Source: Candidatus Liptonbacteria bacterium (GTDB taxonomy: Bacteria > Patescibacteriota > Minisyncoccia > UBA6257 > 2-01-FULL-56-20). Taken from it: a stretch of DNA of 42,058 nt. Below the pieces are notes generated by a model. It had not been told where the DNA came from and ran no database searches. It saw only the letters and a program-made list of their open reading frames with translations. The stretch is taken from positions 1 to 42,058 of the forward strand of contig JAHFLJ010000003.1 of NCBI GenBank assembly GCA_023244935.1, written 5' to 3'. Every line of letters begins with the position of its first letter. Position 1 is the stretch's first letter. Positions 1 to 42,058 of this stretch are shown piece by piece. The position numbers and the translations under genes are program-made.

Positions 1-1
1 G

Positions 2-169
2 TATCTCAAAGGCGTCGGCTGGGTTAGCTGGCGCTGGCAAGAACACGAAGACGGCGACCTTCAGAAGCCGTTCGGCACAGAAAAATTGATGAACCTCGAT
101 ACGATTGTTTGGGAGATGCCCGGAGAGTTCATCCGCAACGTTGAGCTCTGCGAGCCAATCATCAGGTAG
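2..169 (+). CDS. 3' end of a truncated CDS of unknown function (reads YLKGVGWVSWRWQEHEDGDLQKPFGTEKLMNLDTIVWEMPGEFIRNVELCEPIIR*)
   Basis: Frame 2 is open from the window edge to TAG at 167-169 and is followed by a strong intrinsic terminator. Confidence 0.55.
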   Translation, partial: YLKGVGWVSWRWQEHEDGDLQKPFGTEKLMNLDTIVWEMPGEFIRNVELCEPIIR

Positions 170-176
170 TTACTAT

Positions 177-203
177 CCGGACAGCGATGCTGTCCGGTTT
201 TTT
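177..203 (+). terminator. Intrinsic terminator
   Basis: CCGGACAGC-gat-GCTGTCCGG followed by TTTTTTT. Confidence 0.9.
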
Positions 204-235
204 TATACTTGTTTTGTCTTTATAGACAAAAATAC

Positions 236-241
236 TATAAT
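236..241 (+). promoter_or_regulatory. -10 box (TATAAT) 6 nt upstream of the rpiB ATG; probable leaderless promoter
   Basis: TATAAT-tgaaag-ATG. Confidence 0.6.
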
Positions 242-247
242 TGAAAG

Positions 248-718
248 ATGGTTATATACATCGGAGCGGATCACCAAGGATTTAATTTAAAAGAAGCGAT
301 AAAGCCATTTTTAATGGATCAACTTTATGAAACGGAAGACGTTACTCCTGTATTTAAAGACGGAGATGACTATCCGGACGTCGCATCCGCAGTTGCCAAA
401 AAAGTTAGATATAACCTCGACAATAGCCGAGGAATCATAATCTGCGGTTCCGGCACCGGCGTAGATATTGTCGCGAATAAGTTCGATAAAATCCGTTGTG
501 CATTAGGATTTTCTCCGGATCAGATTTTTGATGCTAGGAATGACGACAACGTAAACGTCTTGGCATTACCGGCGAGTTTCGTCGATACTGAGGCAGCAAA
601 AAAAATAGTTGAAGTATTTTTGCAAACAAAATTTGCCGATCACGAAGATCGATTCAAAAGAAGAATCTCAAAAATTTTAGAAATAGAAAGAAACCGGGAA
701 GGAGTGGGGGATAACTAA
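248..718 (+). CDS. rpiB: Ribose-5-phosphate isomerase B (RpiB/LacA family)
   Basis: N-terminal IGADHQGFNLKEAIK, GIIICGSGTGVDIVANKFDKIRCAL and DDNVNVLALPA are characteristic of RpiB. Confidence 0.93.
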   Translation: MVIYIGADHQGFNLKEAIKPFLMDQLYETEDVTPVFKDGDDYPDVASAVAKKVRYNLDNSRGIIICGSGTGVDIVANKFDKIRCALGFSPDQIFDARNDDNVNVLALPASFVDTEAAKKIVEVFLQTKFADHEDRFKRRISKILEIERNREGVGDN

Positions 719-731
719 ACGCGCAGCGCGC

Positions 732-831
732 GACCTATAACAGATTGCTGATGACTAATCACGAAACCAAGAAAATTCGGTTTCTTTTTGGATCTTGTTA
801 TGAGTTATTTGTCAGCGGTTATAGGTCTTTT
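732..831 (+). repeat. Imperfect inverted repeat with T-tract (possible terminator; member of the dispersed AT-rich IR family)
   Basis: GACCTATAAC (732-741) / GTTATAGGTC (818-827), inner GAAACC (763-768) / GGTTTC (779-784), followed by TTTTT. Confidence 0.6.
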
Positions 832-838
832 TCAGGAG

Positions 839-866
839 TTGACAGATTGGTTATACATGGTATAAT
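839..866 (+). promoter_or_regulatory. Consensus sigma70-type promoter for ncRNA 1
   Basis: TTGACA (839-844), 16-nt spacer ending TGG, TATAAT (861-866). Confidence 0.85.
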
Positions 867-990
867 ATCCTCACTTTCGCTTAAGGAGGTAACTCATAGC
901 GAAGTAGAATTTTGAAAAGAAGGGAAAAGTCAGTCTATCAGGCCACGACCCACTCGAAGTACTAATCGTGCCAGAGGAGGGGCTATGCCC

Positions 991-1064
991 GAGATAACTG
1001 GGGCTGTCAGGTAGGCCGCAATTACCTGGGAGGTCGGCTGAGGTCATCGACGACCTAAGACCTC
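991..1064 (+). other. GGCC-loop/double-stem module, copy A
   Basis: CAGGTA (1008-1013)-GGCCgcaat-TACCTG (1023-1028); GAGGTC (1030-1035)/GACCTC (1059-1064) enclosing ggctg + AGGTC (1041-1045)/GACCT (1052-1056). Confidence 0.75.
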
Positions 1065-1140
1065 GAAGAAACGTTGCAGCTTCAGCAGCTGTGACACAAC
1101 CAAAAATTCGACGCGTGTCACCCCGGAAAAAACGGAGGGA

Positions 1141-1226
1141 TAATGACTCGAATGACTGGGGCCAGCTAGGAGGGCCAAAATACTCCTGGCCGAACCGGGT
1201 AGGGAAGTTTACTTCCACAATGGTTC
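1141..1226 (+). other. GGCC-loop/double-stem module, copy B
   Basis: TAATGACTCGAATGACTGGGGCC; AGGAG (1168-1172)-GGCCaaaata-CTCCT (1183-1187); GAACC (1192-1196)/GGTTC (1222-1226) enclosing gggta + GGAAG (1203-1207)/CTTCC (1212-1216). Confidence 0.75.
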
Positions 1227-1324
1227 GAACCTGCTTGACGCTGGGCTGGCTAGTCCTCGGACAAAGTCAGTGCCAGGAAAAACTCGCCGAGTGAAAGGTA
1301 AGCGTGAGAAAATTCGGTTAGGTT

Positions 1325-1359
1325 CGCCGCTGGTAGCGACGGCGTAAAACATTCGGTAC
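1325..1359 (+). other. H-type pseudoknot, copy 1
   Basis: S1 CGCCG (1325-1329)/CGGCG (1340-1344); S2 GTAGCGA (1333-1339)/TCGGTAC (1353-1359), 6 of 7 pairs; A-rich connecting loop. Confidence 0.65.
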
Positions 1360-1519
1360 ATCATCCGCGAACTCGAACTCAGCCAGGGTGACTGAAGTCT
1401 CCGCTCGCGGCGGGGCCGCCGACATGCCCTCCCCGAGGGAGTCGTCACGCTGGTTCCGGTGGGTGCAGCTCTCCATCTAGATGCAAAAGCTGCAAGGATA
1501 GCACTTTGAAGAAACGTTC

Positions 1520-1565
1520 GGCGCTGGTACCGACGCCATTAGCAGCCTAGCCGGCTGTTCGGTAC
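1520..1565 (+). other. H-type pseudoknot, copy 2
   Basis: S1 GGCG (1520-1523)/CGCC (1534-1537); S2 GTACCGA (1527-1533)/TCGGTAC (1559-1565), 7 of 7; loop 3 holds hairpin CAGCC (1543-1547)/GGCTG (1553-1557). Confidence 0.7.
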
Positions 1566-1787
1566 ACCACATACCAGGGGCCCTCTCCTCGTCGACCGGC
1601 GAGGAGGTCAGAGCGATGCCCCCCAGACCAGCCCAAAGCTGGCCTTAACGCGAGCAACAGGAGTTTGAAACCATGAGGTTTGTCCCTCCGCGACGTATCC
1701 CTTTCTTCTGGAAAGGCGAATGGTCCCGAGAGACACCCTTGGTGGATATTCCACGGCCTTAAGAGGCTAAAGCTCGCAACCGCCCCG

Positions 1788-1810
1788 GCCCCCAGAAATG
1801 GGGGCTTTTT
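1788..1810 (+). terminator. Intrinsic terminator of ncRNA 1
   Basis: GCCCCCA-gaaa-TGGGGGC followed by TTTTT. Confidence 0.9.
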
Positions 1811-1817
1811 ACTACTA

Positions 1818-1845
1818 TTGACAAATAAAATGTATGTGCTATAAT
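1818..1845 (+). promoter_or_regulatory. Consensus sigma70-type promoter for ncRNA 2
   Basis: TTGACA (1818-1823), 16-nt spacer ending TGC, TATAAT (1840-1845). Confidence 0.87.
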
Positions 1846-2093
1846 ACTAATATCCTCAAAGAAAGGGGTGATGCCCACAAAGCATAAGCACTTTAAAAGG
1901 TAGATAAAGCAACCAGTCAAAGTCCGCAAGCTCCGGCTCAATCGAACGGCTCCATCCTCAATTAGGGATTGGACGCCGAGAGTCGGATGATCGTAGCGCC
2001 TTCCAAACGAAACGGAGGGCACGGGGTCAAGCCCGAGAAGAGCTCGAAACTCTACTTGGGAAGTCCTTCGCAAGTAGCGGGGGCAAGGCGTGG

Positions 2094-2194
2094 TAATGAC
2101 TCGATTGACTGAGGCCGTCAAGCAGGCCTAATTGCTTGAGAGGTTGACTGGAGTCGCATACATTTGGTTCATGAACCGGTCGCGACTCTAACCT
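2094..2194 (+). other. GGCC-loop/double-stem module, copy C
   Basis: TAATGACTCGATTGACTGAGGCC (21/23 identical to copy B); CAAGCA (2119-2124)-GGCCtaat-TGCTTG (2133-2138); AGGTT (2141-2145)/AACCT (2190-2194) enclosing gactg + GAGTCGC (2151-2157)/GCGACTC (2182-2188). Confidence 0.78.
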
Positions 2195-2348
2195 TAAAGA
2201 TTTGCCTTGCGGGTCAGTCCCTGCATGCGCACAACCCTTCCACCGGCTGGTGTGGCGGAAACGCCTAAGTCAGCTGGAATCGAGGACCCCAACAGTTCGA
2301 CCAGGGGCAAATGGTTGAACAGAAGGAAAGCATGACGCTTTCATCTTC

Positions 2349-2381
2349 GCCGCTCGCGCCGACGGTATAAAATATCGGTGC
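2349..2381 (+). other. H-type pseudoknot, copy 3
   Basis: S1 GCCG (2349-2352)/CGGT (2363-2366); S2 GCGCCGA (2356-2362)/TCGGTGC (2375-2381), 7 pairs including one G-U; loop 3 ATAAAATA. Confidence 0.7.
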
Positions 2382-2410
2382 TTCAGACGCAAGCATGTGT
2401 ACATGCCGTT

Positions 2411-2440
2411 TACCCCCTACGTCAATGGGGGTATTCTTTT
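2411..2440 (+). terminator. Intrinsic terminator of ncRNA 2
   Basis: TACCCCC-tacgtcaat-GGGGGTA followed by TTCTTTT. Confidence 0.87.
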
Positions 2441-2511
2441 ATTCATTCGCCAAGCAGGCGTTTTTTTATTTCCACAAGTAGTATTTATATTTACCGTGGT
2501 AAACTAAATGC

Positions 2512-3150
2512 ATGGAGGTAATTCCGGCAATCAATTGTCATTTAAATGATACCGAGTGCGTAGAAGCAAAAGTTAAAACTGCCGAAATTTTGGACGGCTG
2601 GGTTCATTTAGATATCGCCGATGGAAGATTCACATACAATAAAACATGGAATTCACCGGAGGAGTGGCGAAGGTTCGGTAAAAATCTGAACTTGGAAGTT
2701 CACTTAATGGTCGAAGAGCCACTTGAGGCGGCACGCGAATGGTTGCTGGTTGGCGCAAAGAGGATAATAGTTCACCTGGAAGTTTTAGATTTAGATTTAG
2801 CCGACAGAATTATTGCCTTGGTCAAGCAATACAAAGCTGAGCCGATTTTGGCGTTTAATCCGGAAACTAGAGTCGATTCTAATCCGGATATCGAGTCGCG
2901 ATTTTTATCGTTTTTAGTGTTATGTGTCCATCCTGGCCTTGCCGGACAAAATTTTTTACCGCTCAATCTCGAAAAAATCTCCGCGCTAAAGAAAATGTAT
3001 CCGCAAGCAACTATAGAGGTCGACGGGGGAGTGAATAAAGATACAGGAGCATTGGCTAAAAAAGCCGGCGCAAATATTCTCATCGCCGCCTCCTATATCT
3101 TTGAAAGTAGTAATCTGCAGGGTGCGTATCAAGAGCTAGTCTCACTTTAG
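2512..3150 (+). CDS. rpe: Ribulose-phosphate 3-epimerase family protein
   Basis: VIPAINC, LDGWVHLDIADGRF, VHLMVEEP, VLCVHPGLAGQNFLP and IEVDGGVN match the TIM-barrel Rpe fold motifs. Confidence 0.82.
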   Translation: MEVIPAINCHLNDTECVEAKVKTAEILDGWVHLDIADGRFTYNKTWNSPEEWRRFGKNLNLEVHLMVEEPLEAAREWLLVGAKRIIVHLEVLDLDLADRIIALVKQYKAEPILAFNPETRVDSNPDIESRFLSFLVLCVHPGLAGQNFLPLNLEKISALKKMYPQATIEVDGGVNKDTGALAKKAGANILIAASYIFESSNLQGAYQELVSL

Positions 3151-3266
3151 TCAGCAACCTCATTTTTAAACTAGCCTTGTCTGACATACAGTATTTTTTA
3201 TTGTTTTATGGTATAATAATATCAATAATAATAACCCCCAGTCCGGGTGAAAATATAAGGTTAAAT

Positions 3267-4904
3267 ATGTCGTTTATAAAAAAAGTTTTAGGCGTGTTCT
3301 TTGTTGGAATGCTTTTAGTCGGCGGTGTCGCAAAAGCGGATAGTATGGCCGATTTGCAAGCGCAGATTACCTCACTTATGGCTCAAATAAAGGTTTTGCA
3401 GGCAAGAATAGGTGAACAGGGTGGTGGGAGTGTATCTTGGTGTCATAATTTTAATACAAACATAAGGGCGGGAGATCAGAGTTCTGAGGTTTCTGAATTG
3501 GTCAGAGCGCTTGTTAAAGAAAATTTTTTGAATCAAAACGAAATGTTTCAGGATGGGCGAAGCGAACTAAATTTCGATGAGCAGATTGCTTCGGCCGTAA
3601 CCGGTTTTCAACAGAAATACGCTAGCGAAATATTAACTCCAATCGGACTTAAATACGGAACCGGTTTTGTAGGCGTCGGAACCAGAGCAAAACTTAATAA
3701 GCTTTATGGCTGCGCCAATGTGATGCCTCCAATCGCATGTACCATGGATGCAAAACAATGCTCGGACGGAACTTACGTCAGCCGCACCGGACCAAGGTGC
3801 GAATTCGCAAGCTGTCCAATATATAAATCTTTAACCGTTGTTTCGCCGAATGGCGGAGAGACTTGGGTTAAGGGAACAACGCAGACAATCAAGTGGCAAG
3901 ATATCTCAATCGTTCCACAGTGCCCAGCCGGAGCTGATTGCGTGAGCCCTGCTCCGAAGTCATATGACATAAAGTTAGTCGCATATGCCACTCCGTGTAC
4001 CGGAAATATTTGCCCTATGTCTTTAACTCGTTTGCCATATACAATTGCGAAAAATGTTTCTGGCAGTTCTTATAATTGGGAAGCGGGTAGGATTTGGGAT
4101 GACAGCCAATACGCGCCAGCCGGAGCATATTTAGTGCAAGTTTGTATCGCCGGTTCAGATGTCTGCGACTCAAGCGATTCATATTTCAAGATTACTTCTA
4201 TTTCGAATATAGGATTGCCAATCGTTTCCGGAGTTTCCGGTCCGACAACATTGGCAGTCGGTCAGCAGGGAACTTGGACGGTTAGCGCCTCAGATCCTAA
4301 TAATGGAAATCTATATTATTCTGTCGTGTGGGGTGATGAATCAAGCGTGCCATGCGCTTCCGGAGGTGCCTGCGCAACCGCAAGCGCTCAATATCAACAA
4401 ACCGCAACATTCACGCATACCTATAGCAATGACGGTTACTATTTACCAAAGTTTATGGTAATGAATACAAGCGGTGAGAGTGTCGCTACAACTTTAAGTG
4501 TCAGAGTGGGATCCACATCTACATCTATTCCGACACCATTAGATACAATTCAGGTAACCTATCCTCAGGCAACGATAGAATTGCTCAGAGGGTCGATGGT
4601 AAATCTTTCTTGGACGCAAAGTAATGCTTCGAGGAATGTTGACTTGAAGCTTACCTCCGCCGGTGGTATGACTAATTTTGCCTCGTATAATATTGCTTCC
4701 GGGATAGCTCCGAAAACAATTAAAGATCAGACATATTCTTGGACTGTTGGGAATATAGTCTCAGCGGCTGTTAGCACAGCCTCAATACCGGACGGCGAAT
4801 ATTATTTCAAAGTTTGTTACTCCGGTACGGATGTTTGCGAATCCGGTAAATATACTCTTAAGATAATCCCTCTTAGGACCATACTTCCTCCCATACAGCA
4901 GTAA
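3267..4904 (+). CDS. Secreted/surface protein: signal peptide, peptidoglycan-binding-like domain, Ser/Thr-rich Kre9/KNH-like domains and a PKD-like segment
   Basis: The ATG at 3267 (MSFIKKVLGVFFVGMLLVGGVAKA) gives a clean signal peptide, preferable to the track start at 3177; VVSPNGGETWVKGTTQTIKW; GPTTLAVGQQGTWTVSASDPN. Confidence 0.75.
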   Translation: MSFIKKVLGVFFVGMLLVGGVAKADSMADLQAQITSLMAQIKVLQARIGEQGGGSVSWCHNFNTNIRAGDQSSEVSELVRALVKENFLNQNEMFQDGRSELNFDEQIASAVTGFQQKYASEILTPIGLKYGTGFVGVGTRAKLNKLYGCANVMPPIACTMDAKQCSDGTYVSRTGPRCEFASCPIYKSLTVVSPNGGETWVKGTTQTIKWQDISIVPQCPAGADCVSPAPKSYDIKLVAYATPCTGNICPMSLTRLPYTIAKNVSGSSYNWEAGRIWDDSQYAPAGAYLVQVCIAGSDVCDSSDSYFKITSISNIGLPIVSGVSGPTTLAVGQQGTWTVSASDPNNGNLYYSVVWGDESSVPCASGGACATASAQYQQTATFTHTYSNDGYYLPKFMVMNTSGESVATTLSVRVGSTSTSIPTPLDTIQVTYPQATIELLRGSMVNLSWTQSNASRNVDLKLTSAGGMTNFASYNIASGIAPKTIKDQTYSWTVGNIVSAAVSTASIPDGEYYFKVCYSGTDVCESGKYTLKIIPLRTILPPIQQ

Positions 4905-4986
4905 TAAATAATTCAGCTTAAACCGCCAGCCTGCTGGAATCATCGATAAATACAATATTCGGGAATATTCTATAGACCATATTTTA

Positions 4987-5026
4987 AGACAGACTATTCG
5001 CTGGCAGGCGAATAGTCTGTCTTTTT
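4987..5026 (+). terminator. Very strong intrinsic terminator
   Basis: AGACAGACTATTCGC-tggcag-GCGAATAGTCTGTCT (15-bp perfect stem) then T-run. Confidence 0.95.
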
Positions 5027-5049
5027 ATGCAATAATTTATAAAATATGG

Positions 5050-5055
5050 TATAAT
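5050..5055 (+). promoter_or_regulatory. -10 box (TATAAT) 8 nt upstream of the transketolase N-subunit ATG
   Basis: TATAAT-aactcgag-ATG. Confidence 0.6.
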
Positions 5056-5063
5056 AACTCGAG

Positions 5064-5924
5064 ATGGATTCTTTACACGATTATAAAATTAAACTCCTAG
5101 AAGAGAAGGCGATTAAAATCCGCGAGGATATTATTAAGATGCTTGTCTCTGCCGGTTCCGGTCACAGCGCCGGTCCACTTGGGATGGCGGATGTTTTTAC
5201 GGCTTTATATTTTCACGCTTTAAATCACGATCCGAAGAAACCAAATTGGCCAGAGCGCGACCGAGTTGTTCTTTCCTGTGGCCATATTGCGCCGGTTCTT
5301 TACGCCACGCTTGCGCATGCCGGTTATTTCCCGGTATCCGAACTTAAAACTTTAAGAAAATTCGGCTCACGTCTTCAAGGACATCCACATCGCGGATCAC
5401 TTCCGGGAGTGGAAACAACTTCAGGGCCCCTAGGCTCCGGTCTTTCGCAGGCTATTGGTATGGGGCTAGCCGCAAAGCTGAATCACGAACGACATAAAAT
5501 TTATTGCGTGATGTCCGATGGGGAACAGCAGGAGGGCAACATCTGGGAGGCAGTAATGTTCGCCGGCAAGCACAAACTTCATAATGTGATTGCAATAATG
5601 GATAGAAACAATATCCAGATAGACGGACTCACTGAAAACGTCATGCCACTTGAACCGATTGCCAAGAAATATGAATCTTTCAACTGGAATGTCTTGCAAG
5701 TTGACGGGCATAACTTTGAACAAATAATTTTTGCGATTGCCGAAGCGCGCGCGATTGTTGAAAAACCGACCATGATTATCTGCCACACAATTCCGGGAAA
5801 GGGCGTCAGTTTTATGGAGGGAGATTTTCTTTGGCACGGCAAACCACCAAAGCCGGAGGAGGCGAAAATAGCATTAAATGAGCTTAGAACTCTCGAGGGC
5901 AAAATTAAAAGCGAACACGACTAA
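5064..5924 (+). CDS. Transketolase, N-terminal (TPP-binding) subunit
   Basis: AGSGHSAGPLGMADVFTALYF, DRVVLSCGHIAPVLYA, GSGLSQAIGMGLAAK and MSDGEQQEGNIWEA are transketolase N-half motifs. Confidence 0.95.
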   Translation: MDSLHDYKIKLLEEKAIKIREDIIKMLVSAGSGHSAGPLGMADVFTALYFHALNHDPKKPNWPERDRVVLSCGHIAPVLYATLAHAGYFPVSELKTLRKFGSRLQGHPHRGSLPGVETTSGPLGSGLSQAIGMGLAAKLNHERHKIYCVMSDGEQQEGNIWEAVMFAGKHKLHNVIAIMDRNNIQIDGLTENVMPLEPIAKKYESFNWNVLQVDGHNFEQIIFAIAEARAIVEKPTMIICHTIPGKGVSFMEGDFLWHGKPPKPEEAKIALNELRTLEGKIKSEHD

Positions 5925-5938
5925 AAATTAAATTTAAA

Positions 5939-6301
5939 ATGGATGAAATAAAAACAATCAGCTCCGAGTTTCCCCCCAACACAAATTTTGGGTTTTTGTC
6001 GTTCGCTTTTAGTTTTAGTGGTCTCGTGATATATATTGCAAATTTTGTTAGGTTTGCCATGTATTGGGACGGCGGGGCTCCTCACTGGCTAATCTTTTCA
6101 ATGGTTTATATTTCTCCGATAATTTTAGTGCTATTTGCATTGCTAGCTTTTGTTTTTGGGCGTAAAAGTTTGAAGACGGAAGTCGGTTGGGCTAAGCGAT
6201 TTGGAATAGGAGGTATTTGTTTTGCAATAATCGCCATTCTTGTATCTATATTTCCAATATATAAGTCAATCATGTTCATAGCGAGCAACCAGAAACTATA
6301 A
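5939..6301 (+). CDS. Small multi-pass membrane protein of unknown function between the two transketolase subunit genes
   Basis: 120-aa ORF with three or four hydrophobic segments, tightly packed between tkt halves. Confidence 0.6.
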   Translation: MDEIKTISSEFPPNTNFGFLSFAFSFSGLVIYIANFVRFAMYWDGGAPHWLIFSMVYISPIILVLFALLAFVFGRKSLKTEVGWAKRFGIGGICFAIIAILVSIFPIYKSIMFIASNQKL

Positions 6302-6302
6302 A

Positions 6303-7289
6303 ATGCTAAAAAAAGAAACCAACTTAAATAGTAAGATATTCGATGAAGATGTTCTCCAAAAACCAACCCGGGACGGTTACGGAGACGGAATAATTTTGGC
6401 CGGCGAAGAGGATAAAAACGTAGTTGTTTTAACCGCGGACCTTTCCGACTCCACTCGCACCGCGGAATTTGCGAAGAAGTTTCCGGATAGGTTTTTTGAA
6501 GTTGGCATTGCCGAACAAAATATGGCGACCATTGCTTCCGGTTTGGGTATCTCCGGAAAAATTCCGTTTATTTCTTCCTATGCTACGTTTTCTCCAGGCA
6601 GAAACTGGGAACAAATTCGAACAACTATTTCGTATAACGATTCTAATGTTAAAATCGCCGGGCATCACGCCGGAATTTCCGTCGGTCCGGACGGCGCGAC
6701 TCATCAGGCGATAGAGGACATTGCGACTATGCGCGTAATGGCGAATATGAAAGTTATCGTGCCGTGCGATTCCATTGAGGCGCGCAAAGCGACCGTCGCT
6801 TCCGCCAAAATTTGGGGGCCGGTGTATTTGCGATTCGCTCGTGAAAAGACTCCGATAATGACCACTGAGGATACCCCGTTCATTCCGGGTAAGGCCGAAG
6901 TATTTTGGGAATCCAAAAAACCGGAAGTTTTAATAATCGGCGCCGGTCCGATACTTCACAACGCGCTTCTTGCCGCTAAGATTTTAGAAAAAGAAAAAAT
7001 AGGAGTAATGGTTTTGAATTGTCACACGATTAAACCGTTGGATAAAAAAATCGCTCAACTTGCGGATAAAATCGGCGCAGTTGTAACCGTGGAAGAGCAT
7101 CAGGTATTAGGTGGTTTGGGTGGCGCGGTCGCCGAGCTTTTGGCAAAAACCAATCCGGTTCCGATGGAATTTATCGGCATGCAAGACACTTTCGGAGAAT
7201 CCGGTGAACCGGCTGAGCTCATTAAAAAGTATAAAATGGCTCCGGTAGATATTGTTTCCGCGGTTAAGCGCGCCCTTAAACGAAAATAA
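6303..7289 (+). CDS. Transketolase, C-terminal subunit
   Basis: RDGYGDGIILAGEEDKNVVVLTADLSDSTRTAEFAKKFPDRFFEVGIAEQNM and the C-terminal transketolase domain. Confidence 0.94.
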   Translation: MLKKETNLNSKIFDEDVLQKPTRDGYGDGIILAGEEDKNVVVLTADLSDSTRTAEFAKKFPDRFFEVGIAEQNMATIASGLGISGKIPFISSYATFSPGRNWEQIRTTISYNDSNVKIAGHHAGISVGPDGATHQAIEDIATMRVMANMKVIVPCDSIEARKATVASAKIWGPVYLRFAREKTPIMTTEDTPFIPGKAEVFWESKKPEVLIIGAGPILHNALLAAKILEKEKIGVMVLNCHTIKPLDKKIAQLADKIGAVVTVEEHQVLGGLGGAVAELLAKTNPVPMEFIGMQDTFGESGEPAELIKKYKMAPVDIVSAVKRALKRK

Positions 7290-7290
7290 A

Positions 7291-8559
7291 ATGGATTTTA
7301 ATGTTAAAGAATATATCTTGAAATCCCGCGAAGACGGTATTTCGGACAATGTTATTAAGACCACTTTATTAAATTTAGGCCACAGTCGGGCAGAGGTCGA
7401 GGCGATTTATCAGCAAGTTGTAGGCGTTAAAGCTAACGAGTCCGAAAATTATTTTACTCCGACTACCAATATCCAGTTTGGAAATCAGCCATTAGTCCCT
7501 TCCGCCGAGGAAGTCGCTAAAAAAGAAGAGCAGACAGAGCAGACAAAGCAAAAAAACAAAAAAATGTTGCTGGTCGTCGCCTTCGTTGCTTTATTGCTGG
7601 CCGGTTCCGGTGGTGGATTCGCGTATTATAATTATGTTCAGAATCTTCCGGCTAATGTGCTTAAGAAATTTAATTTGGTTGTGTCCACAATTTTCTCGTT
7701 TAGAAATACGGTTAAGATTACTGCTTTAATTAGTGTAGAGGCGACGAAACAGATTAAATTAAATGCAGATTTTAAAGGGAGTTTTGACTTTTCTACTTCA
7801 ACCGGACCAAGAACTTCCGGCGATTTTACGATTTCCTCACAGGATTTCGCCAAATTTAGCCCGATCGGTTTAAGCTTTGTGTCCACGAATAAAAATATTT
7901 ATCTACGCTCATGGGATTTCAGCAAATTTCCGTTTATGGATTTATCCGGTCTTAACGGAGTTTGGATTAAAGCCGGAATAGATCCTGGAGAATACGAAGG
8001 AGATGATCCGTTTGATATCGCCTCGAATATAGAAAGAACCGAAGGTGTCGGGGATAGGTTTAAAGAGGGGATGCAAAATCCTCCGGTTAAGTTTGTTAAA
8101 GAACTTTCTTCGGAAGCAATTAACAATATCTCAACATATCATTATCTTTTCGAAATCGATCAAGTAAAAGCCGAAGAATTTATTGGGAATATAGGCAATC
8201 TGACACTTGAAGAAATTGAAACAGCTAAAGAGGCAACCGAAAGTAGCTATCCGAATATAGCCACCAGCACTTTGGAGCTGTGGATATATAAGGGAAGCTA
8301 TCTGCCCGCAAAATTTACGATTTTACTTGAAGGCCGAGGGGCAGGCGAGTTTACCGATTCTATAAAAATTGATCATATTTTCAGCGACACTAATACAGTT
8401 TTAACAATTCCCGAGCCCAGTAATTTTAAGAACTTGCCGGAAGTTCTCAAGGAGCTCTCCGATAAAATCAACGTTAATATAAATGAATCTATAAGCTCAA
8501 GTAGCATAATTAATTCCTCAACTTCGACTGCGCCTACCGGCACAATTCCAATTAGATGA
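7291..8559 (+). CDS. Membrane-anchored protein of unknown function, soluble N-terminal helical segment plus one TM and a large extracytoplasmic domain
   Basis: ATG at 7291 (MDFNVKEYILKSREDGISDNVIKTTLLNLGHS) follows the tkt stop directly; TM MLLVVAFVALLLAGSGGGFAYY. Confidence 0.7.
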   Translation: MDFNVKEYILKSREDGISDNVIKTTLLNLGHSRAEVEAIYQQVVGVKANESENYFTPTTNIQFGNQPLVPSAEEVAKKEEQTEQTKQKNKKMLLVVAFVALLLAGSGGGFAYYNYVQNLPANVLKKFNLVVSTIFSFRNTVKITALISVEATKQIKLNADFKGSFDFSTSTGPRTSGDFTISSQDFAKFSPIGLSFVSTNKNIYLRSWDFSKFPFMDLSGLNGVWIKAGIDPGEYEGDDPFDIASNIERTEGVGDRFKEGMQNPPVKFVKELSSEAINNISTYHYLFEIDQVKAEEFIGNIGNLTLEEIETAKEATESSYPNIATSTLELWIYKGSYLPAKFTILLEGRGAGEFTDSIKIDHIFSDTNTVLTIPEPSNFKNLPEVLKELSDKINVNINESISSSSIINSSTSTAPTGTIPIR

Positions 8560-10202
8560 TCAAAGAGCTGTCAATCACCAAAAAAATATTTCTGGGGCTA
8601 TTTTTATCGGTAGTATTTGTATATTGCTTTAATGCTTTTAAAGAGCCCGATTCTTTTTATCATCTGAAAGCCGGGCAGGTAGTTCTGGAGACAGCGTCAA
8701 TACCAAATTCCGACCCATTCTCATTTGTCGCGAATGGCGCGGAGTGGGTTGCTCACGAATGGCTGTCTGAGGCGATTTTATTTATTTCCTATAAGGTCGC
8801 CGGATTCTGGGGTGTGATTTCTTTCGTGGCGCTACTCGGAGCGCTAACCAGTTTTATTATTTATTTAATATGTAGAATCAGGGGAGTCAATTTCTATATA
8901 TCTCTTCTGGGAATATTAATTTTAAATGCCTTAACTTTTGAATTATGGATCGGTAGACCGCAAATATTTTCATATTTATTCACGGCTCTTTTCGTATATT
9001 TATTGGAAAGGTTCAGGATCGACGGACGAAAAATAAACCTTATTTTGATTGCCTTAATTACCCTTATTTGGGCGAATATGCATGCCGGGTTTATCCTAGG
9101 CTTAGCGATAGTCTTTGCTTATCTCTTTGGAGGCATCTTGAATCACCATTTTAAACTTCAGTCGGCCCTGGATAAATTAAAACTTAGAAATTTATCCTTT
9201 TTATTTATCTCCTTGCCATTTATTGCCCTGCTAAATCCAAGTAGTTATAAAATATTCACTTACAGCTACGTTATCTTACCGGCAATAGAAAAATTGGGAG
9301 TAATGGAGTGGTATTCGATTTTAGACTATTTGTATCTGAATGAAACCGTCATCTATCTCGCTCAGATGGTCATTTTCGGACTTTTAGGAATCTATTGGTA
9401 TTTATCCAAACGAGAGAATAGAGATTTTATCCTGGTCAGCTTAATCTTGGGCATTTCGGTTTTGCCGTTCATATCCATTCGCCACATCGGATTTTGGCCG
9501 GTAGCTTTAATTCCTTTTGTGCTGGAAGCGGTTCATAGATTTGTTTTTGTGAGAATTGAAAATAGAATTAATTCTAAAGACTTCGGAATACTCCTCGGAA
9601 TCGTTTTATTGCTTTTTAGCACTCCCAAGTTCTTTTCTTTCCCAAAAGAATATTACAACCGTCTCAGCGTTCCGATAGGCGGAGCTGAATTTATTAAGCG
9701 CGAGAATTTAAAAGGTCCTATTTTCAATCTGTATAATGACGGCGGGTTTTTAATTTGGAATTTATACCCGAGCGAAAAGATATTTATAGATGGGCGTTCC
9801 GAAGTCTACAGTCAAGATAAGCTGGATGAATATCTAAGTATTCTTGGTGGAGGAGAAAATTGGCGGGAGCTGGTCTACGATAAATATAAGTTGCAGTATT
9901 TTTTCATATCCTATAGACGCAATCCGGAGAAGTTGCTTCCGCTGATTCGCGATTTGGAGAATGACAGGTGGCGTCTTGTGTACTGGGACGACCTATCCGT
10001 AATTTATGTTAAAGATGATGTTCAAAACAAAGAAATTATTAAAAAATTTGCCCTAAATTATGTCGGACCATTCAGGAACGCGCTAAATCTGCCGGAAGAC
10101 GACAAAAAGCAGGCCTTTGCTGAGTTGCAGGGCTTACTCGGTAGGATAGAGAACTCGGAGATAATCCAGCAATATGCCAGACAGCTAATGCAAGGCAGGT
10201 AG
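8556..10202 (+). CDS. Polytopic membrane protein (glycosyltransferase-family-39-like architecture)
   Basis: Multiple TM helices; N-terminal EPDSFYHLKAGQVVLETASIPNSDPFSF; ATGA overlap with the upstream gene. Confidence 0.6.
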   Translation: MIKELSITKKIFLGLFLSVVFVYCFNAFKEPDSFYHLKAGQVVLETASIPNSDPFSFVANGAEWVAHEWLSEAILFISYKVAGFWGVISFVALLGALTSFIIYLICRIRGVNFYISLLGILILNALTFELWIGRPQIFSYLFTALFVYLLERFRIDGRKINLILIALITLIWANMHAGFILGLAIVFAYLFGGILNHHFKLQSALDKLKLRNLSFLFISLPFIALLNPSSYKIFTYSYVILPAIEKLGVMEWYSILDYLYLNETVIYLAQMVIFGLLGIYWYLSKRENRDFILVSLILGISVLPFISIRHIGFWPVALIPFVLEAVHRFVFVRIENRINSKDFGILLGIVLLLFSTPKFFSFPKEYYNRLSVPIGGAEFIKRENLKGPIFNLYNDGGFLIWNLYPSEKIFIDGRSEVYSQDKLDEYLSILGGGENWRELVYDKYKLQYFFISYRRNPEKLLPLIRDLENDRWRLVYWDDLSVIYVKDDVQNKEIIKKFALNYVGPFRNALNLPEDDKKQAFAELQGLLGRIENSEIIQQYARQLMQGR

Positions 10203-10226
10203 ATTTTTTATATAAAAGTTTTCTGC

Positions 10227-10232
10227 TATAAT
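10227..10232 (+). promoter_or_regulatory. Extended -10 (TGcTATAAT) 7 nt upstream of the PfkB ATG
   Basis: ctgcTATAAT-tcaagac-ATG. Confidence 0.6.
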
Positions 10233-10239
10233 TCAAGAC

Positions 10240-11286
10240 ATGTTGGACTTCTTATCAATTGGAACCGGAGCCAGAGACATTTTTATTAAAAGTCAGCTTT
10301 TTAAGGTCATTAAAGATCCGGAGCATCTGGAGAAGCTCGGGTTTGTTACCGGCGAGGCGCAATGTTTTGCTTTCGGCGGAAAAGTCGATATCGGTGAGCC
10401 AAAATTTTGCGTCGGTGGGGGAGCGGCGAATGCCGCAGTAACTTTCGCGCGACAGGGATGGCAAACCGGCGCGCTTTTACGTTTAGGGGAGGATGAAAAC
10501 GGCGGATCAATTATCAACACATTAAAAAAAGAAAAGGTAAAAACCGTTCCAATTTACTCCAAAGATAAGGGCACGGCTTTTTCGGTGGTTATGCTATCTT
10601 CCGGAGGAGAGCGGACTATCCTGACTTATCGAGGAGCCGGAGAGGATTGGCCAAAAAGCGAAATCCCATTTAAAAAACTTTCAGCGCGTTGGGCCTATAT
10701 TGTCCCAAGTAAAATATCTTTTCAAACGATTTCTTTAATGGTTGCTCACCTTAAAAGTCAGGGCGCGAAAATTGCCATGAATCCGTCCAAATTTTATATC
10801 GAAATGGGTCCAAAACAGTTAAAGCCGATACTTAGCCGTTTGGATGCGGTCATATTAAATCGCGAAGAGGCGGCGCTTTTAACCGGAATTCCATACGAGC
10901 AGGAAGGGAAGATATTCCGCCGTTTGGACGAGCTTGTCGACGGGATTGCGGTTATGACCGATGGGCCAAAAGGGATTTTAATTTCCGATGGAGAAGTCAT
11001 TTACAAGGCCGGAACGTTTAAAGAAAAAAGAATTGCTGATCGGACCGGCGCCGGAGATGCTTTCGGAAGCGCGTTTATAGCCGGACTTGCCGGTTATGAA
11101 AATAAAAATAAGCTCCCGAATAAAACTTTCCCACCTCAGGCAATTGAATATGCTATTCGCCTCGCTTCGGCAAATGCCACTTCGGTTGTGGAGCACGTCG
11201 GCGCGCAAGAGGGGATTCTTACGAAGAGCGAGTTCGAGAAAGAAAGACGTTGGAAGAATATTAAAATCGAATCAAAAAAATTATAA
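10240..11286 (+). CDS. PfkB/ribokinase-family carbohydrate kinase
   Basis: VGGGAANAAVTFARQG and the C-terminal DRTGAGDAFGSAFIAGL signature. Confidence 0.92.
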   Translation: MLDFLSIGTGARDIFIKSQLFKVIKDPEHLEKLGFVTGEAQCFAFGGKVDIGEPKFCVGGGAANAAVTFARQGWQTGALLRLGEDENGGSIINTLKKEKVKTVPIYSKDKGTAFSVVMLSSGGERTILTYRGAGEDWPKSEIPFKKLSARWAYIVPSKISFQTISLMVAHLKSQGAKIAMNPSKFYIEMGPKQLKPILSRLDAVILNREEAALLTGIPYEQEGKIFRRLDELVDGIAVMTDGPKGILISDGEVIYKAGTFKEKRIADRTGAGDAFGSAFIAGLAGYENKNKLPNKTFPPQAIEYAIRLASANATSVVEHVGAQEGILTKSEFEKERRWKNIKIESKKL

Positions 11287-11288
11287 CA

Positions 11289-12545
11289 ATGGATAAATCC
11301 ACAGAAAGAATTGCCAGACTTTTAAGGACAGATATGCACACTCTCGAAAAAACTTGTAATTATCTATCCGCTTTAACCGGGAAACAGAATGTTCTGGAGA
11401 AGATTATCGAAGAGAATAATCAATTGATAGCCGACAGATTACTTGCCCTGGGAGTTGGTAAGGACGCTTCTTCCAACGACATTTATGACGGGCTCATTTC
11501 GAAGATTGAATCGGATGACTTCAAAATCTATAACAGTCTCGGCAATCCCAACTGTGAAAGTCCGAATGACTGTCAAAATATCGGAGAAATTGCCAGAAAA
11601 GCAGTTAATCCGCCTAAGGGATATTTCTTGAAGCCGGACAAGGCTCGCGAGCTGATTGTTAATATTCCACCGGAAAATATTATGAAGTTTTTGGGTTATA
11701 CTTCGGTGAAAGAGATGGTTCTAAAAGAAGACATTTTTGAAATTTTCAGCGCGCTTCGTTTTGTGGAGGGGTCGGAATGGCTAAACGCGGTATTTTTTAA
11801 ACAATATGAAAATTTGAAGCCGGAAGACTTCGAAGAACGCGAGATAAAAATAATTGCGTTAAGTGAAAAATGGGACGTTGTTTCCAAAAAGTTTGTGGAA
11901 AAAAAGAAGCACAACGTAAGCCACCTGAAAGAACTTGGAGTTATTTTTCTGATTCCGGCTCTTCTTGGGGTTTCCGGAGAAATTCTCAGAATGTTTGTTA
12001 TGATAATGCACTATCTCTATGAGATTCCATTCTATTCCTCGATAATTAAAGGTATTAGCGGATATGACGGAAGGTTTAACAGCAATTTAATTTCTCTTCT
12101 TCGCGGAGATGTTACCGAGAACCGATACGGAGATCTGGAAAAATCTCGTTGGTTAATAGTTCAGAGATATCTCTCTAAAGAAGATGTGAATGACTGGCGT
12201 CTCTTTGTTCCGCATATTAATCCGGAAGCAATCCATTGGATGAAGGCGGAAGAAAATCTTTATAAAGTCGGAGAACTTATGGATGGCTTCGCCGAGGATT
12301 TGAAGTTTTGGAATGGTCTAAACTGGGTAGGCGACTATTTTAAAGATGAAAGCGGAGTAGAAGTTTTAGTCAGTTTTAATATTATCGATACGATAATGTC
12401 CTTTGTTAAACAAAAAGAGATGGTTAAATATTCTTATCACCAAGAAGAAGCGTTTTGGAATAAAATTTTTATCGAATATTTTGGAAGGCCCGGACTGGAA
12501 GAATACTCCCGCAAATATTTATTGCAGGGGTATTTTGACGTATAG
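11289..12545 (+). CDS. Conserved-looking hypothetical protein (418 aa)
   Basis: Long ORF in the same operon orientation 2 nt after the kinase; no motif I recognise. Confidence 0.65.
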   Translation: MDKSTERIARLLRTDMHTLEKTCNYLSALTGKQNVLEKIIEENNQLIADRLLALGVGKDASSNDIYDGLISKIESDDFKIYNSLGNPNCESPNDCQNIGEIARKAVNPPKGYFLKPDKARELIVNIPPENIMKFLGYTSVKEMVLKEDIFEIFSALRFVEGSEWLNAVFFKQYENLKPEDFEEREIKIIALSEKWDVVSKKFVEKKKHNVSHLKELGVIFLIPALLGVSGEILRMFVMIMHYLYEIPFYSSIIKGISGYDGRFNSNLISLLRGDVTENRYGDLEKSRWLIVQRYLSKEDVNDWRLFVPHINPEAIHWMKAEENLYKVGELMDGFAEDLKFWNGLNWVGDYFKDESGVEVLVSFNIIDTIMSFVKQKEMVKYSYHQEEAFWNKIFIEYFGRPGLEEYSRKYLLQGYFDV

Positions 12546-12593
12546 TCTTTGTCATTCCTTCGCGTAATCGGTCTTCTCTTGCCACTGGCGAGA

Positions 12594-12735
12594 TTATTAG
12601 CCTTGAGGGGTGTCTGAGAAACCTTTTAGCTCGGTCCCGCCTATGGCGGGTAAAAGGTTTTGAAGACAGTTAGATTTTTCGCAGCCTGCCTGCCGGCAGG
12701 CAGGGAAAAAATCGACACGACCCCTCAAGACTAAT
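12594..12735. repeat. Three-armed cruciform/inverted-repeat element
   Basis: TTATTAGCCTTGAGGGGT (12594-12611) against GACCCCTCAAGACTAATAA; inner arms AAACCTTTTA (12619-12628)/TAAAAGGTTT (12651-12660) with CCCGCC-tat-GGCGGG, and GATTTTT (12673-12679)/AAAAATC (12707-12713) with the 20-nt palindrome. Confidence 0.8.
12685..12704. repeat. 20-nt palindrome CCTGCCTGCCGGCAGGCAGG, copy 1
   Basis: Perfect dyad; identical copy at 41908-41927. Confidence 0.9.
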
Positions 12736-12820
12736 AACCGAGCCACCTTGATTTTTTGCTCATAAATAAGTAAAGTTTTTAGGTATCCGAGGTATCCACA
12801 TATCATGCATATTGATATTC

Positions 12821-12892
12821 GCGCTCTTAGCTCAGTGGTAGAGCGTTTCATTGACATTGAAAAGGTCGCAGGTTCAATCCCTGCAGGGCGCA
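12821..12892 (+). tRNA. tRNA-Val (anticodon GAC)
   Basis: Acceptor GCGCTCT/AGGGCGC; anticodon arm TTTCA-TTGACAT-TGAAA; T arm GCAGGTTCAATCCCTGC; no encoded CCA. Confidence 0.95.
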
Positions 12893-12970
12893 CTTCGACT
12901 CGTTCCACTCGCTCAGTGTAAACACACCGGCAAGCCGGGCGAATGTCGAAAAAGGTAACAAGAATAATAC

Positions 12971-13042
12971 GGGCATGTAGTTCAGTGGTAGAACGCTGTC
13001 CTGATAAGACAGAGGTCGAAGGTCCGATTCCTTCCATGCCCA
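12971..13042 (+). tRNA. tRNA-Ile (anticodon GAT)
   Basis: Acceptor GGGCATG/CATGCCC; anticodon arm CTGTC-CTGATAA-GACAG; no encoded CCA. Confidence 0.95.
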
Positions 13043-13046
13043 CTAA

Positions 13047-13748
13047 GTGAAAAAAACTTTAGTTCCTAAAATAATTTACGAAGACAAAAATTTTCTGGCG
13101 ATAGATAAACCTGCCGGAATGATTACTCACCCCACTGTCCATGGCAAAGATCAAAGCGGTCCGTCGCTGATGGATTGGGTTGTAGAGCGATATCCGGAAA
13201 TTAAACAGGTCGGAGAAGATACCGAGCTTCGCGCCGGTATTGTCCACCGACTGGACCGGGACACTTCCGGTTTGGTTTTAATTCCCAAAAATCAAAAATA
13301 TTTTGATTATCTCAAAAAACTTTTTCAGGAGCATAAAGTTCTGAAAACATATTTCGCGGTTGTTCACGGCGCGCCGAAAGAGAACAGGGGAATAATCAAT
13401 TTGCCCATCGGGATTCGCTCCGGGAGTATTCGGCGAACCACCCGCGGCGGTAAGATGGTAAAACCGGCCGAGACTTATTACGAGCTAATCAAAACAAAAA
13501 TTAAGGCCGGTAAGACTTATTCACTGATTAAAGCTAATCCAAAAACCGGTCGCACTCACCAGCTTCGAGTCCATTTCAAGGCTTTGGGGTTACCAATTTG
13601 CGGGGACGAAATTTATGGACTGAAAAGAGGAGATGAATTTAAGAGGCTGATGCTCCATTCCGCCGAGGTTCAATTTTCGATAAGCTCCGGGAAAAAATTG
13701 AAAATTATCAGTCCGCTCCCCAAAGAATTCGAAGCCTTTTCAAAGTAA
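13047..13748 (+). CDS. RluA/RluD-family 23S rRNA pseudouridine synthase
   Basis: GIVHRLDRDTSGLVLIPKN and KTGRTHQLRVHFKALGLPICGDEIYG motifs; GTG start. Confidence 0.92.
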   Translation: MKKTLVPKIIYEDKNFLAIDKPAGMITHPTVHGKDQSGPSLMDWVVERYPEIKQVGEDTELRAGIVHRLDRDTSGLVLIPKNQKYFDYLKKLFQEHKVLKTYFAVVHGAPKENRGIINLPIGIRSGSIRRTTRGGKMVKPAETYYELIKTKIKAGKTYSLIKANPKTGRTHQLRVHFKALGLPICGDEIYGLKRGDEFKRLMLHSAEVQFSISSGKKLKIISPLPKEFEAFSK

Positions 13749-13782
13749 TCCACAGCCCTTTTGTGGTATACAATTTATCTGC

Positions 13783-13788
13783 TATAAT
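13783..13788 (+). promoter_or_regulatory. -10 box TATAAT upstream of a mini-ORF and the pilin
   Basis: gcTATAAT-taatccat-ATG(13797). Confidence 0.55.
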
Positions 13789-13826
13789 TAATCCATATGA
13801 AAGGTCGTTTCAAAATTAAAATCTAA

Positions 13827-14414
13827 ATGAACAAATCAGAAAAAGGATTTACGCTTATTGAGCTTTTGGTTGTCTTGGCACTGGTCGCCATTTTGTCGGT
13901 AGTTGTCATCTTGACCTTGAATCCTGCAGAGCTTTTGAAACAGGCTCGTGATTCTAACCGAACTTCCGACCTTTCAACTTTAAAGAGCGCAATTTCGTTG
14001 TTTATGGCTGATGTGAATGTTACCCCAACATCACTCGGAGCAGCTGGAACTTGTTATTATTCATACGTTGCTACTACTGCAACTGTAGGTTGTGGCGGAG
14101 CATTTCCTACTAGTACCACTAATGGAACAACAACTTACGCCGGGGTTAGAAACATTAATGGAACCGGTTGGATTCCAGTGAATTTCAGTGCGATTAGCTC
14201 TGGAGCACCTATCGGACAGCTTCCGGTTGATCCTGTGAATACTTCCGCGTTCTATTATACTTACGGGGTAGGTACATCAAGTAATCAGTTGTTTGAGATT
14301 GATGCGAAAATGGAAAGTACTAAATATAGTACTACTGGCGGATCTGAGTTATTGACTTCTGACGGAGGCAACAACAATGGTTGGTATGAAACCGGAACGA
14401 CACTTTCTCTCTAG
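13827..14414 (+). CDS. Type IV prepilin-like protein
   Basis: KGFTLIELLVVLALVAILSVVVI class III signal sequence with Glu+5. Confidence 0.92.
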   Translation: MNKSEKGFTLIELLVVLALVAILSVVVILTLNPAELLKQARDSNRTSDLSTLKSAISLFMADVNVTPTSLGAAGTCYYSYVATTATVGCGGAFPTSTTNGTTTYAGVRNINGTGWIPVNFSAISSGAPIGQLPVDPVNTSAFYYTYGVGTSSNQLFEIDAKMESTKYSTTGGSELLTSDGGNNNGWYETGTTLSL

Positions 14415-14432
14415 TTTAAGAGATAAAAACAA

Positions 14433-14467
14433 AAAAATTCCTTCCAATCTGGAGGGGATTTTTTTAT
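14433..14467 (+). terminator. Intrinsic terminator after the pilin gene
   Basis: AAAAATTCCTTCC-aatct-GGAGGGGATTTTT followed by Ts. Confidence 0.85.
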
Positions 14468-14477
14468 GGGAAAACTT

Positions 14478-14606
14478 ATGACTTATTACTAATCACTTAT
14501 AACTTAAAATTTAACCGGTAAAAACAGGAATTTTTGGGTTAGGTTATTAGTCATTAGTTATTAGTGATAAGTGGCTCGCATTGGTGATAAGTCATTGCTT
14601 ACTTTT
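14478..14606. repeat. Dispersed AT-rich inverted-repeat element
   Basis: ACTTATGACTTATTACTAATCACTTATAACTT...GGTTATTAGTCATTAGTTATTAGTGATAAGT; imperfect dyad with ~7-nt internal periodicity. Confidence 0.7.
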
Positions 14607-14633
14607 TGTTAAAATTTGTTATACTGGTTATAG

Positions 14634-16349
14634 ATGGGACTTCCAATACCGGCAAATCAATTGAAAGGGAAACTTTTAACGGAAGGGTTAATAACTCCGG
14701 AAAAGTTTGATGCGCTCGAACAAGAGGCCGGTTTAAAAAATCAAAGTTTATTGGACATCCTGGTGTCCGAACACGTTGCCGATAAAAATTATTTAAATCG
14801 ACTCATCGCTGATTTTTTGGGCGTTGAGATTGTCAATTTCAATACAACCCCAATCGACCCGGAAGTTGTTAAACTGATTCCGGAAGAAGTCTCTCGACAG
14901 AGGGAGATTTTGGTTTTTAGTAGAGGCGCGGATGGTTCTTTGAACGTCGCCATGGCCGACCCGAGTGATCTTTCCACAATTACATATTTATCTCAACACC
15001 TTGGAACTAAAATTTCGGTATTTCTGGCCGATCAGCAGGATTTGAATCGCGGCTATACTGTTTACGGTTCGCAGATGACCAGCGACTTCAAGGCAATTAT
15101 CGAAAAAAATATTCAAGATTCTATCCGCGCCCAAACTAAAGGCGGGCAGAAGGAAGAGGCCGAACTTCCAATTGTCGCGGTTGTGGATAACATCATGTCC
15201 TACGCGGTATCCCTGCGCGCCTCGGATGTGCACATTGAGATAATGGAGGACGTGACCATTGTGCGTTATCGCATTGACGGAATCCTTTACGAGATAATGC
15301 GTATCCCTAAATTAGTGCACACCGCGATTGTTGCCCGTATTAAAATTTTATCCGGACTTAAGCTCGACGAGCACTACGAACCGCAAGACGGTCGTTTTAG
15401 ACATTCTGCCGCGAATCAAATGGTGGATGTTCGTGTTTCTATTCTGCCGACTTTCTATGGCGAAAAAATGGTTATGCGCTTGCTCGAAGCTTCCCAGAAA
15501 CCGCTATCTCTTGAGGAGCTGGGGTTTTTGCCGGAAGCCGCTAAAACAATTCGGGATAATTTGAAAAAAACTTACGGAATGATTCTGGCGGCCGGTCCTA
15601 CCGGTGCCGGTAAAACTACAACATTGTACGCGCTTATGAATATTTTGAATAAGCCAAACGTAAATATCGTTACAATTGAGGATCCAATCGAATATAACAT
15701 GCGTTATGTTAATCAAGCGCAGGTAAATGCGCGCGCCGGGGTTACTTTTGCTTCCGGTTTGCGTGCGATTTTGCGACAAGATCCGAACATTATTATGGTC
15801 GGGGAAATCCGCGATAAAGAAACCGCAAACATTGCGGTTCAGTCTGCCTTAACCGGTCACTTATTGCTTTCTTCTATTCACACCAACGATGCCCCAACGA
15901 CTATCCCACGTCTTTTTGATTTGGATGTCCCGCCATTTTTAGTAGGTTCGGTTTTGAACTTGGTTATTGCCCAGCGTCTTGTGCGTCAAGCCTGTAAAAA
16001 TTGTATTTATTCCTACGAGCCGGATGAAGACACTAAGGCCATTGTAAAAAAACAGGTAGAGGAGCTGAATATTCGAGTTCGCGGATATACGCTTCCTAAG
16101 TTATTATATAAAGGCAAGGGATGTAATATTTGTAATAACACCGGATATCGGGGACGACTTGGTATTTATGAAGTTTTTGAGGTAACCGAGAATATTCGAA
16201 AAATACTTGTGTCTCCACAGTTTGATCTGGACGCGCTTCGCGCCAAGGCCGAAGAAGAGGGGATGACGACTATGTTCGAGGACGGATTAAGAAAAGCCGA
16301 GCTGGGGATGACCACAATCGAAGAAGTTTTGAGAGTTATCCGAGAATAG
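14634..16349 (+). CDS. Type IV pilus/type II secretion assembly ATPase (PilB/GspE)
   Basis: Walker A AAGPTGAGKTTTLYALM, IVTIEDPIEY, RQDPNIIMVGEIRDKETA, tetracysteine CKNC...CNICNNTGYRGR. Confidence 0.95.
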   Translation: MGLPIPANQLKGKLLTEGLITPEKFDALEQEAGLKNQSLLDILVSEHVADKNYLNRLIADFLGVEIVNFNTTPIDPEVVKLIPEEVSRQREILVFSRGADGSLNVAMADPSDLSTITYLSQHLGTKISVFLADQQDLNRGYTVYGSQMTSDFKAIIEKNIQDSIRAQTKGGQKEEAELPIVAVVDNIMSYAVSLRASDVHIEIMEDVTIVRYRIDGILYEIMRIPKLVHTAIVARIKILSGLKLDEHYEPQDGRFRHSAANQMVDVRVSILPTFYGEKMVMRLLEASQKPLSLEELGFLPEAAKTIRDNLKKTYGMILAAGPTGAGKTTTLYALMNILNKPNVNIVTIEDPIEYNMRYVNQAQVNARAGVTFASGLRAILRQDPNIIMVGEIRDKETANIAVQSALTGHLLLSSIHTNDAPTTIPRLFDLDVPPFLVGSVLNLVIAQRLVRQACKNCIYSYEPDEDTKAIVKKQVEELNIRVRGYTLPKLLYKGKGCNICNNTGYRGRLGIYEVFEVTENIRKILVSPQFDLDALRAKAEEEGMTTMFEDGLRKAELGMTTIEEVLRVIRE

Positions 16350-16490
16350 TTTTGTAATCGAATCTACCGAGACGTTCGCTCGGTCTGACGGAAATAAAGA
16401 AAATGAGGACAAGCAACAAATTTAAAAACAAGTCTCAAATAAAAATTACATGTGCTCGGGTATTTAAGATAGCTAAAATTAAAAACTAGC

Positions 16491-17693
16491 ATGTTATACC
16501 ATTACGTCGCATCCGACGCGGCCGGAAAATTGTATGAATCCGATATCGACGCCCAAAATCTTGATGGTGTATTAAAAAATCTTTCGACCAAGGGACTGCG
16601 TCCGATAAATATTCAATCACTAAAGGACGCTTCCGGAATAATTATATTTAAAGGGAGTATAAATCTGACCGATAAGATATTTTTAACCAAATATTTATCT
16701 TTGATGTTAAAAGTTGGTACTGACCTCCTTTCGGCAATTAATATTTTAATCGCCGATTTTGAAAAACCGGTTATGCGCTCTTTACTTATTGAGGTGCGCG
16801 AAAATTTGATGCGCGGACAGGCATTCAATCAGGTTTTTTCCAGGTATCCCAAGTATTTTTCACCGGTTTTTGTAAATATGGTTAAAGCGGCGGAAGCCTC
16901 CGGTAATCTACAACAAACCTTCGAGGATCTTAGTATCTCTCTCCAGCGGGACGGTGAACTTCAAAGTAGAGTTCGCGGAGCTTTAATCTATCCGATAATT
17001 ATTTTAGTGGCTTCGGTCTCCGTGTTTGTTTTTCTTTCAACTTTTGCGATTCCAAAAATCTCCGCGGTTTTCCGAGAAGGAGGTATTAAAGTTCCCGGAT
17101 TCTCCAAAATAGTTTTTGCGGTAGGAGACTTTATTAACACCAATATTATTTCACTGGGCATAGGGGTTTTTATTTTCGCTTTAGCTTTTTGGATATTTTT
17201 CTTTAAAACACAAGTCGGGCGTCAAATTATGGATAATTTTCTTTCCAATCTACCGGTCGTCAGAAATCTATACAGGGATATTGCCATACAACGTTTTGCT
17301 TCTACCTTCAGTTCGCTGATGAAAGCCGGTTTGCCGATTATCCAAGCCACACATATTACCGCAGACGTAGTTGTGAACAAGCGTTTCAGAGACTCTTTGT
17401 ATCGCATAGCCGATGAAGGGTTGGCAAAAGGAATAACTATTGGTGATGCCTTCAGAAGAGAGCCGGTATTCCCTAGGGTGGTTACAAACCTAATCGCGAT
17501 TTCCGAAAAAGCCGGTCACTTGGAAGAGCTGTTGGATACTCTTGCGGATTTCTATACCTCTAGAATTGATTCCAGCGTCAAAATATTAATCAGTGTTTTG
17601 GAGCCAGTTCTTCTTCTGGGCATGGGAGGCATGGTTGGTTTAATCGCTGTTTCGATTATCGTTCCGATTTATCAGCTTACTTCCACTTTCTAA
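16491..17693 (+). CDS. Type IV pilus/type II secretion inner-membrane platform protein (PilC/GspF)
   Basis: MLKVGTDLLSAINIL, SRYPKYFSPVFVNMVKAAEASGNL, VTNLIAISEKAGHLEELL, MGGMVGLIAVSIIVPIYQL. Confidence 0.93.
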   Translation: MLYHYVASDAAGKLYESDIDAQNLDGVLKNLSTKGLRPINIQSLKDASGIIIFKGSINLTDKIFLTKYLSLMLKVGTDLLSAINILIADFEKPVMRSLLIEVRENLMRGQAFNQVFSRYPKYFSPVFVNMVKAAEASGNLQQTFEDLSISLQRDGELQSRVRGALIYPIIILVASVSVFVFLSTFAIPKISAVFREGGIKVPGFSKIVFAVGDFINTNIISLGIGVFIFALAFWIFFFKTQVGRQIMDNFLSNLPVVRNLYRDIAIQRFASTFSSLMKAGLPIIQATHITADVVVNKRFRDSLYRIADEGLAKGITIGDAFRREPVFPRVVTNLIAISEKAGHLEELLDTLADFYTSRIDSSVKILISVLEPVLLLGMGGMVGLIAVSIIVPIYQLTSTF

Positions 17694-17737
17694 AATTAAA
17701 AAACGTCGATTTGCTTCGCGGGTAAAAATTCCAGCAT

Positions 17738-18235
17738 ATGCGTATAAACATATTTAAAACTAAGAAAAACAAAAGAACCGGATTCACGCTGGTTGAATTG
17801 ATTTTAGTTATTGCCTTAATGGTCGTTATTATTTTAATTTCCGTATTAAGTCTCGGAGGCAGAAAAGGAAAGACCGAATTGGACGGCATTACCAAGCAAA
17901 TCGTTGGACAACTGCGCGAGGCCCAAAGTAAGTCCGCGTCCCAAGTTAATAGCACAACCTGGGGGGTCAGGATTGACAACGCGACCAGCGGAGCATTTTT
18001 TGGAACGTTTAGTAGCTCAACCTATACCACCACAACAAAAACAAGCTATACCCGCCTTCCGAGAAATATCAGCTACGTGACCTCCACATTGCCAGTCGGA
18101 GCTTATCGCGAGATATTTTTTACGCAGATAAGTGGCGCTCCCTCAACCACCACCATTATTTCGCTTCAATTAACCGACACTCCAAATGTTTCCACCACAA
18201 TAAGCGTAGGGTTGGGGGGAGTAATCGGCTACTAA
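17738..18235 (+). CDS. Pseudopilin (GspH/FimT-like)
   Basis: TGFTLVELILVIALMVVIILISVL prepilin signature. Confidence 0.87.
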   Translation: MRINIFKTKKNKRTGFTLVELILVIALMVVIILISVLSLGGRKGKTELDGITKQIVGQLREAQSKSASQVNSTTWGVRIDNATSGAFFGTFSSSTYTTTTKTSYTRLPRNISYVTSTLPVGAYREIFFTQISGAPSTTTIISLQLTDTPNVSTTISVGLGGVIGY

Positions 18236-18270
18236 ACATTGAACTGTTGTGATAAAATAATATCAGGAAG

Positions 18271-19512
18271 ATGATCCTGCCAAGAAAATCAGGCCAGTCT
18301 TTGATAGAAATACTCGTAGCTATAGGTGTCGGGGTTATTATGCTTGTCGGCGCAGTTACCGCGCTGGTTCCGGCAATAAAAAGTTTGTCGGACATAAGCA
18401 GAACCCAAGGTTCAGCCTCAGCGTCTAAGGAACTATTGGATAACGTCAGAATTTTTGCGGAGAGTAATTGGCATAACATAGATACTCTTTCAACCTCCCA
18501 GAAATACTTTTTGAATACCGCAACCTCAACTTTCGCTGTAGCCACCGGAACGGAAACGGTAATCTCCGATGGGATTACTTCCGGATTAGTTGGATATTGG
18601 AAGCTGGATGATAATTTAGGCACATCGGTCATGGATTTTTCAGGCAACGGGAATAGCGGTTCGAAAGCTGGCAACCCAACGGCTACGAGCAGTTGCTGGG
18701 CAGGCGGTTGCTATTTATTCAATGGCGCCGGTGATTATATTGACATCGGCAACAATACAATTCTTGGAAGCAGTGCTTTTACTTTGTCGGCATGGATAAA
18801 CCCCACTGCAATAAATAAATACTCCGCTGCGCTTATGATCGGAAATAGTGCTGCCGGGCAATCGGCATACATCGGAACTATTGCCACGGCCCAGGTCGGC
18901 ACTTCAAACTCAATCGGTGGCGGTTTTTACGGTATAAATTACGGGTCAGGAGTTACATCTGCAAATAAGTGGGTTCATGTCGCTATGACTTTTTCCGGGG
19001 GAGCAGATGGCAGTGCGAACATTTATATTGATGGAGAAAATAAATTAACGGCAACTTCGACTCCAAACCTTGGGTCGGCAACTAGACGAATTGGAAGAAT
19101 CGGGACGGATACTATATATGACTTTCCAGGAAAAATCGATGATGTCCGTATTTATAACCGAGCGCTTGCGCCGGCTGAAATCAATACAATCTATCGCGCA
19201 GATCTTTTTACCAGGAATTTTCAGGTAGCGGATGTTTATAGAGACGAAAACAATTCTGATAAAATAATTACAGGGACAGGGGGAACTTTGGATCCGTCAA
19301 CCAAACGAATTACAATTGAATATGGTTGGCCAGGTAGCCAGCTCAAAACTTTTTCGGCATATTTAACCAGATATAGAAATAAATCTTTTGTTCAGACTAG
19401 TTGGCAAGCCGGCGCAAGTAGCACCTATACTTCGACCACGGCCAATTGGTTTACGACATCAAGCGGAGTTAGTTATTCGACATCAACCGGAATAAGAATT
19501 GAAGGATTATGA
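18271..19512 (+). CDS. Prepilin-like protein with a C-terminal LamG/concanavalin-A-like domain
   Basis: N-terminal SGQSLIEILVAIGVGVIMLVGA; LVGYWKLDDN...SGNGNSG...FTLSAWINP...IGRIGTDTIYDFPGKIDDVRIYNRALAPAEI is typical of LamG-like lectin folds. Confidence 0.85.
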   Translation: MILPRKSGQSLIEILVAIGVGVIMLVGAVTALVPAIKSLSDISRTQGSASASKELLDNVRIFAESNWHNIDTLSTSQKYFLNTATSTFAVATGTETVISDGITSGLVGYWKLDDNLGTSVMDFSGNGNSGSKAGNPTATSSCWAGGCYLFNGAGDYIDIGNNTILGSSAFTLSAWINPTAINKYSAALMIGNSAAGQSAYIGTIATAQVGTSNSIGGGFYGINYGSGVTSANKWVHVAMTFSGGADGSANIYIDGENKLTATSTPNLGSATRRIGRIGTDTIYDFPGKIDDVRIYNRALAPAEINTIYRADLFTRNFQVADVYRDENNSDKIITGTGGTLDPSTKRITIEYGWPGSQLKTFSAYLTRYRNKSFVQTSWQAGASSTYTSTTANWFTTSSGVSYSTSTGIRIEGL

Positions 19513-20399
19513 TAAACAACATTAAAAAATTATGGTATATGTTGCCGATGGGCTTAATTTTAGGGATTGCCTTTTTATTATTCGGCAAGGATTTAAATAT
19601 TTTGAAAATGGCGCGTGCGGCGACTAATATCAGCTCCAACGTTACCGAACACTGGGCCTGGAACGATGTTGTCGGTTGGTTAGATTTTTATAACACGTTG
19701 AATGTAAATGTTAATCCAGTGCAACTTACAGGGTACGCAAGTTCTTCTATTGGGGACGTCTCACTTGATTGCGCGACAACTCGCGCAGGAAATGTTTGCT
19801 CCGGAGCAAATGACAACTACAAAGTAATTAACGACGGCAGTGGATATCTCTCCGGTTGGGCTTGGAATGATAACTACGGCTGGGTTAGTTTCTGTGGAGG
19901 AGGGGGTGCGGATCCTAACTGCCCCGGGAGTACGGCATATCAGGTTTCAATAAATCCGAATACCGGTCTATTCAGCGGTTATGCTTGGAATGATGTTATT
20001 GGTTGGATAAGTTTTAACTGCGCGGACATTGGAGTTTGTGGGACTTCGGATTATAAAGTCTTAACTTCCTGGGTTGCTTCTTCAACAGCCGCAGTTATTG
20101 AGTCGGCAACTTTCGATACCGGAGTCAGTGGCGGAGCGCAAATCAACTCTTTTTATTGGGAGGGTGATCCGGGGACGAATACCGCGGTGTATTTTCAGTT
20201 TGCAATAAGTAATTCTACCAGCGGTCCATGGAATTATTTCGGGAATTACGAAGCGAACGAAGGGTTGCCAAGGACCAAAGTAAATTTTATTTTACATAAT
20301 AATATGCGTTATTTCCGCTATAAAATAACTTTAGTTTCCGACCAAGGGCAACAAAGCACTCCGGTTATTAGAAAGGTGGTGATAGATTGGAGTCCGTAG
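19509..20399 (+). CDS. Secreted protein with AWND..GW repeats
   Basis: Three repeats HWAWNDVVGWLDF, GWAWNDNYGWVSF, GYAWNDVIGWISF; N-terminal hydrophobic segment; ATGA overlap with the upstream gene. Confidence 0.75.
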   Translation: MINNIKKLWYMLPMGLILGIAFLLFGKDLNILKMARAATNISSNVTEHWAWNDVVGWLDFYNTLNVNVNPVQLTGYASSSIGDVSLDCATTRAGNVCSGANDNYKVINDGSGYLSGWAWNDNYGWVSFCGGGGADPNCPGSTAYQVSINPNTGLFSGYAWNDVIGWISFNCADIGVCGTSDYKVLTSWVASSTAAVIESATFDTGVSGGAQINSFYWEGDPGTNTAVYFQFAISNSTSGPWNYFGNYEANEGLPRTKVNFILHNNMRYFRYKITLVSDQGQQSTPVIRKVVIDWSP

Positions 20400-20410
20400 A
20401 CAACAAAATT

Positions 20411-20521
20411 CAACTAATAACTTATGACTTATAATTTTAAACAATCAATAAAAAGCAAAAACAATTCAAAAATGAGTTTGTTTTGTTTTGGTGATGAGTC
20501 ATTAGTGATCAGTGATAAGTC
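20411..20521. repeat. Dispersed AT-rich inverted-repeat element overlapping an ORF start
   Basis: AACTAATAACTTATGACTTATAATTTT ... GATGAGTCATTAGTGATCAGTGATAAGTC. Confidence 0.65.
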
Positions 20522-20942
20522 CGGCGCTTCGCGCCGTGGCCAAGCCGCGTTGTCGCTGGTATTTTTAATCGGGGGAATTGCGCTTTTGGTTTCAGTTACC
20601 ATAGCGGTAATCGCTATCAGTTTTTTGAATTCTACTTTTGCTTTTCAATCCGCAAATCGCGCCTATGCCAATGCCACTTCCGGAGCGCAAGACGCGCTTT
20701 TGAAACTTGCCCGCGATGATTCATTTTCGGATTTAACCGGATATCAAGTTCCTTATGTCATCGGAGGCTGTCTTTCTAATTGTGCTTTTGTCACAGTTAA
20801 CCAGGTTGACCCCAGTAAACAAGTGGAGATTATTTCCACAGCGACAGTTTTCGCTTCTACGCGTAAGATTAAGGTGGTAGTCGCGATAGATCCAAATAAT
20901 GGAGAAGTATCGGTTTCCTCATGGACTAATCTTGAATTGTAA
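20424..20942 (+). CDS. PilX-like pilus-associated membrane protein (start codon uncertain)
   Basis: RRGQAALSLVFLIGGIALLVSVTIAVIAISF prepilin-like segment; in operon; the first ~30 codons are derived from a repeat element. Confidence 0.65.
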   Translation: MTYNFKQSIKSKNNSKMSLFCFGDESLVISDKSGASRRGQAALSLVFLIGGIALLVSVTIAVIAISFLNSTFAFQSANRAYANATSGAQDALLKLARDDSFSDLTGYQVPYVIGGCLSNCAFVTVNQVDPSKQVEIISTATVFASTRKIKVVVAIDPNNGEVSVSSWTNLEL

Positions 20943-20944
20943 AA

Positions 20945-22459
20945 ATGAAAATTAATATATTAAACAAGCTCCTCTCGGTAATAAAGGCAACGCCTACTAT
21001 TGGTGGCTTGGAGATTTCCGATTCATTTTTGCGGTTTTCCGTTTGGGACGGAGTGCAGTGGCTAACCACTGCGCTTCGGCTTCCTCCGGGCATAGTTGTC
21101 GGGGGACAGATTAAAGATCGCAAGAACTTCGTAGAGGCACTTAAGATGTTCCATAAACAAATTATGGGTAATAGGATGAGTAAATCTCGTGTTAGCGTGG
21201 TTGTTTCACTTAGCTCCATCGGAATATATACTCAAGTTTTCACTCTGCCGTTCATGGAAGGAGAAAGTCTTGATAAGGCTGTTCAGCTGAATATCCAGAT
21301 GATATCTCCACTGGACTTTGCAACTGCGTATTCCGGATGGCAGTTTGCCCACCGCGACGCCGACAATCTCAGAATAGAAATTTTAAGCGCGTTTATAAAC
21401 CGTAAAATTATTGATGATTTTTCGACATCTCTCAAAGAAGCTGGCTTTATTCCGGTTGCAGTGGAATCTCGCGCCCTCTCTCTTGTCAGATTAATTAAGG
21501 ATGCTGTTGCCGACATCGACAAAGAAAAATCACATATTATTTTGAGCGTGGATAGTAGCGGTGTGGATGTTATGATCTCCAGATATGGAGAATTACATTT
21601 TGATTATTTCAATTCCTGGAGAGATATTCAGGGAGACGATCGGGAGGTGACTTTTGATGCATTTAACGGCGCAGTGATAAGAAATCTTCATCAAGTCATA
21701 AATTATTATAGTTCGCATTGGCAAGATCCGCTTTCGGAAATACTTTATTTATCTCCGGTTTTTCAAGACCAGATAAAAAAAACCATCGAGGAAAATTTTG
21801 GGATTTCGGCAAAAGAATTAAATATTAACTCGCAGTCTCCGATAAGTTCCGACTGGTTTGTTTCTTTGGGGTCTGCAATGCGGGGAATGAGTTCTAGAAG
21901 AAATGACACCGAAATAAGTTTGCTTGGAATCGACGCTCAGGACGAGTTTCAGCAGGAGCAAGTTGTAGCCTTTCTACGTTTTTGGAGATCGCTTTTGCCG
22001 GCTTCGCTTTTAGTTCTACTGCTATCGGTTATCGCGGTTAACTACGTTCTTGATGATATTAACACCTCGCTTGCCGAGAAACTTTCCAGACTGGCTAGCC
22101 CGGAGCAAGTTAAAGAAATGTCTCTGATTGAAACCGAGGCAACAAATTTCAACCGTTTAGTCGGATTACTTTCATCCTTGGACTCCATCCCGCCGAAGAC
22201 AGTTGTAATAAAGAATATTTCCGAAATCGCCGATAAGAATCAAATTACGATTACGCGAATTTATAATCAAGCAAACAATGTGCCATATAAATTAACCGGA
22301 CAAGCGCGTAGTCAAGATGAGCTTATAGCTTTTAAAAAGGATCTCGATTCCAATCCGGTACTGATTAATGTGGTTTTGCCTTTGTCTAATATCAAGGCAA
22401 ACTCTCAGGGCGTTGATTTTTCGCTAACTTTTGACTTTAACTCCGCAAACGCTAAGTAA
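20945..22459 (+). CDS. PilM-like actin-fold protein with a C-terminal PilN-like region (apparent fusion)
   Basis: N-terminal GGLEISDSFLRFSVW and VVVSLSSIGIYTQVFTLP; C-terminal single TM (SLLPASLLVLLLSVIAVNYVL) plus PilN/PilO-like domain. Confidence 0.78.
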   Translation: MKINILNKLLSVIKATPTIGGLEISDSFLRFSVWDGVQWLTTALRLPPGIVVGGQIKDRKNFVEALKMFHKQIMGNRMSKSRVSVVVSLSSIGIYTQVFTLPFMEGESLDKAVQLNIQMISPLDFATAYSGWQFAHRDADNLRIEILSAFINRKIIDDFSTSLKEAGFIPVAVESRALSLVRLIKDAVADIDKEKSHIILSVDSSGVDVMISRYGELHFDYFNSWRDIQGDDREVTFDAFNGAVIRNLHQVINYYSSHWQDPLSEILYLSPVFQDQIKKTIEENFGISAKELNINSQSPISSDWFVSLGSAMRGMSSRRNDTEISLLGIDAQDEFQQEQVVAFLRFWRSLLPASLLVLLLSVIAVNYVLDDINTSLAEKLSRLASPEQVKEMSLIETEATNFNRLVGLLSSLDSIPPKTVVIKNISEIADKNQITITRIYNQANNVPYKLTGQARSQDELIAFKKDLDSNPVLINVVLPLSNIKANSQGVDFSLTFDFNSANAK

Positions 22460-22959
22460 AGTTTTTCTAAATCAGTTTTTTTTATTTTTTTTAGGACAAA
22501 ATCTTCCGCCTTTTTTCGGACAACTTCATCCGGATTCCTTATTCCTATTCTTACCCTTAAAAAGTTTTTAGTTTTTAAACATTCGATAATCGAAGACACT
22601 CCATTGTGACCGGCCGGTCCGGCGCCACGCGCTGTTTTTATTTCTCCAATTGGCAAGTCGCTGTCGTCGTGTATAATTACAAGGTCGTTTATCTCTCCTT
22701 TAAAAAATTTCAAAGCCTCGCGAACAGCTTTTCCTGAAAGATTCATAAACGTATTTGGAAACACTAAAATATATCTTTTATCGCCATCGATTAGGTCAAA
22801 ATAGTCAAAATTCTCGCCTCTTCCGGTTTTTAAAATGGAGCCTTCGCCTTCCAGCTCATTTTTTAGGTAACCTAGGGCCAGCCAGCCGGCATTATGGTAG
22901 GTGGTTTTGTATTCCCTTCCTGGATTCCCAAGACCAATAATAATCAGTTTTTGCTCCAT
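22405..22959 (-). CDS. pth: Peptidyl-tRNA hydrolase
   Basis: IIGLGNPGREYKTTYHNAGW, PNTFMNLSGKAV, VIIHDDSDLPIG, ARGAGPAGHNGVSSI. Start set to ATG (MEQKL). Confidence 0.95.
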   Translation of the reverse strand: MEQKLIIIGLGNPGREYKTTYHNAGWLALGYLKNELEGEGSILKTGRGENFDYFDLIDGDKRYILVFPNTFMNLSGKAVREALKFFKGEINDLVIIHDDSDLPIGEIKTARGAGPAGHNGVSSIIECLKTKNFLRVRIGIRNPDEVVRKKAEDFVLKKIKKTDLEKLYLAFAELKSKVSEKSTP

Positions 22960-23021
22960 ATCATTCAATAATAAACTAAAAATCGGCCATTAAAAAGAGC
23001 CATATTTTTTCCTTCTTCCGC

Positions 23022-23159
23022 TAGCAAGCCCTTTAATTCTGCGGGGCCAGCTTCGGCAGGTTCAGACGAGGCGAGTATGACGGAGGTACTTTTAGCGTTT
23101 TTCCAATATCTTTTTCCACTCGCAACCCCATAAAACCCAATTATCGAGCCTCCTTGCTA
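23022..23159. repeat. Nested inverted-repeat element upstream of pth/lepB
   Basis: TAGCAAG (23022-23028)/CTTGCTA (23153-23159) enclosing GCGAGT (23071-23076)/ACTCGC (23118-23123). Confidence 0.5.
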
Positions 23160-23195
23160 CGAATTAATGACCACTGTATACTATCTATAATAAAT

Positions 23196-23747
23196 ATGAA
23201 AAAAATACTCGTTTCTATACTGGAAATAGGAGAAATCGCGATAATCGCCCTAGGCGCAGTTTTTATAGTCCGAAATTTTTTAATTCAGCCATTTTTGGTT
23301 TCCGGCTCCAGCATGTCTCCAAATTTCTCGAATGGCGATTATGTCTTAATCGACGAATTAACGTATCGAATGCGCGAACCGGCAAGGGGAGAAGTTATAG
23401 TTTTTAAATATCCGAAAGAGGAAAGCACGTATTTTATTAAAAGAGTAATCGGGCTTCCTGGAGAACGCGTGACTGTGAGCGGTGGAATTGTTAAAATATA
23501 TAACAACGAGCACGCAGACGGATTGGTCTTAGGCGAAGAATATCTGCCGACCGGTCTTTCGACAAGTGGAGATTCGGATACTCGGCTCGGCAACGACGAA
23601 TATTTTGTGATGGGTGATAATCGACAGTTTAGCTATGACTCTAGAGTTTGGGGAAAGGTGCCGAAAAAAGATGTAATTGGGATTGCCAGATTACGGCTTT
23701 GGCCACCAAGTGGCCTGACTGTTTTTGCAGCTCCACAATATCCATAA
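23196..23747 (+). CDS. lepB: Signal peptidase I
   Basis: VSGSSMSPNFSNGDYVLIDEL, YFIKRVIGLPGE, YFVMGDNRQFSYDSRVWGKVPK. Confidence 0.95.
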   Translation: MKKILVSILEIGEIAIIALGAVFIVRNFLIQPFLVSGSSMSPNFSNGDYVLIDELTYRMREPARGEVIVFKYPKEESTYFIKRVIGLPGERVTVSGGIVKIYNNEHADGLVLGEEYLPTGLSTSGDSDTRLGNDEYFVMGDNRQFSYDSRVWGKVPKKDVIGIARLRLWPPSGLTVFAAPQYP

Positions 23748-23750
23748 GAA

Positions 23751-25034
23751 ATGAACAAAGAAAAAAAAGAGGAGATTCTAAAAACCCCGAAAGGGATGCA
23801 CGATATTCTTCCCGAAGAAGGTCGTTGGTGGGATAAGGTCAGAAAGGCTACCGAGAAGGTGACTGAGTTTTACGGTTTTCAAAAAATAGAAACTCCGATA
23901 TTGGAGCAGGCTGTGCTTTTTTCTCGCACCGTAGGAGAAGATACGGATATTGTTCAAAAAGAAATGTATACCGTCAAAACAAAAAGCGGTGACACCCTTG
24001 CGCTTCGTCCGGAGGGGACAGCTTCAATTTGTCGCGCCTATTTGGAGCACTCTCTTTCCAAAGCCGCGCCAATGCAAAAGTTTTGGTATGAAGGACCGAT
24101 GTTTCGATACGAGAACCCGCAAGCCGGACGTCTCAGGCAGTTTCATCAAATTGGACTGGAGGTTTTGGGAGGTGTCGCCGATCCGATGTATGACGCGCAA
24201 GTTATAATTGCGATGTATCGTTTACTTGAGGACTTGCGTATTAAAAATATAACTTTAAGAATAAACTCGATAGGATGTAAGGTCTGTCGCCCGGCATATA
24301 AGCGTCAATTACAAGCCTATTATAAAAATAACCTAAAAAAACTTTGCGGTGATTGTAATAAGCGATACAAAGACAATCCGCTAAGACTTTTAGACTGCAA
24401 AAACGAAAAATGTCAGCCTTATAAAGAAGACGCTCCGAACTTTTTCGATAAACTTTGTAGCAGTTGCAGTACTCATCTTAAATCTGTTTTGGAATACATG
24501 GATGAACTTGGTGTCCCTTATATTTTGGATAACCAATTGGTTCGCGGTTTGGATTATTACAGCAAAACAGTTTTTGAGTTTTATGCGGAAGGCGAGAACT
24601 CTTGGGCTTTGGGCGGTGGAGGCAGATATGACTATTTAATGGAGATGCTTGGAGGTAAAGCGACGCCGGCAGTGGGTGGCGCATTTGGAGTAGAACGTAT
24701 TGTTGAAACAATGAAGTCTCAAGGAGTTAGTTTGCCGGAGAGGACTCCTAAAAAAGTATTTATAGTTCACGTTGGCGATCTGGCAAAAAAGAAAGCTCTT
24801 AAAATAATCGAAGAATTGAGACATGCGGGAATTTCGGTAACCGAAGCCCTGAGCAAGGATTCACTCAAGGCACAGCTTAAAGCGGCGGACAAAGAGGGAG
24901 CCGCAATTGCGCTCATTCTTGGGCAAAAAGAAATTTTTGAAGGGAATATTATTATTCGTGACCTTAAAAATAGTCTACAAGAAAGTGTCCCAACCGAGCG
25001 AATGGTGGAAGAAATAAAGAAAAGGTTAAAATAA
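23751..25034 (+). CDS. hisS: Histidyl-tRNA synthetase
   Basis: PKGMHDILPEEGRWW, LRPEGTASICRAY, QFHQIGLEVLG, LVRGLDYYSKTVFEF. Confidence 0.96.
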   Translation: MNKEKKEEILKTPKGMHDILPEEGRWWDKVRKATEKVTEFYGFQKIETPILEQAVLFSRTVGEDTDIVQKEMYTVKTKSGDTLALRPEGTASICRAYLEHSLSKAAPMQKFWYEGPMFRYENPQAGRLRQFHQIGLEVLGGVADPMYDAQVIIAMYRLLEDLRIKNITLRINSIGCKVCRPAYKRQLQAYYKNNLKKLCGDCNKRYKDNPLRLLDCKNEKCQPYKEDAPNFFDKLCSSCSTHLKSVLEYMDELGVPYILDNQLVRGLDYYSKTVFEFYAEGENSWALGGGGRYDYLMEMLGGKATPAVGGAFGVERIVETMKSQGVSLPERTPKKVFIVHVGDLAKKKALKIIEELRHAGISVTEALSKDSLKAQLKAADKEGAAIALILGQKEIFEGNIIIRDLKNSLQESVPTERMVEEIKKRLK

Positions 25035-25112
25035 CAACTAATCACTTATAGCCAATGACTTAAAGGAATAAGGGCATTGGTGATAAGTTATCGGTCATCA
25101 GTCATAAGTTAA
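25034..25112. repeat. Dispersed AT-rich inverted-repeat element
   Basis: AACTAATCACTTATAGCCAATGACTTAA...GGCATTGGTGATAAGTTATCGGTCATCAGTCATAAGTT. Confidence 0.65.
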
Positions 25113-25116
25113 TTCT

Positions 25117-25527
25117 ATGGATTGTCTATTCTGTAAAATTCGAGACAAAGAAATTAAAGCCGAATTTGTTTACGAAGACGAGCACGCTTTCGGAATTTTG
25201 GATATTAATCCGATAGCTCCCGGGCATACGATGATGATCCCAAAAGTGCATTCCGAGAATTTATTGGATTTGCCGGACACCGAAGTCGGAGGGGTATTTC
25301 TGGCGGTAAAAAGATATACAGGAATTTTAAAAAAAGTATTTCGGCCGGATGCATTCACAATCGGAATAAATCACGGGCGAGCAAGTGGGCAGGTGATCGA
25401 CCACTTGCATATTCACATAATCCCACGTTTTGAAAACGACGGCGGTAAATCGGTCCACTCGGTTGTCAGTAATCCTCCGAAAGAGTCCCTCGCCGAAATG
25501 GCGTTGAAGATAAGGAATCACAAGTAA
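25117..25527 (+). CDS. HIT-family (histidine triad) nucleotide-binding protein
   Basis: CLFCKI, GHTMMIPKVH, and GQVIDHLHIHIIPRF (HxHxH). Confidence 0.95.
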   Translation: MDCLFCKIRDKEIKAEFVYEDEHAFGILDINPIAPGHTMMIPKVHSENLLDLPDTEVGGVFLAVKRYTGILKKVFRPDAFTIGINHGRASGQVIDHLHIHIIPRFENDGGKSVHSVVSNPPKESLAEMALKIRNHK

Positions 25528-25533
25528 AGAAAG

Positions 25534-25579
25534 ATAAACATATATCGCATATCATATATGATATGCGATATATGTTTAT
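25534..25579. repeat. 46-bp perfect palindrome between convergent genes
   Basis: ATAAACATATATCGCATATCATA|TATGATATGCGATATATGTTTAT. Confidence 0.97.
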
Positions 25580-26556
25580 AGTCCGGTAGCTATTTTCTTT
25601 AGGACATCTGCGGCTTCTTCGCAGGTTTTTGCTTTCATTAATTCCGTCCGTATTTCCTTTGCTCCGTCAAAACCGCTCAAGTATGCCTTAAAGTGTTTTT
25701 TCATTACATCAAATCTTTTTAGCTTTTTACCGTCATAAAAATATAATTGTTCGAATAGTTTAATATGCTCGGACAGGATTTTAATTTTTTGTTTTGGCGT
25801 TTGATTGTCTTCTCCGCTAAAAAACCAAGGCTTTCCAAAAATTCCTCTGCCAATCATTATTCCATCTAAACCATATTTCCCGGCTTTTTCTTTTGCATCG
25901 GTAAGCGAAAAAACATCCCCATTCCCGATTATCAACGGCCGAGTTTTTTTGTCGGTGTGCCTTTCTACAAGTTCCATTATTTCCGGGAAGAGTTCCCATT
26001 GAGCCGGTACTTTTGACATTTCTTTCCTGGTGCGGACATGAATCGTTATCGCCGAAGGCTCAGCCATCAGTATCGCCGGAAGCCATGTTTTAAGTTCGTT
26101 AGAGCTATATCCTATTCTGGTTTTAACCGAAATCGGCATTCCGCCCGCTCCACGTTTTGCTTCCCGTATTATTTTTTGTGCCAATCCAGGATTCTTTATA
26201 AGGGCCGCCCCGGCGCCTTGTTTTTCTATTGATTTATCCGGACAGCCCATGTTTATATCCAAGCCATTGAATCCCATATTTTTTATTAATTTCGCGCATT
26301 TATAAAAATTTTCCGGCGTCGAACTAAAAAGCTGAGCGACTATAGGTCGTTGATTATCTGAGAACCATAAATCAGGCAAAAGTTTTTCTCTGCCCCTAGA
26401 AAGCAATCCGTCGCAGGATACAAATTCAGTCCAGAGAATGTCCGGCTTACCGTATCTTGTAACCATCTCACGCATAGCCATATCGGTAACATCTGCCATT
26501 GGCGCCAGAGCGAAGAACGGTTTATTAAGTTTTTTCCAAAACCCCTTAACTGCCAT
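25576..26556 (-). CDS. tRNA-dihydrouridine synthase (Dus family)
   Basis: FALAPMADVTDMAMREM, VAQLFSSTPENF, GLDINMGCPDKSIEKQGAGAAL, IGNGDVFS. Start assigned to MAVKGFW; upstream in-frame starts remain possible. Confidence 0.9.
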   Translation of the reverse strand: MAVKGFWKKLNKPFFALAPMADVTDMAMREMVTRYGKPDILWTEFVSCDGLLSRGREKLLPDLWFSDNQRPIVAQLFSSTPENFYKCAKLIKNMGFNGLDINMGCPDKSIEKQGAGAALIKNPGLAQKIIREAKRGAGGMPISVKTRIGYSSNELKTWLPAILMAEPSAITIHVRTRKEMSKVPAQWELFPEIMELVERHTDKKTRPLIIGNGDVFSLTDAKEKAGKYGLDGIMIGRGIFGKPWFFSGEDNQTPKQKIKILSEHIKLFEQLYFYDGKKLKRFDVMKKHFKAYLSGFDGAKEIRTELMKAKTCEEAADVLKKIATGL

Positions 26557-26651
26557 CCCTAAAAGATATCCTCTGGCAAAGAGCTTTGCAACCTGATATG
26601 ATATTGCCATCGAATTTCTCAAAAAAAACCATAAACGGTTAATTTTGTCGT

Positions 26652-27350
26652 ATGAACGCAGTGCTCGCAAAAAAAGAATTGCATAATTGCATAAAAAGAG
26701 GTAAAGCGGAAACACTCGCCAGGTTTTTTAAGACCGGTAAAGGGGAGTATGGAGAAGGTGATTTATTTCTTGGGGTTATGGTCCCGGAAATTCGCAAGGT
26801 CGCCAAGGCCTTTAGGGCAATTAGTTTTAGCGAAATCAAGAAATTACTCGATTCTAAATATCACGAAGAACGTTTGTTGGGAGTTTTGATTTTGGTTGAG
26901 AATTTTGTGACGGGCACTGAAATTGAGAAGGAAAGAATCTACAGGTTTTATATTAAAAATATTAAGAGAGTCAACAACTGGGATCTGGTTGATCTTTCCG
27001 CCCCAAAAATCGTTGGTGGGTATTTAAATAAGAAGGATAAAAAAGAATTGGTAAGGCTCGCTAAGTCCAAGAATGTTTGGGAAAGAAGAATTTCGATTCT
27101 CGCCACATTGTTTTTTATTTCCAAAAATAATTTTACCGAAACCATAAAAATTTCCGAGATACTTTTAAATGACGAACATGAGCTAATCCATAAGGCAGTG
27201 GGCTGGATGCTCCGAGAAGTTGGGAAGAGGTCATTCTCGACGGAGGAAGATTTTTTGGCGAAAAATCATCTTAAAATGCCGAGAACGATGTTGCGATATG
27301 CCATCGAAAGATTTCCTGAACATAAGCGTTGCAAATATCTAAAAAGATAA
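26652..27350 (+). CDS. AlkD-like DNA alkylation repair protein (HEAT-like repeats)
   Basis: VMVPEIRKVAKAF, ERLLGVLILVENF, NNWDLVDLSAPKIVG, HKAVGWMLREVGKRS. Confidence 0.88.
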   Translation: MNAVLAKKELHNCIKRGKAETLARFFKTGKGEYGEGDLFLGVMVPEIRKVAKAFRAISFSEIKKLLDSKYHEERLLGVLILVENFVTGTEIEKERIYRFYIKNIKRVNNWDLVDLSAPKIVGGYLNKKDKKELVRLAKSKNVWERRISILATLFFISKNNFTETIKISEILLNDEHELIHKAVGWMLREVGKRSFSTEEDFLAKNHLKMPRTMLRYAIERFPEHKRCKYLKR

Positions 27351-27362
27351 ATCCCGTAGTAG

Positions 27363-27417
27363 ATCTGGCACACCGGAATTCAGATATTTTCTCAGAGAGA
27401 AAATATAAGTACCAGAT
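27363..27417. terminator. Inverted repeat between convergent genes, possible bidirectional terminator
   Basis: ATCTGG (27363-27368)/CCAGAT (27412-27417) enclosing ATATTTTCTC-aga-GAGAAAATAT (27384-27406). Confidence 0.55.
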
Positions 27418-27442
27418 TCACTGTCGGATAAAAAATCCTAGT

Positions 27443-28546
27443 TTAAAAAGAATTCTCAATCACAAAAACATTAAGAGGCACGGACACAAACGGGCTATAG
27501 CGCATTTCGCTATAGGCGCGAATCAATCCTTTAATTGTTGCTATAAATTTTTTGGTGTCAGCCACAACAACCAGTTTTTTCATTGCAGAAATTTCTTCGG
27601 TTGTTAATTCGCTCGAAAAATTTTCTTCAAGTGAAGTATTCAAAGATATCGCTAAAGATTTTTCAAGGTAGCGAATCAAATCTTTAACAACTTGATTGAG
27701 ATTTAGTCCTTCTTCTTCTATATCTTTAATAAAACGTAAAGAATCCGAAGCATTCCCTTTAAGCAGTAGCTCGGCAAGCATCTGAACTTTTTTTGCGGAT
27801 GCTCTCCCGACAACTTCTTCCGCAAGATCTACGGTTATTCTTTCGGACAACGAACTAATTTGCTCCAATAGCGACTCGGCATCCCGGAGAGATCCATCGG
27901 CGGCCGCGGCAATTACCTCAATGGCTGAATCGTCAATCTTGATTTTTTCTTCTTTGGCAATGCGGGAAATTTTTTCAATAATATTAATTTTGGAAATTTT
28001 TTTAAATAAAAATCTTTGAGTTCGCGAAGTTATTGTTGCCGGAACTTTTTCAAATTCGGTGGTCGCCAGGATAAATACGGCATGCGCCGGCGGTTCTTCT
28101 ATTGTTTTAAGTAACGCGTTGAATGCCGCACCGGTCAGCATGTGGGCTTCGTCAATAATATAAATTTTATATCCGCCACGCGCCGGAGCGGTTCGCGCTC
28201 CTTCCTTTAAATTTCTAATTTCATCAATCCCACGATTAGAAGCCGCATCTATTTCTACGACATCCAGGGAATTATTATTGTCTACTTCTAGGCAGGCTGA
28301 ACACTGATTGCAAGGCTCTCCAACTTTTCGGAATTCTGGATCAGCCTTCCTTTTTTCACAGTTTAAAAGTTTGGCAACCAGTCTTGCCGTTGTGGTTTTC
28401 CCGGTTCCGCGGGGTCCATAAAAAAGATAGGCCTGCCCGATTTTATTTAATTTCGCGGCATTTTTTAGTACGTCAACGTTGGCTTGGTGTCCAAGTAGCG
28501 ATGAAAGTTCTTTCGGACGGTATTTTCGATAGAGTGCTTGTGCCAT
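27443..28546 (-). CDS. dnaX: DNA polymerase III subunit gamma/tau (short form)
   Basis: ALYRKYRPKELSSLLGH, FYGPRGTGKTTTARLVAKLLNC, zinc-binding Cys cluster, YIIDEAHMLTGAAFNALLKTIEEPP. Confidence 0.94.
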   Translation of the reverse strand: MAQALYRKYRPKELSSLLGHQANVDVLKNAAKLNKIGQAYLFYGPRGTGKTTTARLVAKLLNCEKRKADPEFRKVGEPCNQCSACLEVDNNNSLDVVEIDAASNRGIDEIRNLKEGARTAPARGGYKIYIIDEAHMLTGAAFNALLKTIEEPPAHAVFILATTEFEKVPATITSRTQRFLFKKISKINIIEKISRIAKEEKIKIDDSAIEVIAAAADGSLRDAESLLEQISSLSERITVDLAEEVVGRASAKKVQMLAELLLKGNASDSLRFIKDIEEEGLNLNQVVKDLIRYLEKSLAISLNTSLEENFSSELTTEEISAMKKLVVVADTKKFIATIKGLIRAYSEMRYSPFVSVPLNVFVIENSF

Positions 28547-28610
28547 TTCAGTTGTAATTCTACATTATGTTCTTGCTGTATTCCAGGGATACGTAGTATA
28601 TTTATAAAAC

Positions 28611-29897
28611 ATGCGAAAAGCTTTATTTCTTCTGGTAATAGTAACGGTAGCCGGAGTTGCGTTATTTCTTTCTAATACCTCGGTTTTTGTCCCGGAAAAA
28701 GCGGAATTAGCCGGAGCCGGCGCCATCTCCGGAGAATCCGAGAGTAAGTCGACTACCACCTCGTCCACCGACGAGTCAACCGCTACGGCCACATCTACAT
28801 CCATTTCAAATACCGGTAACGGAAAAGTGCCGATATTTGTTGCCGGCGAAAAATTATCTAATCCTCCGGAAGAGGTTAAGGCTGTTTATCTTTCGGGATG
28901 GTCGGCCGGCTCTACGAAGAAAGTTCAAAGCACGATAGATTTAATCAAACGCACCGAGCTTAATGCTGTGGTAGTCGATATTAAGGATTATTCCGGTCTA
29001 GTTTCTTACTACATGGATATTCCGTTGATTAAAGAATCCGGAGCAGACCAGGAGATAAGAATTGCAAACCCCGGGGAGATGCTGAGAAAATTTCATGAGG
29101 CCGGAATTTACGTTATCGGTAGAATTACCGTTTTCCAAGATCCGATACTGGCTAAATATAAATCCGAATGGGCTATGAAGAATAAAACTACCGGCAAGGT
29201 TTGGACCGATAGTAAGGGATTGGCCTGGATGGATCCGGCGGGTTCAGGAACATGGGATTATATAATTTCAATCGCCAAAGACGCCACTGCACGCGGATTT
29301 GACGAGATAAATTTTGATTATATTCGTTTTGCTTCCGATGGAAAACTCTCAAATATCTCCTATCCATATTGGGATGAAGTCACCCCACGTTCAAAAGTCA
29401 TAACTAAGTTTTATGAATATTTAAGGGAAAAACTTTCCGGCATAAAAATTTCCGCGGACCTTTTTGGATTAGCTACGGTTAATAATGATGATCTTGGAAT
29501 CGGTCAGGTTATTCAAGACGCTTATAGGAATTTTGATTATATTGCTCCGATGGTCTATCCATCTCATTACGCCTCCGGGTTTATTGGCTTTAAAAATCCC
29601 GCCGAGCACCCATATGAAGTTATGAAATATTCGTTGGATAGGGCGCTTAGTAAATGGTTGTATGTCGCTGAAGGATCAAGCTCTACACCGGCGATTCCCA
29701 AAGAAAAACTTGGCAAGCTTCGTCCTTGGATTCAAGATTTTAATATGGGTGCAACCTATGACGGGGCAATGATAAGAAAAGAGTTCCAAGCCGTTTACGA
29801 TAGTTTACAGAATTCAACGACCAGCTACACATATTCTGGTTGGATGATTTGGGATGCAAGCAATACATACACAGAGTCAGCTTTAAATAAAGAATAA
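28611..29897 (+). CDS. Putative secreted glycoside hydrolase (DUF4015-like TIM barrel)
   Basis: KAVYLSGWSAGSTKKVQSTIDLIKRTELNAVVVDIKDYSG, GRITVFQDP, FDEINFDYIRFASDG, YIAPMVYPSHY. Confidence 0.83.
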   Translation: MRKALFLLVIVTVAGVALFLSNTSVFVPEKAELAGAGAISGESESKSTTTSSTDESTATATSTSISNTGNGKVPIFVAGEKLSNPPEEVKAVYLSGWSAGSTKKVQSTIDLIKRTELNAVVVDIKDYSGLVSYYMDIPLIKESGADQEIRIANPGEMLRKFHEAGIYVIGRITVFQDPILAKYKSEWAMKNKTTGKVWTDSKGLAWMDPAGSGTWDYIISIAKDATARGFDEINFDYIRFASDGKLSNISYPYWDEVTPRSKVITKFYEYLREKLSGIKISADLFGLATVNNDDLGIGQVIQDAYRNFDYIAPMVYPSHYASGFIGFKNPAEHPYEVMKYSLDRALSKWLYVAEGSSSTPAIPKEKLGKLRPWIQDFNMGATYDGAMIRKEFQAVYDSLQNSTTSYTYSGWMIWDASNTYTESALNKE

Positions 29898-31255
29898 TGT
29901 TAAAAAGACCGGTTCCTTTATATTTAAGTCTTATACTATTTTTTGTATTATTTTCCGGTTTTGTCGCGGGGGTTTTTGTATTCCGAGATAAAATTTACAG
30001 TTACAGCTCGGCGCTTCAAGGAGAAAGGGATTATGAAGCCGGAGACTTTAAATTCGGGACTTGGCCGGAACTTAAAGACCGCAATTTTTTTCAAGAAGTT
30101 GAACGAGGGCTGGTTGAGAGTAAGGCTGATTTTATCGAAGCCGATCTGACAAGCAAGGTTTTGAAAGTATATTTACTGGGAGTTCCGGTAAAGGAGTTTC
30201 CTATACTTGCAATCGGAAAAAAAGGTTCATGGTGGGAGACCCCTGCGGGTCTTTATCGAATTGACGTTAAAGAAAAGAGCCACTTTTCAAGTTTCGGGGA
30301 GGTTTATCAGCCATGGAGCATGTCTTTCCAGGGGAACTTTTTTATACACGGCTGGCCGTATTATCCTGACGGCACAGAGGTTGTTTCGACATATTCCGGC
30401 GGATGCATTCGTTTAAATACCGAAGACGCCAAACAGGTTTATGAACTATCTTCTCGTGGCATGCCGGTTTTGGTATATGAGAGCGGTTTTGAGCAAGATA
30501 GTTTCTCGTATAAATATAATATTCCGGATATATCGGCGACAAACTATTTGGCCGCCGACTTAAAGAGTAACTATGTTTTTCTAAAAAAAGACTCGGCGCG
30601 GCAGATGCCGGTGGCATCCCTCACTAAATTGCTTACCGCGCTTACGGTCAGCGAATATTTGAATTTGGAAAATATGTTGACGGTGCGAGATTCGGATATC
30701 GCCTCGACTTCGGTCCCTCGATTAAAGAGTGGCGAGACGATTAAAGCTATGGATTTATTTTATCCGCTACTGATGGAATCCTCCAACGAAGCCGCGCTTT
30801 TATTGTCGCGCGTCGTAGGTAATGATAGGTTTATGGATTTGTTGAATTCCAAAGCACTCGCGCTCGGTATGGACGGCTCAAAATTCTCCGACCCGACGGG
30901 AGTCTCTTCGGAAAACGTAGCTTCGGCGGAAAATATTTTTAGGCTTTCCAAATTTTTATACAATAATAAAAGTTTTGTATTAAAAGTTTCCGCGACCGCT
31001 CCGGATTATGTCGGCATACCAAAAAGGTTTAAAAAAATAAGTAATTTTAATTTAATCGATGGAATTGACGGTTTCTTTAGTGGTAAAGTAGGCAAGAGCA
31101 GTTCGGCAGGGGAGACGATGGTCTCAATATTCGAGTTCAAATTTAATGAAGAAGTTCGGCCGGTGGCGATTATCGTGCTAAATTCTACGGATTCTAAAGC
31201 GGATACTCTAAAGATTGCGACTTACATAAAAAATAGCTATGTCTCGGCAAATTAA
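29897..31255 (+). CDS. Apparent fusion: L,D-transpeptidase (YkuD) + D-Ala-D-Ala carboxypeptidase (PBP5-like)
   Basis: YkuD motif HGWPYYPDGTEVVSTYSGGCIRLNTEDA, then ASLTKLLTALTV (SxxK), ESSNEAA (SxN), GKVGKSS in the KTG position. Confidence 0.85.
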   Translation: MLKRPVPLYLSLILFFVLFSGFVAGVFVFRDKIYSYSSALQGERDYEAGDFKFGTWPELKDRNFFQEVERGLVESKADFIEADLTSKVLKVYLLGVPVKEFPILAIGKKGSWWETPAGLYRIDVKEKSHFSSFGEVYQPWSMSFQGNFFIHGWPYYPDGTEVVSTYSGGCIRLNTEDAKQVYELSSRGMPVLVYESGFEQDSFSYKYNIPDISATNYLAADLKSNYVFLKKDSARQMPVASLTKLLTALTVSEYLNLENMLTVRDSDIASTSVPRLKSGETIKAMDLFYPLLMESSNEAALLLSRVVGNDRFMDLLNSKALALGMDGSKFSDPTGVSSENVASAENIFRLSKFLYNNKSFVLKVSATAPDYVGIPKRFKKISNFNLIDGIDGFFSGKVGKSSSAGETMVSIFEFKFNEEVRPVAIIVLNSTDSKADTLKIATYIKNSYVSAN

Positions 31256-31270
31256 GTATTATTAGAATAT

Positions 31271-31990
31271 ATGGCCTACGAAGTTAAATTATCTAAATTT
31301 CAGGGACCGCTGGAAAAATTACTGGAGCTTATCGAAGATAAAAAGCTTCAGATTAATGAAATTAGTTTAGCCGTGGTTACTAATGACTTTCTTAAATATC
31401 TCGAGGAATCCAAACCGGATTATGGAGTTTTGGCGGATTTTGTTTCAATAGCCAGCCGTCTAATTTTAGTTAAATCAAAATCGCTTCTTCCGGGAATGGA
31501 GTTGACCGAAGAGGAAGAGGTGGATATTAAAGACCTTGCTCAGCGATTGGAGCTCTATAAAGAGTTTAAAGTGGCCCGTGGACATTTTGAAGCTTTGTGG
31601 AAATCCAAAGAATCTTCGTATTCTCGGGTTTATATGGGGTCCCTCGATTCGGTTAAGGTCTTCTACCCGGGAAGCAAAGTCACTAAGGAGAATCTTCTGG
31701 AATCGACTCAAAGAATCTTTGAAAGTCTGGAAAAAATATCCAAAGAGACGGAAACAATCAAGGAAAAGATTGTTTCCCTGGAAGATAAAATTAAGGAGGT
31801 TGTTGCCAGAGTTAAAGACCTCGGGGAGACAAGTCTAAATAAACTCTCGGAGACAAAAACTAAGGCTGAAATCGTAGTAATTTTTTTGGCGATTCTGCAT
31901 TTGGCCAGAGAGCAACTTATCCATTTGGAGCAAGAGAGTCATTTTTCTGATATAATGATAAAACATCAAGGCGCGCAGGCGACTAATTAG
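31271..31990 (+). CDS. scpA: Segregation and condensation protein A
   Basis: KLSKFQGPLEKLLELIEDKKLQINEISLAVVTNDFLKYLE; adjacent scpB. Confidence 0.93.
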   Translation: MAYEVKLSKFQGPLEKLLELIEDKKLQINEISLAVVTNDFLKYLEESKPDYGVLADFVSIASRLILVKSKSLLPGMELTEEEEVDIKDLAQRLELYKEFKVARGHFEALWKSKESSYSRVYMGSLDSVKVFYPGSKVTKENLLESTQRIFESLEKISKETETIKEKIVSLEDKIKEVVARVKDLGETSLNKLSETKTKAEIVVIFLAILHLAREQLIHLEQESHFSDIMIKHQGAQATN

Positions 31991-31997
31991 TTTATAT

Positions 31998-32567
31998 ATG
32001 AACGAAGAAGATAAAAACAAAAAATTATCCGCGCTAGAAGCATTGCTTTTTATCCATGGCGAGCCGATTTCGATTTCTAAAATTTCGTCCGGGCTTGGGT
32101 TAGAGTTAAGCGAGGCGGAAGAACTGGTCAATATATTTTCGGAATCGCTCATGGTAGAGAGCAGAGGACTAAATATAGTAAAAATTGGGGATCGAGTTCA
32201 ATTAGCAACCAAGCCGGAAATCAACCCGGCTTTGGAGAATTTTGTTAAAAGCGAGTTAAGCGAAGAACTTACACCGGCGAGCTTAGAGGTTCTTTCGCTA
32301 GTTTCTTATTTGGGACCGATATCCAGAAGCAAAATAGAATATCTGCGTGGCGTAAACTCAAGTTTCACGTTAAGATCTCTTTTGATGCGAGGGCTGGTTG
32401 ATAGGATTCCCGACCCAAATAGCTCCATAGCTTATCTTTATCGACCGACGTTTGAGCTTCTGAAGCATCTCGGTTTAACTTCGCCGGAGGAAATGCCCGA
32501 ATATGAAAAGTTTCGTGATTTGTTGGTCAATGGACCAATCTCTATCCCAACTCCACCAAGCACTTAA
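31998..32567 (+). CDS. scpB: Segregation and condensation protein B
   Basis: LEALLFIHGEPISISKIS and LSLVSYLGPISRSKIEYLRGVNSSFTLRSLLMRGLV. Confidence 0.93.
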   Translation: MNEEDKNKKLSALEALLFIHGEPISISKISSGLGLELSEAEELVNIFSESLMVESRGLNIVKIGDRVQLATKPEINPALENFVKSELSEELTPASLEVLSLVSYLGPISRSKIEYLRGVNSSFTLRSLLMRGLVDRIPDPNSSIAYLYRPTFELLKHLGLTSPEEMPEYEKFRDLLVNGPISIPTPPST

Positions 32568-32568
32568 A

Positions 32569-33567
32569 ATGAATTTTTTTTCTAAATACAATTTACAAAT
32601 ACTTGTTGTTCTTGCCGTCGCGGTTATTTTTGTTTTCGGTCCAAAAGGATTCGCGGAGAAAAAACAAGTTGCCAGCGTCGAATCGGTTTTTGTCGATAAA
32701 ACTGTCTTGTCGAATACCGATGCCGTCGCGGTTGGAGAGAATATGCCAATTTTTGAGCTGAAAAACGGAGAGAATTCTTCTTTGGGCGCAGGAGCGTATT
32801 TACCATCCAAAATTTTTACCGAGATCCAGAACAATCCGAGACTTGAAACGGAAGTTCCTAATGTATTAGTCGCCGATCTTATGACCTCCGAAAAATATTT
32901 CGAAAAAAATATAAATAAACGATGGCCAATCGCCTCGCTTACGAAGTTAATGACCGGATATATTGCTTTTGAAAAGTTGAATATGGCCGACACGGTTATT
33001 TTGAAAAAAGAAGACATAGACATTAACGAATCCGAAATTTTTTCTGAAGGTGACAGTTATTCCGTAAAGGATTTGGTTCGGGTGATGTTAATATCCTCTC
33101 GGAATACGGCCGCAAACGCGCTTGCAAATTATTTTGGAAGATCCGCCTTCCTTGAGCTTATGAATAGTAATGCCAAAGAGTGGGGGATGAGTGATACTAA
33201 TTTTGAAGACCCAAGCGGGCTCTCCGTCGCCAATCAATCAACCGCCATGGACCTGCTGAAGTTGTCGCAGGTTATAACTAAAGATTATCCGGACATTTGG
33301 AAGATCACTGAAAATACCAAGGTCTCCATAAAAGAACTGACGACCAAGAGAATATTAACTTCCAATAGCACTAATCAATTTACGGAGAGGAGCGATTTCT
33401 TTGGAGGCAAAACCGGATACATACCCGCCTCCGATGGCAATTTACTTTCTGTCTTCTTGTATCAAAAGCGGACAATTGTTATTATTACGTTAGGAAGCCA
33501 AGATCGATTTGGCGATACAGAAAAAATATTTAACTGGTTTATAAATGGTTTTAGAACAAGCAATTAG
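32569..33567 (+). CDS. D-alanyl-D-alanine carboxypeptidase (PBP5/DacA family)
   Basis: PIASLTKLMTGYIAF, ISSRNTAANALA, GGKTGYIPASDGNLL; ATG at 32569 gives a proper membrane anchor, the track start at 32503 lies inside scpB. Confidence 0.92.
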   Translation: MNFFSKYNLQILVVLAVAVIFVFGPKGFAEKKQVASVESVFVDKTVLSNTDAVAVGENMPIFELKNGENSSLGAGAYLPSKIFTEIQNNPRLETEVPNVLVADLMTSEKYFEKNINKRWPIASLTKLMTGYIAFEKLNMADTVILKKEDIDINESEIFSEGDSYSVKDLVRVMLISSRNTAANALANYFGRSAFLELMNSNAKEWGMSDTNFEDPSGLSVANQSTAMDLLKLSQVITKDYPDIWKITENTKVSIKELTTKRILTSNSTNQFTERSDFFGGKTGYIPASDGNLLSVFLYQKRTIVIITLGSQDRFGDTEKIFNWFINGFRTSN

Positions 33568-34594
33568 AGTAATAATCATAACCGCAATTTCTTTTATTTC
33601 CGCCATGGCGCTTACGCCACTCTGGCTACGATTACTTAGGAAATTTGGTTTTGGAAAACAGATTCGAACGTCCGAAGAAGCTCCTGTATATTCCAGCTTG
33701 CACAGCAAAAAAGAGGGGACGCCAACCGGTGGAGGAGTAATTGTTTGGGGAACAGTTTTAACGCTGGCGATAATTTTCTGGATATTCGGCGCATTATTTG
33801 GGGGTTTCTGGAAAGATTATAATTTTATCGATAGAGCTCAAACGTATTTGCCTCTTGCGGCAATGGTTATCGCGGCGTTAATCGGTTTCGCTGATGATTG
33901 GATGGGTGCCTTAAAAATCGGCGGTGGAAAAGGCGGAGGAATTAAGGTCAGGCATAAGTTGGTTATGTATGCGATAATCTCCGCAATTGGGGCGTGGTGG
34001 TTTTACTATAAGCTCGGGTTTGATACTCTATCCATTCCATTTTTTGGTTCAGTGGTCATCGGTTGGTGGTATATTCCGATTTTTATGTTTGTTATAATCG
34101 CCACGGCTTTTTCCGCCAACGAAACCGACGGGCTGGATGGTCTTTTGGGCGGGGTAGCGTTGTTTGCGTTTGTTGCGCTTACCGCGGTAGCTTTTGTCCT
34201 TGGTCGTTTTGAACTCGCCGCATTTTGCGGAGCATTAATCGGCAGTCTCCTGGCATTTTTATGGTTTAATATTTTTCCTGCTAAGTTCTTCATGGGGGAT
34301 ACCGGCTCAATGGCTCTGGGTATAACCTTAGGAGTCGTGGCTATGCTTACCGACACAACCTTGTTGTTGCCAATATTCGCGATAATAATGGTAATTGAGT
34401 CTCTATCCGTGATAATTCAGCTAACCAGTAAAAAAATACGAAAAGGCAAAAAAATCTTTCTTTCCACCCCTATTCATCACCATTTTGAAGCAATCGGCTG
34501 GCCGGAGTCCCAAATCACAATGCGTTTTTGGATTATCTCCGCGATATGTTCATCCTTGGCGCTCGTGATATTCTTTGTTTCTCGAGCACTCTAG
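33545..34594 (+). CDS. mraY: Phospho-N-acetylmuramoyl-pentapeptide transferase
   Basis: KKEGTPTGGGVIVW, FADDWMG, NETDGLDGLLGG, FPAKFFMGDTGSMALG, TPIHHHFEAIGWPESQI. Confidence 0.95.
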   Translation: MVLEQAIRVIIITAISFISAMALTPLWLRLLRKFGFGKQIRTSEEAPVYSSLHSKKEGTPTGGGVIVWGTVLTLAIIFWIFGALFGGFWKDYNFIDRAQTYLPLAAMVIAALIGFADDWMGALKIGGGKGGGIKVRHKLVMYAIISAIGAWWFYYKLGFDTLSIPFFGSVVIGWWYIPIFMFVIIATAFSANETDGLDGLLGGVALFAFVALTAVAFVLGRFELAAFCGALIGSLLAFLWFNIFPAKFFMGDTGSMALGITLGVVAMLTDTTLLLPIFAIIMVIESLSVIIQLTSKKIRKGKKIFLSTPIHHHFEAIGWPESQITMRFWIISAICSSLALVIFFVSRAL

Positions 34595-34688
34595 CTTTTA
34601 AATATCCTTAATTTAATGACTAGGTCATCGGCTACGCTCCGGTAATTAGCGCGTTTTTTTAATAGTTTTATATTTTCCACATTTTTGG

Positions 34689-34694
34689 TATAAT
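34689..34694 (+). promoter_or_regulatory. -10 box (TATAAT) 9 nt upstream of ATG
   Basis: TGgTATAAT-tattttatt-ATG. Confidence 0.55.
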
Positions 34695-34703
34695 TATTTT
34701 ATT

Positions 34704-35207
34704 ATGAAATTGGTAGCAGAAACATGGAAAGTAGTTTTGGCCGTGGTCTTGGTTCAAGCGATTATAATCGCGTGGATAATAGTCTTTTGGCAGTATCGCG
34801 CGTATTTGCAAGCAAGGACTCTTGCGGAACTGACGATTGTTCTTCACGATGCCGAGCTTAAAACCTACGAGCGACAAGTGGTTGGAGATTTCGGCGGATC
34901 AATGCCTGCGGATACTTTAAATATGTATATCGGCGCTGTAGAAAGAGGTGACTACAAAGTGGCAAGCACGTATTTTGTTCGTAGTGCCAGACAACAAGAG
35001 CTACACAGATTCGTCGGCGCCGACATTATTGAGATTCGTGAATTTTCCGGACTCTTGAAGCAGGCCGGAACACTAATCACGGAAATTAGACCGGAGAGCG
35101 ATAGATTTGAAAACTCCTTTCCATTATCTTTCGTCATGAAACGAACCGACGGTGGTATCTGGCAGTTTGAAACAATCGACTATCAATTATCCAAAAAAAC
35201 ACAATGA
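34704..35207 (+). CDS. Single-TM protein of unknown function
   Basis: N-terminal hydrophobic segment VVLAVVLVQAIIIAWIIVFW; ATGA overlap with the next gene. Confidence 0.65.
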   Translation: MKLVAETWKVVLAVVLVQAIIIAWIIVFWQYRAYLQARTLAELTIVLHDAELKTYERQVVGDFGGSMPADTLNMYIGAVERGDYKVASTYFVRSARQQELHRFVGADIIEIREFSGLLKQAGTLITEIRPESDRFENSFPLSFVMKRTDGGIWQFETIDYQLSKKTQ

Positions 35208-35893
35208 AAAAAATAGTTTTGGTAACCGGAGCCGGAAGCGGATTGGGAAAAGAAATATCCAAATTGCTCTCTCCGGAAAATATTGTCATTGGAGTAGATC
35301 TTAATTCCGGGAGTCTAAAAACTTTGAGAAAAGAAACCGGGTGTGAAATCTACGGTTGCGACATTTCTAAAGCTTCACAGGTTTTATCGCTCTCGAAGAA
35401 AATTTTAAAGAAATATAAGAAAATTGATTGTCTCGTAAATAGTGCCGGAGTTTGGATGCAAGGAAAACTTATAAGCATTGATGATGTAATGGCGGAAAAA
35501 GTTATAAAAGTGAATATCCTTGGCGCGGTATTTATGAGCAAATATTTTTTACCATTACTTTCCAAATCTGAAGCCGGACTGATTATAAATATAATTTCCC
35601 AGGGAGGATTGTATTCCAAGCCGGAAAGATCGGTTTACGGAGCTTCTAAGTGGGGGATGACCGGATTTACCAAACATCTCTCGAGCGAGGTTTTATCGGA
35701 AGGCATCAGGGTCACCGGAGTTTATCCCGGAAAAATGGATACTGCGCTTTTCGGAAATCTAAGAGCCCAAAGAGATATGTCGGATTCATTAAGCCCGGCA
35801 TTAGTCGCGAAGACAATCAAGTTTATAGTCGATCAACCGGCAGAGGTGCATATTCCGGAACTGGGCGTAAAAAGCGCCAAACAATTACAATGA
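35204..35893 (+). CDS. Short-chain dehydrogenase/reductase
   Basis: LVTGAGSGLGKEIS, CLVNSAGVW, YGASKWGMTGFTKHL (YxxxK). Confidence 0.92.
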   Translation: MKKIVLVTGAGSGLGKEISKLLSPENIVIGVDLNSGSLKTLRKETGCEIYGCDISKASQVLSLSKKILKKYKKIDCLVNSAGVWMQGKLISIDDVMAEKVIKVNILGAVFMSKYFLPLLSKSEAGLIINIISQGGLYSKPERSVYGASKWGMTGFTKHLSSEVLSEGIRVTGVYPGKMDTALFGNLRAQRDMSDSLSPALVAKTIKFIVDQPAEVHIPELGVKSAKQLQ

Positions 35894-37002
35894 AATTTTT
35901 AAGGGACATCCCTAAAGACTTATTAAGAGGCAGGGCAATCGTTCGAATTGATTTGAATTCAAGCGATAATTGGCGATTACTTTGCGCCGGTAAAACTCTG
36001 AAATTTCTTTCGCAAAACGCAAAAGCTGTTTTGATTATATCTCATACCGGAAGACCCAATACAAATAATCCGGCAGATTTTAAAAAATTCAGTTTGAAAT
36101 CCAGGGCCGGCGATATTTCAAAATTATTGAGAAAAGAAGTTGTCTTTTTAAAAGACATCTCCGAAGCTGAACGACAGTTCAAAAACTGCGAAAGTAAAAA
36201 AGTGTTTTTGCTGGAGAATTTGCGTTTTGATTCCGGTGAAGAAAAAAATGATAAAGTATTGGCAGGGAAGCTCGCCTTGCTCGGAAATTATTATGTTAAC
36301 GAAGCCTTTGCCGTATCCCATCGGGCGAATGCTTCCGTGTCGGCAATCACAAAATTTATTCCGAGTTTTGCCGGATTTAATTTCGAAGATGAAATAAATA
36401 ATCTGTCTAAAGCGATAGCGAATCCTAAAAAACCACTGGTGGTAATCCTGGGCGGAGGAAAATCCGCCGACAAAGTCGGGATAATCAAGTTTCTTAAGAA
36501 CAAAGCAAAGTGGTTTTTGCTCGGTGGAGCATCAGCTAATACCCTCCTGCAATTAAGCGGAGTCGATATGAAAGATTCCCTAAGGGAGAAAGACCCAAAA
36601 ATCTTAGCGCAAATGAAGCCTCTGCTTAAGCTCAAGAGCATACTTTTACCGTTTGATTGTAAAATAGATAAACGAGAAGTTCTCGACATCGGTGAATTAA
36701 CCGCCAAGGAATATGCAATAAAGATAGGCGAAGCCGGAACAATAATCTGGGCCGGTCCATTGGGTTTATTCGAAAAGAAGAAATTTGCCGGCGGATCACT
36801 TATAGTCGCCAAAGCCATCGCCAAAAATAAAAAAAGTTTCAGTATAGTCGGCGGAGGGGAAACTGTAGAATTTTTACGAAAAAACAAAATGGATAAATAT
36901 TTTGATTTTGTTTCTACCGGTGGCGGGGCAATGCTGGAATTTCTAGCCGGTAATAAACTTCCCGGAATCGAAGCGTTAAATAAAAATGGCAAGACAAATT
37001 GA
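35890..37002 (+). CDS. pgk: Phosphoglycerate kinase
   Basis: GRAIVRIDLNSS, ISHTGRPN, FLLENLRFDSGEEKN, LVVILGGGKSADKVG, FVSTGGGAMLEFLAGNKLPGIEAL; ATG at 35890. Confidence 0.92.
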   Translation: MKFLRDIPKDLLRGRAIVRIDLNSSDNWRLLCAGKTLKFLSQNAKAVLIISHTGRPNTNNPADFKKFSLKSRAGDISKLLRKEVVFLKDISEAERQFKNCESKKVFLLENLRFDSGEEKNDKVLAGKLALLGNYYVNEAFAVSHRANASVSAITKFIPSFAGFNFEDEINNLSKAIANPKKPLVVILGGGKSADKVGIIKFLKNKAKWFLLGGASANTLLQLSGVDMKDSLREKDPKILAQMKPLLKLKSILLPFDCKIDKREVLDIGELTAKEYAIKIGEAGTIIWAGPLGLFEKKKFAGGSLIVAKAIAKNKKSFSIVGGGETVEFLRKNKMDKYFDFVSTGGGAMLEFLAGNKLPGIEALNKNGKTN

Positions 37003-37882
37003 GCGTAGAACTACTAATAGAAATCGGACCGATAAAAAAGTTTTGATTTTATATCACGGTGGCTGTAATGACGGCTTCGGTGGTGCTTGGGCTGCTTGGA
37101 AAAAATTTGGGAGTAAAGCGGAATATATTCCGATGGATCGCAATAAACCGCTTCCAATTCCAACCGGGAAAGAAGTATATTTTATTGACTATTTGCTTCC
37201 GCTTCCGGAGATTAAAAAGTATATAGAAAATAATCGGCGAGTAACGGCAATCGATCACCATATCACCATGCAAGAGTCCGCAGAGGCGACTTATGCCCCA
37301 AGTTTTTCACTGGATAATTCCGGAGCGGTTTTGGCTTGGAAATACTTTCATGGGAATAAAAAAGTTCCGATGCTTTTGAAATATATCGAAGATAGGGATT
37401 TATGGAGGTTCAAAATGCCAAAGGCCAAAGAAATTCTTGCCGGCACCAATTTTTCCGAAGATAGTGTTTATACCTTTAAGGGTTTTGATCTGCTGGTTAA
37501 TAATTTCGAGAAAGCATCTTTTAGAAATAAATGTATTAAGGACGGTAAAATTGTTAGAAGTGTTTTTGATGGGATTATCAAGAATATCTCGACTCATGCC
37601 GACGAAGTTAAGTTCGAGGGTTATATTTGCTGGGCGGTCAATGCTCCACATATGTTCGCGTCCGAAACCGGGAACACGCTGGTGAACAAAGAAAAAAGAA
37701 TTGGTATAGCAATTGTTTGGTATTCCGAAGGCGGAGTAATCAAGGTTTCTTTGAGATCTAAAGATAAGTTCGATGTCGCGAAGATTGCCGAGAAATATGG
37801 AGGCGGAGGGCATAAAAAGGCTGCCGGTTTTATAATTAAAGATTTTAAAGATATTCCTTGGAAAATAATCAGCAAAAAATAA
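36986..37882 (+). CDS. DHH/DHHA1-family phosphoesterase
   Basis: LILYHGGCNDGFGGAWAAW, TAIDHHITM, C-terminal KYGGGGHKKAAGF. Confidence 0.88.
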   Translation: MARQIERRTTNRNRTDKKVLILYHGGCNDGFGGAWAAWKKFGSKAEYIPMDRNKPLPIPTGKEVYFIDYLLPLPEIKKYIENNRRVTAIDHHITMQESAEATYAPSFSLDNSGAVLAWKYFHGNKKVPMLLKYIEDRDLWRFKMPKAKEILAGTNFSEDSVYTFKGFDLLVNNFEKASFRNKCIKDGKIVRSVFDGIIKNISTHADEVKFEGYICWAVNAPHMFASETGNTLVNKEKRIGIAIVWYSEGGVIKVSLRSKDKFDVAKIAEKYGGGGHKKAAGFIIKDFKDIPWKIISKK

Positions 37883-37883
37883 A

Positions 37884-38504
37884 ATGAAAAAAAGCTTTTA
37901 TTATGCCTATTTAATTCCTAAAACCGGAGAAAAAGGAGTGGCAACAACCTGGGGAGAATGTGAGAAAAAAGTTAAGGGCGTAACCGGCGCCAGATTTCAG
38001 AAATTTCCGAGTTTAAGTGAGGCGAAATTGTGGTTGGGAGGTGGAGCTCAATATGACAAAAAAGAAAAGCAGCCGAAGATTATCTTACGGGAAGGAATAT
38101 ATTTTGATTCCGGAACCGGCCGGGGAGATGGCGTGGAAATTAGTGTAACCGATAAAAACGGAAAGAACCTTTTGCATAAAGTAATCGACGAGAGCAAGCT
38201 GAATATTCATGGCAAACACCACGCAGGGGCAGAAGCTACCAATAACTACGGAGAACTGTTGGCGCTCAAATATGCAATTCAGATTGCCAAAAAAACTAAG
38301 CATAAAAAAATATTTGGCGATAGCAAATTGGTGATTGAGTACTGGTCAATGGGCATTGCCAAGGCAAAAGATTTGCCGATAAAAACCGTTAAATTAATTT
38401 CCGAAGTAACCGCGCTTCGCGAGGATTTCGAATCCGCCGGAGGAAGTATATTAAGAATTCCGGGAGGTGATAACCCTGCAGATTTAGGATTTCACCGAGA
38501 CTAA
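37884..38504 (+). CDS. RNase HI-like protein with N-terminal hybrid-binding-like domain
   Basis: YYAYLIPKTGEKGVATTWGECEKKVKGVTGARFQKFPSLSEAKLWL followed by FDSGTGRGD...AEATNNYGELLALKYAI...FGDSKLVIEYW...ADLGFHRD. Confidence 0.87.
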   Translation: MKKSFYYAYLIPKTGEKGVATTWGECEKKVKGVTGARFQKFPSLSEAKLWLGGGAQYDKKEKQPKIILREGIYFDSGTGRGDGVEISVTDKNGKNLLHKVIDESKLNIHGKHHAGAEATNNYGELLALKYAIQIAKKTKHKKIFGDSKLVIEYWSMGIAKAKDLPIKTVKLISEVTALREDFESAGGSILRIPGGDNPADLGFHRD

Positions 38505-38583
38505 AAACTAATGATTGATAACCACGTAAATGAATTCGTTTTAGGTTATTGGTAATTAGTAATTAGTTGTAAGTTATAAGTGT
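38504..38583. repeat. Dispersed AT-rich inverted-repeat element
   Basis: AAAAACTAATGATTGATAACC...GGTTATTGGTAATTAGTAATTAGTTGTAAGTTATAAGTG. Confidence 0.6.
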
Positions 38584-38585
38584 TT

Positions 38586-41500
38586 TTACGCCTCCAGCGA
38601 TTTTGCCTTTTCTACAATCATCGATGGCTCTCCGTTTCTTAAACTAATTTTTCCCTCAATCGCGATAATTTTATTTTCTACCCAAACATCTTGGGTCTTT
38701 ATCATGGTGTTATTAAACACAACCAATTCAATTGGCTGAGGTGAAAGATCTTCCATCGTCACAAATAGCATTGGTTGTCCGGTCTTGGTCATAATCTTTT
38801 TAATCGAGGAGATCAAACCGGCTCCACGATAAATCATTCGCTCGTCGGTTACGGCGCGAAGTTCAGCAACAGTTCTTGCTTTCATAGCCCGAATCTTTTC
38901 GTCGTAGTGGTTTAGGGGATGGTCGGATAAATAGAATCCTAAAAGTTCTTTTTCCCAAGCTAGTTTTTGAGTAGGAGTAGCCGGAGTAGCCGGCTTTAGG
39001 GTCAGTGGGGGAATCGCGTTTGCGATATTTCCGAAAAGGGAATTTTGAGCGGAGAATAAATTTTTTCGGATTGAATTGTGATATTTCAAAATATCGTCCA
39101 TATTTTCTATCACTTCATTTCTATCTAGCCCAAATGAATCCAAGGCGCCACTTTTCGCCAAGCTTTCCAAGGATTTTTTATTTAAATCTTTATGCTCGAT
39201 TCTCAGGACAAAGTCCGCAAAGTTCTTGTATTCACCTCCGCGGATTCGTTCATCAATAATCGCTTGGGCGATTGCTCCTCCAACATTCTTGATTGCCAGT
39301 AATCCGAAACGAATTTGTTTACCATCCGGCGCAAATTTAACAAAACTTTTGTTTATATCCGGCCCCAATACTTCCAAATTCTCTTGCTTTGCTTCGGTGG
39401 TTAAAAAGGACATTCGGTCGGTATCCCCGATATCGGCATTAAGCAGACTCGCCATAAATTCTTCCGGATAGTGCGCGCGAAGGTAGGCGGTTCGATATCC
39501 GATGAGCGCGTAGCAAGCGGCGTGACTTTTATTGAAACCATAACGAGCAAAAGGAGGGAATAGCTCCCAGATTGCGGTCGCGGTTTTTCTGTCTATCCCA
39601 TTTTTTATCATTCCATCCACAAGCTTACTCTGTTGTTCGTCAAGAAGCTCTTTAATTTTTTTACCAATAGCTTTACGAAGAATGTCCGCTTCCGCCAAAG
39701 AGTAGCCGGCCAAGTCGCGGGCAATACGCATCATCTGCTCCTGATAAACTCCGATACCATAAGTATTTCCTAGAATAGGCTCAAGTTTTGGATGGAGATA
39801 GGTAATTTTTTCTTGTCCATTTTTACGTTTAATAAACGAAGGAATAAGTTCCATCGGGCCCGGACGGTAGAGTGCAACCAAGGCAATCAAGTCTTCAATT
39901 CCTGAAGGCTTAATATCCTTCATGTACCGGCGCATACCACTTGACTCGAATTGAAATACGCCTGTCGTATCGCCCTTCTTTAATAAAGCAAAAGTTTTTT
40001 CATCGTCTAGCGGAATATCTTCAATTTTTATATTGACATCCTGAAGTTCTTTTATGAGTCGGATTGTTTCTTCGATAATTGTTAAATTCTTTAAGCCCAA
40101 AAAGTCGATTTTCAAAAGTCCCAAGTCTTCGATAGCATGCATTTCAAACTGACTAATAATAATATTTTTATCCTGTGGGGCGAACTGCAGAGGAACACGT
40201 TCATCAAGCGGGTCGCGCGCGATGACCGTTCCGCAAGCGTGCACTGACGCATGGCGCGCCACGCCTTCCAGATGCATTGCCGCGTCGATTAAATCTTTGG
40301 CATTTTTATCGCTTTTATATAAGGCTTTAAGATCGTCGGTTTTATCCAGCGCATCTTTAAGCTTGGTATTTGGAAGTCCGGGGATAAGTTTGGCAATTTT
40401 GTCGCAGAAGCTGTATGGGAGCCCCATCGCTCTTCCGGCGTCCCGGATTGCCGCCCGCGCCGCCATTGTTCCAAAGGTAATAATCTGCGCAACGTGGTCA
40501 GCTCCATATTTTTCTCGCGCATATGCCAAAACCTCATCGCGTCGAATATCCGCGAAGTCAATATCGATATCCGGCATTTGAATACGCTCCGGGTTCAAAA
40601 ATCTTTCAAACAGTAGGTCGTAGGTTAGAGGATCAATATCCGTAATCTTTAAAACGTAAGAAACCAAACTGCCTGCCGCCGAGCCTCTTCCCGGACCGAC
40701 AGAAATTCCATGGTCCTTGGCCCAGTTAATCAAGTCTTGAACAATTAGAAAATAGTCGGCAAAGCCGGTTTTTTCAATGACTCCCATTTCATATTCAATT
40801 CGCTCTCGCACCGCGATGGTTATCTCTTTCGGATATCGCTCCGGCAATCTTTTTTCAACCAATGTCCTTAAATATTCATTTGCGCTTTCTCCATTTGGTT
40901 TCGGGAATTCCGGCAAAAGTGTTTTTCCCAGTTCGATTTCAACATTGCACCTATCGGCAATTTTTTGCGTGTTATCCAGCGCTTCCGGCAAGTATCCCAA
41001 TTTTTCTACCATTCTTTCTTGAGAGCAGAGCGAGAAGTCATCAGTTTTTAAACTTAGTCGGTCATCGTCGGAAAGTTTATTGCCGGTTTGAATCGCCAAA
41101 AGAATATCGTGATAGTGTCCGTCTTCCGGGTTTAAATAATGAAGGTCTTGAGTCGCAACCAAAGGGATACCGGTCTCTTTGGAAAGCCTGATTATCTCCG
41201 GTTCAATTTTTTCGGATTCCGGTAAATTTGGATGCTTTTGGATTTCAATGAAGAAATTATTTTCTCCGAAAATTTCTTTGTATTCCAACGCAACTTTTTT
41301 TGCTTCGTCAAAATTGTTAGCCATTAAGGCTTGGTCAACTTCTCCTCCAAGACACGCCGAAAGAGCAATCAGTCCTTCACTGTGCTGGCGTAAAATTTCT
41401 TTATCCACGCGTGGTTTATAATAAAAACCCTCCAAGTGTGCCTTGGTCACCAGTTTAATCAAGTTTTTCCAACCAACGTTATTTTCCGCGAGCAAAATTA

Positions 41501-41762
41501 AATGGTAATAACGTTCTCCGGTAGAATCTCGATCTAGCCGGCTCTTTGGGGCGACATAAGTTTCCACGCCCATTATCGGCTTGATGCCGGCTTTCTTTGC
41601 TTTTTTATAAAATTCAATTGCTCCATATAGGACTCCGTGGTCGGTAAGCGCGATAGAGTCCATTCCGAGATCTTTAACTTTTTTAACTAAATCATCAATT
41701 TTTGGGAGACCATCAAGTAGGGAATAATGACTGTGGGTGTGTAAGTGAATAAATTTTTGCAT
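38586..41762 (-). CDS. dnaE: DNA polymerase III subunit alpha
   Basis: N-terminal PHP domain FIHLHTHSHYSLLDG; GPGRGSAAGSLVSYVLKITDIDPL; PDIDIDFADIRRDEV; FQFESSGMRRYMKDIKP. Confidence 0.96.
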   Translation of the reverse strand: MQKFIHLHTHSHYSLLDGLPKIDDLVKKVKDLGMDSIALTDHGVLYGAIEFYKKAKKAGIKPIMGVETYVAPKSRLDRDSTGERYYHLILLAENNVGWKNLIKLVTKAHLEGFYYKPRVDKEILRQHSEGLIALSACLGGEVDQALMANNFDEAKKVALEYKEIFGENNFFIEIQKHPNLPESEKIEPEIIRLSKETGIPLVATQDLHYLNPEDGHYHDILLAIQTGNKLSDDDRLSLKTDDFSLCSQERMVEKLGYLPEALDNTQKIADRCNVEIELGKTLLPEFPKPNGESANEYLRTLVEKRLPERYPKEITIAVRERIEYEMGVIEKTGFADYFLIVQDLINWAKDHGISVGPGRGSAAGSLVSYVLKITDIDPLTYDLLFERFLNPERIQMPDIDIDFADIRRDEVLAYAREKYGADHVAQIITFGTMAARAAIRDAGRAMGLPYSFCDKIAKLIPGLPNTKLKDALDKTDDLKALYKSDKNAKDLIDAAMHLEGVARHASVHACGTVIARDPLDERVPLQFAPQDKNIIISQFEMHAIEDLGLLKIDFLGLKNLTIIEETIRLIKELQDVNIKIEDIPLDDEKTFALLKKGDTTGVFQFESSGMRRYMKDIKPSGIEDLIALVALYRPGPMELIPSFIKRKNGQEKITYLHPKLEPILGNTYGIGVYQEQMMRIARDLAGYSLAEADILRKAIGKKIKELLDEQQSKLVDGMIKNGIDRKTATAIWELFPPFARYGFNKSHAACYALIGYRTAYLRAHYPEEFMASLLNADIGDTDRMSFLTTEAKQENLEVLGPDINKSFVKFAPDGKQIRFGLLAIKNVGGAIAQAIIDERIRGGEYKNFADFVLRIEHKDLNKKSLESLAKSGALDSFGLDRNEVIENMDDILKYHNSIRKNLFSAQNSLFGNIANAIPPLTLKPATPATPTQKLAWEKELLGFYLSDHPLNHYDEKIRAMKARTVAELRAVTDERMIYRGAGLISSIKKIMTKTGQPMLFVTMEDLSPQPIELVVFNNTMIKTQDVWVENKIIAIEGKISLRNGEPSMIVEKAKSLEA

Positions 41763-41894
41763 ATTTTGTATTGGCTTACTTCGGTACCTAGGAGGCGTAT
41801 CGGTTCAGCAATTTTTACTAATACATTCTACAGCATTTTTGTCTTTGGCAAAAGAATTTACAGAACGCCAATTTTTGGTTAAAATCACTAGTGT

Positions 41895-41937
41895 TTAAGC
41901 CGCCTTACCTGCCTGCCGGCAGGCAGGCAGGGCTTAA
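41895..41937. repeat. Nested palindrome with 20-nt CCTGCCTGCCGGCAGGCAGG core, copy 2
   Basis: TTAAGCC (41895-41901)/GGCTTAA (41931-41937) enclosing the 20-nt core at 41908-41927. Confidence 0.88.
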
Positions 41938-41984
41938 TTCATTAATGACTCTAGATTTCTTGATTATATAAACAGTTTAAATAT

Positions 41985-42056
41985 GCCACCTTAGCTCAGC
42001 GGTAGAGCGCCACTTTTGTAAAGTGGATGTCCCCGGTTCAAGCCCGGGAGGTGGCT
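41985..42056 (+). tRNA. tRNA-Thr (anticodon TGT)
   Basis: Acceptor GCCACCT/AGGTGGC; anticodon arm CCACT-TTTGTAA-AGTGG; T arm CCCCGGTTCAAGCCCGGG. Confidence 0.94.
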
Positions 42057-42058
42057 CA

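Follow-up and report, generated by a model that had tools for sequence, protein, structure and literature searches.

L,D-Transpeptidases of Escherichia coli rely on D,D-carboxypeptidases for their tetrapeptide donors (PMC5089857, PMC6428754): YcbB requires PBP5 for these donors (PMC5089857) and binds it weakly, at approximately 2 micromolar (PMC6478713), and LdtD cooperates with PBP6a (PMC6428754). Enzymes of the YkuD/ErfK type, including E. coli YcbB/LdtD, Mycobacterium LdtMt5, and Bacillus subtilis YkuD, have a common catalytic fold, an H-G-X17-C motif, and an envelope location. The low-molecular-mass penicillin-binding proteins (PBPs) of the S11 type, such as E. coli PBP5/PBP6, B. subtilis DacB, and PBP7, likewise have a common fold, with SxxK, SxN, and a third motif of the Lys-x-Gly form. 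We found no description of an S11-YkuD fusion in the literature. Little is known about wall building in the ultra-small Paceibacteria, and a literature search for Paceibacteria transpeptidases yielded no study.

The window analyzed here, 42,058 nucleotides of a Candidatus Liptonbacteria contig (JAHFLJ010000003.1), contained one open reading frame that encoded both kinds of domain:
29897..31255, + strand: YkuD-S11 fusion gene, 452 amino acids, a single ORF without an internal stop
29918..29980, + strand: N-terminal membrane-anchor helix of predicted orientation, residues 8–28, hydrophobic helix in the AlphaFold2 model
30131..30475, + strand: YkuD L,D-transpeptidase catalytic domain, residues 79–193 (PF03734)
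30347..30349, + strand: His151, catalytic His of H-G-X17-C
30404..30406, + strand: Cys170, nucleophile in S-G-G-C-I-R
30479..30520, + strand: flexible linker between YkuD and S11, residues 195–208 (pLDDT <50 at residues 200–206)
30521..31243, + strand: Peptidase S11 (PBP5-like) domain, residues 209–449 (PF00768; sequence and fold matches in the PDB)

The 452-residue product consisted of a membrane helix, a YkuD domain with its His/Cys pair intact, and a peptidase S11 domain. The presence of YkuD and S11 in one chain was confirmed, and the motifs that the initial annotation had read (HGWPYYPDG...SGGCIRLN, SLTK, SSN, and KVG) were all as described. Pfam YkuD (PF03734) covered residues 79–193 (E = 8.5e-16; 59.3 bits against a cut-off of 23.4), and Peptidase_S11 (PF00768) covered residues 209–410 (E = 4.6e-22; 79.1 bits against a cut-off of 27.6). 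In an AlphaFold2 model built from 89 fusion sequences (mean pLDDT 90.3), both domains were well ordered and of high confidence, and the top fold matches of the model in a Foldseek search of the PDB were S11 D,D-carboxypeptidases; the structure prediction called for in the initial annotation agreed with its domain assignment. The linker was of low confidence at residues 200–206 and the pTM was only 0.63, so that the arrangement of the two domains is tentative and a rigid channel for substrate between the active sites was not predicted.

An assembly error or a frameshift joining two genes, an objection already raised in the initial annotation, was rejected as the origin of the chain. The identical fusion, within a single frame, was present in over 100 genomes, which excluded both chance and assembly error; no observation spoke for such an error, and we regard its probability as negligible.

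The fusion was both recurrent and conserved among relatives, and its distribution was among the checks listed in the initial annotation. A protein search found it in approximately 11 of the 38 family genomes, and a profile made from eleven fusions (A1) detected it in 15 family groups of the order (approximately 54 of 244 genomes) and in 37 of 384 genomes of a class-wide sample. YkuD domains of any kind were encoded by 111 of 239 genomes in the order, which makes the fusion one of the main YkuD forms there. In a phylum-wide draw of 380 genomes, no fusion was found outside the class, and all carriers belonged to the same class. A scan of GTDB contigs gave 80 loci, every one encoding YkuD and S11 in one ORF, with search patterns that favor close relatives and do not prove absence beyond the class; the named organisms among these loci were Paceibacteria/Parcubacteria (Colwell-, Lipton-, Wolfe-, Kaiser-, and Taylorbacteria, and others). 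Triple fusions of YkuD, S11, and PGA_cap, a bacterial capsule synthesis protein domain, were also observed in other orders of the class (L149, L150, and L157), and L154, L161, and L163 were candidates for the same arrangement by length.

The YkuD half was the better conserved of the two, with a mean column identity of 0.72 in the fusion alignment vs 0.56 for S11, and the fusion was the sole YkuD in its 712-kb genome. L,D-Transpeptidase domains carry the motif H(S/G/D)X14-19C (PMC4599014), and the window protein has His151-Gly152-X17-Cys170, in agreement with this form. The histidine was found in 113 of 113 distinct fusions. The cysteine was present in 81 of 81 sequences of the first fusion set; in the wider set of 113 it was absent in three and lay in a degenerate motif in one, leaving the YkuD catalytic residues intact in 109. 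The fusion profile matched YkuD-type PDB chains. Compared with YcbB/LdtD, LdtMt5, and B. subtilis YkuD, the fusion ends in an S11 domain where they have accessory domains, and it has SGGC around the cysteine. Over the YkuD region the profile also matched PDB 4xxt, which by its title is a predicted Zn-dependent amidase/peptidase (cell wall hydrolase/DD-carboxypeptidase) fused to a further domain; the title implies a carboxypeptidase-like domain and an L,D-transpeptidase-matching domain in a single chain. Judged by title, 4xxt is a precedent for a carboxypeptidase paired with an ErfK-type domain, although its partner is a zinc peptidase whereas that of the fusion is a serine S11 enzyme. Helicobacter pylori Csd6 is also a multi-domain enzyme of the YkuD fold; however, Csd6 and Campylobacter jejuni Pgp2 act only as L,D-carboxypeptidases, and Csd6 has an NTF2-like domain as its partner (PMC4599014).

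The S11 domain was aligned with PBP5 of E. coli MG1655, which placed its motifs as follows:
30617..30628, + strand: motif 1, SLTK (Ser241, Lys244), aligned with PBP5 Ser44/Lys47
30779..30787, + strand: motif 2, SSN (residues 295–297), aligned with PBP5 Ser110/Asn112
31085..31093, + strand: motif 3, KVG (residues 397–399), with Val398 in place of PBP5 Thr214
31193..31195, + strand: Ser433, at the aligned position of PBP5 Arg248, the substrate-carboxylate Arg

The equivalents of PBP5 Ser44, Lys47, Ser110, Asn112, Lys213, and Gly215 were kept, whereas Thr214, His216, and Arg248 corresponded to Val398, Lys400, and Ser433, the last of these across a gapped stretch of the alignment. In PBP5, the carboxylate of the ligand is held by Arg248, and His216 is able to shift toward it as well (PMC4979060). 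The rule for the third motif of PBP-fold enzymes is K/H-T/S-G, with GIG of a dimer hydrolase, WGG of a lovastatin esterase, and KAG of an inactive beta-lactamase as exceptions in the table of PMC12073871. The window S11 fits the SxxK and SxN motifs but departs from this rule with KVG, and it has no Arg at the gapped Arg248 position. The protein combines a complete YkuD site with an S11 domain in which the nucleophile is complete and the third motif and the Arg are changed.

The change in the third motif was not confined to this protein. The third-motif triad of 117 fusions was KVG in 41, KIG in 19, KNG in 13, KTG in 11, KSG in seven, KAG in five, KMG in three, and another form in two; the second residue was V, I, M, or N in 76 of the 117, whereas 33 of 35 standalone S11 homologues had KTG. 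An Arg at the Arg248 position was present in 96% of standalone S11 proteins vs 20% of K[VIM]G fusions. Compared with PBP5/PBP6, DacB, and PBP7, the S11 domain of the fusions thus has Val, Ile, Met, or Asn for the Thr of KTG, has mostly lost Arg248, and sits behind a YkuD domain. The SxxK, SxN, and motif-3 Lys were kept in 63 of 63 K[VIM]G fusions, with Ser241, Lys244, and Asn297 never lost; this class required intact SxxK and SxN by definition, yet no K[VIM]G triad occurred without them. Ala240, Asp332, and Asn385, in columns of the active-site region, were also present in 63 of 63. As the Thr214 and Arg248 positions are altered and the catalytic Ser, Lys, SxN, and Lys are retained, the pocket for the free C-terminal carboxylate has changed with the serine chemistry kept, and the S11 half, usually without the residues that grip the normal substrate, is probably repurposed and not a plain trimming enzyme. 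The K[VIM]G sequences lay mostly inside one clade of 84 fusions in a FastTree phylogeny whose deep branching is provisional. As a point against an altered S11 function, PBP-fold enzymes might tolerate Val at the second position of motif 3, and two fusions within this clade carry KTG (L068 and L126).

We then compared selection on the two domains. In sister pairs, dN/dS was approximately 0.03–0.1 for YkuD, 0.06–0.13 for most K[VI]G S11 domains, and 0.2 for dead S11 domains, estimates that are limited by saturation of dS in many pairs. Local pseudogenization of S11 in this genome was rejected, since K[VIM]G extends across the clade and is under purifying selection, and KVG is not local decay. 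The initial annotation had named loss of catalytic residues in either domain across homologues as a refutation, and such loss was found for YkuD in a few fusions and for S11 in a minority: by motifs, 16 of 117 lacked at least one of SxxK, SxN, and the motif-3 Lys and so no longer had an S11 active site, although YkuD was intact in nearly all of them. The S11/YkuD log-identity ratio climbed in steps, being 1.3 for K[TSA]G, 1.8 for K[VIM]G, and 2.8 for dead S11 domains, the last differing from K[VIM]G at p = 0.002. In the L172/L173 pair, where the YkuD Cys is lost, the pattern of dN/dS was reversed (YkuD 0.255 vs S11 0.133). One genome (G436) had two fusion paralogues with complementary losses: L167 has Ser for the YkuD Cys and a complete S11 with KTG, and L169 has a complete YkuD and an S11 without its motifs. 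Such losses are expected of a division of labor after duplication, which suggests that YkuD and S11 can work apart.

The lineages that lost S11 catalytic residues with YkuD intact and the fold still recognizable, together with the faster evolution of S11 in the clade of the window protein, would suit a non-catalytic peptidoglycan-binding module throughout the clade, similar in role to the accessory modules with which other L,D-transpeptidases bind; such peptidoglycan-binding modules are important to YcbB in vivo (PMC6478713). We consider this doubtful, because a pure binder should lose its nucleophile more often than the invariant Ser241, Lys244, and Asn297 of the K[VIM]G fusions indicate.

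The genes flanking the fusion were as follows:
28611..29897, + strand: upstream DUF4015 (glycosyl-hydrolase-like) gene (PF13200, E = 3.7e-93), whose stop overlaps the start of the fusion by one base
31271..32567, + strand: scpA and scpB (PF02616, PF04079), separating the fusion from the standalone S11
32503..33567, + strand: standalone S11 D,D-carboxypeptidase with canonical KTG, the second of two S11 proteins in the genome

The carboxypeptidase with KTG reported downstream in the initial annotation was thus found, and it was followed by a glycosyl transferase family 4 (MraY-like) gene. This gene order was repeated in approximately 10 relatives and not in most, and a DUF4015 gene lay within 4.5 kb of the fusion in 18 of 117 loci. 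A conserved operon was rejected as functional evidence, and the neighborhood is not essential, since the flanking genes are present at only a minority of fusion loci. The genome also encodes three transpeptidase-domain PBPs, and no VanY was found in it. In six other genomes (G080, G117, G125, G127, G157, and G268) the fusion was the only S11 detected and VanY was also absent, which argues against a dispensable S11 in the fusion; incomplete assemblies could explain the pattern, as sister species of some of these genomes have a standalone S11 and contigs may be missing.

These genomes count in favor of a bifunctional relay, in which S11 would be a working D,D-carboxypeptidase that hands tetrapeptides to YkuD. 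The cooperation of E. coli L,D-transpeptidases with PBP5 or PBP6a and the Ser, Lys, SSN, and motif-3 Lys retained in the K[VIM]G clade are consistent with it, as are fusions of other orders with KTG/KSG, full S11 motifs, and an intact YkuD (e.g., L153, L156, L157, L161, and L163). However, the Thr hydroxyl and usually the carboxylate-binding Arg are gone in the clade of the window protein, the S11 site is wholly lost in 16 fusions, and the linker between the domains is flexible, so that we regard a relay as unlikely. Of the initial proposal that the fusion channels substrate, the pairing of an L,D-transpeptidase with a D,D-carboxypeptidase stood as biochemically sensible, but an ordinary carboxypeptidase activity of S11 was unsupported, with KVG clade-wide and the Arg lost. 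By analogy with the known pairs, a covalent transpeptidase-carboxypeptidase pairing is plausible, and the K[TS]G fusions found in other orders may be cases of it.

From the architecture, distribution, residue changes, and selection pattern read in these sequences, we favor, as probable, a membrane-anchored L,D-transpeptidase with an S11 module of altered specificity or stem binding, next to a KTG enzyme that would act as the carboxypeptidase. The protein would be a two-domain peptidoglycan enzyme of predicted membrane topology, with YkuD as its conserved engine, a putative L,D-transpeptidase (or L,D-carboxypeptidase) that would attack stem tetrapeptides via Cys170. The S11 domain derives from a D,D-carboxypeptidase ancestor and, in the clade of the window protein, has retained the acylation machinery (Ser241, Lys244, SSN, and Lys397) and lost the hydroxyl and usually the Arg with which the free C-terminal carboxylate of D-Ala-D-Ala is held. 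The domain most likely has an altered specificity, as a slow or selective peptidase or an endopeptidase, or it binds stem peptides and thereby places strands in position for YkuD. The neighboring KTG enzyme (32503–33567) probably carries out ordinary D,D-carboxypeptidation and would supply the tetrapeptides in a division of labor.

More speculatively, and with rather low probability, S11 could be a serine enzyme that transfers acyl groups and has been adapted to stems whose terminal carboxylate is not free (donors that are amidated or were cross-linked beforehand), cutting or loading strands directly for the attached YkuD; the protein would then edit cross-links on its own in Paceibacteria, and would have been reduced more than once to a single active domain. 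The fusion family unites domains for both steps of L,D-cross-linking within a single chain, and because either active site has been re-tuned or lost naturally and repeatedly, the cooperation of the domains is testable across natural variants.

Two other regions of the window were noted. Positions 719–2511 form 1.8 kb without genes, with a core GC of approximately 55% and two perfect TTGACA-16-TATAAT promoter matches (839–866 and 1818–1845), each followed by a long structured-looking stretch and a terminator-like hairpin (1787–1806 and 2414–2431). The two stretches have repeats in common at 76–77% identity, Rfam gave no match to the region even at E 1, and a DNA search of 149 other genomes of the order gave no full-length relative; these are possibly two related structured RNAs of no known family. 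Positions 13827–20942 contain a type IV pilus-like gene run, with prepilin-like ORFs, a PilB-like ATPase, and a PilC-like membrane protein, as judged from the translations alone.
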